From Flavipsychrobacter sp. (GTDB lineage Bacteria; Bacteroidota; Bacteroidia; Chitinophagales; Chitinophagaceae), in assembly GCA_016787265.1 (NCBI GenBank), contig JAEUVF010000008.1, forward strand, positions 62,001 through 126,000: DNA of 64,000 nucleotides, written 5' to 3'. The translations under genes and the position numbers were made by a program. The notes beneath the pieces were generated by a model. That model searched no databases, was not told the origin of the DNA, and saw only the letters and a list, made by a program, of their open reading frames with translations. Positions 1 through 64,000 of the stretch are shown here, piece after piece. Within the stretch, counting starts at the first letter, position 1; every line of letters starts with the position of its first letter.

Positions 1-241
1 CAATACGGGAGGTGTCACTCATTTTATCCAGCATGCGCTGTCTGATCTGTAATGTGCTGAGCGGTTCACCAGCCCCCCTTAAAATCCGGAGGATATTAAA
101 TTGCTGGTTAGTAAGATCATACTGATCAAGGTGTTTACGGGTATTTTCCATCAACCAGTTATAGGAGTAAATCAGGTTAATCATGGCTTTCTGATGCTCA
201 TTCCTGAATTTCCGCTGATTGATGTCTTTGTTAATACTCAT
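1..241 (-). CDS. MarR-family transcriptional regulator, N-terminal part only
   Basis: Only the first 80 codons are visible because the gene runs off the left edge. The protein opens MSINKDINQRKF and then shows the amphipathic dimerisation helix and first helices of a MarR winged helix, including the stretch YDLTNQQFNILRIL followed by a segment on resistance to reading through LSTLQIRQRMLDK, which is the usual position of the recognition helices. MarR proteins bind operators as dimers and usually answer to small ligands. The neighbour on the same strand is a radical SAM gene ending 57 bases downstream of this start, so co-regulation is possible but not shown. The ligand and targets cannot be told. 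Confidence 0.8.
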   Translation of the reverse strand, partial: MSINKDINQRKFRNEHQKAMINLIYSYNWLMENTRKHLDQYDLTNQQFNILRILRGAGEPLSTLQIRQRMLDKMSDTSRI

Positions 242-297
242 AACAGGTATGTTCAGGTTTAAAATTACTGAAAATGAATTAAGCTGATGGTTGTTGC

Positions 298-1323
298 TCA
301 TCCCCAAACACGTGTTCCTTCTGAGCAGTTGGCGCAAATATCGATATTCGCACGACTTTTAAGTAGTCCGGATCTGAATTTTTGGTAAGCGGGGTCTTCC
401 CATATTTCCCGGAAACTGGCTTTTTTAAGATCGCCCAGGCGATGTTGTGCGTCTTTGTCAAAACAACAGGGCACTACCAGGCCGTCCCAGGTGATTACTG
501 TTGCATGCCAGGCTCTCCAGCAATGATTCAATAATTTGTTTTTAAAAGCAAACTGACCCTGCTTGTTTTTTTTATACCTGCTGTATTTTTCAATAGTTGG
601 AATCAATTGGTTGGGGTCATTTTCATAATCATAAACCTGTGCAGTCTTCAGCCAGATATCATCTACCCCGATTGACTTTGCCAATGCTTTTGCCTCATCA
701 ATCTGGTGTTCATTGGGTTTTACAACCAGGAACTGAAAAACTACAAATGGTTTTTGTGCGCCCATCTCTTTTTTTGCCTGAACAATATTGCGGGCGCCTT
801 GCAACACTTTTTCCAGATTGCCACCAATCCTGTATTGCTGATAAACATCCTGGGTAGTACCATCGATGGAAATGATCAGCCGATCCAGTCCGCTTTCCAC
901 TGTTTTTCTCGCATTGGCTGCTGTGAGATAATGTGCATTCGTGGAGGTAGCTGTATAAATACCCTTATCGGATGCATACTTCACCATGTCCAGGAATTCC
1001 GGATTCAGGTAGGGTTCTCCCTGGAAATAAAAGACCAGGTAAAAAAGATCCTTGTATAACTGGTCAATGGTATCGCGGAAGAAATTGCTTTGCAGCATAC
1101 CGGTTGGACGGGTGAATGCTCTTAATCCACTCGGACATTCCGGGCAACGTAGATTACAGGAGGTGGTAGGTTCCACACTGATGGAAATCGGTACCCCCCA
1201 CTGTATGGCTTTCCCGCTGTATTTGCTGATATAATAACTGCTGAGCACTTTCGTGGCATTCCAGGCCCTTCGGACACTCATCTTGCCCAGCATATTCATC
1301 GAGTCTCTAAAATGAAACGGCAT
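298..1323 (-). CDS. Radical SAM / SPASM domain protein
   Basis: The protein carries the radical SAM iron-sulfur signature CNLRCPEC at about residues 56-63 (C56, C60, C63), preceded by SISVEPTTS, and a C-terminal SPASM-like region with CWRAWHA, VPCCFD and ICANC cysteines that would hold auxiliary clusters. It should cleave S-adenosylmethionine to start a radical reaction; SPASM relatives mature peptides or modify enzymes and small molecules, but the substrate here is unknown and no precursor peptide is seen nearby. I start it at 1323 because a perfect TATCTTTG promoter element lies only 4 bases upstream. The longer reading to 1440 would translate a palindromic repeat and is unlikely. Confidence 0.88.
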   Translation of the reverse strand: MPFHFRDSMNMLGKMSVRRAWNATKVLSSYYISKYSGKAIQWGVPISISVEPTTSCNLRCPECPSGLRAFTRPTGMLQSNFFRDTIDQLYKDLFYLVFYFQGEPYLNPEFLDMVKYASDKGIYTATSTNAHYLTAANARKTVESGLDRLIISIDGTTQDVYQQYRIGGNLEKVLQGARNIVQAKKEMGAQKPFVVFQFLVVKPNEHQIDEAKALAKSIGVDDIWLKTAQVYDYENDPNQLIPTIEKYSRYKKNKQGQFAFKNKLLNHCWRAWHATVITWDGLVVPCCFDKDAQHRLGDLKKASFREIWEDPAYQKFRSGLLKSRANIDICANCSEGTRVWG

Positions 1324-1327
1324 TGAC

Positions 1328-1335
1328 CAAAGATA
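1328..1335 (-). promoter_or_regulatory. -7 promoter element for the radical SAM gene
   Basis: On the minus strand this reads TATCTTTG, a perfect match to the Bacteroidota -7 consensus TAnnTTTG. It ends 4 bases before the ATG at 1323, so the mRNA would be leaderless or nearly so. No clear TTTG lies 19 bases further upstream; that position falls inside the palindromic repeat at 1348-1388. Confidence 0.6.
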
Positions 1336-1347
1336 CAATCCTTCCTC

Positions 1348-1388
1348 CACCCGACCGGTGCCACCGGTCGGGTGGCACCGGTCGGGAG
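1348..1388. repeat. Three-unit 13-bp inverted repeat element, copy A
   Basis: Three 13-bp units sit at an exact 14-bp period: 1348-1360 (CACCCGACCGGTG), 1362-1374 (its reverse complement) and 1376-1388 (reverse complement with one change, GAG for GTG at the end). Units one and two form a 14-bp perfect inverted repeat (1347-1360 and 1362-1375) around one base. Orientation pattern is + - -. It is much richer in G+C than its surroundings and lies between two divergent promoters. Copies B and C are at 11549-11589 and 12880-12920. Confidence 0.9.
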
Positions 1389-1419
1389 CCATCTGCCGGG
1401 GCGGAGTGAAGGAAATACC

Positions 1420-1427
1420 TATTTTTG
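1420..1427 (+). promoter_or_regulatory. -7 promoter element for the GH25 gene
   Basis: TATTTTTG matches TAnnTTTG perfectly and ends 6 bases before the ATG at 1434, again giving a nearly leaderless mRNA. The -33 element is not evident. Confidence 0.5.
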
Positions 1428-1433
1428 CGCGCG

Positions 1434-2201
1434 ATGGCAAAAAAGAAAAAAAGTCAGGAATCCGTACCTAAATATTTACTGGCAGTGCTTGTTCTGGTAC
1501 TGGTCGGAATTTTAGCATGGTGGTGGTTTTCTGCTTCAGAGCCTGATTTCGAACACTATGAAGATTTTGGTATTGAGATCCCGACCAATTTTCAGCTGCA
1601 TGGAATTGATGTATCCAAATACCAGCAGCGCATTAACTGGGATGCCGTAAAAAGCATGAGGGCAGAAGATGTAAAAATTGGTTTTGTATTTATAAAAGCT
1701 ACAGAAGGATTGGGTAATATGGACCAGCAGTTCCGAAGAAATTGGAAGCAGGCCAAAGAAGCCGGACTGCCAAGAGGTGCTTATCATTTTTTCCTGGCAC
1801 CCAAAAGCGGGGCTGAACAGGCTGAGAATTTTATTCGCCGGGTAGAATTGGAAAAGGGAGATCTGCCTCCGGTATTGGATGTTGAACAAACCTACGGAGT
1901 TAGTAGTTCCAGGTTGAGAATGGAAGTGAAATCCTTTCTCGACCGGCTGGAAGCACATTATGGTGTTAAGCCCATCATTTATACCAATGTGGATTTTTAC
2001 AACCGGCACCTGAAAGACGAATTTGACAGCTACCCGCTCTGGGTAGCGCATTATCTCAGGAAAGATCGCCCAAGAATCGCCCGCAACTGGGCATTCTGGC
2101 AATACAGTGAAACCGGCAGGGTCAATGGTATCCGGGGAAAGGTCGATTTCAATGTTTTCAATGGTGATTCAACAGATTTTCGCGACCTGCTTATAGAGTA
2201 G
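1434..2201 (+). CDS. GH25 muramidase (lysozyme), membrane-anchored
   Basis: A glycoside hydrolase family 25 domain follows an N-terminal anchor. The family hydrolyses the MurNAc-GlcNAc bond of peptidoglycan. Visible motifs are GIDVSKYQ near residue 59, PPVLDVEQ at 147-154 with the DxE pair (D149, E151) that is the usual catalytic couple, IIYTN and a late WAFWQYS block. A basic KKKKS start is followed by one hydrophobic stretch (YLLAVLVLVLVGILAWWWF), so the enzyme should face the periplasm on an inner-membrane anchor. I prefer the ATG at 1434; a TTG at 1425 would overlap the promoter. A role in cell-wall remodelling is inferred; no phage genes are near. Confidence 0.9.
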   Translation: MAKKKKSQESVPKYLLAVLVLVLVGILAWWWFSASEPDFEHYEDFGIEIPTNFQLHGIDVSKYQQRINWDAVKSMRAEDVKIGFVFIKATEGLGNMDQQFRRNWKQAKEAGLPRGAYHFFLAPKSGAEQAENFIRRVELEKGDLPPVLDVEQTYGVSSSRLRMEVKSFLDRLEAHYGVKPIIYTNVDFYNRHLKDEFDSYPLWVAHYLRKDRPRIARNWAFWQYSETGRVNGIRGKVDFNVFNGDSTDFRDLLIE

Positions 2202-2223
2202 TAGCTTTGATAAAAACAGGTTT

Positions 2224-2463
2224 ATGAGCGAGATGGAACAGGATGCCCGGGAGCTGCTTTATAAAACATTAATGACCTTGTCCGTTGGTGCCCTCTGGAT
2301 GCTGCTCAATATGACCATCGGGTTGTATGCAGGCTGGTTTTTCTTCGAGGAGAGTCCCAAAGCAGGGAACTATATCTGCTATATATTCGCCCTCGGTTCT
2401 TTTCTCTGGATGATCCGGTATTTCTATAAGATGTGGTCCACCAAACCCACCCCGAAATCCTAA
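2224..2463 (+). CDS. Small two-helix membrane protein, unknown function
   Basis: This 79-residue protein starts 22 bases after the GH25 gene and probably shares its transcript. It has a short acidic N-terminus (MSEMEQDARELL) and two hydrophobic segments, about residues 17-38 and 48-66, with a positively charged end (KMWSTKPTPKS). I do not recognise a family. The position suggests a link to the muramidase or merely a shared promoter. The ORF is credible because of its spacing and its membrane-protein composition, but short length keeps confidence moderate. Confidence 0.65.
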   Translation: MSEMEQDARELLYKTLMTLSVGALWMLLNMTIGLYAGWFFFEESPKAGNYICYIFALGSFLWMIRYFYKMWSTKPTPKS

Positions 2464-2568
2464 TTCTCTTTCTTTCCGTCTCCCGCCTCCTCCTTTGTCT
2501 CGCGTTTCCCGTTTCCTTAGTTTCCCGTCTCCATTCTCCTTCTTCCATTCCTCCCTCTTCCATCTCTC
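2464..2568. repeat. Polypyrimidine tract with heptamer-like units between convergent genes
   Basis: Roughly 105 bases between two convergent stop codons are almost wholly C and T on the plus strand. Within it are imperfect 7-base units of the type GTTTCCC and GTCTCCC around 2500-2530. No gene or terminator hairpin is visible. A short minus-strand reading frame across it has the low-complexity composition expected from purine-only codons and is not a gene. Confidence 0.75.
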
Positions 2569-4128
2569 CTAATAATTCCTCTTCCTGCTATTCCTGTATT
2601 TTTCATTGATAATTTCAGCCATTGGCTTTTCATATACTTTGCTTTCAACCCAGGAAATGATATCCAGGTAAGCAAAGGCCCTCGTTTCAAAACGGTCTTT
2701 TTCCAGGTGTTTGATTTTATGCAGGAATTTTTCCAGCTCGGGTTTCATTTTTCTTGGCGATACCCCAAATGAATGCCGGATAAACCGGAACATTTCCTCT
2801 TCTACCACCGTCAGGTTTTTCATTTTCGCCATAAAGCGATAAACGGACTTGATAAGAGATTCGATTATCTCGTCATTGCCCAGTTCATAATGTGCCAGCA
2901 TATGCATTAGTCTCGCATAACTCTGCAGGTCGATTCGTAAATCCGCTGAAGTATCATTAATGATTTTTTGCAGAAAATCAATACTGGTATTGTAATCGCC
3001 GCTCCCGAAATAGAGTGTGGCAAGTTTGTAATTGAATACTACAATACGATGCGGGTCTACATAAAGCGCATATTCATCCAGGTTGGTTAATACACTGTCG
3101 ACCATTTTAAGTCCTTCTTTGAAGGTGCCAGTCATCAGGTGCCAGTTCAGTCGGGCACTATTGATATAAATACTGGTATGAATTCTGAAGTTGTCGTGTT
3201 GTAGTGCTATTGAGGTGTGTGAAAAAGTCTCAAACTCTTCCAGTACCCGTTCAAACTGCTGGAAATTCCGCAGGTCAAAATGAGCATTCAAAAGATTGTG
3301 CATCCCTTTGATATAGTGCCCTAATTCCACTTTTTTCATGACCTCATTTTCATCAAAGAGATCTACCCATTTCTGCGCATACCGGTAATACATCAGGAAG
3401 TCCTGCCGGATGAATGCATACCAGGTATAACTCTGGTACAGGTAAAGACGCTCATAGAAATCAGTCAGCTGGAAAGCGTCAGATGGCAGCTGTTCTTTAA
3501 AAAACTGACGGATACCCGCTTCGTCCTTTTCATTGCGGGCATGCCCGTGTTTGGTATACCAGCCGTATAATCTCAGCGCCAGGTTGGATAACCGTGTTAC
3601 CCGATCAATATGACCACTGATCTCAAGTGCTTCCTGCGTAAGTTTTTCAGTCTTTTCCTGAATACTGCGCGTAATGTGAAGGGTTTCGATTTTTTTTTCA
3701 AGAGAGATTACCTGTGCCAGGTAATTGAATTTTCCATTGGCTTTCGCTATTTCCCTTGCTCTTTCCAGGATTTTCAAAGCCTGGTGTTTCAGGCCTTTAT
3801 TGTATAGGATGCGGGCATTATCGAGCTGTTCAGACAATTGGAGTTCAAGCGTATCCGTGCTTTTAAGATCCCGCAAACTGGCCAATACCTGCTTGTAAAG
3901 ATGGGTTTTGATATTGTTTAACTGCGGTTTCTGAATAGAAGGCAGTTTTTTTAATAAAATCCGTTCGTCGTACTCGGAAAGCTTGTCCAGTGCATCAAAT
4001 AATTCCACAATTTTCAGGTCTTCTTTCGCCGAACTCCGCTTGATATAAAGCTTAAAATGCCTTTTTTCTGCCTTGTGAAGTGATTTTATGAGTTGAAAAA
4101 GAGAGTCGGTAGATCGGTTGGACATCAT
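2569..4128 (-). CDS. Conserved helical-repeat protein, unknown function
   Basis: This 519-residue protein has no signal peptide or membrane segment and is predicted to be almost wholly alpha-helical, with TPR-like repeats in the middle (for example LKHQALKILERAREIA and later tyrosine- and leucine-rich helices). The N-terminus SLFQLIKSLHKAEKRHFKLY is of a type I associate with uncharacterised cytoplasmic Bacteroidota proteins. It may be a scaffold, but nothing in the sequence gives a partner. It is a single transcription unit: the upstream side has its own promoter and the downstream gene is convergent. Confidence 0.8.
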   Translation of the reverse strand: MMSNRSTDSLFQLIKSLHKAEKRHFKLYIKRSSAKEDLKIVELFDALDKLSEYDERILLKKLPSIQKPQLNNIKTHLYKQVLASLRDLKSTDTLELQLSEQLDNARILYNKGLKHQALKILERAREIAKANGKFNYLAQVISLEKKIETLHITRSIQEKTEKLTQEALEISGHIDRVTRLSNLALRLYGWYTKHGHARNEKDEAGIRQFFKEQLPSDAFQLTDFYERLYLYQSYTWYAFIRQDFLMYYRYAQKWVDLFDENEVMKKVELGHYIKGMHNLLNAHFDLRNFQQFERVLEEFETFSHTSIALQHDNFRIHTSIYINSARLNWHLMTGTFKEGLKMVDSVLTNLDEYALYVDPHRIVVFNYKLATLYFGSGDYNTSIDFLQKIINDTSADLRIDLQSYARLMHMLAHYELGNDEIIESLIKSVYRFMAKMKNLTVVEEEMFRFIRHSFGVSPRKMKPELEKFLHKIKHLEKDRFETRAFAYLDIISWVESKVYEKPMAEIINEKYRNSRKRNY

Positions 4129-4171
4129 TAACTTATTTTCTGCAAATCCTTGCTGGATAAGGGTTTAACTG

Positions 4172-4179
4172 CAAAAATA
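4172..4179 (-). promoter_or_regulatory. -7 promoter element for the helical-repeat protein gene
   Basis: On the minus strand this reads TATTTTTG, a perfect TAnnTTTG match, 43 bases before the ATG at 4128. A -33 match at the usual spacing is not clear. Confidence 0.5.
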
Positions 4180-4215
4180 TCCTTTTTGGAGTAATAAACC
4201 GGTTCAAATTATGAT

Positions 4216-4246
4216 TTTCGGGAAGAATATTCACGGACTACTTTTA
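4216..4246 (+). promoter_or_regulatory. Candidate promoter for an untranslated RNA
   Basis: TTTC at 4216-4219 and TACTTTTA at 4239-4246 are each one base off the TTTG and TAnnTTTG consensus and are spaced by exactly 19 bases, the usual Bacteroidota spacing. No reading frame begins close downstream, but a strong terminator follows about 180 bases later. Confidence 0.35.
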
Positions 4247-4308
4247 CATCATCAAACGGGAATATTAAAAACGACCCGGCCTTACATCGGAAAGCAAACG
4301 GTGAAAAA

Positions 4309-4420
4309 ATATGGCAGGCAATCGTTAGAAGCAAAGCATCGTAGAGGTCGTAATCCCGAATCCTGAAAAGGAACAAAGAGAAGATTCGAAGATTTTTTTA
4401 TATGGCAAGCAATCGTTAGA
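4309..4420 (+). repeat. Direct repeat pair of 21 bp
   Basis: ATATGGCAGGCAATCGTTAGA at 4309-4329 recurs with one change (AAG for AGG) at 4400-4420, a 91-base offset. A shorter related segment, GCATCGTAGAGGTCG, lies between them at about 4336-4350, and the second copy continues into GGTCG. All lie within the candidate RNA. Confidence 0.8.
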
Positions 4421-4455
4421 GGTCGACTGTGTCTACAGTGGACCTTCTTTTTTTT
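4421..4455 (+). terminator. Intrinsic terminator without an upstream ORF
   Basis: GGTCGACTGT (4421-4430) pairs with ACAGTGGACC (4435-4444) with one mismatch around a GTCT loop, followed by TTCTTTTTTTT. The gene upstream points away, so it must end a non-coding transcript or act inside a leader. Confidence 0.75.
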
Positions 4456-4632
4456 AATGGCGACGTGAAAATAGGGGTCTCCTATCACATGACAAAGAAA
4501 TTGGTTAAATTTTTTTAACAATTAGGTAATTTATCCTTCCCTGCTGCCACTTATCATTTGTACTTCTGATTTATATAAAATTCTTTTCTCAACCGGTTTT
4601 AATGAGGCATATTGAGATTCTAAATAGAATTC
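4456..4632. other. Untranslated region before the metalloprotease
   Basis: About 177 A+T-rich bases with no ORF I would support. A near-match to the -7 box (TATCATTTG, one base too long) occurs around 4552-4560, but I cannot assign a promoter with confidence. Confidence 0.4.
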
Positions 4633-7269
4633 ATGAGAAAAATAGCCTTTTTGATTCCGGCCGCGCTATTATTGGCCTCCGGATCATTTGCACAAAAAAA
4701 AGGGAAAAAGGATGCCCCTCCTGCAGCTGATACCACAAAAAAAGCTCCTCCCGCCCCGCCTGCTAAACCTACCGTGAAGGACAAAACCAAATCAAGCAAA
4801 AAACACGAAGGCTTGTTCACTCTTTACCAGGATACGGTTACTGGTTCTGTTCAGCTATATATCCGTAAAGATCAATTAGGCAAAGAATATCTCTACCAGA
4901 GCTTCTCTATGGGCGGACCAACTGCATTGTTTCTGCACCAAAATATGATTCGGGCTACATTTCCTTTTAAAGTAGAAAAGTCGTTCGACAAGTTGGAATT
5001 CAAACAAATGAATACCAATTTCTTCTACGATAAAAACAACGCCGTTAGTCGCGCAGAAAATGTTGATGTGAGTGATGCGGTAATGTTGGCCGAAAAGGTC
5101 GTGATAGAAGACAGCCTTGGCTACCTGATCGCGGCAGATGGCCTGCTGTTGGGTGATAAACTCGACCCCGTGAAGCCAATGATGCCACCAGGTTTGCCTC
5201 CTGGAGCGGTCTTCAACCTGGGCAATCTGAATCCCTCCAAATCAAAATACGGATTGGTTCGTTCTTTCCCGAATAATACCGATGTGCTGGTGGAACTCGC
5301 TTACGATAATCCTATGCCGTTTAATGGTGGAGGAAAGGATATAACCGATGCCCGTTATGTACGTGTTAAAATGCAACATTCCTTCCTGGAACTTCCTAAG
5401 AATGATTTTCGTGCTCGTCGCGATGATCCAAGAGTTGGATATTTTGGTTCTGAAGTGGATGACCTGACTTCTCTTTCACCTACTCCTTATAAAGACATTA
5501 TCAATCGCTGGCACCTCGTAAAAAAAGATCCGGGTGCTGCCCTGAGTGAGCCGGTTGAGCCGATTGTATGGTGGATTGAAAACACCACACCGGTTGAACT
5601 TCGTCCGATTATCAAGGAAGCCGGAGAAAAATGGAATGAGGCTTTTGAAGCAGCTGGTTTCAAAAATGCGGTTGTTATGAAAATCATGCCTGATAATGCG
5701 GATTGGGATCCGGCAGATATCCGGTACAATGTGATTCGTTGGGTTAGCTCAGCCAATCCTCCGTACGGGGCCATCGGACCCAGCTTCACCAACCCGCGTA
5801 CCGGTCAGATCCTCGGAGCTGATATCACCGTAGAATGGAAATCGGGAGCCGGTGCTGTAGTTCAGGATGATTTGTTTAATGGTGGAATGAGTGCTGCAGT
5901 AACGCTTCCCTGGGAAAATCCGGAAGCAGCAATGAATTCTTCGCATACACATGGTAGTTTCCAGGTGAATGGTATGAAACAACACCTCAATTGTTCAATC
6001 GCACAGGAACTCAGCCTTCAATTCCAGACGGGTATTGCAACGATCACTACACTGGATGATGAAGATCGCCAGACTGCAGAAGTGAAAGAATTGCACAAGC
6101 AATTCCTGTACTACCTCATACTGCATGAAATGGGTCACACACTTGGATTGAATCACAATATGAAGGCTAGCCAGATGCTGAGCCCTTCTGAGGTTCATGA
6201 TCTGTCCATTACGCGCAAAATCGGTTTACAGGGTTCTGTAATGGATTACCCTTCACTGAACGTCAACAGCAATCGTGCTAAACAAGGAGATTACTATACT
6301 ACAAAAGTTGGTCCTTATGACGTTTGGGCTATCCAGTATGGTTATACGCCGTTTAGCGCTGTTGAAGAAGAAAGCGGCCTGAATAAAATTCTTTCCCGTA
6401 GCACCGATCCTCAATTGACGTTTGGAAACGATGCAGACGATATGAGAGCGCCAGGTAAAGCTATTGATCCCCGTGTTATGGTAAATGATATGAGTAATGA
6501 TATGGTTGCGTATGCAGAAGATCGTCTCAGGCTGGTTAATACCATGCTACCGAAACTGCAGGCCCGTTTTGCCAAACCAGATCAGAGCTATGCAGAGCTT
6601 CGTGCCCGCTACTACCAGTTAATGGGACAACGTGCTCAGATGGTAAATGCGGTTAGTCGTTACATCGGGGGAGTTTATGTGGATCGCAGTTTTGCGGGAC
6701 AAAAATCAAACACCAAACCGTTTACACCGGTTCCGGAAGCTTATCAGAAAAAAGCGATGACATTGCTGAATACCTATCTGTTTGCACCCAATGCTTTTGC
6801 AGCGGATGCCAGTCTGTACCCTTACCTCCAAATGCAACGTCGCGGATTTGGATTTTTTAATGGTACAGAAGATGTAAAACCATCCAATACCATTGCCAGC
6901 ATACAGTTAAGTACACTCGCACATATTCTTCATCCTGTAACACTGTCCCGCATAAACAATAGCGGCCTCTATGGGAACTCTTATAGCGTTGCAGAAGTAA
7001 TGGGCGATCTGTCCAAAGCCATTTTCCAGGCAGATCTGGGTAGTAGCGTAAACCTGTATCGTCAGAACCTACAGACTGAATTCGTAAAAGGTGCGGCTGC
7101 CATTGTGGATGCAAAAGCTGGCTATGATAACGCTTCCAAAGCAGCTGCTTTGCATACGCTTAAAAAAGTAAAAGCGATGCTGGCTGGTGCTGCAAGTCCG
7201 GATGAGCAAACCCGCGCACATCGGACCAGCCTGATATTCCTGATCGACAATGCGATTACTGTTAAATAA
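4633..7269 (+). CDS. Secreted zinc-dependent metalloprotease (DUF5117/DUF4953 type)
   Basis: The 878-residue protein starts with a signal peptide (MRKIAFLIPAALLLASGSFA, cleavage before QKK) and a Lys/Pro/Ala-rich linker. The catalytic zinc motif HEMGHTLGLNH is at residues 498-508, of the extended HExxHxxGxxH type (zinc ligands H498, H502, H508; base E499), and VMDYPS further on is a probable Met-turn. The arrangement of a long N-terminal domain, a central peptidase and a helical C-terminal part matches the Bacteroidota DUF5118/DUF5117/DUF4953 metalloproteases, whose natural substrates are poorly known. It is followed by a clean terminator, so it is a single-gene unit, and the RNA-like region upstream may control it. 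Confidence 0.9.
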   Translation: MRKIAFLIPAALLLASGSFAQKKGKKDAPPAADTTKKAPPAPPAKPTVKDKTKSSKKHEGLFTLYQDTVTGSVQLYIRKDQLGKEYLYQSFSMGGPTALFLHQNMIRATFPFKVEKSFDKLEFKQMNTNFFYDKNNAVSRAENVDVSDAVMLAEKVVIEDSLGYLIAADGLLLGDKLDPVKPMMPPGLPPGAVFNLGNLNPSKSKYGLVRSFPNNTDVLVELAYDNPMPFNGGGKDITDARYVRVKMQHSFLELPKNDFRARRDDPRVGYFGSEVDDLTSLSPTPYKDIINRWHLVKKDPGAALSEPVEPIVWWIENTTPVELRPIIKEAGEKWNEAFEAAGFKNAVVMKIMPDNADWDPADIRYNVIRWVSSANPPYGAIGPSFTNPRTGQILGADITVEWKSGAGAVVQDDLFNGGMSAAVTLPWENPEAAMNSSHTHGSFQVNGMKQHLNCSIAQELSLQFQTGIATITTLDDEDRQTAEVKELHKQFLYYLILHEMGHTLGLNHNMKASQMLSPSEVHDLSITRKIGLQGSVMDYPSLNVNSNRAKQGDYYTTKVGPYDVWAIQYGYTPFSAVEEESGLNKILSRSTDPQLTFGNDADDMRAPGKAIDPRVMVNDMSNDMVAYAEDRLRLVNTMLPKLQARFAKPDQSYAELRARYYQLMGQRAQMVNAVSRYIGGVYVDRSFAGQKSNTKPFTPVPEAYQKKAMTLLNTYLFAPNAFAADASLYPYLQMQRRGFGFFNGTEDVKPSNTIASIQLSTLAHILHPVTLSRINNSGLYGNSYSVAEVMGDLSKAIFQADLGSSVNLYRQNLQTEFVKGAAAIVDAKAGYDNASKAAALHTLKKVKAMLAGAASPDEQTRAHRTSLIFLIDNAITVK

Positions 7270-7290
7270 GTGGAATGTTTAGATGATTGC

Positions 7291-7326
7291 AACAACCCCG
7301 TCATAAACGGGGTTGTTTGTTTTTTG
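7291..7326 (+). terminator. Intrinsic terminator of the metalloprotease gene
   Basis: AACAACCCCG (7291-7300) and CGGGGTTGTT (7308-7317) form a perfect 10-bp stem with a 7-base loop, followed by a T-rich tail. It lies 21 bases after the stop codon. Confidence 0.9.
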
Positions 7327-7422
7327 AAACCGTCCATTCATCGAAAAATTAAGTAATAGCGCCCATTTCAGGATACTAAAGGGAAATAAGCCTCGTTAAG
7401 ATGCTTAATAAAATCCCTGCCC

Positions 7423-7956
7423 ATGAAACGCATTATAGCGGTGCTGGCCCTGGCCGCATTCGGTTTAGGTGCTTGTGAGAAAGTTGATAAACTGACCCAG
7501 TTTACAGTTACCGACCGTACCGAATTAAAAATTGAAGCCGGTGCAGCAACCCTGCTGCCCTATGATCTGTATACTCCTCCTGTATATTCTGAAGCAAGTC
7601 GCGAACTGACCTTTAATAACTCCAAAGCTGAGATGCTGGAATCCGTTAAGCTACAGGAATTCAGAATGGTGATTACTCAACCTTTTGGCAGAAGCTGGGA
7701 TTTTCTGAAAGATATAGAGGTGTTTATAGACGCAGATCAGCTCCCGGAAAAGAAAATCGCTTTTGAAACGGATATTACAGATCAGATCAATGCAACCCTG
7801 CTTCTTAAAGCAGCTGATGTTCAATTAACAGATTACCTGAAGAAAGGAACCTATATAATCAAAACCAGGCTTACAACAGATAAAATCATAACGGATGACC
7901 TGGATATCAGCATAACCACAAAATTTGCAGTTGATGCAAAAGTCCTGGGTTTATAA
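7423..7956 (+). CDS. Lipoprotein of unknown function
   Basis: A lipoprotein signal peptide ends in the lipobox LGAC with C18 as the lipidation site, followed by a 159-residue mature part. The mature part is rich in beta-prone segments (QFTVTDRTELKIEAG, KLQEFRMVITQPFG, DLDISITTKFAV) and resembles a small beta-sandwich. I do not recognise a family. It is probably anchored in the outer or inner membrane facing the periplasm. Its stop codon overlaps by 6 bases the end of the convergent TspO-like gene, so no separate terminator fits between them. Confidence 0.75.
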   Translation: MKRIIAVLALAAFGLGACEKVDKLTQFTVTDRTELKIEAGAATLLPYDLYTPPVYSEASRELTFNNSKAEMLESVKLQEFRMVITQPFGRSWDFLKDIEVFIDADQLPEKKIAFETDITDQINATLLLKAADVQLTDYLKKGTYIIKTRLTTDKIITDDLDISITTKFAVDAKVLGL

Positions 7957-8739
7957 ACCGGGATTTTTTTTGATCGTTTTCAGATACTGATAAATTATCA
8001 CAAGCAGTAAAACAATAATTCCAATTGAAGCTGTTTTGGCAAGCAGGGGCTCATCATTTTGTTTGAAATAAATTCCGTACAAAGCCCAGCAAATAACCAA
8101 TGCGTAAGCTTTGTCCTTCCACTTTAGTAGAAACAGAAGACCCAGTAGAACCGCCACTGTCATCATGATGGATGCCCAGGTTACCGGCGATAAAAATCCG
8201 CCATCCCATCCGGCATGTACAAGCAGAGCTGTGGTATTTGCAATTGTAGCCACACTGATCCATCCAAGGTATACACTGAACGGTATATGTAGAAAAAGAT
8301 AGCCTGTCCTGGAAAACTTCGACCGATTTTCAAGCAGGATTTGATAGATGAGAATGAGTGTAATTAAAAATGCAAGCATCACAGCCAGGGACAAGTGAAT
8401 CTGCAGGTAATGCCATAAAAAAATCCAGCTGCAATTAATGACACAGGTTAGGATAAAATAAAACAATAGTTTACGGATAACTCTTTGGGGCAAGCTGGTT
8501 TCAGTTTTACTGAATGCATACCAGATCGTATAACCGCAAAAGCTTATCAGCAGGAGATAGATAAGTGACCAAATGCTAAATGTGAATCCGGCCGGTACAA
8601 AATAATTCGGATAGAGGTCGGAGATAGCTCCGGTGCTCATTTGGTTGATTGGTAACAGAACTGCCATCGCATTTACGATGATTACCGTTACCATTAAGAG
8701 CGATGCAAGCAGAGAGCTTGATTTAATTGAGTTGATCAT
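7951..8739 (-). CDS. TspO/MBR-like tryptophan-rich membrane protein
   Basis: The 262-residue protein has about seven to eight hydrophobic helices. Motifs PAGFTFSIWSLIYL near residue 50 and NCSWIFLWHYLQI near residue 100 resemble the TspO/MBR family, in which a PxxxFxxxWxxLY pattern and tryptophans line a porphyrin- or sterol-binding pocket. It is longer than the five-helix TspO (about 160 residues), like a class of Bacteroidota proteins annotated as tryptophan-rich sensory proteins. Ligand and role are uncertain. The gene is convergent with, and overlaps by 6 bases, the lipoprotein gene. Confidence 0.7.
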   Translation of the reverse strand: MINSIKSSSLLASLLMVTVIIVNAMAVLLPINQMSTGAISDLYPNYFVPAGFTFSIWSLIYLLLISFCGYTIWYAFSKTETSLPQRVIRKLLFYFILTCVINCSWIFLWHYLQIHLSLAVMLAFLITLILIYQILLENRSKFSRTGYLFLHIPFSVYLGWISVATIANTTALLVHAGWDGGFLSPVTWASIMMTVAVLLGLLFLLKWKDKAYALVICWALYGIYFKQNDEPLLAKTASIGIIVLLLVIIYQYLKTIKKNPGL

Positions 8740-8843
8740 AAAGGTTGTTTACATCCTGGTATTTAACTGCAACAACCAGACCTTCACTTGGTTGACCCGG
8801 AATTTCCAAAAATTTGGCTAGATTTCAGAATAAACCTAAACCC

Positions 8844-9497
8844 ATGTCGCCTCGGGACTATATTCTGCCGTATTATACCCTGGTTCATCATCTCCAGCAA
8901 ACAGTAGGTGCCAACCGGGAAGAACTCATGAACGCGCTTCAACAGGCGGGTTGTGAGCTGAGTTTACGGACATTTCAGCGGCTCTTGGAATCGCTTCGGT
9001 CTGATCTGGGCATCCGGATTTCATATGATGCCAGTACCAATCAGTATCACCTGGAAGAAATGCCGGAGGGACAGTTGGGGAATTTTCTCCGCTATTGTAA
9101 ATATATGCAGGAAGCAGGGTTTGTTTTGGATTTACTGAAGGCCCGGGCAGGTGAAGACAATACGGTTTACATTCCACCGGTACAGGGAACTGCGGGTGCG
9201 GAATGGCTTTCGCAGCTCACCGAAGGGATTAATGAGAAAAAAATCCTTCGACTGACCCTAAGCCAGAATAAAGGGGAGGACAATAAAACGTATTCAATTT
9301 TGCCGGTAGCCTTAAAACAGGAAGATGAAGCATGGGTTTTGCTTGCCTGGCAACCAAAGAAAGAAAAGTGGAGACAGATAATGGTTGCACGGATTGTAGA
9401 TCTGCAAACCAAAGCACCTGGAATTGATATAGCCCCCTTACAGCTGAAAGAAGCGATCCGGCAGTTTAAAGTGGCAACGAAGCAGTCAAAGAAATAG
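8844..9497 (+). CDS. WYL-type helix-turn-helix transcriptional regulator
   Basis: The N-terminal 65 residues form a winged helix of the HTH_11 kind (RTFQRLLESLRSDLGIRISYD resembles the recognition helix followed by the wing). The C-terminal region has the pattern ILPVALKQEDEAWVLLAW expected of a WYL domain, which binds ligands such as nucleotides or DNA ends in other family members. At 217 residues it is shorter than most WYL regulators (about 300). The start at ATG 8844 is preferred over a TTG at 8814. The adjacent downstream gene is a fucosidase 92 bases away; regulation of it is only a guess. Confidence 0.7.
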   Translation: MSPRDYILPYYTLVHHLQQTVGANREELMNALQQAGCELSLRTFQRLLESLRSDLGIRISYDASTNQYHLEEMPEGQLGNFLRYCKYMQEAGFVLDLLKARAGEDNTVYIPPVQGTAGAEWLSQLTEGINEKKILRLTLSQNKGEDNKTYSILPVALKQEDEAWVLLAWQPKKEKWRQIMVARIVDLQTKAPGIDIAPLQLKEAIRQFKVATKQSKK

Positions 9498-9589
9498 GCC
9501 GCCTAAGGTGAATTTAAAAGCAGCATCGGTTGATATGCAGGTGCAGCTAAAAACCAGAATGCTTGAATTTCGTTTGGTAAACCAGTCAT

Positions 9590-11545
9590 ATGTTTCTGCA
9601 TCGGTATATTTCCCTGATTTTTGTTGTGGTAGTTTTTACTGCCTGTTCCAGTTCTTCCCAGTTGTCAACTCCCGCTCCCTATGGAGCCCTTCCGGTCGAA
9701 CGGCAATTACGCTGGCAGGAATTGGAAACCTATGTGCTTGTACATTTTACTCCAACAACATTTGAAAATAAAGAATGGGGCTATGGCGATGCTGACCCCG
9801 CCAGTTTTAATCCTACTGCTTTTGACGCCCATCAGATTGCAAAAGCGGCGGCCGACGGAGGTTTCAAAGGATTGATCCTGGTTGCCAAACATCATGATGG
9901 GTTTGCTTTATGGCCAACTAAAACAACGCCTTATAATATCAGTAAAAGTCCCTGGAAAAATGGCCAGGGCGACATGGTAAAGGAATTTGAAACTGCAGCC
10001 AGAAAACTGGGATTGCAATTTGGCGTTTATTGCTCACCGTGGGATCGCAATTTTCCAGCATATGGATCACATGAATATGTAAAAGCTTTTCGCGAACAGT
10101 TGCGGGAACTTTATACCAATTACGGAAATCTTTTTATCACCTGGTTCGACGGGGCTAATGGCGGAGACGGCTATTATGGCGGTGCCCGGGAAAAAAGGAA
10201 TATTGACCGTACCACGTACTATGGATGGGATACAACCTGGCAACTGGTCAGGGATCTCCAGCCAGGTGCAGTTATCTTCAACGACATGGGTGATGTTCGT
10301 TGGGTAGGTAATGAGGAAGGTCATGCTGCTGAAACTTCCTGGGCAACCTTTACCCCTGAACCGGTGGATGGAAAAACCGTTGCTGCCCCCGGAGAATTGA
10401 AGTACTGGTTATCACCGGAAGGTACCAGGAATGGCAATTACTGGAAACCTGCTGAATGTGATGTGCCACTTAGGCCAGGCTGGTTTTATCATCCCGATCA
10501 GGACCACCGCGTTAAAACTCCGGTTCAACTGTTTGATCTTTATTTTAAAAGTGTCGGCAGAGGTGGAGCCCTGGATCTTGGACTTGCTCCGGATAAACGT
10601 GGATTACTTCATGATAATGATGTGGAGTCCCTGACCAAATTTGGAAAGCTGCTGACTGAAACCTTTTCGAATAATCTTGCATCTACTGCCAAACTAACAG
10701 CCAGCAATACACGCGGTAATGCAAACAAACAATTTGGTGTAAAATTTCTGGTTGATAATGACCGGTATTCTTATTGGGCAACGGATGACAGTGTTACATC
10801 TGCTGAGCTTGTCCTGGATTGGAAAGAGCCAGTAACGTTTAATATTGTCCGGATACGCGAGAATATTCAGCTTGGTCAACGGATTGAACGAATCGCTATT
10901 GATGTTAAAGAGGAAGATAACTGGAAGGAAGTAGCACAAGCTACCAGCATTGGTGCAAACCGGCTCGTACGGTTGCCTTCTTTCCTGACTACCCAACAGT
11001 TGCGGGTTCGCATCCTTCAGTCTCCGGTGAGTATTGCATTGAGTGATATCGGTGTTTTTAAAGAACCTGATCAGCTGCCAGATGTTTCATATGCCAAGGT
11101 TAGCACTCCCGGAACACTGGATAAAAAAGCCTGGAAAGTGGTGTCGGTTTCTACAGAAAGCAAGGATCCGAAAGGAGCAGCACTTCATGCAATTGATAAC
11201 GACCCTTCCACCCTTTGGTATACCTGGAACAATGAAAGGGAGATGAGTCCACCTCCCCAGGAAATAATAATAGATATGGGAAAGGCACAAATGATTAAGG
11301 CATTTACTTACCTGCCCCGAACAGGTGGATCATGGGGAGTAGTAGGGCAATATGAATGGCAGGTAAGTTCAGATGGTAAGAACTGGAAGAGTGTTGCTTC
11401 CGGTGAATTTGCCAACATCAAAGCCAATCCCATCGAGCAGGTGATACAACTTTCCAACCCCGTAAACTGCAGATATTTCCGGTTTATTGGCAAGTCATCC
11501 GTGGAAGACAATTACATTTCCGCAGCAGAACTCGGAGCCCTCTGA
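9590..11545 (+). CDS. GH29 alpha-L-fucosidase lipoprotein with C-terminal carbohydrate-binding modules
   Basis: The N-terminus has a lipoprotein signal with C19 (VVFTAC). The catalytic domain (about 45-360) shows VHFTPTTF, LVAKHHDGFALWPT and the nucleophile motif ITWFDG with D187, as in family GH29, which releases alpha-L-fucose from glycans. Two discoidin-like (F5/8 type C, CBM32) modules follow: about 365-490 (VDNDRYSYWATDD) and 500-650 (AIDNDPSTLWYTWN), likely to hold the enzyme on glycans. It should be anchored in the envelope. The stop codon abuts the palindromic repeat copy B with no gap. No transport or polysaccharide-utilisation genes flank it, so it is not in a classic PUL. Confidence 0.93.
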   Translation: MFLHRYISLIFVVVVFTACSSSSQLSTPAPYGALPVERQLRWQELETYVLVHFTPTTFENKEWGYGDADPASFNPTAFDAHQIAKAAADGGFKGLILVAKHHDGFALWPTKTTPYNISKSPWKNGQGDMVKEFETAARKLGLQFGVYCSPWDRNFPAYGSHEYVKAFREQLRELYTNYGNLFITWFDGANGGDGYYGGAREKRNIDRTTYYGWDTTWQLVRDLQPGAVIFNDMGDVRWVGNEEGHAAETSWATFTPEPVDGKTVAAPGELKYWLSPEGTRNGNYWKPAECDVPLRPGWFYHPDQDHRVKTPVQLFDLYFKSVGRGGALDLGLAPDKRGLLHDNDVESLTKFGKLLTETFSNNLASTAKLTASNTRGNANKQFGVKFLVDNDRYSYWATDDSVTSAELVLDWKEPVTFNIVRIRENIQLGQRIERIAIDVKEEDNWKEVAQATSIGANRLVRLPSFLTTQQLRVRILQSPVSIALSDIGVFKEPDQLPDVSYAKVSTPGTLDKKAWKVVSVSTESKDPKGAALHAIDNDPSTLWYTWNNEREMSPPPQEIIIDMGKAQMIKAFTYLPRTGGSWGVVGQYEWQVSSDGKNWKSVASGEFANIKANPIEQVIQLSNPVNCRYFRFIGKSSVEDNYISAAELGAL

Positions 11546-11592
11546 CTTCACCGGTCGGGTGCCACCGGTCGGGTGCCACCCGACCGGTGAAG
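11546..11592. repeat. Three-unit 13-bp inverted repeat element, copy B
   Basis: Units are at 11549-11561 and 11563-11575 (both CACCGGTCGGGTG) and 11577-11589 (CACCCGACCGGTG), again at a 14-bp period; orientation pattern - - +. The outer arms extend to a perfect 16-bp inverted repeat (11546-11561 with 11577-11592). It begins on the base after the fucosidase stop codon. No T run follows, so it is not a normal terminator. Confidence 0.9.
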
Positions 11593-11715
11593 CTGGTTCC
11601 AGAACGACCTGGTTTTCGTAAGCGGCCAACCAGGGGGGTGTTAAACATTCTGTAAAGGGAGCGAGGATGATGTGAAAATTTTCCGGTATCGTCATCTCAA
11701 CGGAAAACCATCACC

Positions 11716-12873
11716 ATGCCAACACGCTTAATCAAAAGCAGCCTCCTGGCAGGAGCACTGCTGCTTTGCACCGGAATTATCTATCATTCAGCGGGTAATT
11801 CAAATAAATTAACTCTGCCACCATCCCCCAGAAAAATTCAGGTAGCTATCCTGCTGGATGTGAGTAATAGTATGGATGGACTCATCTCGCAGGCGAAAGC
11901 CCAGCTCTGGAACATGGTGAGCCTGCTGGGAAAATCTAACTGTGATGGATATACGCCAAAAATCGAGATTGCGCTCTATGAATACGGCCGCTCTTCCAAC
12001 AAGCCCTCTGCAGGATATGTAGAGCAGATTACACCTTTTACATCAGACCTGGATGAGGTGTCTAAACAACTGTTTCGATTAACCACCATGGGTGGCGATG
12101 AATATTGCGGACAGGTTATGTACAACTCACTGAATGAATTGAAATGGGAAGACGGCCCTGATCACTACAAAGTGATTTTTATTGCAGGGAACGAAGACTT
12201 TTTACAGGGCAATCTCCCTTTCACAAAAGCCTGTGCACTTGCAAAACAAAAACAGGTGGTGGTAAATACTATTTATTGCGGTGATCGCATGCAGGGATTA
12301 ACCGAGCATTGGAACCTGGGAGCTGAGTGCGGCAAGGGAAGTTTTACACATATTAACTCCAACGCCGCCATTGACCTGGTAGCTACTCCCTATGACGATC
12401 GATTGTTTGAACTGAACAAGATTCTTAACGCAACCTACATTGGATATGGACAAATGGGCCGCGAAAGCAAGGTCAAACAGGAAGAAGCAGATGCGCAGAA
12501 CTTTGAATTGAATAAACCAGCTGCAGCAGAACGGGTAATAGTAAAAGGAAAAAAATCATTATATACGAATTCCCAGTGGGACCTGGTAGATGCACAGGAA
12601 GCTGACCCACAGTTTTACAACAAGGTAGCGCCATCCGCTCTCCCGGAATCGATCCGGTCCAAATCCAGAACTGAAATCAAAACCTATATTGAGTCGCTTG
12701 CCTCCAAAAGAAAAGAAATTCAGAAAGAGCTGGAAGCTATTCAGGCTCAACGGGAAAAATTCATACTTGCCGAAAAAGCCAAAAAAACAGGCTCTGTTGA
12801 GCAGACCCTGGCCACCGAAATGGAAAAAATCCTCCGGGAACAGGCCCGCCGCACCGGCATCCGGATACCTTGA
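11716..12873 (+). CDS. von Willebrand factor A domain protein, exported
   Basis: After an N-terminal hydrophobic segment (LLAGALLLCTGIIYH) comes a VWA domain with a MIDAS metal site: DVSNSM with D48, S50 and S52. Such domains bind a partner protein through a divalent metal. Cysteines at CDGYTP, EYCGQ, ACALA, YCGD and ECGKG suggest disulfides and an exported location. The C-terminal 75 residues form a charged coiled coil (SLASKRKEIQKELEAIQAQR). The partner is unknown. The gene is bracketed by repeat copies B and C, which lie 124 bases before its start and 6 bases after its stop. Confidence 0.85.
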   Translation: MPTRLIKSSLLAGALLLCTGIIYHSAGNSNKLTLPPSPRKIQVAILLDVSNSMDGLISQAKAQLWNMVSLLGKSNCDGYTPKIEIALYEYGRSSNKPSAGYVEQITPFTSDLDEVSKQLFRLTTMGGDEYCGQVMYNSLNELKWEDGPDHYKVIFIAGNEDFLQGNLPFTKACALAKQKQVVVNTIYCGDRMQGLTEHWNLGAECGKGSFTHINSNAAIDLVATPYDDRLFELNKILNATYIGYGQMGRESKVKQEEADAQNFELNKPAAAERVIVKGKKSLYTNSQWDLVDAQEADPQFYNKVAPSALPESIRSKSRTEIKTYIESLASKRKEIQKELEAIQAQREKFILAEKAKKTGSVEQTLATEMEKILREQARRTGIRIP

Positions 12874-12879
12874 TTTCCT

Positions 12880-12920
12880 CACCCGACCGGTGCCACCCGA
12901 CCGGTGGCACCGGTCGGGTG
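12880..12920. repeat. Three-unit 13-bp inverted repeat element, copy C
   Basis: Units are at 12880-12892 and 12894-12906 (both CACCCGACCGGTG) and 12908-12920 (CACCGGTCGGGTG), same 14-bp period; orientation pattern + + -. Arms 12880-12895 and 12905-12920 form a perfect 16-bp inverted repeat. It lies 6 bases after the VWA gene stop and 105 bases before the helicase start. Confidence 0.9.
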
Positions 12921-13025
12921 GAGAAAGCTGGGGAAAACACGCTTTCGGCATGGGGTCATTTCTATGTAAATTGCAGGCTTGTCGCTGGATCTTCCGAATG
13001 TCTAAACCAGCGCCGCCCGAATTTG

Positions 13026-15374
13026 ATGAAGCAAGATTACCTGAATGGATTAAATGAGCAACAGCGAGCTGCTGTATTACATAAAGATGGCCCCCTTATG
13101 ATTGTGGCAGGTGCGGGTAGTGGAAAAACCAAGGTGTTAACCACCCGTATCGCTCACCTGATGTCTTTCCATAAGATTGATGCTTTCAATATCCTGGCCC
13201 TGACCTTTACCAACAAGGCGGCAAAGGAAATGAAAGAAAGGATCGAGAAAATCCTCGGCAACTCGGATGCCAGAAATCTTTATGTAGGAACCTTCCACTC
13301 GGTGTTTGCCCGTATCCTGAGAAGCGAAGCCCACCATCTCGGGTATCCCAACTCTTTTACCATTTACGATACGGATGATGCCAAATCCGTACTGAAAGCG
13401 GTAATCAACGAGTTGAACCTGGATGATAAGCTCTACAAGCCAAATGTTGTATACAATCGAATCAGCTCTGCCAAAAACGCGCTGGTTGGTCCGGCTGAAT
13501 ACGCACAGGATTATTATATCCAGCAGGAGGATAGTCGCTCCAACCGGCCCGCTATCGCCCAGATCTATGCTGCCTATGCCAAGCGATGCTTTAAAAACGG
13601 GGCGATGGATTTTGACGATCTGCTGATCAAGATGTACGAACTTCTTAAGCATTTTCCTGAGTCACTTCATAAATACCAGCACAAATTCAGGTATATCCTG
13701 ATAGATGAGTATCAGGATACCAATCCGGCTCAGTATGAGATCATCAAATTACTGGGAGCTGTGCACGAAAATGTTTGCGTAGTAGGAGATGATGCGCAGT
13801 CGATTTATTCCTTCCGCGGTGCCACGATTCAGAATATTCTGCAGTTTCAGAAGGATTACGAAGATGTAAAAGTGATCAAACTGGAGCAGAACTACCGCAG
13901 CACGAAAAGTATCCTGAATGTGGCCAATGAAGTTATCAATAACAACAAAGGGCAGATTCCTAAAGAACTCTGGACAGAAAATTCGGAAGGAGAAAAGATC
14001 CGGCTGGTACGCACTATGACAGATAATGAAGAAGGAAAATTTGTGGCGGATACCATCCAGGAACAAAAACTTCGCAATCATTTCAGCAACCGCGACTTCG
14101 CCATCCTATACCGTACCAATGCACAAAGCCGGGCTTTTGAAGAAAGTTTGCGCAGGATGGGAATTCCATATACTATGTATGGAGGAGTAAGCTTCTATGC
14201 ACGCAAGGAGATCAAGGATTTTGTTGCTTACCTGAGATTGATTGTAAACACCCGGGATGAGGAAGCGCTTAAACGAATTATAAATTATCCGGTTCGGGGC
14301 ATTGGCAAAACAACGATCGATAAGATCCTCCTGATGGCCAATACGCATAATATCACCATGTGGGAAGTGATAGAAAATGCTTCGTTGGCCGGATTTAAAG
14401 CAGGAACCCTTGAGGCAATCGAACAGTTTGTTACCATGATCAAAGGTTGTCAAAGCATGCTGACTTCCAAAAATGCATATGATGTCGCATTTCATGTAGG
14501 CAAACAGGCCAATATTGTAAAGGAATTGTTCAATGATAAAACAGTTGAGGGATTACAGCGCTACGAAAACGTACAGGAATTACTGAACTCTATCAAGGAA
14601 TTCACAGAAACACCCAGCAATGATGAAGGGGAAGTGGGCGACAAGGGATTATCTGCTTATTTACAGCAAATCACGCTCCTGACGGATGCGGATGAAAAAG
14701 ATCCGAATGCAGACACCGTTAAGTTGATGACCATTCATGCGGCAAAGGGACTGGAATTTCCGGTAGTGTTTGCAGCGGGCTTGGAGGAAATGTTATTTCC
14801 CAATGCGATGAGCATCAACACAAGAGAAGAACTGGAAGAAGAACGCCGGCTTTTTTATGTGGTAATCACCCGCGCCAAACAAAAACTCTGGATTACCTAC
14901 GCAAATACCCGGTATAAATTCGGTCAACTGCAGCAAAACGAACCCAGTCGTTTTATTGATGAAATTCCTAACCAGTACCTGGACCGAACATTTGCAGGAG
15001 GAGGTTCAAGGAACCAGGGAGCAAATTATACCCAAGGTTCGGCATTTGACCGCATGCGGGGATTTGGGGCAAGTGAACAGGCAGAAAAATTATACGGACC
15101 ACCACCGGCCAAAAGGAAAGATACAGTGCCTGCATATATTCCTCCAAAAACGGCTCCCAAGATAGTGGAACATACGCCGTCAGAGAATTTTGTACCAAGC
15201 GATACTTCAAATCTGCAAGCCGGACAAAAAGTGGAGCACCAGAAATTCGGTTTCGGAAAAGTATTGAAAATGGAAGGGAGCTCACATAATCCCATTGCAA
15301 CTGTTCAGTTTGACATGAACGGGGAAAAAAAGATCATGTTGAATTATGCGAAACTCAGGATTTTAGAAGAATAG
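13026..15374 (+). CDS. uvrD: UvrD/PcrA-type ATP-dependent DNA helicase
   Basis: A superfamily 1A 3'-5' helicase of 782 residues: Q-motif LNEQQRAAV, Walker A AGAGSGKT (28-35), motif II LIDEYQDTN, motif III VGDDAQSIYSFRGA, motif IV LEQNYRST, motif V LMTIHAAKGLEFPVVF and motif VI RRLFYVVITRAK are all present. The last 55 residues (AGQKVEHQKFGFGKVLKM to the end) look like the Tudor-like domain by which PcrA/UvrD binds RNA polymerase. It should work in nucleotide excision and mismatch repair and in clearing stalled polymerase. I use ATG 13026; the longer frame from 12870 translates repeat copy C and is rejected. Whether it is UvrD or PcrA by name is a matter of convention. Confidence 0.95.
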   Translation: MKQDYLNGLNEQQRAAVLHKDGPLMIVAGAGSGKTKVLTTRIAHLMSFHKIDAFNILALTFTNKAAKEMKERIEKILGNSDARNLYVGTFHSVFARILRSEAHHLGYPNSFTIYDTDDAKSVLKAVINELNLDDKLYKPNVVYNRISSAKNALVGPAEYAQDYYIQQEDSRSNRPAIAQIYAAYAKRCFKNGAMDFDDLLIKMYELLKHFPESLHKYQHKFRYILIDEYQDTNPAQYEIIKLLGAVHENVCVVGDDAQSIYSFRGATIQNILQFQKDYEDVKVIKLEQNYRSTKSILNVANEVINNNKGQIPKELWTENSEGEKIRLVRTMTDNEEGKFVADTIQEQKLRNHFSNRDFAILYRTNAQSRAFEESLRRMGIPYTMYGGVSFYARKEIKDFVAYLRLIVNTRDEEALKRIINYPVRGIGKTTIDKILLMANTHNITMWEVIENASLAGFKAGTLEAIEQFVTMIKGCQSMLTSKNAYDVAFHVGKQANIVKELFNDKTVEGLQRYENVQELLNSIKEFTETPSNDEGEVGDKGLSAYLQQITLLTDADEKDPNADTVKLMTIHAAKGLEFPVVFAAGLEEMLFPNAMSINTREELEEERRLFYVVITRAKQKLWITYANTRYKFGQLQQNEPSRFIDEIPNQYLDRTFAGGGSRNQGANYTQGSAFDRMRGFGASEQAEKLYGPPPAKRKDTVPAYIPPKTAPKIVEHTPSENFVPSDTSNLQAGQKVEHQKFGFGKVLKMEGSSHNPIATVQFDMNGEKKIMLNYAKLRILEE

Positions 15375-15572
15375 TCAAATGCATTTGCCGCAGCACTGGC
15401 TTTGCATTCGGGATTTAACCCAGGAAAGCTTTGCTGCCTTCTCATTCGTTTGTTTAACCGTAATTACCGTTGTGGATGCTCTTCCCGGAGGCTCCAGCGG
15501 CTGTAGAATAGCTTTTGCAGCCAAACCTGATAACAAAATCAGGCAAACTGCGAGTGAATAGAATAATTTCAT
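15375..15572 (-). CDS. Small exported protein, unknown function
   Basis: A 65-residue product with a signal peptide (MKLFYSLAVCLILLSGLAAKA) and a mature part of about 45 residues ending CCGKCI. The cysteine cluster could bind metal or form disulfides. The frame begins directly beyond the helicase stop, convergently. No family is recognised; short length limits confidence, although the signal peptide is convincing. Confidence 0.5.
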   Translation of the reverse strand: MKLFYSLAVCLILLSGLAAKAILQPLEPPGRASTTVITVKQTNEKAAKLSWVKSRMQSQCCGKCI

Positions 15573-15671
15573 AAAATCAGGTTTGATGCTGCAAAGCTAT
15601 TACCGGATAAGAATATCTGCAATGGATTTGTTAATGAACTGTTGTTTTTAGGGGATGAATGGTAAGATTCA

Positions 15672-16481
15672 TTAATATTCATACACATACCGTATCGCAG
15701 GCTTGTGCTGACCGTTGATTTCAATGTGTTGTTGCTGGATGGTTGGGTATCCATTAGCATCGTATTCATAATCTAAATGAATAATCTGGTTCACATTGCC
15801 ATTCGGGAGAATTTCCCTGATTCGTTTAGGATTGTTTCTGTGTAGTATTAATCCGGGTAGATATTGGCCCCAGAGGTCACCAGGAATCGGGTGGTATTTT
15901 GTATCGTACTCATCTATCAGCAGCGTTGATGTTATCTGGAATTGGGTTGCTCCTGTAAGTTTTTGCTGATTAATTTTTTTAATCAGGTTTCCTTTTGAAT
16001 TGTATAACAACTGTGTTCGTACCTGGCTTACCTCAATTGGATTTACAATCGTTTCAACAATTTCTATCAACTGATTCAGGTTGTTGAAGGTGTATTGGTG
16101 GTCGGCATATTTTTGTCCATTTGGGAAATAAAATTCTGCACGGTCAGGCTTATTGTTTTTATAAAAGAAGACTTGTTTGCCACCCCCCTGGGATATGGCT
16201 TCTTTGACTTTACCGTCTTCGTACTGATAGGTTACTTTGTACGTCTGGATTACTGGTCCATCCGGTGAATAGGTCCATTTGGAAGTATAGGAATCTACCT
16301 GCTTCTGACTTGTGTAAGTATATGCGAAGTAATCATTTGGCCCGGCTACCATTTTTTTCACCCATTTCATATTTCCAGGCAAAGGTGTTGGGAAAGAAGG
16401 TTCATCGTCATTTTTCCGGCAACTACTGAATACAATGCCGCCAGCTATGAGAACCATGAGGAACTGACAAATCTTTTTCAT
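15672..16481 (-). CDS. Lipoprotein with YD/RHS-like repeats
   Basis: A lipoprotein signal with C21 (IVFSSC) precedes RKNDDEPSFPTP and a beta-rich body with repeated patterns such as VTYQYEDGKVKEA, QYTFNNLNQLIEI, LLYNSKGNLIKK and LDYEYDANGYPT, spaced like the tyrosine-dipeptide units of RHS-type or DUF4595 proteins. These form beta meanders on the cell surface; the function is unknown. The 190-base region upstream is shared with a divergent lipoprotein gene. Confidence 0.75.
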   Translation of the reverse strand: MKKICQFLMVLIAGGIVFSSCRKNDDEPSFPTPLPGNMKWVKKMVAGPNDYFAYTYTSQKQVDSYTSKWTYSPDGPVIQTYKVTYQYEDGKVKEAISQGGGKQVFFYKNNKPDRAEFYFPNGQKYADHQYTFNNLNQLIEIVETIVNPIEVSQVRTQLLYNSKGNLIKKINQQKLTGATQFQITSTLLIDEYDTKYHPIPGDLWGQYLPGLILHRNNPKRIREILPNGNVNQIIHLDYEYDANGYPTIQQQHIEINGQHKPAIRYVYEY

Positions 16482-16670
16482 AAATAAGGGGATAATTTTT
16501 TATCTGACAGATCTCACTGGAAAAAACGAATTTCTTTAGGATGAGCGGTCCTTATTCGGGTATCATCGGCTGCAATTGTGAAAAGCCGAATATTTTGTCG
16601 AAATCATGCAACGGCAAGAACCATGGAGCTGCTCATAACGTAGATCCATTAACCATTTTACCTATCCATC

Positions 16671-17114
16671 ATGAACCTTATTCCATATGTGCTTGCATGC
16701 GCATTAATGCTGTCATGCAATAAATCGGTCAGTCGGCCTCCATCACCATCCAGTCCCAAGCCGGTTCCTGGGCAGGTGCAGTTTGAAATTTTTTCAGATC
16801 CTGGTATGAGAAAGGATAAACCTGTGATGATAGAGGCAGGAATCCGGTTGTCTATTCATCAGACCAGGCTTGATAATGCAATGCCTGTCATGATTTGGGA
16901 TACGCTTATCCCAATCCGGCAATTAATCAGTTATCCCGGACCCGAAGCTCCGCTGGTTATTGTAAGGCCAATAGAAATGGTTCGGGGAAAGAAGTTTTTT
17001 TATCATGTAAGTGCTCAAAAAATCTATCACCTGCATCAACAGATTAAAATAGAAGAATTAACCAGGGCGATTGATTCAGAACAGTTGGAGTCTATCCTTG
17101 CTATTGGCCTTTGA
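16671..17114 (+). CDS. Small lipoprotein of unknown function
   Basis: The 147-residue protein has a short lipoprotein signal with C16 (ALMLSC), a Pro/Ser-rich spacer (RPPSPSSPKPVPG) and a domain of about 110 residues with alternating beta-like strands. I do not recognise it. It precedes the 719-residue exported protein by 110 bases on the same strand, and the two may share a transcript, although two hairpins lie between them. Confidence 0.65.
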   Translation: MNLIPYVLACALMLSCNKSVSRPPSPSSPKPVPGQVQFEIFSDPGMRKDKPVMIEAGIRLSIHQTRLDNAMPVMIWDTLIPIRQLISYPGPEAPLVIVRPIEMVRGKKFFYHVSAQKIYHLHQQIKIEELTRAIDSEQLESILAIGL

Positions 17115-17133
17115 ACCTGGCCACTACCGATAC

Positions 17134-17218
17134 CTGCCTGCGGCGATCTCCCGAATTCTGATCCAATTTCTACGCTAGCAGGCAGAATGCAAATTTCAGC
17201 GTAACTTGAGGCTGAAAT
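17134..17218 (+). repeat. Two inverted repeats in the gap before the large exported protein
   Basis: CTGCCTGC (17134-17141) pairs with GCAGGCAG (17178-17185), and ATTTCAGC (17193-17200) pairs perfectly with GCTGAAAT (17211-17218). Neither is followed by a T run. They may be weak terminators, mRNA stability elements or chance. Confidence 0.5.
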
Positions 17219-17224
17219 CTAAAC

Positions 17225-19384
17225 ATGAGCTGTAGCGAGAGAATTTTACTTTTTTTATTTTACTTTTTTTATTTTTCCCAAACTGCATCTGCCCAGGCTA
17301 ACCTCGCTGAGGCCAATGCATTACTGGATGCTGAGCAGATACAGTACCGACAATTTCTCAATCAGTTCAAAGGAGAAGAGGGGATCAGAATCCGGATACG
17401 CGAATTTGCCTATTTTACGATCGATAGCTTACAGGCTGCATTTTCCGAAAGAGAGGAAGAAAAACCTAAAGAACGGATTAACAGTATAACCAGTCTCCGG
17501 TATTTTTTACAGGCACTCAGGTCCAGTTTACTTCAGCAATTGTACGATGTGTATGATATCCCGTATGCGTTGGAAAAATTTCCGGAAATAGCCCATGCTG
17601 TGGTAAATAATCTTCCCCTGCAGGATATAATGGCGGGATTTGGAGCCAAAAGGACCCAGCTAATGGCAGATGCTTTCAGGATATACCCGGTTGGAAAACG
17701 TTTGCAACAGCTTGCAGATGTTAGAAGAGTGGCGGTTGGTGCGGAGAACCTGATTCCTTTCCTGGAACGAAGACCTGATTTTCCCTATAAAGACACCGCA
17801 CTTGTTTTTATTGCAGAGCGAATTCCCTTGAAACTGGTTCAATATATCAATCAGCAACAAACGCCCCTGGCAACCTATATCAGAAGCGCTCATCACCCTT
17901 TAATTCAGGAACTGGTAAATATGGCCGGCAATCGCAATGTTGGAGAACTGGCTCATTTTGCATCCGGACTGGTTGAGAAAAAGTATACCATCGACAGTCT
18001 GCTGGCTATGCGCAGCTCCAATGTTAACGGGTATTATCAAACATTGGTGAATGCTATTCAGGATTTGCGCAGATCAAGACCAGCCGGTTCATCTGCCGGT
18101 ATGCAACCCGCTCTTCGTACAGCACTGCACGATAAAGCCATGGCTTTTTACATCAAACCAATTAATGATTTGCACGAAAATGGTCAGGCAACAAGATTTG
18201 CAAGCATTCAACCCCTCCGCACTATAGATCTCTATTATCTGATCACCACGGGTGAAGATGAATTATACACTTCCAGTTTTCTGGGAATCTATAGGAGGAT
18301 GATGCAGCAGGTTCCAGCAGGCCGGTCAGACAGCCTGATGGAAATGGTAGCATATGACCAGTTCAGAAAATTTATCAGGATATGCTCTCATTATAATGTG
18401 CTGGGTGATTTTCTTGCCAATATGCCTGAGCAGGAAAGAAAGCTTCTGTTATCCCGGTTTGTTTCCGGCATAGAAGCTGACAGGGAAAGTGGCCTTGAAG
18501 AAGCGATGGATGTAGCCGATGCGTTTATTAGTTTGTCATCCGATTCACTGGCAAATACTATTGTCGGAGAGCTGTTGGAGGAAAACCTTCGGCGGTGCAG
18601 GAATACAGATAATTTCTACGGTATTCGGCTTTACAAAATTTTGGATCAGATTTACCAGGTAGCAAACAATCCGGCTTCCCGTCAGGAACTTTTTGCACGC
18701 CTGGGAAATTATGATTTGCTCTCCCTTAAATCGATCATGGGTTCAGACCAGGTAATTCATCAGCTAGTTATATTTTATGGTGATGAAGATGGCAAGTCTA
18801 GTTATTCCAATTTTTTACAACTGTTCCGGGATACCTCCGTATGGGAAATTGCAAGGCTGCCCAAATGGGTTGAGATCTGTTCGAAAAATTCCCTGCAGCC
18901 TGTAACTATTTACGCCAACCAACCCCTTGACCATACCTTTCGGGAAGATGAAAAGGCGCAACAACAGTTGCTTGGATACCTGGCCCGGCAAAATATAAAA
19001 CCAGGGATTATTATTCACCGCGGCCATAGCTACCACCTTCCGACCACTTTGGGTTACCTCCAGCCTTATATGAAGCTGGCAATATTAGGGTCCTGCGGCG
19101 GGTATAAAAACCTGCTGACGGTAGCGGGAAAAAGTCCTGAAGCCCAGATTGTGGCCACCAAGCAAATAGGGTCAAAATTGATCAACGATCCTATGATTCA
19201 GGAGTTGAATGGGATGCTATTACAGGAACAGGATATTTACTGGCCGGATTTCTGGACCAAACTGAACGATCAGTTCAGCAAATCGGAAGCAACCCGTAAT
19301 CTTTTTGCAGAATACGTGCCACCTTACAGAAATCTGAGCCTGTTTGTGATTCGGCTATTCAATGACGATGCCGCTGTTCTATAA
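17225..19384 (+). CDS. Large exported protein with a possible caspase-like (clan CD) C-terminal domain
   Basis: The 719-residue protein has a signal peptide (hydrophobic FLFYFFYFS then TASAQA) and a long helical region to about residue 510 that I do not recognise. The last 200 residues alternate hydrophobic strands with polar loops: HQLVIFYGDEDG, LQPVTIYAN, PGIIIHRGHSYH (598-604) and MKLAILGSCGGYKN with C624, then AQIVATKQIGS. A strand ending in a His-Gly-type loop and the next strand ending in a Cys is the clan CD plan (caspases, CHAT, gingipains). This is my inference by pattern, not a database hit. Its start overlaps nothing; its end overlaps the convergent ArsC-like gene by 6 bases. Confidence 0.7.
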   Translation: MSCSERILLFLFYFFYFSQTASAQANLAEANALLDAEQIQYRQFLNQFKGEEGIRIRIREFAYFTIDSLQAAFSEREEEKPKERINSITSLRYFLQALRSSLLQQLYDVYDIPYALEKFPEIAHAVVNNLPLQDIMAGFGAKRTQLMADAFRIYPVGKRLQQLADVRRVAVGAENLIPFLERRPDFPYKDTALVFIAERIPLKLVQYINQQQTPLATYIRSAHHPLIQELVNMAGNRNVGELAHFASGLVEKKYTIDSLLAMRSSNVNGYYQTLVNAIQDLRRSRPAGSSAGMQPALRTALHDKAMAFYIKPINDLHENGQATRFASIQPLRTIDLYYLITTGEDELYTSSFLGIYRRMMQQVPAGRSDSLMEMVAYDQFRKFIRICSHYNVLGDFLANMPEQERKLLLSRFVSGIEADRESGLEEAMDVADAFISLSSDSLANTIVGELLEENLRRCRNTDNFYGIRLYKILDQIYQVANNPASRQELFARLGNYDLLSLKSIMGSDQVIHQLVIFYGDEDGKSSYSNFLQLFRDTSVWEIARLPKWVEICSKNSLQPVTIYANQPLDHTFREDEKAQQQLLGYLARQNIKPGIIIHRGHSYHLPTTLGYLQPYMKLAILGSCGGYKNLLTVAGKSPEAQIVATKQIGSKLINDPMIQELNGMLLQEQDIYWPDFWTKLNDQFSKSEATRNLFAEYVPPYRNLSLFVIRLFNDDAAVL

Positions 19385-19729
19385 AGCCTGCTTCAATGCT
19401 TCCACTACAGCCTTCGTATTTCCTATAAAAATTTGATTTCCAACAATAGCAACCGGACGTTTAAGAAAGGTATATTCTTCCAGAATAAGTCGCCGGTAAT
19501 CCTTTTCAGTCAGACTTTGCTCATGCAGTCCCATGCTTCGGTATTTCAGCGCGCGCCTGCTAAAGAGCGCCTCATAACTACCGGCCAGTTCTTTCATCTG
19601 ATCCAGTTGTCCCGGGGTGATGGGCTCAGTTTTGATGTCCTGCAGCTGGGCTTTCTTTTTTTCCGCACCTACTTCTTTCAGTATTTTCTGGCAGGTGTCA
19701 CAATTTCCAAGGTGATAGATCTTTTTCAT
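19379..19729 (-). CDS. ArsC/Spx-family thioredoxin-fold protein
   Basis: At 116 residues it has the expected family length, with the N-terminal strand MKKIYHLGNCDTCQKIL holding a CxxC pair (C10, C13), then PITPGQLDQM and FLKRPVAIVGNQIFIGN, the conserved RP region of ArsC-like proteins. Members are glutaredoxin-coupled arsenate reductases or Spx-type regulators. The CxxC rather than a lone Cys and absence of any ars genes nearby make an arsenate role unproven; a redox function is the safer reading. Confidence 0.8.
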   Translation of the reverse strand: MKKIYHLGNCDTCQKILKEVGAEKKKAQLQDIKTEPITPGQLDQMKELAGSYEALFSRRALKYRSMGLHEQSLTEKDYRRLILEEYTFLKRPVAIVGNQIFIGNTKAVVEALKQAL

Positions 19730-19766
19730 ATGCTTAATACCTGCAAATTAACAGTAGCCAGACAAT

Positions 19767-19797
19767 TTTGTTGATTGGGCATCCATTTCTACCTTTC
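19767..19797 (+). promoter_or_regulatory. Promoter of the DUF4440 gene
   Basis: TTTG at 19767-19770 and TACCTTTC at 19790-19797 are separated by exactly 19 bases, matching TTTG-N19-TAnnTTTG with one change. The ATG follows at 19812. Confidence 0.6.
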
Positions 19798-19811
19798 AGA
19801 AAATAACTTCC

Positions 19812-20234
19812 ATGAAAGTCCTACTGAGTCTTTTGTTGATTGGGTTGTCAACCATTGGTTTAGCACAGCATGCTGATGAACTGGCTATCCGAAAAGTATT
19901 ATCCGATCAGGAAACCGCCTGGAACAAGGGAGATATTGACGCTTTCATGGATGGTTACTGGAATTCCGATTCCCTGCTTTTTATTGGATCAGGCGGAGTT
20001 ACCTATGGTCATGCCAACACCCTGCAACGATATAAAACCAATTACAATTCCCAGGCAAAAATGGGAAAGTTGAAATTTAATCTGCTTCATATTATCCAAT
20101 TAGCTGCAGATTGCTGGATGATAGTTGGTAAATGGCAGCTTACCCGTGATGCAGGTGATATTGGTGGACACTTTACGCTCCTGTTCAGAAATATAGGGGG
20201 GAAATGGGTGATCGTTTCTGATCATACCAGTTGA
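19812..20234 (+). CDS. Exported DUF4440/SnoaL-like (NTF2 fold) protein
   Basis: A signal peptide (MKVLLSLLLIGLSTIGLAQ) is followed by a 120-residue NTF2-like domain: ADELAIRKVLSDQETAWNKGDIDAFMDGYW, a strand SLLFIGSGGVTYG, and a final GGHFTLLFRNIGGKWVIVSDHTS. This is the usual DUF4440 layout. These domains bind small ligands or have minor enzymatic roles; none can be chosen here. It ends one base before the convergent barrel-protein gene. Confidence 0.85.
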   Translation: MKVLLSLLLIGLSTIGLAQHADELAIRKVLSDQETAWNKGDIDAFMDGYWNSDSLLFIGSGGVTYGHANTLQRYKTNYNSQAKMGKLKFNLLHIIQLAADCWMIVGKWQLTRDAGDIGGHFTLLFRNIGGKWVIVSDHTS

Positions 20235-22652
20235 TCACCCACCTGCCCGAACACGATTCTGTTCTTCGCTTGCACCACTGTTTTTTCTTCTGGATTCACC
20301 CAGTTGTTTTCCAAAACGCCAGTTGAAGCTGATTGTTGCTACCCTGGTATCTCTGCTTTGATTGAATCTCTCCCGTACATTCTGATAGCGGATATCGCCC
20401 TGAATCTGTTGGGTAAAAAAGATATCCCTGACATTCAGACGGATCGTACCCTTGCCTTTCAGAATTTGCTTTCCAATACCTGCTGCAACTTGCCCAAAGC
20501 CATAAATGGTGAATTGCGCATCCCTGCTTTTTGCGTTGTAAAAACCAGATAACTCAGCGGACCAGCCTTTTGAAAATTTGAACTGGTTATTAATATTGCC
20601 GTTCCCACTGATCATTTCACTGTTAAAATCTGTATTCATTCCAACGCCCCTTACTTTCTGATAGGTGCCGGTAAGGTTGATGGTTGCAGACCACCATTTT
20701 GTTGGTTTTAATTGTGCCGTCAAACTCAAATTCAGGTTTTTCATATTGGCCAGGTTTCCTTCGGTTAAAATGGTTACCCTCCCTTCCGTTTTAAATATCT
20801 GGGAAAAATATTGCTTCGTATCGCCAAACTCCAGCGATGTTGTCAACCAATCTTTATAGGTATGCGATAACTGGAAATTCCAGGTAAACTGCGGTTGTAT
20901 ATAAGGGTTACCTACCTGGAAAGTATACTCATTAATAAAAAACAGGAAGGGGTTAAGTTGCTGGTAGGCAGGTCGATCAATTCTCCTGCCCGTTTGAACA
21001 GTGACTGTATGATTGGAGTCCAGTTCACGTGTAAGATATAAACTCGGAAACAGGCTGGCATAACTACGCCGGAAACTGGAATCGTTCTTTTCCGGATTAC
21101 CCAATTGATTGCCTTTATAAATGGTTTGCTCAAACCGGAGCCCACCCTGTAACGACCATTTCCCGATTTTTTTATTCGTATTCACATAACCGGCATAGAT
21201 CGATTCCTCATACAGGAAATGATTGGTTTTGCCATAATCCGGTATCCAGTTGCTTCCCGCCGAATTGAAATAGTTGGCCTGGTTATTTGTTTTTACCCGG
21301 CTGGCTTTCAGTCCGGCTTCCAGTTTCCATTCCCCTTTCAAAGTGGTGTTATAATCAGTTTTAGCAGTGTAAATATGAATAGAGGCTGGCAAATCACCTC
21401 TGAGGAATCCATCGCTGACGAGGGTTTCATCTGCTAATGATATGGTATTATGAAAAAGCTGGTTATTCGTCATGTCGTAATGCATATAATCCAGATCGGC
21501 AGTGAGTTCTGAACTCTTATTGATAGTATGCCTCAGGCTCAGATTGATGGTTCCATTGATCCATTTATTTGAGTTTTTACTGCTGGTTTGTACGGTAGAA
21601 TCAATAACACGATCCGCATCCATTAAATACCCTGCACTGAGACTGTTGTATTTCCTGGGAGATATAAAACCGGTACTTGTAATCCCAACTGTGGTCTTTT
21701 TATTTACACTATAATCAACACCGACTTTTAGTGAATTGTTATTTCCATTCATGCGCAACATGGTTGGCTGATCAAAATAGCCGGTATGTTTCCCCTCCTG
21801 ATTTAAATAAGTTCGTTTAATATACAGGTCGTTGAAATTTTTATTAGCATTCTGGCTATAGTTCAGAAAGAGGTTGAATTTTTCATTTCTGTAATTAAGA
21901 TTCAATCCGTTATTGGTTTTGTAATAAGCTCCCTGGCCATATGAGAGATTCAGACTTCCATTCCATCCTCGTTGTTTATTCTTTTTTGTTTTGATATTGA
22001 TGATGCCCGAGTTTCCGGCAGCATCATATTTAGCAGGTGGATTCGTCATGATTTCAATCTGATCCAGTTGATTGGCCATCATATTGTTGAGCAGGTTAAC
22101 CAGGTCTGTTCCGGATAAATAACTGGGCTTGCCATCAATCAGCACAAGCACACCTTGTTTGCCTTTGAGACTTATATTTCCGTCCCGGTCAACTGAAATG
22201 CCAGGTGATTTTTCCAGCACTTCCATGGCCGTGGCTCCGGCATTTGAAATACCGGCATCTACATTTACGATGGTTCTGTCGGGTTTCACTTCAATCAAAC
22301 GTTTGCTGGCTGTTACTGTAACAGCAGTTAATTCATCGGAACTTTTGGTTAGCGGAACTGCTTTCAGGTCGTATGTTTCATTTTCATTTTGAAGGATGAA
22401 GGGGTTCGAGTAAAATGGTTTAAAACCAACTGCTGTCACTTGAACCAGGTATTCTCCGCTGCTGATCTGATCAATTTCGAAAAGCCCGGAAGCACCGGCT
22501 ACTGCCAGTTTCACGAGACTGGAATCTGTTGCCTTCAATAAACTGATGGTAGCTCCTTCCACAGCCTGTCCTTTCACCTTTGCTGTTTGTTGGGCAAAAA
22601 CAATGGTGTTCATCAGTAGCATCAGCATCAGGAACGAGAATCGATACAGCAT
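20235..22652 (-). CDS. Outer-membrane beta-barrel protein with carboxypeptidase-like and plug domains
   Basis: The 805-residue protein has a signal peptide (MLYRFSFLMLMLLMNTIVFA), a carboxypeptidase-regulatory-like beta-sandwich (about 25-105), a TonB-receptor plug (VTASKRLIEVKPDRTIVNVD, then LIDGKPSYLSG and MTNPPAKYDAAGNSGIINI) and a large barrel with many aromatic-ended strands to a C-terminal region ending in a short Arg/Ser-rich tail. This matches the Bacteroidota OMP_b-brl_3 family, related to TonB-dependent receptors. The substrate is unknown. It is divergent from the ECF sigma gene across 202 bases, which makes it a candidate regulatory target. Confidence 0.9.
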   Translation of the reverse strand: MLYRFSFLMLMLLMNTIVFAQQTAKVKGQAVEGATISLLKATDSSLVKLAVAGASGLFEIDQISSGEYLVQVTAVGFKPFYSNPFILQNENETYDLKAVPLTKSSDELTAVTVTASKRLIEVKPDRTIVNVDAGISNAGATAMEVLEKSPGISVDRDGNISLKGKQGVLVLIDGKPSYLSGTDLVNLLNNMMANQLDQIEIMTNPPAKYDAAGNSGIINIKTKKNKQRGWNGSLNLSYGQGAYYKTNNGLNLNYRNEKFNLFLNYSQNANKNFNDLYIKRTYLNQEGKHTGYFDQPTMLRMNGNNNSLKVGVDYSVNKKTTVGITSTGFISPRKYNSLSAGYLMDADRVIDSTVQTSSKNSNKWINGTINLSLRHTINKSSELTADLDYMHYDMTNNQLFHNTISLADETLVSDGFLRGDLPASIHIYTAKTDYNTTLKGEWKLEAGLKASRVKTNNQANYFNSAGSNWIPDYGKTNHFLYEESIYAGYVNTNKKIGKWSLQGGLRFEQTIYKGNQLGNPEKNDSSFRRSYASLFPSLYLTRELDSNHTVTVQTGRRIDRPAYQQLNPFLFFINEYTFQVGNPYIQPQFTWNFQLSHTYKDWLTTSLEFGDTKQYFSQIFKTEGRVTILTEGNLANMKNLNLSLTAQLKPTKWWSATINLTGTYQKVRGVGMNTDFNSEMISGNGNINNQFKFSKGWSAELSGFYNAKSRDAQFTIYGFGQVAAGIGKQILKGKGTIRLNVRDIFFTQQIQGDIRYQNVRERFNQSRDTRVATISFNWRFGKQLGESRRKNSGASEEQNRVRAGG

Positions 22653-22854
22653 GTCAGGTTATTTGGATGCAAAATTTCAACTCTCTGGAGCTTACCGGAA
22701 CCGAATTGGGATAGCGGGTCATATTATTCTTTCAATGCACAAGCGGTGAAAATCAAGTATGAAAGGTTTCGCCTGGTTTGAAAAAAAATTGCGTGAGTTG
22801 TAATTTCCAAAGGAGATTTGATACCAATTGAAAAATAGCTGACCGGCACAGACT

Positions 22855-23340
22855 ATGGAGGAGGACTTGTTTTTATCAGAAATCAAAGCTAACCAGGGAA
22901 TTATCTTTAAGGTAGTATCCCTTTATGCTGCAGATCCGGAAGAAAAAAAGGATCTGTACCAGGAAATCCTGCTTCAGTGTTGGAAGGGCCGGTTACAGTT
23001 TCGCGGGGATTCCAAATTCAGCACCTGGCTTTACAGAATAAGTTTGAATACTGTACTCACCAGTAACCGTAAAAAAACGGTAATTGAATACAAGGAATTA
23101 CTTCCGGAATCAGATCAGCAGGCTCCTGTACAGATTGAAAACGAAAATTCGCTGGCACTGCAGCAGGCCATTCGTCAGCTTACCGATTCTGACCGGGCTA
23201 TCATTTTACTCTACCTGGAAGGCTATTCGAACCAGGAAATAGCAGACTGGATGGGGATCTCTCCAAATAACCTCGCCGTAAAAATGTACCGGATCCGTCA
23301 ACGATTATCGAATCTTTTAAAAGCACCGCATCATGACTGA
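22855..23340 (+). CDS. ECF-type RNA polymerase sigma factor
   Basis: At 161 residues it has both sigma-70 regions of the extracytoplasmic-function class: region 2 (GIIFKVVSLYAADPEEKKDLYQEI and KFSTWLYRISLNTVLT) and region 4 (LTDSDRAIILLYLEGYSNQEIADWMGISPNNLAVKMYRIRQRL) with its helix-turn-helix. It should direct polymerase to a small regulon. The next gene overlaps it by 8 bases, so the two are translated together and the partner is the obvious candidate for control of this sigma factor. Confidence 0.93.
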   Translation: MEEDLFLSEIKANQGIIFKVVSLYAADPEEKKDLYQEILLQCWKGRLQFRGDSKFSTWLYRISLNTVLTSNRKKTVIEYKELLPESDQQAPVQIENENSLALQQAIRQLTDSDRAIILLYLEGYSNQEIADWMGISPNNLAVKMYRIRQRLSNLLKAPHHD

Positions 23341-23944
23341 ACAAACAAACTGGCAGGATTGGAATCCGGAAGATGCGGATCTGTCCAGGCTCCTTAAGCC
23401 GGGCAGGATTCAGCGCATTCAGCCTGCCCATCCCTTGATGAAATTGAAGAAGGCCTTATTGATGAATATGATTTGGGGTATCCTGATTCTGGTGTTTTAT
23501 ATTTTCATCGTTGGCATTTTTCCCTATTGGCCAATTCTTCTAACCATAGTTATTACAATTGCTTTTACGGTTTACGTATTGCTCAAGGCATGGAAATTAT
23601 ACTCGTCCATTCAAACTACTGTTTCTGCCACAAGACCGATTTTAGCTGAATTGCGCATGCATCATAGTGAAATCTCAGACTGGGGGCGTGTTCAGCAAAA
23701 ATTAGGGTTGCTTGTATACCCTTTTGCTGCTGCCGGAGGGTACCTGTGTGGTGGAATTCTTGGTTCAGGAAAAACGATTGAAGAACTGATGTCCAAGCCC
23801 CTTTTTGTATATGCACTTCCCATTACCCTGCTCGTTTTGGTTCCTGTTTGCTATTGGCTCGCGAAATGGATGTTCAATAAGGCCTTTGGGAAACATCTTC
23901 GTTCACTGGAGGGAATCATTCACTCGCTTGAAGTGGACAATTAG
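23333..23944 (+). CDS. Four-helix membrane protein, candidate anti-sigma factor
   Basis: The protein (203 residues) has a cytoplasmic N-terminal tail of about 45 residues (TNWQDWNPEDADLSRLLKPGRIQRI), two close hydrophobic helices around 47-85, a soluble stretch of about 40 residues and two more helices around 130-175. It lacks a visible zinc-binding HxxxCxxC anti-sigma motif. Translational overlap with the ECF sigma gene and the membrane topology fit a membrane-bound anti-sigma protein of a non-standard type. The function is inferred from position only. Confidence 0.75.
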   Translation: MTEQTNWQDWNPEDADLSRLLKPGRIQRIQPAHPLMKLKKALLMNMIWGILILVFYIFIVGIFPYWPILLTIVITIAFTVYVLLKAWKLYSSIQTTVSATRPILAELRMHHSEISDWGRVQQKLGLLVYPFAAAGGYLCGGILGSGKTIEELMSKPLFVYALPITLLVLVPVCYWLAKWMFNKAFGKHLRSLEGIIHSLEVDN

Positions 23945-23973
23945 TAGTAAATTTTCTTTTCAAATGCCAGCTT

Positions 23974-24828
23974 ATGGACCAGCGAATTATCCAGTTGTAT
24001 GATGAGTATACACATCGCCCGCTCACCCGGGAACAGTTTCTGAAAGGCCTGATTGCACTCACTGGTAGCGCTGCAGCAGCAACAACAATTCTTCCCTTGC
24101 TGGAAGGAAATTACCAGGTAGCTGAGACAATAGCAGAAAATGAGTTGTATACGGAACGAGTTGAATATCCCAGCCCTTTTGGTACTATGAAGGGCTATCT
24201 CGCAAAACCAAAAACCGGTAACAGATTTCCCGCAGTTATTGTTATTCACGAGAACCGTGGTTTGAATGCTCATATTGAAGATGTAACCAGACGAGTTGCT
24301 GCGGCAGGATATCTGGCCCTTGCGCCCGATGGCTTGTCGCCGCTGGGTGGTACTCCTTCCAACGAGGATGAGGCCCGTCAGTTGTTTCCTCAATTAAAAG
24401 CAGAGGAAAATACCGCAAGGTTTGGTGCGGCCGTTCCCTATTTAAACAAGCGGGCTGATTGTGCCGGAAGTGTAGGTGCGGTTGGTTTTTGCTGGGGTGG
24501 TGCGATGGCCAACCAACTTGCAGTTACCGTTCCTGAATTGAAAGCTGCTGTCGCTTATTATGGACGGCAGCCCGATGCTGCACAGGTTTCTGCGATAAAA
24601 GCTGCTGTGCAATTGCATTATGCAGAACTGGATGAAAGAGTAAATGCTGGTATTGCCAATTATGAGGCTGCGTTGAAAGCCAATAATATCCTTTACGAGT
24701 TATATCTCTATAAAGGCGCGCAACATGCTTTTCATAATGATACTTCCTCAGCAAGATATAATAAAGAAGCCGCTACTCTTGCCTGGTCAAGAACGCTGGC
24801 ATTTTTTGAAAAACACCTGCGCACCTGA
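23974..24828 (+). CDS. Dienelactone hydrolase family protein
   Basis: An alpha/beta hydrolase with the dienelactone hydrolase triad: C173 in GFCWGG, D220 in ELDERV and H251 in AQHAFHND, plus the IHENRGL motif near residue 91. The first 45 residues include a hydrophobic stretch (FLKGLIALTGSAAAATTILPLL) that could be a signal or anchor, so the enzyme may be exported. Family members hydrolyse lactones or esters; the substrate is unknown. It begins 29 bases after the candidate anti-sigma gene and may belong to the same operon. Confidence 0.88.
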   Translation: MDQRIIQLYDEYTHRPLTREQFLKGLIALTGSAAAATTILPLLEGNYQVAETIAENELYTERVEYPSPFGTMKGYLAKPKTGNRFPAVIVIHENRGLNAHIEDVTRRVAAAGYLALAPDGLSPLGGTPSNEDEARQLFPQLKAEENTARFGAAVPYLNKRADCAGSVGAVGFCWGGAMANQLAVTVPELKAAVAYYGRQPDAAQVSAIKAAVQLHYAELDERVNAGIANYEAALKANNILYELYLYKGAQHAFHNDTSSARYNKEAATLAWSRTLAFFEKHLRT

Positions 24829-24871
24829 TATGGCAATTTAATAGCGGCTTCTGTTCTAAGTTCGACGGCTT

Positions 24872-27112
24872 TTATTTAGCAATGGTCAGCTTCCTGGTTA
24901 CCATCTGATTGCCCTGTTGTATCTGCAGGAAGTATACACCAGGTGTTAATCCGCCTACCTGCATTTGCAATTGATTTGCCCCATTCTGAACTGCCATGCG
25001 TTGTCCTTTTACCTGTCGTCCGTTAAGGTCAATGATCCGGATTTCTGCTGTTCCTGCTTTTTGTGCAGGCCAGTTGATAAGCAGACGATCCTGTACCGGA
25101 TTCGGATAGATTTTGAACAATGGCATTAATTGTGTGCCGGATTCCATTTCACTTGAAATTGCTGCACTGCTGCTTGCTTCATTATCGTCTTCGTCATCCA
25201 CGTCGCCATTTTCTTTTTTGTAACTCAACTTTAAGGAGTAACAGTTTTTGGCATGGAAAGCACCTTTCTTACCAACTACATAAATGGTATAACGCTCCTT
25301 TTTCTTAAGATTATCAAGTTCGATCAATTCATTGTTCTGTCCATTATTGGTACTGCTTGAAACCAGTTTACTTCTTGAATCATAGAGGTAAATATCAAAG
25401 TCTGCAGGCAGGTTGGTCAATTCAATTTTCAATCCTTTGTTTGGGTTTTTTGCATTGAAGTAAAACCTGTCTGTATCCAGCGGGTTTGATATGAGTGCCC
25501 TGATGGTTGAATTCATTTTTAATTCGGTACCAAACAAACTGATTCGTTCATAAGGATCGGAGCAGTCTTGAGAAATTGGACCTTCTGCAGGTTTGATGGC
25601 CAGATTGGAAAAGTACAATAATCCAATTCCCTGATCATTCACCAGGAGTGGGGCAGCCTGGTTGTCGTGACCAATAAAGCTCAATCCTGTAGGATTTCCA
25701 TTAGTACCCGGACCACGTATAAAATCAATAATGATGTTGTTTTTAGTAATTGATACACCGGTAATTGGAAAGACACCTCCTTCCAGCCGGAAAGAACTGC
25801 TAAGATCACCCAAAGCGCTGTAACTGGCTTTGTCGTCGTCCAGGCTTAGGGTAATCTGGCTTGCCAGGTTTTCATCCCCTACTGCAGTAAAGGAGGCTTG
25901 TTTTGGTGAGGGGGCATAAATAGAAGAGGGTAGATTTTTTACATTGTATATTTCTTTTTTTAGAAGATTCGTCATCCAGTCTCCGAACAAGCCATAGCCG
26001 TTTGGAAAATTATAATGACAATAATTAATAATTCCGCCATCAAATAACTGTTGGGTAGCGCCTGTTGACATAACTGTGATATCTTTTTTTTGGTCATCCA
26101 GCTGGCGCTGAGCTTCCTGAATTTGTAGGGCTCCATCAACAGAGGCAATTCCACAACCAAAGCGAATCTGGAACAGGTATATCCCTTCCAGTCCCGGGAA
26201 ATCCTTTTTCCAGTCGTCGTACAAACTGAGAAATGCCTGCTTATACTGCTCCGTTGTTAATTGCGTACCGCTCAGGGTGCCCAATGCATCGGACTCACCC
26301 TGATGCCATAAGATTGCCCGGATTTTTTTTTCGAATCCTGCTTCCTTTACACGGCTCAGTAACCTCCCATAGTTAGAGCTTAGATCATCTGGATTGGCAT
26401 CGTTTCGCTGGAAAAAATTGATTGGCTGTCCCGGATCTGCGCCATTGAAAAGAGCAATCGGAATTTTTAGATCACCAGCCAGGTTGGATGCCATCCGCAT
26501 TCCCCATTGTCCGGTATTGCCGTTGTTTTCAAACCATACATTCCCATCACCAATGAACCATTCTTTGGTGAAGCTGTAGGAGCTGCTACCACCGCCGTAT
26601 ACACGAACAAAATTCCGATTAGGTGCATTTCCGGGAGCGTTCGCATCATTTTCCGGAGTGAAATTACCCCGAAGATTCGCTACTGCATTGGATTGTCCCT
26701 GGATAATAAAAGCATCTCCAGCCACTACCTGATCAGCTGATTGAAGCAGGGTTTGTGCAAGGCCCTTTACTCCATAAAGATCAAAGCGGTATTCTGCCAG
26801 CTCGGCTTTGATATCTTCCCTGAATTTAAACTCGGCTTTTCCATTTCTGTATTTCAGCAATACAGACCGTTGATTAATAAGCCGGTCGTTCCGGTAAATT
26901 TTCAACAAAAGAAAATTGTACCCGGAAGCAGCATCAATACTGCCGGCAATGGGGATCTCCGCTTTATTGTTCTTTGGATTTCTTGGATATAATTGTTTGT
27001 TCTGGGGATACTGGCTGATCTGGGCGATCGTCTGAAGCGTAAAAACTGCAAAAAAGAGCGCAAGTGTTGGCCCCCGCCAATGGCGGAGTAAGGCCGGATA
27101 GCTGATTTTCAT
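24872..27112 (-). CDS. Exported SGNH/sialate O-acetylesterase-like protein with T9SS tail
   Basis: The 746-residue protein has a signal peptide, an Ig-like N-terminal region, an SGNH hydrolase of the SASA (DUF303) kind with the nucleophile block IIQGQSNAVA, the block ILWHQGESD and a late CHYNFPNGYG with the likely catalytic His, one pre-peptidase C-terminal (PPC) domain (DPYERISLFG to NCYSLKLSY) and a type IX sorting domain that begins KIYPNPVQDRLLINWP and ends MVTRKLTIAK. Family members remove acetyl groups from sugars. The T9SS tail predicts export across the outer membrane. It follows its paralogue by 12 bases on the same strand. Confidence 0.88.
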   Translation of the reverse strand: MKISYPALLRHWRGPTLALFFAVFTLQTIAQISQYPQNKQLYPRNPKNNKAEIPIAGSIDAASGYNFLLLKIYRNDRLINQRSVLLKYRNGKAEFKFREDIKAELAEYRFDLYGVKGLAQTLLQSADQVVAGDAFIIQGQSNAVANLRGNFTPENDANAPGNAPNRNFVRVYGGGSSSYSFTKEWFIGDGNVWFENNGNTGQWGMRMASNLAGDLKIPIALFNGADPGQPINFFQRNDANPDDLSSNYGRLLSRVKEAGFEKKIRAILWHQGESDALGTLSGTQLTTEQYKQAFLSLYDDWKKDFPGLEGIYLFQIRFGCGIASVDGALQIQEAQRQLDDQKKDITVMSTGATQQLFDGGIINYCHYNFPNGYGLFGDWMTNLLKKEIYNVKNLPSSIYAPSPKQASFTAVGDENLASQITLSLDDDKASYSALGDLSSSFRLEGGVFPITGVSITKNNIIIDFIRGPGTNGNPTGLSFIGHDNQAAPLLVNDQGIGLLYFSNLAIKPAEGPISQDCSDPYERISLFGTELKMNSTIRALISNPLDTDRFYFNAKNPNKGLKIELTNLPADFDIYLYDSRSKLVSSSTNNGQNNELIELDNLKKKERYTIYVVGKKGAFHAKNCYSLKLSYKKENGDVDDEDDNEASSSAAISSEMESGTQLMPLFKIYPNPVQDRLLINWPAQKAGTAEIRIIDLNGRQVKGQRMAVQNGANQLQMQVGGLTPGVYFLQIQQGNQMVTRKLTIAK

Positions 27113-27124
27113 AACTCCTAAGGT

Positions 27125-29860
27125 TTATTGATAAGTTGCGATCAATTTACGGTTAATTATCATGTCTCCATGATTAATTTTTAACACATAATTTCCTCTG
27201 GGGAGTTTGGGTAGTGCGAGTCGGTACTGTATCGGTCCGGCTGAAAGTTTCTCTTCTTTGACAACCCAGATTCGACCTGTCATATCAATAATACTGAACG
27301 TGGTTTTTGAATTTGAAACCGCCTGGAATTCAACGATCAGATAATTGCTAACCGGATTGGGATATAGTTTTAATCCCTTTATTGCAGATAAACCAGCATC
27401 TGAAACTTCCATAGCAGTACCTATTCCAACTTGATTGGTTCCGGAACCATAAGCCGGAGATGCGGCAGCTAACGGGCTTGAAAACGCCTCTCCCCTGATT
27501 TGATAACAAACGGATGGTACTACGGCCCCTGTTTTACTGATTACTCTGATTCTGTAATTGGTATTAGCCGGACCAAGATTATAATTGATTACTTCTGCAG
27601 TTGTTCCGTTATTAGTTGAATTCGCTAATTCATTTCCGTCAACATCATAGAGATAGAGATCATAATCAGCAGTCAAACCCCAAAGACTGATTTTGAAATA
27701 CTGGAAGTTCCAGGTTCTGAAGCTAAACCAGTCAACATCCGAACTACTGGCTAAAGAGGCAGATTGATTTGTATTATGCCCCAGTGTTTTTGCTTCAATG
27801 ATCAGATTGTTTGGTTCATAATTATCCGGGCAGGGAGGATCATTGGATGGCGTAGGATTCGGGTCGGGTTCAGGATCAGGTGTTGGATCTTGTGTTGGAT
27901 TTTGTGTTGGATCGGTGGTAGGGGGAGGGGTTGGATTTGCAAGTGGACTCGAAAATGCTTCCAGCAGCAGGGAGTAACAACGACTGGGATCGTTTGCTCC
28001 ATTTTTGCCAACTACTTTTAAACGGTAATTGGCATCAGCTAGTCCGTCATTGTATATGATTGTCTCATCTCCTGTTCCGTTTGTAGTAACCGACCGGATA
28101 AGCTCTCCTGTTGTTGAGTAGAGATATAAGTCGTAATCAGCCGGCAGGTTGCTAAGTTTTATTCTGAAATACCGGAAACTCCAGATTCTGATATTGAACC
28201 AGTCTTCATCCGAGCTGCTGGCAATTGAACCCTGAATAGTTGAATTATGCGGCAGCGTTTTACCCGCAGAAATGGAATTGTTGGGCTCATAGGTATCCGG
28301 ACAGGTAGTTCCACCGGTTGGAGGGGGAGGTGTGCCTGAACCACCAGTAATAGGAAAATATTCAAAATTTATCAGGCCCAATCCCTGGTTATTGGTTATA
28401 ATAGGTGACGCTCCACCCTGGTGGCTACGATACGATACACTTGTTGGATTATTAAATGTGCCTGAGTTCCGTGAGAAACTGATATAAACAGTAGCACCGT
28501 TGATACTTACGGACTGAATGGAGTAACTTCCTCCATCAAGTCGGAAATCCTGCCTGATATCTCCGGACAGATTGAAATTGGACTGCTGATCTTTAAGTGT
28601 AAGTGCAATTTGCGTAGCAGCACCCGAACTGTTAAAAGAAGAAAAGTTGGCTGAAACAGGTTCCGGTGCTTCTATTGATGCCGGCAGAGAGGCTCCGTAA
28701 ATATCTCTCCGGACCAGGGAGGTCAGCCAATCACCCACATTCCTGTATCCGTCAACAAAATTGTAGTGACAAAATTCAAGGCCGTTGTTTTCAAAAAGTT
28801 GGTTGGTATTATTGCTTGTTATGGTAACGATCTCGGTTGACTCCTTATCAAGTTGTCTCTGCGCTTCCTGTACTTTGAGAGTATTATCAGGGGAAGTTAT
28901 TCCACAACCATGCCGGATCTGTACTATATAAAATTGATTCAGCCCGGGGTAATCGGATTTCCAATCCTGTTGCAGGCTCGTAAAACCGTTTTTGTATTGC
29001 TGTGTAGAAAGCTGTGTGCTGCTAAGTAATCCCTGATTATCAGATTCACCCTGGTACCAGAACAATGCCCGGATATTATTTTTCAAGCCAGCTTCATCAA
29101 TTCTGCGAAGCAATCTTCCATAGTTAGTATTGGTAGATGCTGGATTGGCATCATTCCGCTGGAAATAATTTAAAGGCTCTCCTGGATAAGCGCCGTTGAT
29201 GATAGCTACGGGTACGTTTGTGGCACCTACAAGATTGGACCCCAAACGCATTCCCCATTGACCGATGTGGCCATCCACATCATACCAGACATTTCCTTTG
29301 CCAATGAACCAGCTTTTAGTATAACTCATGGTCGTACTACCGCTGCCGTATACCCGAACAAAATTTCTAAATGGAGCATTGCTTGGATCATCAGCGTTGT
29401 TAGCAGTATTGCCACTGCCGCGTAAATTCGCCACTGCATTGGATTGTCCCTGTATAATATAAGCGTCACCTGCCACAACATTATTGGCAGTCCGGATATG
29501 ATTTTCCGACCACCGCGTTGCACCGTAGAGGGAAAAACGGTAATTATTTCGCTCTGCCGGTATTTCCACACTAAAGTTGTAGGAGGCCCGGCCATTAGAA
29601 TAACTCAGATTGACAGTATAACTGTTAATCCAATTTCCATCCCGGTAAACATACAGCCGCATTTGCCGGTAATTGGAAGTCTGTGATACTGTACCAGATA
29701 CCGTTACGGCAGCTCTGTTTGTACTGATGTTTCTTGGATAAAGCTGGTTGTCGGACGGGAATCTGGTAACCTGCGCATTCAGCGAGGAGACCATTAGCGT
29801 ACACGAAAGCAGACATGCCAATACATATGACATGCAATGCCAGGGGCGATGGGGGTTCAT
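27125..29860 (-). CDS. Exported SGNH/sialate O-acetylesterase-like protein with two PPC domains and T9SS tail
   Basis: A 911-residue paralogue of the next gene, transcribed first. It has a signal peptide, N-terminal Ig-like part, the SGNH blocks IIQGQSNAVA, LFWYQGESDNQG and FCHYNFVDGYRN, then two PPC domains (each opening CPD-YEPNN) joined by an Asp/Pro/Thr-rich linker (TDPTQNPTQDPTPDPEPDP), and a type IX sorting domain starting KLYPNPVSNYLIVEF. Compared with the downstream copy it has an extra PPC domain and the linker. Both are likely surface or secreted carbohydrate esterases; the natural substrate is unknown. Confidence 0.88.
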   Translation of the reverse strand: MNPHRPWHCMSYVLACLLSCTLMVSSLNAQVTRFPSDNQLYPRNISTNRAAVTVSGTVSQTSNYRQMRLYVYRDGNWINSYTVNLSYSNGRASYNFSVEIPAERNNYRFSLYGATRWSENHIRTANNVVAGDAYIIQGQSNAVANLRGSGNTANNADDPSNAPFRNFVRVYGSGSTTMSYTKSWFIGKGNVWYDVDGHIGQWGMRLGSNLVGATNVPVAIINGAYPGEPLNYFQRNDANPASTNTNYGRLLRRIDEAGLKNNIRALFWYQGESDNQGLLSSTQLSTQQYKNGFTSLQQDWKSDYPGLNQFYIVQIRHGCGITSPDNTLKVQEAQRQLDKESTEIVTITSNNTNQLFENNGLEFCHYNFVDGYRNVGDWLTSLVRRDIYGASLPASIEAPEPVSANFSSFNSSGAATQIALTLKDQQSNFNLSGDIRQDFRLDGGSYSIQSVSINGATVYISFSRNSGTFNNPTSVSYRSHQGGASPIITNNQGLGLINFEYFPITGGSGTPPPPTGGTTCPDTYEPNNSISAGKTLPHNSTIQGSIASSSDEDWFNIRIWSFRYFRIKLSNLPADYDLYLYSTTGELIRSVTTNGTGDETIIYNDGLADANYRLKVVGKNGANDPSRCYSLLLEAFSSPLANPTPPPTTDPTQNPTQDPTPDPEPDPNPTPSNDPPCPDNYEPNNLIIEAKTLGHNTNQSASLASSSDVDWFSFRTWNFQYFKISLWGLTADYDLYLYDVDGNELANSTNNGTTAEVINYNLGPANTNYRIRVISKTGAVVPSVCYQIRGEAFSSPLAAASPAYGSGTNQVGIGTAMEVSDAGLSAIKGLKLYPNPVSNYLIVEFQAVSNSKTTFSIIDMTGRIWVVKEEKLSAGPIQYRLALPKLPRGNYVLKINHGDMIINRKLIATYQ
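27848..27948. repeat. Low-complexity linker with tandem short repeats inside the esterase gene
   Basis: The DNA encoding the Asp/Pro/Thr linker has near-tandem copies of GGATCTTGTGTT / GGATTTTGTGTT on the plus strand at about 27886-27910, flanked by related GGATC-rich segments. Such tracts gain or lose units by slippage without breaking the frame only in multiples of three. Confidence 0.6.
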
Positions 29861-30105
29861 GCCTAGAAGTTTCTACGGTTTAAAAAACAAACGGTTTACG
29901 CTAATAATCGGAGACAGGAAAGAATCAATAAGGTAGGATTGCAGGTTGGTCGATTCGTGTAGTGCTATAAAGATAATTTATTTTACATACAAGCGATAGG
30001 GAAGTGAAAAAAAATACTGACAAGAAAAGCAAAAATCAAAAATCAAGTGTTTTTACGATTAAGGGCAGGCAAGCTTGTGTTTGATTAGAATGTTCAGGTT
30101 GATTA
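29861..30105. other. Intergenic region upstream of the esterase operon
   Basis: About 245 A+T-rich bases between the esterase start and the OmpA terminator. It must hold the esterase promoter, but I do not see a clear TAnnTTTG match at good spacing, and no ORF or RNA hairpin is convincing. Confidence 0.4.
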
Positions 30106-30139
30106 TAAAAAAAAAGAGGCGGTTTTAAACCGCCTCTTT
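30106..30139 (-). terminator. Intrinsic terminator of the OmpA gene
   Basis: AAAGAGGCGGTTT (30113-30125) pairs perfectly with AAACCGCCTCTTT (30127-30139). On the minus strand the hairpin is followed by a run of Ts (30106-30112). It lies 10 bases past the stop codon. Confidence 0.92.
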
Positions 30140-30148
30140 CAAGTGAGA

Positions 30149-31018
30149 TTATTTTCTTTCTAAGAGTTTGTAGAACTGATCCAGTTGAGGAAGAATTACA
30201 ATCCGGGTGCGACGGTTAGCCGCTTTTCCTGCTGCAGTTGCATTGTCTGCAACAGGTTTGTATTCACCACGACCGGCAGCAGCCATTTTTGCAGGATCCA
30301 ATCCGTACTTTTTCTGAAGAACTTTTACAACACTGGTAGCACGCATAACGCTGAGATCCCAGTTATCCTTAATGATACCAATGTTTCCACGAATTTCATT
30401 GTTATCTGTGTGACCTTCCACCATGAATTCAATATCTGGCTGGTTTTTCAACACAGTAGCAACTTTACCCAATACTTCTTCTGCTCTTGCTGTGATAGCA
30501 TAGCTGCCACTCTTAAATAACAACTTATCAGAAATGTCAACGTAAACTACTCCTTTATCAACTTTAATGTTGATGTCTTCGTCTTCCATGTTTCCGATTG
30601 CTCCTTTCAGATTCATAACCAGAGCCATGTTCAGTGAGTCTTTTTTGGCCATCTGGGTTTGCAGATCCTGGATATAAGCATCTTTCAAGCCCAGGTTGTC
30701 CATTGATTTCTTAATGCTCTCTGCCTGTGCTGCAGAAATTACTGAGAGATCTTGCAATTGTTTCAGTGCGGTTGTGTTGTTCTCTTTCATGAAATCCATC
30801 TGCTTGTTCAGATTGGCAATTTCAGACTCTAATCCGGCCCTTTTACGAGCTTCTTCTGCTTTAGCGTCTTCGCAGCTTTTCAGATCGTTTTGCAATTGAT
30901 TGTGCTTGTCGCTCAATTCCGCATAACGGGCCTGTTCAGCTTTGAATTTTTTGGAGCTTACACAGGAGATCATGGAAACTGATGTGAAAGCTGCAAGTAC
31001 TAAGTAAGAAACTTTCAT
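30149..31018 (-). CDS. OmpA-family outer-membrane lipoprotein
   Basis: The lipoprotein signal has C19 (VSMISC). A coiled coil of about 110 residues follows (KFKAEQARYAELSDKHNQLQ onward), then a C-terminal OmpA domain with FKSGSYAIT, VEGHTDNNEI and the peptidoglycan-binding NRRTRIVI region. It should link the outer membrane to peptidoglycan. The single gene has its own terminator. The -7-like TACATTTA at 31049-31056 on the minus strand is one base off consensus and may be its promoter. Confidence 0.93.
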   Translation of the reverse strand: MKVSYLVLAAFTSVSMISCVSSKKFKAEQARYAELSDKHNQLQNDLKSCEDAKAEEARKRAGLESEIANLNKQMDFMKENNTTALKQLQDLSVISAAQAESIKKSMDNLGLKDAYIQDLQTQMAKKDSLNMALVMNLKGAIGNMEDEDINIKVDKGVVYVDISDKLLFKSGSYAITARAEEVLGKVATVLKNQPDIEFMVEGHTDNNEIRGNIGIIKDNWDLSVMRATSVVKVLQKKYGLDPAKMAAAGRGEYKPVADNATAAGKAANRRTRIVILPQLDQFYKLLERK

Positions 31019-31140
31019 TTGGTTATAGTTTTTAGTTAAAATTTCGTATAAATGTACGCCTAACTATCAAGTTTTGTGCCTCATTTTGAGGACTTTTAAC
31101 AACACTTCAAAGTATTCATGAGAAACATAATGTGTTCTGA

Positions 31141-31707
31141 CTAATCTTTTTTTAGATGTTGCATACCCAATTCGGGGTTTTTGCCTTTAACCAGAGCAAA
31201 AAAATCCACAATCAGAGGAAGATCTGTTTCCGGACTTTCTCCCAGGTAAAAGGGTTTTGATAGTTTCAATACTCTGGTAGAAAAATCCATGCCAGCCATT
31301 ACGATAGGTACACCAGCGTGTTTAGCTATATGCCAGAAACCGGTTTTCAGACGCTCCACTTTTTTTCTGGTCCCTTCCGGAGACAAAGCCAAAACGAAAT
31401 GTTCTCTCCTTGAAAATTCCTGCACAACCTGATCAACGAGGTTGTTTTTACTGTTTCTGTCAACAGGTACGCCTCCGGTCGCTTTGAAAAACCAGCCAAA
31501 AGGTCCGTCAAATAATTCTTTTTTGCCCAGGTAATGTGCATGCGGGATGGGAATTACACTTCGGGCAGCCATGCCTGTTACAACGTCCCAGGCACTTGTA
31601 TGAGGGCCAACAATAATAATTGCCCTTGTTAATCCGGAAGGCCATTCCCCTTCCAGTTTCCAATGGTTCAGTTTCCACCACCATTTCCAGAATAACCTGC
31701 CAGTCAT
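31141..31707 (-). CDS. Lysophospholipid acyltransferase family protein
   Basis: The protein (188 residues) has the PlsC-type motifs: VGPHTSAWDVV (the HxxxxD catalytic motif) near residue 35, GGVPVDR near 77 and LSPEGTRKK near 105. It should transfer an acyl chain to a lysophospholipid or related glycerol acceptor at the inner membrane. It is shorter than many PlsC proteins (about 240), and I see only weak hydrophobic anchoring, so membrane association may be peripheral. Acceptor specificity cannot be judged. Confidence 0.9.
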   Translation of the reverse strand: MTGRLFWKWWWKLNHWKLEGEWPSGLTRAIIIVGPHTSAWDVVTGMAARSVIPIPHAHYLGKKELFDGPFGWFFKATGGVPVDRNSKNNLVDQVVQEFSRREHFVLALSPEGTRKKVERLKTGFWHIAKHAGVPIVMAGMDFSTRVLKLSKPFYLGESPETDLPLIVDFFALVKGKNPELGMQHLKKD

Positions 31708-31717
31708 ATATAATGAA

Positions 31718-31725
31718 CAAATATA
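31718..31725 (-). promoter_or_regulatory. -7 promoter element of the acyltransferase gene
   Basis: Minus strand reads TATATTTG, a perfect TAnnTTTG, 10 bases before the ATG at 31707. It touches the T tract of the preceding DUF4920 terminator (31725-31730), so end of one transcript and start of the next are fused. Confidence 0.6.
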
Positions 31726-31749
31726 AAAAAGGCTGTCACAAGGACAGCC
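31725..31749 (-). terminator. Intrinsic terminator of the DUF4920 gene
   Basis: GGCTGTC (31731-31737) pairs with GACAGCC (31743-31749), and on the minus strand a TTTTTT run follows. It sits 24 bases past the stop codon at 31774. Confidence 0.85.
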
Positions 31750-31773
31750 GCAAAATTCTAATATAATAGCTGA

Positions 31774-32238
31774 TTAAAGCACCAATACTCCTTTGGCGAT
31801 GAATTGTACCTCTTTTTTTGGAGCTTTTATTTTTTCGATTTCCTCAGCAGGTTTGCCTGCGTCCTTGGCATAATGTTTCTGTTGCTTTACGGAAACTTCT
31901 TTTACCACGGCTTCTCCATCCAGGATTACTTCTTTGCCCTGTATATCCTTTGGCATAAAAAAACCATAATCCTTGAACTTTACCATCAGGGTCTCTCCGT
32001 TCTCTTTCTCAACTTTCATCCAGCAGCCTTTTTCCTGGCAAACTTCCACTACTTTACCACTGATCTTTCCCGTAAAACCCGAACCGGTCATTTTTGAAGG
32101 CAGTTCATTTACGCTAATAGCGCCATCTGCATTGGTGCCGGCACCATAAATAACCCCTTTGTTGGCAGAAACAGGTGATTGTGCAGCAACTGAACCTGTC
32201 AGCAAAAATAATCCTATTGCTAAGCTGAATATTCTCAT
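31774..32238 (-). CDS. Exported DUF4920 protein
   Basis: The protein (154 residues) has a signal peptide (MRIFSLAIGLFLLTGSVAAQ) and a compact beta domain containing GKISGKVVEVCQEKGCWMKVEKENGETLMVKFKDYGFF, with the CxxxxCW pair typical of DUF4920 proteins, and a C-terminal charged stretch. The two cysteines could bind metal or form a disulfide. No function is known to me for the family. It is likely periplasmic. Confidence 0.88.
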   Translation of the reverse strand: MRIFSLAIGLFLLTGSVAAQSPVSANKGVIYGAGTNADGAISVNELPSKMTGSGFTGKISGKVVEVCQEKGCWMKVEKENGETLMVKFKDYGFFMPKDIQGKEVILDGEAVVKEVSVKQQKHYAKDAGKPAEEIEKIKAPKKEVQFIAKGVLVL

Positions 32239-32257
32239 GATTTTACAGATTTAGGAT

Positions 32258-32265
32258 CAAAGATA
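32258..32265 (-). promoter_or_regulatory. -7 promoter element of the DUF4920 gene
   Basis: Minus strand reads TATCTTTG, a perfect consensus match, 19 bases before the ATG at 32238. Confidence 0.6.
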
Positions 32266-32401
32266 CAATTATGGAGCTACACCTGTCCTGTGGTCAGGGT
32301 GCCTATTGTGAAAAAAATACTAAAAGGTCAAGCGTGCTTTAACGGTAAAAAATTTAGTGAAATCTTGCTAAAAATATTAGTGTTGATATTAAATTCTCTT
32401 C

Positions 32402-32409
32402 TATCTTTG
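32402..32409 (+). promoter_or_regulatory. -7 promoter element of recA
   Basis: TATCTTTG is a perfect TAnnTTTG match 41 bases before the recA ATG. A TTG at 32383-32385 lies 16 bases upstream, shorter than the usual 19. I see no recognisable LexA box, in line with the poor conservation of SOS control in this phylum. Confidence 0.6.
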
Positions 32410-32450
32410 TTTCACAAATAATTTTGAACAGTACTAAAAACAACAGCTAT

Positions 32451-33452
32451 ATGTCAAATGCAGAAAAATTGAAGGCGCTAAAGCTGACCATGGATAAAAT
32501 CGATAAGGATTTTGGTAAAGGGTCGGTAATGATGATGAATGAACGATCAACTGAACCGCAGGAAGTTGTATCAACGGGCTCACTGGGCCTCGATGTAGCT
32601 CTTGGCATTGGTGGATTCCCGAAAGGCCGGATTGTTGAAATCTACGGGCCGGAATCTTCCGGTAAAACTACCATTGCGATTCATGCTATTGCTGAAGCAC
32701 AGAAAAAAGGTGGGATGTGTGCCATTATTGATGCGGAACATGCATTTGACAGCAGTTATGCCAAAAAATTGGGTGTGGATGTCGATAACCTCCTGATTTC
32801 ACAGCCGGATTATGGTGAGCAGGCACTGGAAATTGCTGATCGTCTGATATTATCCGGAGCGCTTGATGTAGTAGTTATTGACTCCGTAGCTGCACTGGTT
32901 CCCAAAGGTGAACTGGAAGGAGAAATGGGGGATAGCAAAATGGGATTGCAGGCAAGGCTGATGAGCCAGGCCCTCCGGAAACTTACCGCCACCATTAATA
33001 AAACAAATACTATCTGCATATTTATTAATCAGCTGAGGGAAAAGATCGGTGTGATGTTTGGTAACCCTGAAACAACAACCGGCGGTAATGCATTAAAATT
33101 TTATGCTTCGGTAAGGCTGGATATCCGCCGGATGAGCCAGATTAAAGATGGAGATGAGGCAGTTGGTAACCGGGTGAAAGTAAAAGTGGTAAAAAACAAG
33201 GTAGCTCCTCCGTTCCGTGCGGCTGAATTTGATATCATTTTTGGAGAGGGGATTTCCAAAGTGGGTGAAATAATAGATATGGGTGTTGATCTTGGTATCG
33301 TTCAAAAAAGCGGTAGCTGGTTCAGTTATAATTCAGACAAATTAGGTCAGGGCAGGGATTCAGTTAAACAACTATTACGTGATAACCCGGAATTGCAGGC
33401 CGAGATCGAAAAGAAAATAAGGGAAAAAATTACCGAAATGCAGGCATCTTAA
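32451..33452 (+). CDS. recA: RecA recombinase
   Basis: At 333 residues from ATG 32451 the protein has Walker [10 protein letters not shown], the IIDAEHAFD and [21 protein letters not shown] blocks, the L1/L2 DNA-binding loops ([22 protein letters not shown] and [23 protein letters not shown]) and the C-terminal helical domain ending with an acidic and basic mix. It forms filaments on single-stranded DNA for homologous recombination. I start at the ATG of [10 protein letters not shown], since the longer form would need a TTG. A clear terminator follows, so it is monocistronic. Confidence 0.98.
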
Positions 33453-33460
33453 ATAACTAA

Positions 33461-33489
33461 AGGCCGGATATTCAGATCCGGCCTTTTTG
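33461..33489 (+). terminator. Intrinsic terminator of recA
   Basis: AGGCCGGAT (33461-33469) pairs perfectly with ATCCGGCCT (33476-33484) around a 6-base loop, followed by TTTT. The T run also supplies the TTTG of the next promoter. Confidence 0.93.
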
Positions 33490-33515
33490 TTGGTCGTTAA
33501 CGATTTCCTATTTTG
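33486..33515 (+). promoter_or_regulatory. Promoter of the PAP2 phosphatase gene
   Basis: TTTG at 33486-33489 is followed after exactly 19 bases by TATTTTG (33509-33515), one base short of TAnnTTTG. The ATG lies 5 bases beyond, so the mRNA is close to leaderless. The -33 box overlaps the recA terminator tail. Confidence 0.5.
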
Positions 33516-33520
33516 CACAA

Positions 33521-34309
33521 ATGACCTTATGTAAGAGTTGCCTTCTTTGGGCCCTTCTTTTTATTTCTTTTCTTCCTGCCTTTAGCCAGGAAGACAGTCT
33601 CTCTGATAATTATTACCGGATTAACAAAAGGTATATTGGAAGTTATTTTTCTGATTTCCCCAGGGTTTTATCTGCCCCTGCCCGATATACCAGAAAAGAC
33701 TGGACTACTGTAGCGATTGTTGTTGCAGGAACCGGGACGGTGTTGACGCTGGACAGAAGTATCAAAAAATGGGTACAGGCTAACCGCAATTCTTTTTTCG
33801 ACCAGACTTCCCGAATTATTGAACCTTTTGGAAATGAATATTCTCCCTATATAGTTGGTGCCATGTATCTGACCGGAGTATTAACAAAAGACAGAAGGAT
33901 GGAGCATGTTTCACTTGTTTCAGCAAAATCTCTTTTTTTTTCGACGCTCCTTACGGCCGGATCAAAACAGTTGGTAAGACGCCGACGGCCATCCTATACA
34001 GATGATCCTTTTCAAATAAACAGTATGTTCCAGGGAGGACGTGAGTGGACCTCCTTTCCATCCGGTCATGCAAATACTGTGTTTACTGTAGCAACTGCAA
34101 TTGCGCTTCAGTATAAAGAAAAAAAATGGGTTCCATATGTTGCTTATGGAATTGCCGGCCTAACCGGCGTGTCCAGGATCTATGATAACCGGCATTGGGC
34201 AACTGATGTATTGATGGGTGCTGCCATGGGGCATTTCATCACAAGAACTGTATATCATATTGAAGAAGCAAAGGCAAGAAAGAAAGAACGGAAAACCCTC
34301 TCGTTTTAA
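33521..34309 (+). CDS. PAP2-family phosphatase, exported or membrane-bound
   Basis: A type 2 phosphatidic acid phosphatase of 262 residues. The three active-site motifs are present: KQLVRRRRP (KxxxxxxRP), FPSGHANT (PSGH) and SRIYDNRHWATD (SRxxxxxHxxxD). An N-terminal signal or anchor (CLLWALLFISFLPAFSQ) precedes it, followed by a few hydrophobic helices. Members dephosphorylate phosphatidate, undecaprenyl diphosphate or lipid A; the substrate here is unknown. The gene converges on the CorC-type gene, whose stop lies 9 bases beyond. Confidence 0.92.
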   Translation: MTLCKSCLLWALLFISFLPAFSQEDSLSDNYYRINKRYIGSYFSDFPRVLSAPARYTRKDWTTVAIVVAGTGTVLTLDRSIKKWVQANRNSFFDQTSRIIEPFGNEYSPYIVGAMYLTGVLTKDRRMEHVSLVSAKSLFFSTLLTAGSKQLVRRRRPSYTDDPFQINSMFQGGREWTSFPSGHANTVFTVATAIALQYKEKKWVPYVAYGIAGLTGVSRIYDNRHWATDVLMGAAMGHFITRTVYHIEEAKARKKERKTLSF

Positions 34310-34318
34310 CTACGCTTC

Positions 34319-35593
34319 TTATTTCAGCACTTTTAATTTTACCATTTCAATTCGGGTATGGCTTACTGATAGTATCTCAAACTCAAAATTGTCTATGATA
34401 ATTCTGTCCTTGATCTTGGGGATGGTTTCATGGTGCTGAATGATAAATCCTGATAAGGTTTCAGCTTCTTCCCGGGTAAATTCAAGATCGTATTTATCGC
34501 TCAGGTAATCCAGTTCCAGCCGCCCGGAAAAAATGAATTCCCGGTCATTTAACTTTTTCTCTTCCAGTTCTTCCGTATCATGTTCATCCTGGATTTCTCC
34601 AAAAATTTCTTCCAGCAAATCTTCCATTGTAACAATACCGGATGTGCCGCCAAACTCGTCTACCACCCAGGCCATGCTTTTTCGTTCCTTTGTGAACTTA
34701 TTAATCAGATCGGTCGCATTCATACTTTCCGGAACAGCAGGAATAGGTAATAATACGTCTGCCAGGGTAGCCGGATTTTCAAACATATCAAGCTGGTGGA
34801 TATAGCCGACAATATGATCAATATTTCCTTCGTATACAATGAGTTTGCTGAGTTTGGTTTCAATGAATCTTTCCAGTGCTTTTTCTACAGAACTGTTGAT
34901 TTCAATTCCTTCAATCTCTTTTCTGGGTATGAGGCACTGCCTGACCCGAACAGTTGGCAATGAAAGGGCATTTTCAATCAGGTGTGCATTCATATCCTGC
35001 CCATCTCCATCAGACTCGTGACTGGCTTGCAGGTAGTAGCTGTCCAGATCAACTCTGAAAAAGCTTTCCTTTTTTTCATCAATCCGGACATTAAAAAAAT
35101 ACTTCAGGATCGCTTGTGATAAGGTTACGAGCATATCAGCAACCGGATGTGTTATCCAGAAGAAAAAATTCGCAAACGAGGCTATTCCAGAATTTAGCAA
35201 CCACTCATTTTTCGATCTCCAGATTGCTCTTGGCAAAAATTCGCCAAAAAAAATAAAAATAATTCCGGCAAGCATGATCTCCACAAACAAATGGGTTAAA
35301 TCGGCGGCCCCTTCCGGAAGAACTTTTTCAAGATATAACCATGCAGGTTCCAATGCCTGGCCTATCATCAACCCATAGGCAACCAAACAGAAAGTTAACC
35401 AAATTAATACCACGCCAATAAAGAGGGAGGATCGATCGAAAAAGTAGCTGACCAATGTGCCGCCTGTTCTGCCCTGTTTCTTCCGTAGCTCTACAGAAAG
35501 GCGGTTAATGCTTCCAAAAGCAGCTTCAATGCCTACGAAAAAGCCTGCCAGCAAAAGAAAAAATACAATAAGGCCGATCGTGTTCCAGTTCAT
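34319..35593 (-). CDS. CNNM/CorC-type membrane protein with CBS domains (hemolysin/GldE family)
   Basis: The protein (424 residues) has a DUF21 (CNNM) domain with about four hydrophobic helices up to residue 150, two CBS motifs (about 205-330, including VRVRQCLIPRKEIEGI and MAWVVDEFGGTSGIVTMEDLLEEIFG) and a C-terminal CorC/HlyC domain (FIFSGRLELDYLSDKYDLEF). Members take part in magnesium or cobalt efflux. GldE of gliding bacteria belongs to the same family, but no gldD or ssb is next to it here, so I do not use that name. A near-consensus -7 box (TATATTCG) lies at 35600-35607 on the minus strand. Confidence 0.9.
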   Translation of the reverse strand: MNWNTIGLIVFFLLLAGFFVGIEAAFGSINRLSVELRKKQGRTGGTLVSYFFDRSSLFIGVVLIWLTFCLVAYGLMIGQALEPAWLYLEKVLPEGAADLTHLFVEIMLAGIIFIFFGEFLPRAIWRSKNEWLLNSGIASFANFFFWITHPVADMLVTLSQAILKYFFNVRIDEKKESFFRVDLDSYYLQASHESDGDGQDMNAHLIENALSLPTVRVRQCLIPRKEIEGIEINSSVEKALERFIETKLSKLIVYEGNIDHIVGYIHQLDMFENPATLADVLLPIPAVPESMNATDLINKFTKERKSMAWVVDEFGGTSGIVTMEDLLEEIFGEIQDEHDTEELEEKKLNDREFIFSGRLELDYLSDKYDLEFTREEAETLSGFIIQHHETIPKIKDRIIIDNFEFEILSVSHTRIEMVKLKVLK

Positions 35594-35645
35594 ACACTAC
35601 GAATATAAGCATAGTTTTGGCATAGAAAGAACTGCCGCCTGCGGT

Positions 35646-36221
35646 TTACCGGTTAAGAAAAGAGCCAATTAATGCAGCAGCTTCCTGGCAGGCTTTCTCC
35701 AGTTGATCATTTACGATTACATGATCAAAATGATGTTTGAAGCCGATTTCATAGGACGCTTTATTTACCCTGGCGGCCAGGCTCTCTGCTGATTCTGTAC
35801 CCCTGCTTACCAGGCGTTTTTTTAGTTCCTCTACCGAAGGAGGTTCAATAAACAGCGAAAGGGAATTGTTTGGGTATTGCTGTTGAATATGGATAGCCCC
35901 TTTTACATCTATGTCCAGCATGGGCACCTGGTGTAGTGACCAGATTCGTTCCATTTCAGACTTAAGCGTACCATAATATTTACCTTCATAAACCATTTCC
36001 CATTCCATAAAATCATTTTGGCGGATATGATTTTTGAATTCTTCTACCGACATGAAATAATAATCTTTTCCATGTTGCTCCAAGCCTCTCGGTGAACGGG
36101 TTGCAGCGGATATAGAAAATGCCAATTGAGGGAACTGTTTCAGAAGATAACGGGTGATAGATGTTTTGCCTGCTCCCGAGGGAGCAGTTATGATTATAAT
36201 TTTTTTATTGCTGTATTCCAT
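35646..36221 (-). CDS. gmk: Guanylate kinase
   Basis: At 191 residues it has the P-loop APSGAGKTS (13-21), the GMP-binding RSPRGLEQHGKDYYFMS segment, and the later RLVSRGTES block. It phosphorylates GMP to GDP using ATP and is essential for nucleotide metabolism. The start codon overlaps the murA stop region by one base (36221), so the two are translated as a pair. Order is DUF4290, murA, gmk on the minus strand. Confidence 0.97.
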   Translation of the reverse strand: MEYSNKKIIIITAPSGAGKTSITRYLLKQFPQLAFSISAATRSPRGLEQHGKDYYFMSVEEFKNHIRQNDFMEWEMVYEGKYYGTLKSEMERIWSLHQVPMLDIDVKGAIHIQQQYPNNSLSLFIEPPSVEELKKRLVSRGTESAESLAARVNKASYEIGFKHHFDHVIVNDQLEKACQEAAALIGSFLNR

Positions 36222-37525
36222 CAGATCCTTTTAATATCCGCTCCTAATGCTTTTAGTCTGGTGTCTATATATTGATATCCGCGATCTATCTGTTCGATAT
36301 TCTGAATGATACTTTTCCCTTCAGCACTCAAGGCTGCTATGAGCAGAGAAACTCCCGCACGAATGTCCGGACTGCTCATGGTGATTCCCCTCAACTTCTG
36401 CTCCCTGCCATGCCCAATCACAGCAGCCCGATGCGGATCACATAAGATGATTTGTGCGCCCATGTCAATCAGTTTGTCAACAAAAAACAATCGGCTCTCA
36501 AACATCTTCTGGTGAATCAATACAGACCCTTTGGCCTGCGTTGCTACTACCAGTACAATACTCAGGAGGTCAGGTGTAAATCCAGGCCAGGGATGATCTG
36601 AAATGGTGAGTACTGATCCATCCAGAAAGGATTGAATCTCATATACTTCCTGCTCTGGTATCAGGATATCATCCCCCCGGAATTCCATTTGAATTCCCAA
36701 TTGCCGGAATTTTTCAGGGATAATTCCAAGGTGCTCAATGCCGGCTCCCTTTATTTCGATCTGGCTCTGAGTCATGGCTGCCAGGCCAATGAAGGAACCA
36801 ACTTCTATCATATCAGGCAGCATGCTGTGCTCTGTACCTCCTAAATAATCTACCCCTTCAATGGTCAAGAGATTACTTCCAATACCCCTGATTTTCGCAC
36901 CCATCCGATTCAGCATTTTACATAACTGCTGCAAATAGGGCTCACAAGCTGCATTGTAAATGGTTGTTTCTCCTTTGGCCATCACGGCTGCCATCAAAAT
37001 ATTGGCAGTTCCTGTTACAGAGGGTTCATCCAGCAACATGTAACAACCTTTCAGCTGAGAGGCATCAAGATGAAAAAAACCATCCTCCGGATGGTATTCA
37101 AACCGGGTACCCAATTTTTCAAAACCGATAATATGTGTATCAAGGCGCCTGCGACCAATTTTATCACCACCAGGTTTTGGAATGAATGCCGTTTTAAAAC
37201 GTGCTAGCAGTGGTCCTGCCAACATTACAGATCCACGAAGCCTGCCGCTTTTATTTCGGAATTCAATACTATTCAGGTAATCTATATTTATATCATCTGC
37301 CTTGAAAACAGCAGTATGCCTGTCGATCCGGTTTATTTTAACTCCGATATCTCCGAGTAATTCAATCAGTAAATTGACATCGAGAATGTCTGGTATGTTT
37401 TCAATCCGGACTTCTTCCGGCGTTAAAAGGACAGCGCACAGAATTTGAAGCGCTTCGTTTTTGGCACCCTGGGGAATAATACTACCCGAGAGCTTTTTGC
37501 CTCCGGTTACTTCAAAACGATCCAT
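36221..37525 (-). CDS. murA: UDP-N-acetylglucosamine 1-carboxyvinyltransferase
   Basis: The 434-residue protein is MurA, which adds enolpyruvate to UDP-GlcNAc in the first committed step of peptidoglycan synthesis. It shows the catalytic K22 in QGAKNEAL, the RLRGSVMLAGPLLARF block and the active-site loop. In that loop the residue usually a cysteine is an aspartate: PGGDKIGRRRLDTH with D121. This Cys-to-Asp form is known from mycobacteria and chlamydiae and makes the enzyme insensitive to fosfomycin. It follows the DUF4290 gene by 35 bases and overlaps gmk by one base, forming an operon. Confidence 0.96.
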   Translation of the reverse strand: MDRFEVTGGKKLSGSIIPQGAKNEALQILCAVLLTPEEVRIENIPDILDVNLLIELLGDIGVKINRIDRHTAVFKADDINIDYLNSIEFRNKSGRLRGSVMLAGPLLARFKTAFIPKPGGDKIGRRRLDTHIIGFEKLGTRFEYHPEDGFFHLDASQLKGCYMLLDEPSVTGTANILMAAVMAKGETTIYNAACEPYLQQLCKMLNRMGAKIRGIGSNLLTIEGVDYLGGTEHSMLPDMIEVGSFIGLAAMTQSQIEIKGAGIEHLGIIPEKFRQLGIQMEFRGDDILIPEQEVYEIQSFLDGSVLTISDHPWPGFTPDLLSIVLVVATQAKGSVLIHQKMFESRLFFVDKLIDMGAQIILCDPHRAAVIGHGREQKLRGITMSSPDIRAGVSLLIAALSAEGKSIIQNIEQIDRGYQYIDTRLKALGADIKRI

Positions 37526-37560
37526 GAAGTTGATGGATTAGTGTGGTAATGATTGGACAG

Positions 37561-38274
37561 TTATTTAAACCGCTTCTTGAACTTTTGACCGCGGTTGCCG
37601 CCATTGCGGTTGTCGCCGCCGCCGCCCCTTGAATCACGTTGTTCATTCCGGCCCTGATTTCCTCCGCTACGTTGCTGGAACTTCTGAGGTCGTTTTCCTC
37701 CGCCACCCCGATAATCACGCTGACCTTCATTGGCACGGTAAGCTTTCACAAAGGGTGTATTGGTGAACTCCAATTGACCTCCTGTGATTGAGTTCAACTC
37801 GCTTTGAATGGCATCATCGTGCACATTTTCCTTATGCCAGTTGCTGTAAGCCAGCTTCATATAATAAGCAATAGCATTGGCGAACCCCTGTCTTTTCTCC
37901 GGATTTTCCTCCGCAAGCGCTTTTTGAATTACTACCTCAATGTTTTTTCCAATATGCGAATACCGGGGGTATCCTTTGGGATAACGAAGTGGGGAAGGTT
38001 TTGCTTTCAGCGTCTCCTTGGTTGGAATCGGGTAGGGTGATTCCACCTCCAGTTTAAAGTCTGATATGAGGAATAGGTGATCCCAAAGTTTATGACGGAA
38101 ATCTTCTACATTCTTAAGATGAGGGTTTAAAAAACCCATCAGTTCGATCACCGCCTTGGCATTCTTCTGTCTTTTTTCTGTGTCTTCCAGCGACATCAGG
38201 TATTCAATCATGTTTTGAATATGCCTTCCGTACTCGCGCATCACAAGGTGATTTCTGGTAGTGTTGTATTCCAT
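37561..38274 (-). CDS. DUF4290 protein with a Gly/Arg-rich tail
   Basis: The first 175 residues form the helical DUF4290 domain (MEYNTTRNHLVMREYGRHIQ opening, PYPIPTKETLKAKPSPLRYP motif). The last 50 residues are low-complexity, rich in Gly, Arg, Asn and Gln, with RGGGGKR, RGGGGDNRNGGNRG and a KKRFK end. Such RGG-like tails bind RNA in other proteins. DUF4290 genes commonly precede murA in Bacteroidota, as here. No function is established to my knowledge. A role in RNA binding is inference. Confidence 0.88.
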   Translation of the reverse strand: MEYNTTRNHLVMREYGRHIQNMIEYLMSLEDTEKRQKNAKAVIELMGFLNPHLKNVEDFRHKLWDHLFLISDFKLEVESPYPIPTKETLKAKPSPLRYPKGYPRYSHIGKNIEVVIQKALAEENPEKRQGFANAIAYYMKLAYSNWHKENVHDDAIQSELNSITGGQLEFTNTPFVKAYRANEGQRDYRGGGGKRPQKFQQRSGGNQGRNEQRDSRGGGGDNRNGGNRGQKFKKRFK

Positions 38275-38294
38275 TCAGTCAAATTGTCGTATTG

Positions 38295-38302
38295 CAAATG
38301 TA
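38295..38302 (-). promoter_or_regulatory. -7 promoter element of the DUF4290-murA-gmk operon
   Basis: Minus strand reads TACATTTG, a perfect consensus match, 20 bases before the ATG at 38274. The -33 box is not clear. Confidence 0.55.
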
Positions 38303-38350
38303 AGTCTTGAGATTCAGGAAAATGCAGCAATTTGCAGCGTTTCTTTAATT

Positions 38351-39475
38351 ATGAGCATGAAATCCATAGCCTGTTTTATTGACCCCCTTGTTTCTGCCGG
38401 TCCGGAAACACCTGAAGCTGCTTTCCAGGAAGCACTGCTCCCTTTAATCAGCCGCCTGCCGGAATACCGTTTTGTACTGCTGAGTACCTTTCCTGATTTA
38501 GCCTGGGAAGAAAACCTGGACGGTCAGGTGGAACTGGTTCAGTTTACTGTTCCCAAGTCCTTCCTGGCAAGCTATGAAACCAGGTTGATCAAAGGGCTGA
38601 AAGCCTGGCTTGACCAACATCAGCCATCGGTTTTCATCAGTTTTGATAAAAATGCAATGGTTGAAGATACGCGAAATACCCTGTTGTTTAGCGCGGCATC
38701 CAGGCTACTTACTGATGCGAAAGGAAATAGAATCATAAAAGCATCGGCTAAATTGCCCGGCTGGGCAAGCGCCAGTTTAATATGTCTGCCTTTCACCACC
38801 GATAAGGAACAGGTTCTTCAGGTTTATCCGGCTTTAAATAAACAACTAAAAGTTCAGTATCCTGCCCTTCAGCCCGATTGTCCTACTATTTCATGGTCGG
38901 AACAGGAAACGATCAAAATCAGGCATTCAGGCGGGCGGGACTATTTTCTGTATACGGGCCCCCTTCATGCGGGGGAAGAAATAATTCAGTTACTCAAATC
39001 CTATTCTCTATTGAAAAAATGGCTGATGACCGGTATGCCGTTGATACTGGCTGGTCCGGCTACAGAAGAAACCCCGGCGTTGGAGACCCTTCTCAAAACC
39101 TATAAATACCGGGCAGATGTTACGCTGTTGCCGGATCCGGACCAGGTTGAACTAAGTCCGCTTCTGGCGGGTGCTTACCTGGTGGCTTATCCTTACCGGG
39201 AGGGTGCTGTAACCTGGCCTTTGGAATGGGCTATTAGTGCTGGCACGCCACTGGTTACGACCAGCCATTCCAATACCAAAGAGATTTGTGGTGAAGCAGC
39301 CTGGTATGCTCCAGCCGGAGATCTTGATGCATGGGCTCACCAGATGATGTTGCTTTATAAGGACGAACACCAGCGCAGCAAGCTAATCGAAAAGCAACAG
39401 GAGCGGCGGCTGGTCCTTAATCAGTCGGTCACGCTGGATCAGTATGCCCTTTTTATCCGCCAGCTTTCTGCCTGA
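38351..39475 (+). CDS. GT4-like glycosyltransferase
   Basis: The protein (374 residues from ATG 38351) has two Rossmann-like halves. The C-terminal half shows YFLYTGPLHAGEEIIQLLKSYSLL, MPLILAGPATE, LPDPDQVELSPLLAGAYLVAYPY and PLEWAISAGTPLVTTSHSNTKEICGEAAWYAPAGDLDAWA, the usual pattern of a family GT4 donor-binding domain. It should move a sugar from a nucleotide donor onto an unknown acceptor. There is no cluster of sugar-nucleotide genes nearby. The longer frame to 38261 would overlap the divergent gene start and is not favoured. Confidence 0.82.
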   Translation: MSMKSIACFIDPLVSAGPETPEAAFQEALLPLISRLPEYRFVLLSTFPDLAWEENLDGQVELVQFTVPKSFLASYETRLIKGLKAWLDQHQPSVFISFDKNAMVEDTRNTLLFSAASRLLTDAKGNRIIKASAKLPGWASASLICLPFTTDKEQVLQVYPALNKQLKVQYPALQPDCPTISWSEQETIKIRHSGGRDYFLYTGPLHAGEEIIQLLKSYSLLKKWLMTGMPLILAGPATEETPALETLLKTYKYRADVTLLPDPDQVELSPLLAGAYLVAYPYREGAVTWPLEWAISAGTPLVTTSHSNTKEICGEAAWYAPAGDLDAWAHQMMLLYKDEHQRSKLIEKQQERRLVLNQSVTLDQYALFIRQLSA

Positions 39476-39482
39476 TTAATAC

Positions 39483-39490
39483 TAGTTTTG
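39483..39490 (+). promoter_or_regulatory. -7 promoter element of gldC
   Basis: TAGTTTTG matches TAnnTTTG perfectly, 18 bases before the ATG at 39509. No TTTG sits 19 bases further up. Confidence 0.5.
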
Positions 39491-39508
39491 CACCCATAAA
39501 CCGCTTGT

Positions 39509-39859
39509 ATGCAGCAATCTACAATTACTATTGATGTTCAATTGGATCCCGATAAAGTTCCTGCCCAGATCAACTGGAGCGCTACCGCAAGTACAGCCGA
39601 AGAAGCTCAGAAAGCCAAAGCAATGATGCTCGCTTTCTGGGATGGAGCAGAAAAAACGGCCCTCCGGATTGACCTCTGGACCAAGGATATGATGGTGGAC
39701 GAAATGGCTGATTTTTTCTACCAAACCCTGCTGACCATGGCAGATACCTACCAGCGTGCTACCCGCAACGAAGAACAGGTAAACGACCTCAGAAATTTCG
39801 CGAAAGATTTTTATAAAAAATTCCAGGAGCAACAAATGAAGGAAAACCAGTTGAAGTGA
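39509..39859 (+). CDS. gldC: Gliding motility protein GldC
   Basis: The 116-residue sequence has the GldC pattern: ITIDVQLDPDKVPAQINWSA at the start and MMLAFWDGAEKTALRIDLWTKDMMVDEMADFFYQTLLTMADTYQRAT in the middle, followed by a charged helix. GldC is a small cytoplasmic protein associated with gliding motility in Flavobacterium; its molecular role is not known. Here it stands alone, away from gldB and the other gld genes. Motility cannot be judged from one gene, since gldC is kept in many non-motile Bacteroidota. Confidence 0.92.
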   Translation: MQQSTITIDVQLDPDKVPAQINWSATASTAEEAQKAKAMMLAFWDGAEKTALRIDLWTKDMMVDEMADFFYQTLLTMADTYQRATRNEEQVNDLRNFAKDFYKKFQEQQMKENQLK

Positions 39860-39920
39860 GAATTATGAATTCACTACTTCCATTCTTCCTTTCCTCCACT
39901 CCCCCTTTAAATTAATTACC
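39860..39920. other. CT-rich intergenic stretch between gldC and the YqeY gene
   Basis: About 35 bases (39877-39911) are nearly all C and T, similar in kind to the longer tract at 2464-2568 but without clear units. No hairpin terminator is seen. Confidence 0.5.
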
Positions 39921-40370
39921 ATGACTTTAGAAGAAAAAATAATGGCCGAAATGAAAGAGGCCATGAAAGCAAAAAATGAAGCATCATTAAGAAGCTTACG
40001 TGCCATCAAAGCGGAAATTATTAAAGCCAAAACGGAGCCGGGAGCGAATGGCCAGTTAACGGAGGAGAATGCAGCGAAAATGTTGCAAAAAATGGTGAAG
40101 CAGCGTCGGGATTCCCTGGATATTTTTCGCCAGCAAAATCGGGAGGATCTGGCTGCCAAAGAACAGGAGGAGATCAGTGTTATTGAACAGTTTCTTCCAA
40201 AACAACTGACTGAAGAAGAACTTAGGGAGGCATTGAAAGTTATTATTTCTGAAGTTGGGGCAAGTTCGGTTGCGGATCTGGGTAAGGTAATGGGATTGGC
40301 TACAAAAAAGCTGGCCGGACAAGCGGATGGCAAAGCTATTTCAGCCCAGGTAAAAACACTTTTGTCCTAA
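39921..40370 (+). CDS. GatB/YqeY domain protein
   Basis: The 149-residue protein is a stand-alone YqeY domain: MTLEEKIMAEMKEAMKAKNE start, LRSLRAIKAEIIKAKTEPG, VIEQFLPKQLTEEELREAL and GKVMGLATKKLAGQADGKAIS. The same domain is the tail of GatB in the tRNA amidotransferase, where it touches tRNA. The free-standing version is thought to act in tRNA-related processes but has no proven reaction. Its neighbours do not help. The family length is normal. Confidence 0.93.
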   Translation: MTLEEKIMAEMKEAMKAKNEASLRSLRAIKAEIIKAKTEPGANGQLTEENAAKMLQKMVKQRRDSLDIFRQQNREDLAAKEQEEISVIEQFLPKQLTEEELREALKVIISEVGASSVADLGKVMGLATKKLAGQADGKAISAQVKTLLS

Positions 40371-40416
40371 GCAACCATTCCCTGTCTGGTAACGGACTGG
40401 TTATAAATCAGCTGAT

Positions 40417-40968
40417 TTGATAGATATTGTAACGTTCCTGATATTGGCTTTGGCTGTTTTCAAAGGAATCCGAAATGGATTGGTAATGGCTGTTTTTTCA
40501 CTTGTAGCGCTGTTTTTAGGAGTACTTGCAGCGTTGAAACTGTCTGCCACTGTCGTATTATGGCTCGGGGGCAATGTTGAAATTTCCACCAGGTGGCTGC
40601 CGTTTTTGGCTTTCCTTTTAGTGTTTGTGGTTGTGGTGGTCCTGGTAAATATGATCGGGAAATTGCTGGAAGCAACTACTGAATGGGCCTTTTTAGGTTG
40701 GGTTAACAAAGGATTTGGAATTGTATTTTATGCCATCATCTATCTGCTGATATGGTCCCTGGTGATTTTTTACCTGGATAAATTATCACTGATCAGCCAG
40801 GAAGCAATGGAATCTTCTGTTACTTATCCTATAATTGCACCATGGGGCCCCAACGCGGTTGACTGGATTGCCTCGATAATGCCCATATTCAAGGATATCC
40901 TGAATGATATAGGGAGTTTCCTGGAACGATTTTCAGAAGAAAAAAATCCAGACATACATACTGTTTAG
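40417..40968 (+). CDS. CvpA-family membrane protein
   Basis: The protein (183 residues) has four hydrophobic helices and the CvpA pattern: MIDIVTFLILALAVFKGIRNGLVMAVFSLVALFLG at the start and WAFLGWVNKGFGIVFYAIIYLLIWSL near 100. CvpA proteins lie in the inner membrane and affect colicin V production and envelope stress; their mechanism is unclear. The start is a TTG (40417), chosen because the family begins at this point and no ATG fits. It lies 46 bases after the YqeY gene and may be co-transcribed. Confidence 0.88.
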   Translation: MIDIVTFLILALAVFKGIRNGLVMAVFSLVALFLGVLAALKLSATVVLWLGGNVEISTRWLPFLAFLLVFVVVVVLVNMIGKLLEATTEWAFLGWVNKGFGIVFYAIIYLLIWSLVIFYLDKLSLISQEAMESSVTYPIIAPWGPNAVDWIASIMPIFKDILNDIGSFLERFSEEKNPDIHTV

Positions 40969-41055
40969 CAAGCCTACGGCCGCAGTGCCGCTGGTAATAA
41001 TTGGGCTAAATGGACTATTTTAGCAATTCATTGGAAGTATTATTTTTACGAAGAG

Positions 41056-41832
41056 ATGCAATACGAGATCAAACAGCTGGATAAATTCAAGTACATCGAG
41101 GAAGGGGAGGGGGAACCTTTAGTCCTGCTCCATGGTCTTTTTGGAGCCCTGAGCAATTTCAGAGACCTTATCGAATACTTTCGAAATCACTACAAAGTGG
41201 TGGTTCCAATGCTGCCGTTGTTTGAGCTGGATATCCTGCATACTTCCGTAGGCGGACTGCAAAAATTTGTTTACAAATTCATTGAAGCCAAAGATTACCG
41301 GAATGTTCATTTGCTGGGTAATTCCCTGGGTGGGCATGTTGGCCTCGTTCATGTATTGAAGCATCCTGAACGAATTCGTAGCCTGACCCTGACCGGTAGT
41401 TCGGGGCTTTTTGAAAACGGAATGGGGGATACTTACCCTAAACGCGGTGATTACGAATATATCAGGAAAAAAACAGAAGTCACATTTTACGACCCCAAAA
41501 TGGCCACCAAAGAGCTGGTGGATGAGGTATATGAGATTACCACCAGCCGACTGAAGGTCATTAAGATCATTGCTCTCGCAAAAAGTGCGATTCGTAATAA
41601 TCTTGGTGAAGAATTAAGCCAGATTAAGCAACCTACCCTCCTTGTTTGGGGAAATAATGATACCATCACTCCTCCCTTTGTAGGCAGGGAGTTCAATAGA
41701 TTGATTCCTAATAGTGAACTGCATTTTATAGATAAGTGCGGACATGCCCCGATGATGGAACGTCCCGAAGAATTCAACAAAATTCTTCATAAATTTTTGA
41801 CGAAACTTAATGAACCGGCAGCGGTTGCCTGA
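41056..41832 (+). CDS. Alpha/beta hydrolase
   Basis: At 258 residues it has the fold's landmarks: LLHGLFGA oxyanion loop near 24-30, nucleophile S90 in GNSLGGH, D202 in NNDTITPP and H230 in CGHAPMMERPEEF. No signal peptide is present, so it is cytoplasmic. The substrate is unknown; esterases, thioesterases and carbon-carbon hydrolases share this plan. It precedes the CBS-domain gene by 29 bases and may share its transcript. Confidence 0.9.
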   Translation: MQYEIKQLDKFKYIEEGEGEPLVLLHGLFGALSNFRDLIEYFRNHYKVVVPMLPLFELDILHTSVGGLQKFVYKFIEAKDYRNVHLLGNSLGGHVGLVHVLKHPERIRSLTLTGSSGLFENGMGDTYPKRGDYEYIRKKTEVTFYDPKMATKELVDEVYEITTSRLKVIKIIALAKSAIRNNLGEELSQIKQPTLLVWGNNDTITPPFVGREFNRLIPNSELHFIDKCGHAPMMERPEEFNKILHKFLTKLNEPAAVA

Positions 41833-41861
41833 GATTTGTCGTCTATACATAAACGAAACAA

Positions 41862-42524
41862 GTGATCAATAAGGACCTGATATCGGTTTCACTCCCTGTA
41901 TTGTCTATAAAAGACCCTATTTACAGGGCTATGCAGTTGATGGACGACTGCAATGTGATCCATTTGCCCCTTGTTGAGGAAGATATTTTTCTGGGCCTGA
42001 TTGCAGAATCAGATTTATTAAACAGTGAGGATGATAGCCAAACACTGGAATCCATCAGGGGTGCAATTTCCAGGGTAAGAGTTAATCCCAATGGGCATTT
42101 CACCGAAGCTGTTCAGCTGGCGAATGAATATGGTTTAGCGATTGTACCGGTTACTGAAAACAATTTTGAATGGGTGGGAGCAATCGCAGCCGCCGATCTG
42201 CTCAAATTTACCGGGCACATGATCGGAGCCGATGAGCCCGGTGGAATTATTGTCCTGGAAATGGATAAAAGAAATTTTGCGTTCTCAGAGATTTACAAAC
42301 TCGTAGAAACCAATGACGCTCAAATTACCCAATTGAATACCTATTACGATAACAACCTGGGCGTTTTATATGTTACACTTAAGTTGAATAAGTTCGAATT
42401 ATCGGATATTGTTGCCACTTTTCAGCGGTATGAATATCAGGTCCGATATTATTTCGGAGAAGAATTGTACGAAAATGAACTTAGAAACAACTATGACCAT
42501 CTCATGAATTATCTTAATCTGTAA
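41862..42524 (+). CDS. CBS domain pair protein
   Basis: The protein (220 residues) has two CBS motifs: VLSIKDPIYRAMQLMDDCNVIHLPLVEEDIFLGLIAESDLL and VNPNGHFTEAVQLANEYGLAIVPVTENNFEWVGAIAAADLL. A C-terminal ACT-like region follows (GGIIVLEMDKRNFAFSEIYKLVETNDAQI). CBS pairs bind adenosine nucleotides and signal energy state. The GTG start at 41862 gives the shortest consistent protein. The partner or enzyme it controls is unknown. Confidence 0.88.
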   Translation: MINKDLISVSLPVLSIKDPIYRAMQLMDDCNVIHLPLVEEDIFLGLIAESDLLNSEDDSQTLESIRGAISRVRVNPNGHFTEAVQLANEYGLAIVPVTENNFEWVGAIAAADLLKFTGHMIGADEPGGIIVLEMDKRNFAFSEIYKLVETNDAQITQLNTYYDNNLGVLYVTLKLNKFELSDIVATFQRYEYQVRYYFGEELYENELRNNYDHLMNYLNL

Positions 42525-42583
42525 AAAAAATCAGTTTTGATTTTCAGTCTTGGCTGAATCCTGTATTTTCATAGGTACCGTGC

Positions 42584-44080
42584 ATGAAAGGAATGAATAT
42601 TGTGTGGAAATATAGAATCTGTCTGCTTGCAATCTTCTGCTGTTTAGGAAGAGGACTGTCAGCACAAACGGATTTACCAATAACAGAAGAAGCAAAAACA
42701 GCCCCCGGATTAAGCCCTCCCGGAGCAAATCCCGTTGAAAACCCTCCTCCGAGAAGGTTGTTCATGATTGACAAAATCTATATCAACGGAAACAAAAAAA
42801 CCAAAGACTATATTATTAAACGGGAACTCCCTTTTAAAGAAGGTGATTCGGTTGCCCTTAACCAGCTGGTTGCCCAGTTCCGGCTTGGGAAACAACAACT
42901 TGTAAATACACGGTTATTTAATGATGTGGTCATTTCTCTGCGAAGTTTTCGCGGATACCTGGTGGATGTAGAAATCGATGTAAAGGAACGCTGGTATGTA
43001 TTCCCCATTCCTTACTTAAAGCCAATTGACCGGAATCTTCAAACCTGGGCGGATAAAGGCTATAGCCTGGATCGGATAAATTTTGGAGCCAAACTAAATT
43101 ACTATAACACAACCGGCCGAAACGACGTCCTGAAAGTTTGGCTGATTACCGGCTATTCGAGGCAGGTACAGGTTTCCTATAACCAGCCATTTATGGATGG
43201 ATCACTCAAAAGCGGTTATGGTGTCAACTTCAATTATTCAGCCATGAAGGAGGTGAACCCCCTTACGGTAAATAATAAACAGTTTTTCCTGAGAGCGGAT
43301 TCTTTGCCAAAAGCTGGCCGTTTTCTGGAAGAAACCATGACCGGATCAGTTCAGTGGAATTACCGGCCGGGACTAAAAACCCGACATGTAGTGCGGGCCG
43401 GTTTTGGGATGAGTAAAATTGACAGCGCTGTCTGGAGTGTGAATAATAACTATATCAGCAAATCCGGAAAAACCCAGATCGTATACCCCGAGATCAGCTA
43501 TACGATGAATTTCCTGGATGTTGACTATGCCCCTTATCCCTTACGTGGATTTATGGCTGAAACCCAGTTGATTCGTCGCGGTTTTGGATCAGATGTAGGG
43601 ATGTGGCAGCTGAATGTAAAGACGACCAAAGCATGGGAAATCGGAACCAAAGGATCTTTTTCAACCCAGTTGACGAGTACATTACGACTTCCCTTCAAAC
43701 AACCATTTATCCAGCACCGGCTAATGGGTTATGGCGATTTTTACCTAAGGGGAATGGAGAAATATGTAATTGATGGTGTGTTGGGTGGCATGACTCGTAA
43801 CACCCTTCGTCGTGAAATCCTTAATTTTTCAGTGCCATTACCGATCCGCAGTCAGAGTCATGACCGGATTCCATTCAGGATTTATGCTAAAACTTATGCT
43901 GATCTTGGTTATTCCTATTCGAAGTATTTCAGGGAGAATTCACTTAATAATAAATTACTCACAACAGCTGGATTAGGAATTGATATCGTGTCGCTGTACG
44001 ATGTGGTTCTGCGCTTTGAATACAGCTTCAATCAATTGGGCCAGAATGGCTTCTTTTTTCACGTCCGGAATGATTTTTAA
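42584..44080 (+). CDS. Outer-membrane BamA/FhaC-like protein with one POTRA domain
   Basis: The protein (498 residues) has a signal peptide (ending GLSAQ), a Pro-rich spacer, one POTRA domain (FMIDKIYINGNKKTKDYIIKRELPFKEGD to VDVEIDVKERWYVFP) and a C-terminal beta-barrel with many alternating strands that ends in FRFEYSFN-type repeats (VVLRFEYSFNQLGQNGFFFHVRNDF) and a terminal Phe. It belongs to the Omp85 superfamily but is half the length of the full BamA at 46770. It is a second Omp85 protein in the window; its substrate is unknown. Confidence 0.85.
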   Translation: MKGMNIVWKYRICLLAIFCCLGRGLSAQTDLPITEEAKTAPGLSPPGANPVENPPPRRLFMIDKIYINGNKKTKDYIIKRELPFKEGDSVALNQLVAQFRLGKQQLVNTRLFNDVVISLRSFRGYLVDVEIDVKERWYVFPIPYLKPIDRNLQTWADKGYSLDRINFGAKLNYYNTTGRNDVLKVWLITGYSRQVQVSYNQPFMDGSLKSGYGVNFNYSAMKEVNPLTVNNKQFFLRADSLPKAGRFLEETMTGSVQWNYRPGLKTRHVVRAGFGMSKIDSAVWSVNNNYISKSGKTQIVYPEISYTMNFLDVDYAPYPLRGFMAETQLIRRGFGSDVGMWQLNVKTTKAWEIGTKGSFSTQLTSTLRLPFKQPFIQHRLMGYGDFYLRGMEKYVIDGVLGGMTRNTLRREILNFSVPLPIRSQSHDRIPFRIYAKTYADLGYSYSKYFRENSLNNKLLTTAGLGIDIVSLYDVVLRFEYSFNQLGQNGFFFHVRNDF

Positions 44081-44112
44081 TGCCCTATCTTTCCGGTGGC
44101 TAAAACAGACAC

Positions 44113-44994
44113 ATGAAAGTGGCGATTTACAGCCGGGTAATCGACCAGGATGATTATTCGGAAATACAGAATTTATTCGATGAACTCAATAGCCTGCAGA
44201 TTGAGCCGGTTATTTACCAGGCATTTTTTGAACAGATAGCACCCGCTGTTCGCTTTCATCTCGATAAACTTACCACTTTTAATAGTTCTGATGATCTTGA
44301 TGAATCCATAGAATTTGTTATCAGTTTGGGAGGAGACGGTACCCTGCTGGATACCGTAACCCTGGTTCGCAATAAACAAATTCCCATCCTCGGAATTAAT
44401 TTTGGACGCCTTGGTTTTCTTGCCAGTATAGGCAAAGAAGAACTTAAAACGGCCGTTGCTTCTATGGTAAACCGGCAGTTTGTGATTGATCGCCGATCCC
44501 TGATTCACCTGGATGCGGATAAGTTGCTGTTCGGCGAAACTCCCTATGCACTGAATGAATTTGCTATCCACAAAACGGATACCTCTCCCATGATTAAAAT
44601 TCATACTTATTTAAACGGGGAGTTTTTAAACACCTATTGGTCAGATGGCCTTATCGTCAGCACTCCTACCGGTTCAACCGGTTATTCCCTGAGTTGCGGC
44701 GGACCGGTTGTGTTTCCGGATTCAGGTAGTTTTGTTATAACGCCCGTGGCTCCGCATAACCTGAATGTGCGACCGCTGGTGGTGCCGGATGATAATATTA
44801 TCTCCTTTGAGGTGGAATCCCGATCTGAAAATTTTATCTGTGCCCTGGACAGCCGGCGTGAAATTGTTAGCAAAAACATACAATTGGCTGTAAAAAGGGA
44901 GAAATTTGATGTAAGTATTGTACGTCTCAATGAAAATAATTTCCTTAGCACTTTAAGGAATAAACTTTCATGGGGGCTGGATACTCGTAATTAG
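44113..44994 (+). CDS. nadK: NAD kinase
   Basis: At 293 residues it has GGDGT at 73-77 (D75), GRLGFLA, LNEFAIHKTD and the loop GLIVSTPTGSTGYSLSCGGP, all diagnostic. It phosphorylates NAD to NADP with ATP in the cytosol. The start at 44113 is preceded by TATCTTTC at 44086-44093, one base off the -7 consensus. It is the first gene of the run nadK, porG-like, uppS, bamA, ompH, ompH, murI that is widely conserved in Bacteroidota. Confidence 0.97.
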   Translation: MKVAIYSRVIDQDDYSEIQNLFDELNSLQIEPVIYQAFFEQIAPAVRFHLDKLTTFNSSDDLDESIEFVISLGGDGTLLDTVTLVRNKQIPILGINFGRLGFLASIGKEELKTAVASMVNRQFVIDRRSLIHLDADKLLFGETPYALNEFAIHKTDTSPMIKIHTYLNGEFLNTYWSDGLIVSTPTGSTGYSLSCGGPVVFPDSGSFVITPVAPHNLNVRPLVVPDDNIISFEVESRSENFICALDSRREIVSKNIQLAVKREKFDVSIVRLNENNFLSTLRNKLSWGLDTRN

Positions 44995-45040
44995 CATTTC
45001 CTTTATCTGCTCCTGATTTGATTATACGTTATATTGCAAT

Positions 45041-45895
45041 ATGAAGAAACTGATTCTGCCGCTAGTGGCAGTTCTTACCCTGCATTCCGCAGCCCGGGCC
45101 CAGATGGAATCTGTAACCCAGGAGGGTGAAATTGGAGTATCACTTGGTGCTGCCCATTATTTTGGCGATCTGAATACCACCGCCAAAGTAAACAGAGCCA
45201 AACTTGCCTTTGGTGTATTTTTCCGTAAACAGTTCGGTAACTATATAGCAGTACGGGTCGGAGGGCAGTTTGCGCAGTTGGGGTATGCCGATAAATATTA
45301 TTCAGATAATGAGTTTCAGCGCCGCAGAAACCTGAGCTTTAACAGCAATGTCTGGGAACTTGCCTTACAAGGCGATTTCAATTTCTTTAAATACGTTCCG
45401 GGTTCTTATGATTACCGGTTTACACCATACGTAACCATCGGTGCCAGTATATTCAGTTATGATCCGTATGCTTACCTGGGCGGACAAAAATATTTCCTTC
45501 GCCCCCTTGGTACGGAAGGACAGGGCTCAGCTGCTTATCCCGACCGGAAGCCTTACAACAGTATGGCTTTTGCGATCCCTTTTGGCGTTGGGGTTAAATA
45601 TTCTCTCAACGAACGAATAAATGTTGGCTTCGAGGTGCTCCATCGCTTTACCAATACTGATTACCTCGATGATGTCAGCACTACATATGTTGGCGCTGAT
45701 AAATTTCCAGCCCTTCCGGACGGAACTTCCACACCGGGTTTTTTGCTTCAGGACAGAAGTTATGAAGTGGGTGAAGTCATTGGTGTAGAAGGACGTCAGC
45801 GGGGTTATGCAGGACAAAAGGACCAGTTTATAACCGCACAATTCACAGTAAGTTTCAACCTGACCAGCTATCGGTGTCCAACCGCAAAACTATAG
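45041..45895 (+). CDS. porG: PorG-like DUF6089 outer-membrane protein
   Basis: The protein (284 residues) has a signal peptide (MKKLILPLVAVLTLHSAARA) and a small beta-barrel pattern with GEIGVSLGAAHYFGDLN, PYVTIGASIFSYDPYAYL, FAIPFGVGVKYSLNERINVGFEVLHRFTNTDYLDDVSTTY. This matches DUF6089, which includes PorG of the Porphyromonas type IX secretion system. The position just before uppS and bamA agrees with the conserved gene order. Its likely role is in the outer-membrane part of T9SS, which would serve the two esterases with T9SS tails in this window. Confidence 0.85.
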   Translation: MKKLILPLVAVLTLHSAARAQMESVTQEGEIGVSLGAAHYFGDLNTTAKVNRAKLAFGVFFRKQFGNYIAVRVGGQFAQLGYADKYYSDNEFQRRRNLSFNSNVWELALQGDFNFFKYVPGSYDYRFTPYVTIGASIFSYDPYAYLGGQKYFLRPLGTEGQGSAAYPDRKPYNSMAFAIPFGVGVKYSLNERINVGFEVLHRFTNTDYLDDVSTTYVGADKFPALPDGTSTPGFLLQDRSYEVGEVIGVEGRQRGYAGQKDQFITAQFTVSFNLTSYRCPTAKL

Positions 45896-45959
45896 GCTAA
45901 ATCCTGTTCTGCGTCGGGTTAATCAATTTCCGTACCTTCGCAGCCTGAAATTTGATTAT

Positions 45960-46715
45960 ATGAGTTCGCTAGAGGCGAAAATTGACCGGCAAAAGCTCCC
46001 CCGTCACATAGCCATCATAATGGATGGAAATGGTCGTTGGGCCCAGGAAAAGGGTCAGGACCGCCTTTACGGTCATTTTCATGGTGTAGAGAGTGTCAGA
46101 GATATTGTAGAAGGGTGCGCTGAATTGGGAGTTGGATACCTTACCCTATACGCATTCAGCACAGAAAACTGGGACCGGCCTGCAAATGAAGTGAACGGTT
46201 TGATGGAGTTACTGGTGGACACGATTCGCAAGGAAGTGGAAACACTTAACCGCAATAATATTCGGCTGGATGTAATCGGTGATACGGCTATGCTGCCCGA
46301 TTATGCGCAGCAGGAATTGCGGGAAGCTCTTGAAATGACGGCACAGAACACGGGTCTGAGGCTGGTAATGGCACTTAGCTACAGCAGTAGGTGGGAGATG
46401 GTGGAAGCCGTGAAAAAAATTGCCGTGGATGTTCAGAAGGGATTTTTGCAACCCACTGATATAGACCAGTCAGTTCTATCGAAGTACCTGTGCACCAGTG
46501 AGTTCCCAGATCCGGAGTTAATGATTCGGACCAGTGGAGAATACCGGATCAGCAATTTCCTGCTTTATCAACTGGCTTATGCAGAACTCTATTTTACCGA
46601 TGTAAGATGGCCTGATTTCCGAAAAGAAAATTTATATGAAGCAATTCTGGATTACCAGCAAAGAGAAAGACGTTTCGGAAAAACCAGTGCCCAGGTTCAG
46701 GAAGCTCCCCTTTAA
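45960..46715 (+). CDS. uppS: Isoprenyl (undecaprenyl diphosphate) synthase
   Basis: The 251-residue protein has HIAIIMDGNGRWAQ (catalytic D22), HFHGVESVRDIVEGC and the late TSGEYRISNFLLYQLAYAELYFTDVRWPDF. It joins isopentenyl units into the C55 lipid carrier for peptidoglycan and other glycans. TACCTTCG at 45933-45940, one base from the -7 consensus, may be its promoter. It precedes bamA by 54 bases. Confidence 0.97.
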   Translation: MSSLEAKIDRQKLPRHIAIIMDGNGRWAQEKGQDRLYGHFHGVESVRDIVEGCAELGVGYLTLYAFSTENWDRPANEVNGLMELLVDTIRKEVETLNRNNIRLDVIGDTAMLPDYAQQELREALEMTAQNTGLRLVMALSYSSRWEMVEAVKKIAVDVQKGFLQPTDIDQSVLSKYLCTSEFPDPELMIRTSGEYRISNFLLYQLAYAELYFTDVRWPDFRKENLYEAILDYQQRERRFGKTSAQVQEAPL

Positions 46716-46769
46716 CAAAGCTTTTTTAAACAATCCTCTTAATTTGCCTACTTTATTAAAACCAACTGG

Positions 46770-49496
46770 ATGCACTTACGAATAGTCGTTGTTGCTTTAC
46801 TGCTTATGTTGATTGGACGAAATGCGATGGCGCAGCAACCCGATACTACCCGTCCTACTGCAATCGATCCAGAATTGGAAGAATTAGCCAACACCAGGAG
46901 CCCTAAAGAATATGTCATTGCGGGTATTACCGTTACTGGTACCAAATACCGTGACGAAGCCCTCCTTTTATCTATTTCCGGCCTGTCTGTCGGAGATCGG
47001 GTAGTGCTGCCCGGTAGTGACAATATCAGCAAGGCTATACTTAACCTCTGGAAACAGAATTTGTTTTCCGATGTTGAAATTTATTATACAAAAGTGGAGG
47101 GGCGTAATCTCTACATTGAAATAAATGTTACAGAAAGACCCAGTCTTTCAAATTTTTATTTCAGGGGAGTAAAAAAGTCAGAGCAGGAAGATCTGTCCGG
47201 TAAAACCGGCCTTGTAAAAGGACGTGTGATTACCGAGAATATGAAAAAGACGGCGGTTGAAAATATTATCAAATATTATGTAGAAAAAGGTTTTCAGGGA
47301 GCTAAGGTTACTATTGAAGAAACTCCCGACCCTGCCTTCGTCAATACGCAGCAACTGACCTTCCGGATTGTAAAAGGAAATAAAGTGCGGATCAACCAGG
47401 TTAGCTTTTTTGGTAATGAAGAAGTAAATGAACTGCGGTTGAAGAAAAAAATGAAGGGCACCAAGGAAACAACCAGGTTGACCCTTTACCCCAAGGTTGA
47501 TTCAAGCAGTTACGGTGTGCAAAAGCCGGTTTCATTTCAGGATTATGTAAAAGATCTTGGCTTCCTCTCCGTAACCAAAACCGGAAATTTTCTGGATCCT
47601 TACTTTCGTTTCAAATTATTCAGCTCGGCCAAATACAACGAGACCAAGTACCTGGAAGACAAGGAAAAAGTGCTGGAGTATTACAACTCATTGGGATATC
47701 GGGATGCTGCAATTATTGAGGATACCATGTATTATACGAAGAAAGGCAACCTCAATATTGATCTGAAAGTAGATGAAGGCCGCCGCTATTATTTTGGCAA
47801 TATCGGCTGGAGAGGTAATACGCAATATTCTGATTCCATTCTAACTGTATTGTTGGGTATTAAGAAAGGAGATATTTATAACCTGGAAACACTGAATACC
47901 AAATTAGGAAAACAGATGTCTCCCGAAGGAGGTGATATCAGTGGCCTGTACATGGATGACGGGTACCTCTTTTTCCAGGTAGATGCAGTTGAAACAGCTG
48001 TTTATAACGATACCATTGATTTCGAAATCCGGATGCGGGAAGGCCCACAGGCAACCATTAAAAATGTAAATATCGCCGGTAACGATAAAACGAAAGAACA
48101 TGTTATCCGCCGCGAAATTAGGACCGTACCGGGTGATAAATTCAGTCGCGCTGCGCTGATTCGTTCAAATCGTGAAATTGCCAACCTGGGCTACTTCAAC
48201 CAGGAAAAAATCGATATCAATCCGGTACCCAACCCGGATGATGGAACAGTGGATATCAATTACAAGGTGGAAGAAAAATCCAACGACCAGCTTGAATTGT
48301 CTGCAGGATGGGGTGGTAATATCGGCCTCACAGGTACATTGGGTGTTACCTTCAATAACTTTTCCATTAAGAATATATTCAATAAGAAATCATGGGATCC
48401 GTTGCCTTCAGGAGACGGTCAAAAACTCAGTTTACGTTTGCAAAGTAACGGTCGCCAGTTCCGTTCTTATAATTTCAGCTTTACTGAGCCCTGGCTGGGT
48501 GGTAAAAGAAGAAACTCCTTTACGGTAAGTTTCTACAGCACCCGTTTTGCCAACTCCTTTAATTATTTCACCGGTCTGTTTGATAGAAAAGCGGGTGATA
48601 CCTCTTATTTGAGAACACTTGGTGTTTCTGTTGCGCTGGGTAAACAACTGCGCTGGCCGGATGACTTCTTCACCCTGGTTTATTCATTGAACTTCACGCA
48701 GTATAAACTTAGAAATTATCCGAACCTTTTCCGTGGCCTGGATAATACCACTGCACATAACCTCAGTCTGAAAATAGCATTAAGCAGATCATCCATCGAT
48801 CAGCCTATTTTCCCCAAGAGCGGGTCAAACTTTATGGCCAGTGTGCAGGCAACTCCGCCTTATTCGCTTATTGACCCAGGGCGTGTAAAATCTGCCAACC
48901 CGTATGAATTGCCGGAATTCCATAAATGGCGCTTTACAGGGGAATGGTATGTGCCAATCGGAAAGCCAATGGGTGCCGACAAAAGCCGACAATTTGTTTT
49001 GAAAGCAGCTGCCAAATATGGATTCATGGGCAGGTACAATTCGAAACTGGAATATTCACCATTCGAACGCTTCCAGGTGGGTGATGCGGGTCTGACTAAC
49101 AACTTCGGTTTGCTTGGTTATGATATCATTGCGCACAGAGGATATCCGGTATATGATAATTCAGATCCCACCGTAAACCCCGACCGGTCATCTGCTCAAC
49201 AGTTCTTTACGATTTTTAATAAGTATACATTGGAGTTGCGCTATCCATTCTCCACCAATCCGAACAGCACCATTTTTGGTCTGGCTTTCTTTGAAGCGGC
49301 GAACGGATGGTATAATTATAAAGATTATAACCCTTTCCAGTTAAGAAGAAGTGCAGGTTTGGGTATGCGGTTTTTCCTGCCTATGTTTGGATTGCTAGGG
49401 TTTGATTATGGAGTTGGCTTTGATCGGATTACACCAAATGGAAAATTGAGAGATGCGGCGAGGTTTACCTTTATGCTTGGTTTCGAGCCGGAATAA
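46770..49496 (+). CDS. bamA: Outer-membrane assembly factor BamA
   Basis: The protein (908 residues) has a signal peptide, several POTRA domains (KEYVIAGITVTGTKYRDEALLL, then NLYIEINVTERPSLSNFYFRGV, RINQVSFFGNEEVNELRL, YFGNIGWRGNTQYSD and ATIKNVNIAGNDKTKEHVIRREI) and an Omp85 barrel. It ends with the expected beta-signal strand, FTFMLGFEPE. It inserts beta-barrel proteins into the outer membrane. Two periplasmic chaperone genes follow at 28 and 493 bases or so. Confidence 0.96.
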   Translation: MHLRIVVVALLLMLIGRNAMAQQPDTTRPTAIDPELEELANTRSPKEYVIAGITVTGTKYRDEALLLSISGLSVGDRVVLPGSDNISKAILNLWKQNLFSDVEIYYTKVEGRNLYIEINVTERPSLSNFYFRGVKKSEQEDLSGKTGLVKGRVITENMKKTAVENIIKYYVEKGFQGAKVTIEETPDPAFVNTQQLTFRIVKGNKVRINQVSFFGNEEVNELRLKKKMKGTKETTRLTLYPKVDSSSYGVQKPVSFQDYVKDLGFLSVTKTGNFLDPYFRFKLFSSAKYNETKYLEDKEKVLEYYNSLGYRDAAIIEDTMYYTKKGNLNIDLKVDEGRRYYFGNIGWRGNTQYSDSILTVLLGIKKGDIYNLETLNTKLGKQMSPEGGDISGLYMDDGYLFFQVDAVETAVYNDTIDFEIRMREGPQATIKNVNIAGNDKTKEHVIRREIRTVPGDKFSRAALIRSNREIANLGYFNQEKIDINPVPNPDDGTVDINYKVEEKSNDQLELSAGWGGNIGLTGTLGVTFNNFSIKNIFNKKSWDPLPSGDGQKLSLRLQSNGRQFRSYNFSFTEPWLGGKRRNSFTVSFYSTRFANSFNYFTGLFDRKAGDTSYLRTLGVSVALGKQLRWPDDFFTLVYSLNFTQYKLRNYPNLFRGLDNTTAHNLSLKIALSRSSIDQPIFPKSGSNFMASVQATPPYSLIDPGRVKSANPYELPEFHKWRFTGEWYVPIGKPMGADKSRQFVLKAAAKYGFMGRYNSKLEYSPFERFQVGDAGLTNNFGLLGYDIIAHRGYPVYDNSDPTVNPDRSSAQQFFTIFNKYTLELRYPFSTNPNSTIFGLAFFEAANGWYNYKDYNPFQLRRSAGLGMRFFLPMFGLLGFDYGVGFDRITPNGKLRDAARFTFMLGFEPE

Positions 49497-49524
49497 TTAT
49501 TAAATAACTGTAAAAAAGATAGTT

Positions 49525-50037
49525 ATGAAAAAACTACTGATTCTTGGCATGACTTTCCTGTTATCGGCAATAGCAGTACAGGCGCAACGCTATGCAATTG
49601 TGGATACCCGTTATATTCTGGATAAGTTGCCGGAGTACAAAGAGGCCCAGGAAGCGCTGAATAAAACCAGTGAAATCTGGCAGGCGGAAATCGACTCAAA
49701 GCAGCAGGCACTCAATAAATTATACAAGGATTATGAGGCTGAGAAAGTGATGCTTAGCCCTGAGTTGCTGAAGAAAAGAGAAGACGAGATTTTCAACCGG
49801 GAAAAAGAAGTCCGGGAACTTCAGCGGCAGCGTTTTGGGTTCGAGGGAGATCTGTTCAAGAAACGTCAGGAATTGGTGAAACCCATACAGGATAAGGTTT
49901 ACGCGGCTATTCAGAAAATTGCAGTGGCCCGGATGTACGACTTTATTTTGGACAGAAGTGAAGGAATTACTGTTATATTTGCCGACCCCAAGCTCGATAA
50001 AAGTGATGATGTGCTTAGGGAATTAGGTGTTAAATAA
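49525..50037 (+). CDS. OmpH/Skp-family periplasmic chaperone, first copy
   Basis: The protein (170 residues) has a signal peptide (MKKLLILGMTFLLSAIAVQAQ), the strand RYAIVDTRYILDKLPEY, a long coiled coil of about 90 residues (QAEIDSKQQALNKLYKDYEA onward) and a C-terminal YDFILDRSEGITVIFADP. Skp trimers cradle unfolded outer-membrane proteins on their way to BamA. It lies 28 bases after bamA. Confidence 0.93.
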   Translation: MKKLLILGMTFLLSAIAVQAQRYAIVDTRYILDKLPEYKEAQEALNKTSEIWQAEIDSKQQALNKLYKDYEAEKVMLSPELLKKREDEIFNREKEVRELQRQRFGFEGDLFKKRQELVKPIQDKVYAAIQKIAVARMYDFILDRSEGITVIFADPKLDKSDDVLRELGVK

Positions 50038-50105
50038 CGTTAAATTAGACGAATTAAGACAACTAAAACCAAAACGAAAACAACTTAAAGTAACAAAAAC
50101 ATCGC

Positions 50106-50612
50106 ATGAAAAAAGTTTTATCCGTTCTGATGGTAGCGCTGGGAATCGTAGCGTTTAGTCAGTCTGCAAAGGCGCAGACCAAAATTGGTTATATCAGCTT
50201 CAATGAGATTGTTGCACTGATGCCAGAAGCAAAAAAAGCCGACTCTTCATTGGTTCAATTCCGGGATGCTTTGATTCAGAGTGCCCAGGATAAAGAAACC
50301 GCTTTAAATGAAGCCATCAATAAGTTCAATGCAGATTCTGCAAAGATGTCGCAAGCAGTTAAGGATGTAAAAAGAAAAGAATTACAGCAAAAACTCACTG
50401 AACTTCAGGGTGAAGAGCAGCGTATCCAGCAGGAACTGCAGAAGCGCCAGGAAGAACTGAGCGAGCCGATCCAGAAAAAAGCAATGGATGCTGTTCAGGC
50501 AGTTGCAAAAGAAAGTGGTTATACTTATGTATTGCCTAAAGAGTACCTGATCGTTTCTCCTCCCGGTGATGATTTGCTGCCCCTGGTTAAGAAAAAATTA
50601 GGTCTTAAGTAA
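50106..50612 (+). CDS. OmpH/Skp-family periplasmic chaperone, second copy
   Basis: A paralogue (168 residues) of the preceding gene with the same plan: signal peptide ending SAKAQ, TKIGYISFNEIVALMPEAK, a coiled coil (KEIQQKL and QRIQQELQKRQEEL-type repeats) and YTYVLPKEYLIVSPPGDDL. An A-rich untranslated leader of about 65 bases lies before it. A strong terminator follows, ending the bamA-ompH-ompH unit. Confidence 0.93.
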   Translation: MKKVLSVLMVALGIVAFSQSAKAQTKIGYISFNEIVALMPEAKKADSSLVQFRDALIQSAQDKETALNEAINKFNADSAKMSQAVKDVKRKELQQKLTELQGEEQRIQQELQKRQEELSEPIQKKAMDAVQAVAKESGYTYVLPKEYLIVSPPGDDLLPLVKKKLGLK

Positions 50613-50637
50613 CGATACTTTTCACAGGCTCTGTATG

Positions 50638-50666
50638 AACGCCGGGATAGCATCCCGGCGTTTGTT
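50638..50666 (+). terminator. Intrinsic terminator after the second ompH
   Basis: AACGCCGGGAT (50638-50648) pairs perfectly with ATCCCGGCGTT (50652-50662) around AGC, followed by TGTT. The stem has 11 bp with high G+C. Confidence 0.93.
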
Positions 50667-50673
50667 ATATTTG
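50666..50673 (+). promoter_or_regulatory. -7 promoter element of murI
   Basis: TATATTTG is a perfect consensus match that begins just after the terminator and ends 8 bases before the murI ATG. Confidence 0.55.
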
Positions 50674-50681
50674 GCAATCTC

Positions 50682-51512
50682 ATGAATAAGCAACTGGCAC
50701 CCATTGGTATATTTGATTCCGGTTACGGAGGACTGACGGTTTTGAAAAAAATCGTTGAGGTTTTACCTGCTTATGATTACCTCTACCTGGGTGATAATGC
50801 AAGGGCGCCTTATGGTACCCGTAGTTTTGAAACTGTCTATCGCTATACACTGGATTGTGTAAAATGGTTTTTTGCGCAGGGTTGTCCGCTGGTAATTCTC
50901 GCCTGCAATACTGCATCAGCAAAAGCACTAAGAAGTATTCAGCAACAGGACCTTGCCAGCCTGGCACCCTCCAACCGGGTTTTGGGTGTTATTCGTCCCA
51001 CTACAGAAATGATTGGCACAGTAACCAGGAGCGGAAAAGTAGGTATTCTGGCAACTAAAGGAACTGTGAGTTCCGGTTCGTACCCAATCGAAATCGAGAA
51101 ATTTTATCCCGGATTAGCTGTTTACCAGGAAGCCTGTCCCATGTGGGTTCCATTGGTTGAAAATAATGAACATGCCGGTCCGGGTGCTGATTACTTTGTG
51201 AAAAAGCATCTTGATTCAATATTGGCAAAAGACCACTCCATTGATACTGTATTATTGGCCTGTACACATTATCCGTTACTGTTAGAAAAAATCAGGCAAT
51301 TTCTTCCGGATGGCATTCAGGTTATTTCCCAGGGAGAAATTGTAGCAAATAGCCTGTTCAATTATCTTCAAAGACACCCGGAAATGGAACAGCGTTTATC
51401 CAAAACCGGTAGTAGAAGCTTTTGTACCACTGACGATATTGCTGATTTTGAACAACATGCCAGCCTGTTTTACGGAACAACTATCAAGGCAGAAAAAATT
51501 ACGCTCACATGA
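50682..51512 (+). CDS. murI: Glutamate racemase
   Basis: The 276-residue enzyme has IGIFDSGYGGLTV with D12, the two catalytic cysteines C75 in LACNTAS and C194 in LLACTHYPLL, and GDNARAPYGTRS. It makes D-glutamate for peptidoglycan. The length is normal. Its stop overlaps the GH20 gene start by 4 bases (ATGA), so both are translated as a pair. It follows the bamA-ompH block with its own promoter. Confidence 0.97.
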   Translation: MNKQLAPIGIFDSGYGGLTVLKKIVEVLPAYDYLYLGDNARAPYGTRSFETVYRYTLDCVKWFFAQGCPLVILACNTASAKALRSIQQQDLASLAPSNRVLGVIRPTTEMIGTVTRSGKVGILATKGTVSSGSYPIEIEKFYPGLAVYQEACPMWVPLVENNEHAGPGADYFVKKHLDSILAKDHSIDTVLLACTHYPLLLEKIRQFLPDGIQVISQGEIVANSLFNYLQRHPEMEQRLSKTGSRSFCTTDDIADFEQHASLFYGTTIKAEKITLT

Positions 51513-53143
51513 TTCGGATACTGGCAGTTTTTGCAATTGTAAGTTTACAGTATGGTGCCTCGGCACAAAACAAACCATCTTTCGTGCCACAGCCTGTCCG
51601 GATGCAAATGCTTCCGGAGAAAGGCTTTCTGCTTACTGCAGCAACCAGTATTATAACCGACAGCAGTTGGAAAGCGCAGGCATATTATTTTCAACAGGAA
51701 ATAGCCAGTCAAACGGGGTTGTCGCTTCCGGTTCAGTTTGTAACTTCCATGAAAAAGCTTGTGCCGGGAGCAATTCACTTGATAAATGACTCTATTGCCA
51801 GGCAGCGGGAAGAATATTATATCCTTCAGATAAATGAGCAAACAATCAAATTGATAGCATCAGATATTCGTGGGGTGATTAATGGCATGCAAAGTTTTAT
51901 GCAGATGCTGCCATTGAAGGCAGTCTCCTCCATTGAGCTGCCTGCTATCGAGATACTTGATTATCCCCGGTTTGCTTACAGAGGAATGCACCTGGATGTA
52001 GTCCGGCATATTTTTCCGGTAGTTTATATAAAAAAATACATAGACTATCTCACCTTTCACAAGTTTAATACCTTTCACTGGCATCTGACAGATGACCAGG
52101 GCTGGCGCTGGGAAGTCAGTTCCTACCCCAAATTAAACAGTATCGCTTCCTGGCGAGACGCAACCCTGATCGGACATTTTAAAGATCAGCCAGCACGTTA
52201 TGATGGAAAACGATATGGTGGATTCTATACGAAAGCGGAAATCCGTGAGATACTCGAGTATGCAGCAGTTCGGGGCATAACAGTGATACCTGAACTGGAT
52301 ATTCCTGGTCATAGCCGCGCTGCCATTGCTGCTTATCCCGAATTCAGCACCCGACCGGATACTACCTGGAAGGTGGCTACCACCTGGGGCATGTACAACC
52401 GGCAGAATAATGTACTGGCTCCCAATGAGGCGACTTTTACTTTTCTGCGCACCATATTCCATGAACTGACCGAATTATTCCCCTCCAGCTATATTCATCT
52501 CGGTGGAGATGAATGTTCCAAACGTTGGTGGAAAGAGGATCCTGCCACACAGGCTTTTATGAAAAAGAAAGGGCTAAAGGATGAAACGGCGCTTCAAACC
52601 TATTTCATAGAACAGGTTGCCGGCTATTTGAAAGAATCCGGCAGAAAAGCCATCGGGTGGCATGAAATTGCAGAAGGAGCGCTAGATACAACAACGCTTA
52701 TTATGAACTGGGGCGATGATAGCCAGGCCCTGGCGGCAGCCCGAAAAGGATTTTCGCTGGTCATGTCGCCCGGAAAACCTTTTTATTTCGATCATTACCA
52801 GTCGAAAGACCCGAAAGATAGCCTTGCTATACATGGTTATAATCCGCTGGAGGCAGTTTATCAATACGATCCGGTGCCTGCCGCTTTTCACAGGGAGGGG
52901 CTGGCGTATAAAGTCATAGGTGGACAGGCGAATGTCTGGACAGAATACATGGAATATCCGACCAGGGTGGATTATATGATCTTCCCCCGTATGTCGGCAG
53001 TAAGTGAGGCGCTCTGGACAGCCACGGAGAATAAAAATTATCCTGATTTTCTGAAACGACTCGAAACAACGGTTATTCCCAGGTATCAGTATTGGAATAG
53101 TTCCTGGTTTTCGGGTTACCGGAAGTGGGGACTGAGAGATTAA
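51509..53143 (+). CDS. GH20 beta-N-acetylhexosaminidase
   Basis: The protein (544 residues) has a signal peptide (MIRILAVFAIVSLQYGASAQ), an N-terminal GH20b-like domain and a family GH20 barrel: RGMHLDVVRHIFP, NTFHWHLTDDQGWRWE, VIPELDIPGHSRAAIAAYPE and the catalytic pair D334-E335 in HLGGDECSKRWW. It releases terminal GlcNAc or GalNAc from glycans by substrate-assisted catalysis. Translational coupling with murI suggests a link to peptidoglycan turnover or recycling of muropeptides, although chitin-derived sugars are also possible. Confidence 0.95.
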   Translation: MIRILAVFAIVSLQYGASAQNKPSFVPQPVRMQMLPEKGFLLTAATSIITDSSWKAQAYYFQQEIASQTGLSLPVQFVTSMKKLVPGAIHLINDSIARQREEYYILQINEQTIKLIASDIRGVINGMQSFMQMLPLKAVSSIELPAIEILDYPRFAYRGMHLDVVRHIFPVVYIKKYIDYLTFHKFNTFHWHLTDDQGWRWEVSSYPKLNSIASWRDATLIGHFKDQPARYDGKRYGGFYTKAEIREILEYAAVRGITVIPELDIPGHSRAAIAAYPEFSTRPDTTWKVATTWGMYNRQNNVLAPNEATFTFLRTIFHELTELFPSSYIHLGGDECSKRWWKEDPATQAFMKKKGLKDETALQTYFIEQVAGYLKESGRKAIGWHEIAEGALDTTTLIMNWGDDSQALAAARKGFSLVMSPGKPFYFDHYQSKDPKDSLAIHGYNPLEAVYQYDPVPAAFHREGLAYKVIGGQANVWTEYMEYPTRVDYMIFPRMSAVSEALWTATENKNYPDFLKRLETTVIPRYQYWNSSWFSGYRKWGLRD

Positions 53144-53168
53144 GCTCTTTTTTATTCCAATATTTTAT

Positions 53169-53176
53169 TACCTTTG
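53169..53176 (+). promoter_or_regulatory. -7 promoter element of rpmH
   Basis: TACCTTTG is a perfect consensus match. It would give a leader of about 100 bases for rpmH that holds the small reading frame at 53203-53286. The -33 box is not clear. Confidence 0.6.
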
Positions 53177-53202
53177 CCGTCCCTTTCACGACACAAGCGG
53201 GT

Positions 53203-53286
53203 ATGGTGGCCCGATGTGATTGGAAATCAGCTGACTGGCTCTCCACAGGAAGCGAATTTTTTAGTTGTAAAAACATTGAAAAATGA
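53203..53286 (+). CDS. Possible 27-residue leader ORF overlapping rpmH
   Basis: An ATG at 53203 opens a 27-codon frame (starting [12 protein letters not shown]) whose TGA overlaps the rpmH ATG as ATGA. The arrangement is typical of translational coupling. It could be chance, because the frame is short; I have no homologue in mind. If real, ribosomes ending the leader would feed rpmH translation. Confidence 0.3.
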
Positions 53287-53438
53287 AAAGAACATTTCAA
53301 CCACACCGTCGTCGTCGTAAAACCGTTCACGGTTTCCGTAAGCGCATGCAAACTGCCAATGGTCGTAAAGTCCTGGCCAGCCGTCGCGCAAAGGGTCGTA
53401 AGAAACTGACTGTTTCTTCTGAAAGCAAGCTGAAATAA
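53283..53438 (+). CDS. rpmH: 50S ribosomal protein L34
   Basis: A 51-residue basic protein: [20 protein letters not shown] at the start, then [20 protein letters not shown] and a short tail. This is L34 of the large ribosomal subunit, always next to rnpA. A terminator follows at 53473-53512, and rnpA begins at 53545, so rnpA is probably transcribed mainly by read-through or from a promoter of its own. Confidence 0.97.
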
Positions 53439-53472
53439 GCAAGCCGCCCATTGCGGTTTTCGATGATACGCA

Positions 53473-53512
53473 TTAGCTCTGATCCGATAAGGACCAGAGC
53501 TAATTTTGTTTT
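53473..53512 (+). terminator. Intrinsic terminator between rpmH and rnpA
   Basis: TTAGCTCTGATCC (53473-53485) pairs with GGACCAGAGCTAA (53491-53503) with one mismatch around GATAA, followed by TTTTGTTTT. Its location within the rpmH-rnpA pair means termination may be partial and sets the ratio of the two products. Confidence 0.88.
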
Positions 53513-53544
53513 CAGCCTTTCTGACTAACTTACCCCTCCGGAAC

Positions 53545-53943
53545 ATGCACCAAAAAAAACATTTCTACACCCTCAAGGCAACAGAGCGACTCAAGCATCG
53601 AAAAAAGATTGATGCGTTGTTTACGGCTGGACAAAAATTTTCTCTTGGAGAAATCAGGGTTGTTTACCATACAACCCAGGCTGAGGAGCAGGCAGGTTTA
53701 TTATTGGGAGTAGGTGTCAGCAAACGCTATTTCAAAAAAGCGGTAGACAGAAACCTGATTAAAAGAAGACTGAGAGAAGCCATACGGTTATCAAAGCTCG
53801 ATTTTCTGCCAATAGTTAAAGAAGCCGGTTTGAACCTCGATCTGTTTATTCTTTATACATCCAAAGAAATCCCTTGCTTTGACCATTGCCTGGAATTGGT
53901 TCAGGCAGCAGTTAAAAAATTAGCCCGCAAACTGAAACCCTGA
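53545..53943 (+). CDS. rnpA: Ribonuclease P protein component
   Basis: The 132-residue protein has LKATERLKHRKKIDALFTAGQ at the start and the family signature VGVSKRYFKKAVDRNLIKRRLREAIRL. It helps the RNase P RNA to cut tRNA precursors. I use the ATG at 53545 (MHQKKHFYTLK); the frame open from 53506 would begin in the terminator. It is followed by yidD three bases later. Confidence 0.95.
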   Translation: MHQKKHFYTLKATERLKHRKKIDALFTAGQKFSLGEIRVVYHTTQAEEQAGLLLGVGVSKRYFKKAVDRNLIKRRLREAIRLSKLDFLPIVKEAGLNLDLFILYTSKEIPCFDHCLELVQAAVKKLARKLKP

Positions 53944-53946
53944 CAG

Positions 53947-54180
53947 ATGCCTGAACTATTAAAAAAAATACTCAGTTTCCCGTTCATTGCTCTGATCAGG
54001 TTGTATCAATGGCTGATTTCTCCTATACTGGGACCCAAGTGCCGCTTTACCCCGACCTGTTCTCAATATGGACTGGAAGCTTTTAAAAAATACGGTCCGA
54101 TTAAAGGCTTTTGGCTAACCCTCAAGCGGATTTCCAGGTGCCATCCCTGGGGAGGTAGCGGATATGATCCTGTTCCGTGA
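53947..54180 (+). CDS. yidD: Membrane protein insertion efficiency factor YidD
   Basis: The 77-residue protein has the YidD pattern: [34 protein letters not shown] with its three cysteines (C in GPKCRF, PTCSQY and RCHPW) and ending [12 protein letters not shown]. It aids YidC-dependent membrane insertion. The order rpmH, rnpA, yidD is classical. Its stop codon lies inside the GTGAAAG heptamer repeat. Confidence 0.95.
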
Positions 54181-54221
54181 AAGGTGAAAAGTGAAAGGTG
54201 AAAGAGGGTGAAAAGTGAAAA
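54177..54221 (+). repeat. Heptamer repeat tract (GTGAAAG/GTGAAAA), left arm
   Basis: Six units of GTGAAAG or GTGAAAA occupy 54177-54204 and 54208-54221, with an AGG insert at 54205-54207. The first unit contains the yidD stop codon. The reverse complement of the same heptamer is repeated five times at 54289-54323. Confidence 0.9.
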
Positions 54222-54233
54222 ATACTGGAGTAA

Positions 54234-54271
54234 AATAAAGTGGGTACCGGATTTCCGGTACCCACTTTATT
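54234..54271. terminator. Perfect 18-bp palindrome, bidirectional terminator
   Basis: AATAAAGTGGGTACCGGA (54234-54251) and its exact reverse complement (54254-54271) are separated by TT. It sits between convergent genes, with A+T-rich sequence on both outer sides, so it may end transcripts from both sides. Confidence 0.85.
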
Positions 54272-54288
54272 ATTATTAAATCTGTCTA

Positions 54289-54323
54289 TTTCACCTTTCA
54301 CCTTTCACCTTTCACCTTTCACC
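54289..54323 (+). repeat. Heptamer repeat tract (TTTCACC), right arm
   Basis: Five perfect tandem units of TTTCACC, the reverse complement of GGTGAAA in the left arm. The next base begins the minus-strand stop codon (54324-54326) of the lipoprotein gene. Confidence 0.92.
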
Positions 54324-54917
54324 TTATTGCTTCAACATGTTCGTCAGTCGGTCCAGCGTAGCGCGGGCGTCTTTATTCGTGATGAATTTGTATACTTCAG
54401 GAACTTTTCCGTCTTTATCCGGACTAAGAGATGCGGGGATTCCTCTGTAGGGCCCAACTACTATTGCATTATCTTCCGCACTGATTTTTTTAAGATCGCC
54501 AGGAGCCAGGAAATGATTTTTTCTTTCAGGGGTAACGTTGGTGCCCACCATCAATTGCTGCAGACTGTCCATCCGGTTCATCAGCACTTCCTGAGTAATT
54601 CTGGATTCACGGGTACTGGCATCTCCAAAGGATTGAAGGGATCCAATCAATGTGTCTTTTTTCAGGTTCAACAGGTAAACGCCAGGCTCGGTAACAGCCA
54701 GGTCCTTGCTGCCGGCTCCGTCATTTAACGTGATTTTATCTCCCTTTAGGGTAATAACTTCTTCATTGTGCTGGGTGCCGGGCTCAAACTGAATGGCATC
54801 GCCAGTTTGAGAAACCGTAAATTTTCCGCTGGCCATCACTACCACTTTTTTCTGAGGAGGTGTGGAGCAGGACGCAAATGCAAGTAAAGCAAGACTTCCA
54901 AAGATTACTATTTTCAT
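54324..54917 (-). CDS. Lipoprotein of unknown function
   Basis: The lipoprotein signal has C17 (LLAFASC). The mature part (about 180 residues) begins STPPQKKVVVMASGKF with beta-type strands (FTVSQTGDAIQFEPG, EEVITLKGDKITLND, EPGVYLLNLKK), then a helical middle (VLMNRMDSLQQLMVG) and a C-terminal DARATLDRLTNMLKQ. I do not recognise a family. It lies 60 bases downstream of sodA on the same strand, separated from it by a terminator. Confidence 0.72.
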   Translation of the reverse strand: MKIVIFGSLALLAFASCSTPPQKKVVVMASGKFTVSQTGDAIQFEPGTQHNEEVITLKGDKITLNDGAGSKDLAVTEPGVYLLNLKKDTLIGSLQSFGDASTRESRITQEVLMNRMDSLQQLMVGTNVTPERKNHFLAPGDLKKISAEDNAIVVGPYRGIPASLSPDKDGKVPEVYKFITNKDARATLDRLTNMLKQ

Positions 54918-54927
54918 GGTATCGCTT

Positions 54928-54958
54928 TAAAATAAAGATCCCGCCCTTGGCGGGATCT
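54928..54958 (-). terminator. Intrinsic terminator of the superoxide dismutase gene
   Basis: AGATCCCGCC (54936-54945) pairs perfectly with GGCGGGATCT (54949-54958) around CTT. On the minus strand it is followed by TTATTTTAA. It is 19 bases past the stop. Confidence 0.9.
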
Positions 54959-54977
54959 CTGGTATAAAAAACAGATT

Positions 54978-55583
54978 TTATTTGGCAGCGGCAAAACGCT
55001 CAGCCACTTTTGACCAGTTAACAACATTCCAGAAGGCTGAAAGATAATCAGCTCTTCTGTTCTGGTATTTCAGATAATAGGCATGCTCCCAAACGTCAAC
55101 ACCCAGGAGCGGAGTTCCTTTCACTTCTGCAACATCCATCAATGGATTATCCTGATTTGGTGTAGAACTGATTTCAAGCTTGCCATCTTTTACTATCAGC
55201 CATGCCCAACCGCTTCCAAAGCGGGTCATGCCTGCCGCAGCAAACTTTTCTTTAAATGCGTCAAATGAACCAAATGCCACATTGATGGCATCTGCCAGTG
55301 TGCCAGTTGGTTGCCCGCCTGCGTTAGGTGCCAGGCTTTCCCAGAAGAACGTATGGTTCCAGTGACCACCACCATTATTGCGAACAGCAGCAGAAATGGA
55401 TCCGGCGGCAGCAACCAGTTCTTCAATTGATTTATTTTCATTGGGAGTACCAGCAATAGCTTTATTGAGATTGTCAACATAAGCCTGGTGGTGCTTTCCG
55501 TGGTGAATCTGCATGGTCTGAGTGTCAATATGAGGCTCCAGTGCATCGTGAGCATATGGGAGCGCAGGTAATGTAAATGCCAT
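54978..55583 (-). CDS. Superoxide dismutase [Fe/Mn]
   Basis: The 201-residue protein has the family order: [38 protein letters not shown] with the first metal-binding histidines, [10 protein letters not shown], and [19 protein letters not shown] with the last ligands (D and H). It converts superoxide to hydrogen peroxide and oxygen. The metal (iron or manganese) cannot be told safely from motifs alone. Start at 55583 ([10 protein letters not shown]) gives the normal length; the longer frame adds an unlikely hydrophobic extension. It has a textbook promoter and a terminator. Confidence 0.96.
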
Positions 55584-55631
55584 AGAATAACTATTTATGA
55601 TGAATAATAATGAGGCTACCGAAAGGAGTAA

Positions 55632-55662
55632 CAAATTTAATGGCTAAGGGCCAGAGCGCAAA
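55632..55662 (-). promoter_or_regulatory. Promoter of the superoxide dismutase gene
   Basis: On the minus strand TTTG (55662-55659) is followed by exactly 19 bases and then TAAATTTG (55639-55632), a full match to TTTG-N19-TAnnTTTG. It predicts a leader of about 40-45 bases. Confidence 0.85.
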
Positions 55663-55704
55663 ACAAATGAACTAACAGACTAGTTACCATATTGTTGTAA
55701 ATCA

Positions 55705-55738
55705 AACAAAAAAGCCATCCCGGTGAAGAGATGGCTTT
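55705..55738 (-). terminator. Intrinsic terminator of the small lipoprotein gene
   Basis: AAAGCCATC (55711-55719) pairs perfectly with GATGGCTTT (55730-55738); on the minus strand an interrupted T-rich tail follows. It is 18 bases beyond the stop at 55757. Confidence 0.88.
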
Positions 55739-55756
55739 CTATAGTTATTCAACTTG

Positions 55757-56128
55757 TTAAAAGGGATTGCATTCAAAATCTGCCAGGTCGATCGCATCCC
55801 AGTAGGTCAACCAGTAGTCAATAACATTTCCCTGCTGGATGATTCCTTCGGATCTGTTATAAAATGACTGTACTCCAAAGCGACTGAAATTACCGTAAAC
55901 AACGGCTCCTCTCAGCGGTGTAAATCCGCCCCAGCTGCGGATCACAGTGTATCCATAACGGGTTTCCACTACAAAAAAATCACAGTCAAATCCACTATAA
56001 ACAATTACCCCTCTTTCCTGGCTTAACCAGTAACGTTCATCAATAACCGGCCCTGGTTCAACATAGGTACGCGTACAAGAGGTAAGTACTAGCACGAAGG
56101 GTATAAATAGGAGTAGTATTTTTTTCAT
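55757..56128 (-). CDS. Small lipoprotein of unknown function
   Basis: The protein (123 residues) has a lipoprotein signal with C18 (VLVLTSC), a mature part of about 105 residues rich in Tyr, Phe and Gly (GVIVYSGFDCDFFVVETRYGYTVIRSWGG), and a final LADFECNPF. Two later cysteines may form a disulfide. I do not recognise a family. It has its own terminator. Confidence 0.7.
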   Translation of the reverse strand: MKKILLLFIPFVLVLTSCTRTYVEPGPVIDERYWLSQERGVIVYSGFDCDFFVVETRYGYTVIRSWGGFTPLRGAVVYGNFSRFGVQSFYNRSEGIIQQGNVIDYWLTYWDAIDLADFECNPF

Positions 56129-56198
56129 GGCCTTGAGTTTTATACATCATAGACCATACAGCGGGTTAGGGGCTTAACAATGGTTTGTTAAAATCAAT

Positions 56199-56639
56199 TC
56201 AACGCCTGGCTCTGAAAAAACTTTTCATGAGTTCTGCAGCTTCTTCTGCCAGCACCCCAGTACGGATAACGGCTTTCGGGTGGAAAGGAGACTGGTCGCG
56301 CGTAAGACGGGCAAATCCGTTTTTTTCATCTGAAGCGCCCCATACAATCTTGCCGAGCTTACTCCAGTAAAGGGCTCCTGCACACATCAGGCAAGGCTCC
56401 ACGGTAACATAAAGAGATGCATCGGGTAAGTATTTGGCACCAAGAAAACTGAATGCTGAAGTGAGTGCAATCATTTCAGCATGAGCAGTTGGATCATTCA
56501 GCTGCTCCACCTGGTTATAACCCCTGGCAATAATGCGATCGTTAATTACCACCACGGCACCCACCGGAACTTCCCCGGCTTCATACGCCTGACGGGCAAG
56601 TAATAATGCCTGTTTCATAAAATGTTCATCCGAAAGCAT
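56199..56639 (-). CDS. tadA: tRNA-specific adenosine deaminase TadA
   Basis: A 146-residue zinc deaminase with ligand motif TAHAEM (H53, catalytic E55) and PCLMC (C83, C86), plus GEVPVGAVVV. It converts the adenosine at the wobble position of certain tRNAs to inosine. I start at 56639 (MLSDEHFMKQ), 51 residues shorter than the open frame, since the longer version overlaps the divergent aldehyde dehydrogenase gene. The motif HxE..PCxxC is complete. Confidence 0.93.
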   Translation of the reverse strand: MLSDEHFMKQALLLARQAYEAGEVPVGAVVVINDRIIARGYNQVEQLNDPTAHAEMIALTSAFSFLGAKYLPDASLYVTVEPCLMCAGALYWSKLGKIVWGASDEKNGFARLTRDQSPFHPKAVIRTGVLAEEAAELMKSFFRARR

Positions 56640-56702
56640 GTGGTGAAGGTACTGAAAACAGGATTGAACCAGGATTGCATACAATTGTTGTATTTTGAAA
56701 GT

Positions 56703-58085
56703 ATGATACCAGATATAACCCCGGAACAACTTGAAGGATTGAAGCAGCGCTTTCAATCCGGATTGCTGGCAACCTGTAAAGCACGCATACAAATTCTCAA
56801 ACAGCTGAAGCAGTCTGTACTTCGGAACGAAGCGGCTATATATGCTGCCCTTAAAGCTGATTTACATAAATCAAAAGAGGAATCATGGGTTACCGAAATT
56901 GGTATCACCATTTCCGAAATTGATCATGCCATCCGACATCTGAAGCAATGGATGCGTCCGCGTAGAGTGGCAACCAACCTCGTGAATCTTCCATCGGCCA
57001 GTTATCTCTATCCTGAACCACTGGGTGTGGTTTTGATAATTGCTCCCTGGAATTATCCATTTATGCTCTTGCTCGGTCCCATGGTGGGGGCACTGGCCGC
57101 TGGCAATATGGTAGTAGTTAAGCCAAGTGAATATGCTCCTGCAACGGAAAAAATACTGGGTAAAATCATTGAGGAAACCGCATTGCAGCAGGAAATTTTG
57201 TTTACACCAGGAGATGGAGCGGTAGTGATTCCCGATATGATGCAATCTTTCCGGTTTGATCATGTTTTTTTTACAGGAGGCACCAAAGTTGGAAAAAAAA
57301 TTTACGAAATGGCAGCTTCCAAACTGGTGCCGGTTACCCTGGAACTGGGCGGTAAGAGTCCCTGTATTGTTGAAGAGGACGCCAATGTTGAAGTGGCTGC
57401 CAGGAGGATTGCTGTTGCCAAGTTTTCCAACGCCGGACAAATCTGTATCGCGCCTGATTACCTGCTCGTTCATGAGCGGGTTCGCGACAAACTGGTTAAA
57501 GCAATTAAGCTCAATATCCGGAAATTCTATGGCGAAAATCCACAGCAATCCGGGGATTATTGCCGCATTATAAACAAGTCTCAATTTGACCGGCTCAAAT
57601 CGTATTTAAAAGAAGGCGTTTTGCTGCATGGCGGAAACATTGATGAAGGGGATCTCTATATTGAACCAACCCTGATTAAACCCGAATCGTTTTCAGTTTC
57701 AATTATGCAGGAAGAAATATTTGGCCCCATTCTTCCGATTTTCAGTTTCAGCACTAAGGATGAGGCCCTGGCAATTGTTCAGCAACATCCGAATCCGCTT
57801 GCTTTTTATGTATTTACTTCCAGTAGTAAAAAAGAGGAGGAGTGGATTCATGCCCTGCCGGCTGGAACCGGATGTATAAATAATGCTGCCTGGCAGTTTA
57901 CCAATTCGGCTCTTCCCTTTGGTGGGCGGGGAGATAGTGGAATTGGGGCTGCACATGGAAAATTTAGTTTTGATCGCTTCACACATTATAAAGCTGTTAT
58001 GAAAACACCCGCCTGGTTTGACCCCGCGATCAAATATCCCCCCATGAAAGGGAAGCTTTCACTGTATAAAAAAGTAATTGGATGA
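56703..58085 (+). CDS. Aldehyde dehydrogenase
   Basis: The 460-residue enzyme has IIAPWNYPFML, VVKPSEYAPAT, FFTGGTKVGKKIYEMA, catalytic-region E214 in LELGGKSP and nucleophile C248 in NAGQICIAPDY. It oxidises an aldehyde to the acid with NAD or NADP. It looks like a class 3-type fatty-aldehyde dehydrogenase because of its length and the late FGGRGDSGIGAAHGKFSFDRFTHYKA. I chose ATG 56703. The stop overlaps the glutathione peroxidase start by 4 bases. Confidence 0.95.
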   Translation: MIPDITPEQLEGLKQRFQSGLLATCKARIQILKQLKQSVLRNEAAIYAALKADLHKSKEESWVTEIGITISEIDHAIRHLKQWMRPRRVATNLVNLPSASYLYPEPLGVVLIIAPWNYPFMLLLGPMVGALAAGNMVVVKPSEYAPATEKILGKIIEETALQQEILFTPGDGAVVIPDMMQSFRFDHVFFTGGTKVGKKIYEMAASKLVPVTLELGGKSPCIVEEDANVEVAARRIAVAKFSNAGQICIAPDYLLVHERVRDKLVKAIKLNIRKFYGENPQQSGDYCRIINKSQFDRLKSYLKEGVLLHGGNIDEGDLYIEPTLIKPESFSVSIMQEEIFGPILPIFSFSTKDEALAIVQQHPNPLAFYVFTSSSKKEEEWIHALPAGTGCINNAAWQFTNSALPFGGRGDSGIGAAHGKFSFDRFTHYKAVMKTPAWFDPAIKYPPMKGKLSLYKKVIG

Positions 58086-58702
58086 ATACTAAACGCACAG
58101 TCCAGTCTGGCCGCCAACGTTTACTGAAATTCATTTATCCACTCCTTATGAAATTGGGGAAATGGACGGGGATGAAGGCTGCTGTTCTTTCCAATAAGGA
58201 TGAAAAAAAACCACTTACGCCGATCTATAACCGAACTGTTGACCTTACCGGCGGAAAGCAGTTGCCTCTTGAGCAACTCAAAGGAAAAAAATTATTGTTG
58301 GTCAACACTGCTTCGGATTGCGGATATACTGCCCAATACGAAGAGCTGCAGCAGTTGTATGAGCGATTCCCGGATCAGTTAAACATACTGGCCTTCCCGG
58401 CTAATGATTTCAAAGAACAGGAAAAGGGTGATGATGCGTCTATTGAACAATTTTGCAAATTGAATTACGGGGTTACTTTTCCGGTTGCCAAAAAATCAAG
58501 TGTTGTTCCCGGTGCCTCCCAAAATCCGGTATTTCAGTGGCTGTCGAATCCGGCAGAAAATGGGTGGTGCAACAAGGCTCCGGAATGGAATTTTTCCAAG
58601 TATCTTTTAAATGAAGACGGAATATTAATTAATTATTTTGCCCCTGGTGTATCACCATTGGATGCGTCGGTAATTGAAGCAGTAAATAACAGTAAGGATT
58701 AG
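58082..58702 (+). CDS. Glutathione peroxidase family protein
   Basis: The thioredoxin-fold enzyme has catalytic C80 in NTASDCGYT and the WNFSKYL block (Trp-Asn). The usual FPCNQF motif reads FPANDFKEQE, so the catalytic Gln position is Asp, as in a known bacterial subgroup. The first 45 residues form an extension absent from classic members (about 160 residues). It reduces peroxides, probably with thioredoxin rather than glutathione. Overlap with the aldehyde dehydrogenase suggests a shared role in dealing with lipid peroxidation products. It ends 4 bases within the convergent dusB gene. Confidence 0.88.
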   Translation: MNTKRTVQSGRQRLLKFIYPLLMKLGKWTGMKAAVLSNKDEKKPLTPIYNRTVDLTGGKQLPLEQLKGKKLLLVNTASDCGYTAQYEELQQLYERFPDQLNILAFPANDFKEQEKGDDASIEQFCKLNYGVTFPVAKKSSVVPGASQNPVFQWLSNPAENGWCNKAPEWNFSKYLLNEDGILINYFAPGVSPLDASVIEAVNNSKD

Positions 58703-59733
58703 CCGCAATTATAGGATAGGTTGTCCATTTCCACCTGCCTGCGGTCAAACTGAAATCCGGTATAAACCCGAATGATTTCATCCAGCACTGCATCAATTTC
58801 TTCCACCGTCTTGTAGGTTACCAATTTGAGCCGGTATTCCTTGATGTTGGGCAATCCTTTCAGGTAATTGTTATAATGCCTTCTCATTTCATTAATGCCG
58901 GGAACCAGTCCTTTCCATTCCACTGATTTGTGGAGGTGTCTGCGGATTACATCCACTCTTTGCTCAATGGTGGGAGGGGGCAGGTGTTCTCCCGTGGCAA
59001 AAAAATGTTTGATCTCATTGAAGATCCAGGGATACCCAATAGCAGCCCTGCCGATCATAATACCATCTACACCGAATCGCTTTTTATAGTCAAGTGCTTT
59101 CTCTGGTGAGTCAATGTCTCCATTGCCGAAAATAGGAATCTGGATTCTGGGGTTTTCTTTTACCCGGGCAATATGCGTCCAGTCTGCTTCACCCTTATAC
59201 AACTGACTGCGCGTTCTGCCGTGAATGGCCAGGGCTTTGATACCGGTATCCTGTAAGCGCTCCGCCACTTCACCTATATTAATGGAATCAGCATCCCAGC
59301 CAAGGCGGGTTTTAACTGTTACAGGAAGATTGGTGGACCGCACACAGGCGGCAGTGAGCCGAACCATCAGATCGATGTCCTTCAATACGGCGGCCCCGGC
59401 TCCTTTGGTTACAACTTTTTTAACCGGACAACCGAAATTGATATCCAGCAGGTCGGGTTGAACCGTGTCCACAATCCGGGCACTCATCGCCATTGCTTCT
59501 TCATCGCCACCGAAAATCTGGATTCCAACGGGGCGTTCTGCTTCGTAAATATCCAGTTTTTGACGGCTCTTGATAGCATCGCGGATCAGCCCTTCGCTGC
59601 TGATGAATTCCGTATACATAATATCAGCGCCATTCAGTTTACATACTGCCCGGAATGGGGGATCACTCACATCCTCCATAGGAGCGAGCAGGAGTGGAAA
59701 ATCCGGAAGTTGTATGGAGCCTATTTTCACCAT
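58699..59733 (-). CDS. dusB: tRNA-dihydrouridine synthase
   Basis: An FMN enzyme with LLLAPMEDVSDPPFR at the N-terminus, DINFGCPVKKVVTKGAGAAVL with the catalytic Cys (about C102), HGRTRSQLYKG and IPIFGNGDIDSPE. It reduces uridine to dihydrouridine in tRNA D-loops. The family includes DusB and DusA; the motifs favour DusB. I start at the ATG at 59733 (MVKIGSIQLPDFP), which is 7 residues in from the longest frame. The divergent neighbour is a CPBP protease. Confidence 0.92.
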   Translation of the reverse strand: MVKIGSIQLPDFPLLLAPMEDVSDPPFRAVCKLNGADIMYTEFISSEGLIRDAIKSRQKLDIYEAERPVGIQIFGGDEEAMAMSARIVDTVQPDLLDINFGCPVKKVVTKGAGAAVLKDIDLMVRLTAACVRSTNLPVTVKTRLGWDADSINIGEVAERLQDTGIKALAIHGRTRSQLYKGEADWTHIARVKENPRIQIPIFGNGDIDSPEKALDYKKRFGVDGIMIGRAAIGYPWIFNEIKHFFATGEHLPPPTIEQRVDVIRRHLHKSVEWKGLVPGINEMRRHYNNYLKGLPNIKEYRLKLVTYKTVEEIDAVLDEIIRVYTGFQFDRRQVEMDNLSYNCG

Positions 59734-59809
59734 GCCGCTGTTTGAAAGCGGCAAAGTTACGCCATAAAATGCCAGTTCTGCCCAAAAAAACGCATCTTGC
59801 AGGCATCGT

Positions 59810-60763
59810 ATGAATACTTATCTGAAGTATAAACCCGCCTGGTTGCAACTGGTCGTTTTTGGCAGCCTGACGTTCGGGATGTATTTGGCATTAGGTCTGG
59901 TAGCATTTTATGGAATTGCTCAGGTGATGGGAGTGTCTCTGGAAGATATCCAGCAGATGAACCTGGATAAACCTGGCGTTGTTCCTGCTTTGAAATGGTT
60001 ACAGGCTGTATTGAGCCTGGTTATATTCCTGTTGCCCGCTATTGTTTTTGCTTATCTGAGTGATCGCCGCCCATTTGCCTATCTTGGTCATAAAGCTCCG
60101 CAGCCATCCAGTTTCTGGTGGTTGGGGGTTGCGTTGATGTTACTGGCCTACCCGGCTGCATCCTGGCTGAATATGGTGAATCAGCAGCTACATTTACCCG
60201 CAGCTTTTAAGTCAGTGGAAGCCTCCATGAGGCTGGCGGAAGACAATGCCATCAAACTGATGAAGGCTTTCCTGGATATGAAAAGCCTGACAGACCTGAT
60301 CGCGATGCTGTTTCTCATTGCCGTATTACCGGCAATCTGTGAAGAGTTTTTTTTCAGGGGGGTACTTCAGCGGTTGTTTATCCAGATTAGTCGCCGTCCC
60401 TGGATTGGCATCATCATCACTGCTGTTCTGTTTTCTGCCTTCCATGGCCAGTTTTTTGGATTTTTTCCAAGACTGTTACTTGGAGTTCTTTTAGGTGTCA
60501 TTTACTGGTATAGTGGAAGCATCTGGCCGGCAGTACTGGGCCATTTTGTGAACAATGCCGTGCAGGTAATGCTGGTATATCGCAATAAAAACTTCATTGA
60601 GCAGGAACCAGTGATTGAACCGGTTTATGTTATGTTGAGTGTGTTGGCAATCATAGGCATTTCCTGGTACATGCAGCGAATTTCACATACTCATTTCGGA
60701 GAGTTGTATGATACGGATGACGATCTTATACTACCCTCCCAAAGAACTAACAATGATGTGTAA
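59810..60763 (+). CDS. CPBP-family intramembrane metalloprotease
   Basis: The protein (317 residues) has about eight hydrophobic helices. The active-site motif is CEEFFFRGVLQR with E178-E179, followed by SAFHGQFF and HFVNNAVQVML, the expected FxxxH and HxxxN patterns of the CPBP (ABI) family. These membrane proteases include prenylated-peptide and bacteriocin-immunity proteins; the substrate here is unknown. It starts an operon with cdsA, 14 bases downstream, which makes an envelope role likely. Confidence 0.9.
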   Translation: MNTYLKYKPAWLQLVVFGSLTFGMYLALGLVAFYGIAQVMGVSLEDIQQMNLDKPGVVPALKWLQAVLSLVIFLLPAIVFAYLSDRRPFAYLGHKAPQPSSFWWLGVALMLLAYPAASWLNMVNQQLHLPAAFKSVEASMRLAEDNAIKLMKAFLDMKSLTDLIAMLFLIAVLPAICEEFFFRGVLQRLFIQISRRPWIGIIITAVLFSAFHGQFFGFFPRLLLGVLLGVIYWYSGSIWPAVLGHFVNNAVQVMLVYRNKNFIEQEPVIEPVYVMLSVLAIIGISWYMQRISHTHFGELYDTDDDLILPSQRTNNDV

Positions 60764-60777
60764 CCGAATGTACTATC

Positions 60778-61623
60778 ATGGCATTTAACTGGAAAACATT
60801 CTGGACCCGTGCATCCACTGCCCTGATTTTTGTTGCAGTGATGCTAACAGGATTGTTCTGGAATCAGTATGCATTTTTTCTTCTTTTTTCCATCATCCAT
60901 TTCGGATGCTGGTATGAATATCAGCAACTGGTTGGAAAAATTGAACCCCGCTATAACAATATAACTCCTGTTCACCGTTGGGGTGTTCAAATAGCAGGAT
61001 GGTGTGTGCTGTTGTTTTTTACCAGTGACCAGTTTGTATGGGGCGATCTGTCGCTTCATGCGGTCGGTTGGTGGTTGGGACTATTATTATTGTTCATATT
61101 ACCAATAACGGAACTGCTTTTTTCCCGGAATATTGAGCTGGTAAATATCCGTAATTCGTTTTTGGGTGTTCTCTACATTTCCCTAAGTTTCGGATTGCTT
61201 ATGAATTTGCGAACCCTGCCTGAAATCGGGAAAATCGCACCCCTGGTGATAATTTTCACTATCTGGATAAATGACACGATGGCTTACCTGGTTGGTTCAA
61301 TGATCGGACGTACACCTTTAAGTGCGATTTCTCCAAAAAAAACCTGGGAAGGGACACTTGGAGGTATTGTTTTGGCAGTTGCAACAATATCCGTTTGGGC
61401 CTGGATGATTGAAATGCCCGTATATCATGCAATAGCTATATCCCTGATTGCTGCCATCACCGGAACTTTTGGCGACCTGCTGGAAAGTAAACTCAAACGG
61501 ATGGCAGGTGTAAAAGATAGCGGACAAATTATGCCCGGTCACGGTGGATTTCTTGACCGGTTCGACTCCTTATTACTGGCTACTCCCTTTGTTTGGGTCT
61601 ATTTCCATTTATTCATCCTTTAG
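60778..61623 (+). CDS. cdsA: Phosphatidate cytidylyltransferase
   Basis: The protein (281 residues) has about seven hydrophobic helices and the CdsA signature near the C-terminus, VKDSGQIMPGHGGFLDRFDSLL. It makes CDP-diacylglycerol from phosphatidate and CTP, the precursor of most phospholipids. The length is normal. It lies 14 bases after the CPBP gene. Confidence 0.95.
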   Translation: MAFNWKTFWTRASTALIFVAVMLTGLFWNQYAFFLLFSIIHFGCWYEYQQLVGKIEPRYNNITPVHRWGVQIAGWCVLLFFTSDQFVWGDLSLHAVGWWLGLLLLFILPITELLFSRNIELVNIRNSFLGVLYISLSFGLLMNLRTLPEIGKIAPLVIIFTIWINDTMAYLVGSMIGRTPLSAISPKKTWEGTLGGIVLAVATISVWAWMIEMPVYHAIAISLIAAITGTFGDLLESKLKRMAGVKDSGQIMPGHGGFLDRFDSLLLATPFVWVYFHLFIL

Positions 61624-61665
61624 TAAGCGCTTCCATTCGCTGCACCGCTTCTCAGCCGGGCTTCT

Positions 61666-61673
61666 TATCTTTG
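61666..61673 (+). promoter_or_regulatory. -7 promoter element of pheS
   Basis: TATCTTTG is a perfect consensus match and ends only 5 bases before the pheS ATG at 61679, so the transcript would be leaderless. This argues for the ATG at 61679 as the start. Confidence 0.6.
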
Positions 61674-61678
61674 TTAGT

Positions 61679-62710
61679 ATGGAAATGATTGTTAAGCAAA
61701 TTGAAGCATACCGGGAAGAGATCAATGCCCTGGAAATAAATGGGCCGGCATCCCTTGAAGAATATCGCCTGAAATTCCTGAGCACTAAAGGAATCGTGAA
61801 GTCTTTGTTTGGAGAAATGAAAAACATTCCAGCAGACCAGAAGAAAGAATTCGGAGCCGTTCTCAATGCATTCAAGCAGTTTGCTGAAGAGCAATATGAA
61901 ACCTGGAAACAGTCGCTCGAAAGCCAGTCTGAACAGGGACCGGCAGGTGTTGATTATACACTGCCCGGCGACCCGCTGCCCGTCGGATCACGCCATCCTA
62001 TCAGCCTGGTGCGTAACGAAATACTAAGCATTTTTCGCCGGCTTGGATTCTCTGTGGCGGAAGGGCCTGAAATTGAAGACGACTGGCATAATTTCTCTGC
62101 CCTGAATCTTCCGGAAAATCATCCGGCAAGGGATATGCAGGATACGTTTTACCTGAGCCAGAACCCCGACTGGTTATTGCGTACCCATACCAGTAATGTG
62201 CAGATCCGGGAAATGGAAAAAGGTAAACTCCCAATACGGATTGTAAACCCCGGACGGGTGTATCGCAATGAAACCATTTCGGCCAGAGCACATTGTTTCT
62301 TCCACCAGGTGGAGGGATTGTATATCGATGAACAGGTATCTTTTGCCGATCTCAAGCAGACTCTGTATTTTTTTGTGCAGGAGCTGTTTGGGAAAGATGT
62401 GAAAATCCGTTTCCGTCCATCCTATTTCCCGTTTACCGAACCAAGTGCAGAAATGGATATCAGTTGTCTGCTCTGTAACGGAAAAGGTTGTAATGTTTGT
62501 AAGCATACCGGTTGGGTGGAAATCCTCGGATGCGGTATGGTACATCCGCAGGTTTTGGAAAACTGTGGTATTGATTCCAATAAATATACCGGCTACGCTT
62601 TTGGAATGGGAATTGAACGGATCACCATGTTGAAATATCAGATCAACGACCTCCGTTTGTTCAGTGTAAATGATGTCCGGTTTCTTCAACAGTTCACGGC
62701 AAGTATCTAA
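61679..62710 (+). CDS. pheS: Phenylalanine-tRNA ligase alpha subunit
   Basis: The 343-residue protein has an N-terminal coiled coil (IEAYREEINALE onward), the class II motifs (NPGRVYRNETISARAHCFFHQVEGLYIDEQ, FRPSYFPFTEPSAEMDI, FGMGIERITML) and the PheS cysteine block CLLCNGKGCNVCKHTGWVEI. It charges tRNA-Phe together with PheT, whose gene is not in this window. The ATG at 61679 removes a 45-residue extension that overlaps cdsA. Its stop overlaps the next gene start by one base. Confidence 0.97.
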   Translation: MEMIVKQIEAYREEINALEINGPASLEEYRLKFLSTKGIVKSLFGEMKNIPADQKKEFGAVLNAFKQFAEEQYETWKQSLESQSEQGPAGVDYTLPGDPLPVGSRHPISLVRNEILSIFRRLGFSVAEGPEIEDDWHNFSALNLPENHPARDMQDTFYLSQNPDWLLRTHTSNVQIREMEKGKLPIRIVNPGRVYRNETISARAHCFFHQVEGLYIDEQVSFADLKQTLYFFVQELFGKDVKIRFRPSYFPFTEPSAEMDISCLLCNGKGCNVCKHTGWVEILGCGMVHPQVLENCGIDSNKYTGYAFGMGIERITMLKYQINDLRLFSVNDVRFLQQFTASI

Positions 62711-63570
62711 TGGATGCAACCATGAAAAATCGCTCCCTGGTAATTTGTGGCGCGGGTACAATGGGTGCAGGAATTGCACAGTCCGCTGCACAGCACGGCC
62801 TGTCTGTGTTGTTATTTGATCTCTCAGAACCGGTTTTGAAAAAAGCGGAGGAGCAGATCAGGCATCGATTGGAAAATCTGGTTCAAAAACAAAAAATCTC
62901 AGCAACTGCATTTGATTCAATAGTGCAGTCCATTGAATATTCGACAGACATCTCGCATTGCAAAGCCCCCGTTTTGCTGGAAGCAATTGTTGAAAAACTT
63001 TCCGTTAAGAAGAAGCTATTTGAAGAATTGGGGGCTCTGAATGGCGCGGCATCCATTTATGCTACCAATACTTCTTCTTTATCTGTAGAAGAAATTGCAG
63101 TTTCACATCCCTATCCTTCCCAGGTAGCAGGAATGCATTTTTTCAATCCTGCGCCCTTGATGAAGCTGGTAGAGGTAGTAACCACTTCTTATACATCAGC
63201 AGCTGTAGTTCAGGCAGTCATCGAATTGGCTGCCAGTATGGGTAAAACACCGGTTGTTTGCAAGGATGCTCCCGGGTTTATTGTGAATCGGGTTGCACGT
63301 CCCTATTACATTGAAGCATTGCGCCTGGCTGAACAGGGAGTACCTATTCCATTAATAGATGAATTAATGGAGGCAGCCGGATTTAAAATGGGTCCATTTC
63401 GTTTAATGGATCTGATTGGTAATGATGTGAACTTTGCCGTAAGTTGTAGTGTTTATGAACAACTTGGAAAGCCGGAAAGACTTCGCCCCTCGGCAATACA
63501 GGAACAGAAAGTAAAAGAAGGCAATCTCGGTAGAAAAACGGGATCGGGCTATTACACTTATAAATCATGA
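62710..63570 (+). CDS. 3-hydroxyacyl-CoA dehydrogenase (3-hydroxybutyryl-CoA type)
   Basis: The protein (286 residues) has the NAD-binding motif GAGTMGAGIAQ, the ATNTSSLSVEEIA and GMHFFNPAPLMKLVEVV blocks with the catalytic His (GMHFF), then APGFIVNRVARPYYIEAL and a C-terminal helical domain ending GSGYYTYK. The single-domain length suits fatty acid oxidation or butanoyl metabolism of the PaaH/Hbd type. It overlaps pheS by one base and the following epimerase gene by 4 bases, making a tight run of three genes. Confidence 0.95.
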   Translation: MDATMKNRSLVICGAGTMGAGIAQSAAQHGLSVLLFDLSEPVLKKAEEQIRHRLENLVQKQKISATAFDSIVQSIEYSTDISHCKAPVLLEAIVEKLSVKKKLFEELGALNGAASIYATNTSSLSVEEIAVSHPYPSQVAGMHFFNPAPLMKLVEVVTTSYTSAAVVQAVIELAASMGKTPVVCKDAPGFIVNRVARPYYIEALRLAEQGVPIPLIDELMEAAGFKMGPFRLMDLIGNDVNFAVSCSVYEQLGKPERLRPSAIQEQKVKEGNLGRKTGSGYYTYKS

Positions 63571-64000
63571 TTGCAGCATCTCCTCATCCAACAATAAAAT
63601 CCGTATTGGTAACTGGCGCAACCGGTTTTTTGGGTGCCTATCTGTTGCAGGAATTAATTCAGAAAGGATATACGGTTCGGGGACTTGCCAGAGCCTTCTC
63701 ATCCAAACCTTTTTTTATTGCACCAGAAATCCTGCAACAGGTTCAATGGGCGGAAGGAGATGTACTCGATCTCGGTTCATTGGAAGATGCCATGCAGGGA
63801 ATGGATGCTGTAATTCATGCCGCAGCCATAGTTTCCTTTCATCGTGCGGACCGGAAGAAAATGTATGCCACCAATATCAATGGAACAGCGAATGTTGTCA
63901 ATTTTTCTATCGATGCTGGTATCAAACGTTTCCTTCATGTAAGTTCTGTTGCCGCTCTTGGGAGAACCTCCCATGGAGAGTCGGTTACGGAAGAAAAAAA
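63567..64000 (+). CDS. NAD-dependent epimerase/dehydratase, 5' part
   Basis: The gene runs off the right edge after 144 codons. It has the short-chain Rossmann motif VLVTGATGFLGAYLLQEL near residues 13-30, GDVLDLGSLEDAM and the later VIHAAAIVSFH and FLHVSSVAALG patterns of the extended SDR family. It could be a sugar epimerase, a dihydroflavonol-like reductase or similar. The ATG overlaps the preceding stop by 4 bases. Confidence 0.9.
   Translation, partial: MIAASPHPTIKSVLVTGATGFLGAYLLQELIQKGYTVRGLARAFSSKPFFIAPEILQQVQWAEGDVLDLGSLEDAMQGMDAVIHAAAIVSFHRADRKKMYATNINGTANVVNFSIDAGIKRFLHVSSVAALGRTSHGESVTEEK

Follow-up and report, generated by a model that had tools for sequence, protein, structure and literature searches.

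A predicted exported caspase-like protein of an unnamed sequence family in the Chitinophagaceae

Peptidases of clan CD share an arrangement of strands around their catalytic pair: their sheet has six strands, five of them parallel and one antiparallel, and the His and Cys lie near each other in space. In the available sections of PMC4357240, the catalytic His of all members is placed at the end of strand beta3 and the Cys at the end of beta4; in PmC11 these residues lie on beta5 and beta6, with four strands before the His. A Gly ahead of the catalytic His is described as a habit of the clan (available text of PMC12445089). The C11 peptidases carry the motif HG...AC with an Asp two residues before the Cys (PMC12445089, PMC4850288, each in part), and this Asp, Asp177 in PmC11, belongs to the S1 site according to the sections of PMC4850288 at hand. 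In separases, a mostly helical N-terminal region precedes a C-terminal caspase-like domain (excerpts of PMC4626109). TPR-CHAT is reported to resemble separase, and the distance between His and Cys is 26 residues in human separase (His2003 to Cys2029) and 42 in TPR-CHAT (H585 to C627; available parts of PMC9729208).

Here we describe a gene at positions 17225-19384 of the window, the 64,000-nucleotide stretch of DNA that was analysed. It is predicted to encode an exported caspase-like protein of 719 amino acids, with a long helical front and a C-terminal domain in which the putative catalytic His and Cys are only 23 residues apart. All coordinates of its features refer to the forward (+) strand.

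The gene and the layout of its product

The reading frame, taken from the list of open reading frames, opens with an ATG start codon. Compared with two orthologues at 92% identity, it has dN/dS values of 0.029 and 0.027, with dS near saturation, and it is under strong purifying selection. Same-genus homologues from separate genomes have the identical length of 719 amino acids, and this exact length, together with the low dN/dS, argues that the frame is a real gene. Its 3' end overlaps that of a convergent ArsC-like gene by 6 bases (positions 19379-19384).

Conservation was assessed in two sets of homologues. A first alignment kept 46 rows from 53 matching open reading frames, leaving out four duplicate genes (L031-L034), the incomplete L014, one of the identical pair L026/L046 and a 421-aa N-terminal fragment. 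A later set of 137 open reading frames was reduced to 89 that are distinct in their last 150 residues, 88 of which have the C-terminal domain.

Residues 1-23 (17225-17293) read as a signal peptide, a hydrophobic core being followed by A-S-A and then Q, between which cleavage would probably fall; this Gln, Q24, is almost invariant in the 46-row alignment. The sequence of the protein has no further membrane segment. By a simple hydrophobicity test, an N-terminal hydrophobic stretch lies above threshold in 83 of the 89 distinct homologues, one of which is the homologue without the C-terminal domain, and an internal membrane-like stretch occurs in a single one, the 1076-aa copy L036. The signal peptide and its recurrence among the homologues agree with the export that had been proposed from the DNA letters. 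As the conserved domain reaches almost to the C-terminus and no T9SS C-terminal sorting domain was among the Pfam or NCBIfam matches of the protein at E<=10, we infer that it is periplasmic.

In the full-length AlphaFold2 model (mean pLDDT 86.9, pTM 0.72), residues 27-493 (17303-18703) are all helical by secondary structure, and an alpha/beta part begins at about residue 500. The helical region is itself well kept: N314 is invariant in all 89 distinct homologues, and dN/dS over residues 24-500 is about 0.02-0.03. The C-terminal alpha/beta domain, predicted to be caspase-like, spans residues 500-719 (18722-19381). Folded alone with AlphaFold2, residues 483-719 gave a pLDDT of 91.6 and a pTM of 0.89.

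Distribution, further copies and gene neighbourhood

Of 59 relatives searched, 41 have a homologue, as do 104 of 248 genomes of the order, 22 of the 395 searched in the class, which include members of two other families (f119 and f124), and, with the full-length profile, 13 of the 395 searched in the phylum. Searching 395 phylum genomes with the domain only added one piece, a 46-aa frame in genome G162 with an E-value of 0.0017, which we took to be chance. Viral contigs yielded no relative. Within the window's own family, the gene was present in 35 of the 36 genomes among the 59 relatives searched; among the genomes listed in the search of the order, 59 of this family had it and one lacked it, the listing leaving out another 124 genomes that gave no match. 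The nearest named genomes that carry it belong to Flavihumibacter (four loci, 79-92%).

In a tree of the 88 sequences, built by a quick method under LG+G4, the clade that contains the window gene has 14 rows, every one of them from the window's genus, and sits on a long stem of 1.44 changes per column with support of 100. The window's genome also carries an ordinary copy (G000:C7:447618-449837), and 13 of the 14 other same-genus genomes have two copies; the remaining genome, G008, has a single copy, which is of the ordinary type. Thus, the window gene is an additional, diverged copy and, as judged from these sequences, a derived paralogue found only in Flavihumibacter that keeps every conserved residue of the putative active site. 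The widespread copy may be the housekeeping version. A second copy in genome G902 (G902:C4:843383-844075) is broken by one TGA and is possibly a decaying duplicate.

Several other families of the order have a long copy paired with a copy of about 700 amino acids, often lying directly in front of it. The long copies measure 931-1076 amino acids in the loci examined, and open frames of up to 1219 appeared in the search of the order. Head-to-tail pairs lie at L036:6956-12292, L037:883-6201, L038:5474-10268 and L044:6358-11086; in the first three of these loci, the long copy (931-1076 aa) stands directly before one of about 670-700 amino acids. The five long copies make up one side of a branch with support of 98 in the tree of 88, and their extra N-terminal region had no Pfam match above the cut-off.

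The surroundings of the gene differ between the two types. All nine window-type loci examined have a convergent ArsC-like gene behind the window-type gene, followed by a SnoaL-like gene, an order that looks like plain synteny. Just upstream of the window gene, on the same strand, a small gene (16671-17114) encodes a 147-aa protein with a lipoprotein-like N-terminus and no Pfam match; its cluster has members in four of the nine window-type loci, the window included. At 15 of 25 ordinary-type loci, a response regulator and a histidine kinase of the PhoB/PhoR type lie nearby, apparently as one orthologous pair. This pair is present in 14 of 17 same-family loci, where it is divergent (for example, L035:5739-7474). 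It recurs at L038, a locus from another family, in the same direction as the gene, and this changed orientation weakly suggests, from one case, an association beyond inherited neighbourhood. An ABC exporter is near the gene in 11 of the 25 ordinary-type loci, and ATP synthase genes often follow.

Conserved residues and predicted fold of the C-terminal domain

The earlier note had recognised a caspase-like order of strands in the segments FYGDEDG, TIYAN, PGIIIHRGHSYH (containing H598, H601 and H604), MKLAILGSCGG (containing C624) and AQIVATKQ. All of these are present and correctly numbered, and across the homologues their conservation goes far beyond chance. In the 46-row alignment, H598, R599, G600, S602, G622, S623, C624 and G625 do not vary, and 45 rows keep H601. 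In the larger set, D520, D522, H598, R599, G600, S602, G622, C624 and G625 are found in 88 of 88 distinct homologues, H601 and G523 in 87, and S623 in 86. No column of the domain other than C624 has Cys in half or more of the 88 sequences, and C624 follows H601 at a distance of 23 in every one. The conservation expected of the proposed pair, H601 and C624, is therefore found; H604, which had been named with them, is poorly kept, being His in 54 of 88.

The conserved residues form four elements. D520-x-D522-G523 (18782-18793) follows the first strand, and its two Asp residues are possible metal ligands or S1-pocket residues. H598-R-G-H601-S602 (19016-19030) holds the putative catalytic His after strand 595-599, and G622-S-C624-G625 (19088-19099) holds the putative nucleophile after strand 618-621. 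Near the C-terminus, W673, W677, Y697, P700 and N703 (19241-19333) are each kept in 87 of 88. In some ordinary-type copies (L015, L017, L021), the D-x-D-G turn is extended to D-x-D-x-D-G and gives weak EF-hand scores. We do not regard it as an EF hand, since the likeness is confined to D-x-D-G, which sits in a strand-helix turn; the turn is a possible metal site. The 931-aa copy at L038:5474-8266 reads HRGY, with Tyr at the position of H601, and keeps the Cys; by its sequence, it is possibly an inactive partner of the intact neighbouring copy.

AlphaFold2 predicts seven strands in the domain (511-517, 540-544, 548-553, 560-565, 595-599, 618-621 and 641-645). In the domain model, H601 stands directly after the fifth and C624 directly after the sixth, which closes the following helix-strand unit; four strands precede the His strand. 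Two marks of clan CD are thus seen here: the Gly before the putative catalytic His is G600, present in 88 of 88, and the His and Cys close successive central strands in the confidently predicted domain (pLDDT 91.6). The model is compatible with a caspase-like sheet, as the earlier note had anticipated.

Structural searches were less selective. When the Foldseek matches of the domain model were re-ranked, the C11 peptidase iotapain (6nag) came first, with a Z of 8.8 and an rmsd of 4.4 over 183 residues, and two further C11 rows followed at 7.7. Gtr1/Rag GTPases, at a Z of 8.4, are tied with iotapain, and most of the re-ranked rows are small GTPases; Foldseek's own top rows for this model are Ras-like GTPases, the best at an E-value of 7e-4. 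For the full model, the re-ranking was led by the anti-sigma factor DdvA (Z 8.9 over 148 residues), with a C11 zymogen at row 50 (Z 7.1). Among the rows listed for the full and domain models, no clan CD peptidase family other than C11 appeared. Caspase-like and Ras-like GTPase folds have similar sheets. As the best Z is tied with GTPases, the assignment to the clan leans on the motif, on how well it is conserved and on where it lies in the sheet.

Sequence searches place the protein in an unnamed family, as had been suspected. It had no Pfam or NCBIfam match at E<=10, no credible match in PADLOC and none by sequence in the PDB; profiles of the family drew only helical designs, CRASP-2 and EF-hand proteins from the PDB, at E-values of 0.0057 or worse. 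For 46 homologues, Pfam, NCBIfam and PADLOC gave scattered sub-threshold matches alone, and PF03415 (C11) was absent among the 25 of 39 families listed at E<=1. In the window's own genome, nothing matched C11 (PF03415), C14 (PF00656), C50 (PF03568) or C13 (PF01650); three CHAT (PF12770) and two C25 (PF01364) proteins are encoded there, all elsewhere than the window gene. For C80 and C84 peptidases, the comparison is limited to the Pfam and NCBIfam scans of the window protein. A literature search, which missed most subscription papers, found no published description of the family and nothing relevant on Flavihumibacter and peptidases.

Profile-profile comparison of the family gave probabilities of 0.8% against C11 (6 rows, a small and partly fragmentary set without L138-L141), 0.5% against C14 (26 rows), 1.2% against CHAT (28 rows) and 0.2% against C25 (28 rows), all within the level of 19 decoy families. 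Rows with more than one or no open frame had been dropped beforehand (L166 and L169 from CHAT; L172, L178, L179 and L185 from C14; L207 and L213 from C25). In the best local alignment with C11, and likewise in that with CHAT, C624 falls on the catalytic Cys, neither alignment being significant. As a control, CHAT and C14 profiles found each other at 95.6%, and C11 and C25 failed to find the others. Since the method fails to link C11 or C25 to the rest of the clan, its miss here is weak evidence. C13 is likewise unmatched, and the protein belongs, as far as its sequence can place it, to a family without a name within a known clan.

Collectively, these data are consistent with a C-terminal domain of the clan CD caspase type, and we consider it probable that the protein is an active periplasmic cysteine peptidase of the caspase/haemoglobinase fold, the activity being predicted. 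The caspase-like core proposed in the earlier note stands on the conserved His and Cys, on their order after strands in a confident model and on the first place of C11 in the domain re-ranking; the fold score, shared with Ras-like GTPases, does not set it apart. The abundance of small GTPases among the structural rows, and the residues GDEDGKSS, which resemble a shortened P-loop, could instead point to a Ras-like GTPase fold. The Walker A motif GxxxxGK[S/T], however, occurs in none of the 88 C-terminal domains, only 29 of them have Lys at K524, and the protein is exported by its signal peptide. To our knowledge, a conserved His and Cys after central strands is not a feature of GTPases. We rejected this reading on the absence of the P-loop from all 88 homologues, and regard it as very improbable.

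Two further explanations keep the caspase fold. Its chemistry might have been lost or changed, so that the domain would serve for binding, or its Cys and His would work as the pair of some other hydrolase or of a transferase; the copy with Tyr for H601 would suit this, as would a spacing of 23, shorter than any other that we counted or took from papers. A site kept as well as this one (C624 in 88 of 88, H601 in 87) is, however, better conserved than would be expected of a dead site, and we think such a change unlikely. It is about equally doubtful that the protein processes only itself, by one cut in cis that matures the helical part. Self-cleavage is common in clan CD, as in PmC11 at Lys147 (available sections of PMC4850288), and a helical stretch this long ahead of the domain could serve as a pro-domain; yet the invariant N314 and the low dN/dS of that region are more than would be expected of a discarded pro-segment.

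Possible function and comparison with known caspase-fold systems

If the protein is the active peptidase that we favour, then C624 would, after export, be the nucleophile that attacks the peptide bond, with H601 as general base and G622-S623-C624-G625 as the oxyanion region. D520 and D522, after the first strand, would help to form the S1 pocket or hold a metal. The helical part of about 470 residues might, as in separase or TPR-CHAT, recognise a partner or substrate and hold the active site off until bound, so that the enzyme would make a few site-specific cuts in envelope proteins instead of degrading them. More tentatively, we suggest a separase-like periplasmic switch peptidase of an unnamed clan CD family, near-universal in the Chitinophagaceae, whose helical arm would sense an envelope partner and license a few specific cuts. 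Such a switch would be tied to the PhoB/PhoR-type system, with an extra copy in Flavihumibacter and long-short pairs of copies in families elsewhere in the order. This fuller picture is possible, though we would not call it likely.

As the protein is exported, strongly conserved and nearly universal in one bacterial family, it probably serves a core envelope function rather than acting as a defence accessory. If active, it would represent a new family, missed entirely by the profile libraries searched, in the clan that includes the caspases of animal cell death, the separases and the gingipains. With 23 residues from His to Cys, it would also be a compact case for studying the lower size limit of the active-site loop in caspases, and for asking whether control of a caspase-like domain by a helical arm arose outside the cytoplasm as well. 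Its general layout is a known one in a known clan.

The spacing between His and Cys, 23 in all 88 members of the window family, can be set against 34 in C25 (28 of 28 rows fitting the pattern), 37-73 in CHAT (25 of 28 rows, the His of this pattern being approximate), 46-64 in C14 (16 of 26) and 46 in C11 (1 of 6). Among described systems, the C11 peptidases (clostripain, PmC11, iotapain) share the order of strands predicted here as far as the His and Cys, and appear in both structural re-rankings of the protein. Iotapain is, by its PDB title, secreted by Bacteroidota, as the window protein is predicted to be exported. The window family differs from C11 in having HS...SC (HS in 87 of 88, S623 in 86) for HG...AC, and Gly (G622, 88 of 88) where C11 has its S1 Asp, two residues before the Cys. 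It also has no PF03415 match, half the His-Cys spacing (23 versus 46) and a large helical part in front.

Metacaspases and orthocaspases (C14B) have the caspase-like core, the His-Cys pair and their occurrence in Bacteroidota in common with the window protein, which differs in lacking a PF00656 match and in its spacing, the C14 range coming from those relatives' sequences that fitted the pattern. DdvA, a Myxococcus protein that its PDB title calls a transmembrane anti-sigma factor, aligns through residues 709-991 with model residues 483-701 (8rw5 and 8rot, Z 8.9 and 8.5). It does not appear in the rows given for the domain model, and the literature search found no paper on its structure.

Separase (C50) and TPR-CHAT/Csx29 share with the window protein a long helical front and a C-terminal caspase-like domain. 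The spacing of 26 in human separase is close to 23, and that of TPR-CHAT, at 42, is wider. The window protein matches neither the CHAT nor the C50 family of Pfam and has no TPR match. Separase and TPR-CHAT/Csx29 are not known to be exported. The earlier note had taken an exported caspase-like protein with a helical front to be new; the helical front is not new in itself, given the layouts described in the available parts of PMC4626109 and PMC9729208. What is unusual here is not the helical front itself, but the export, the separate sequence family and the tight spacing of 23 residues between His and Cys.
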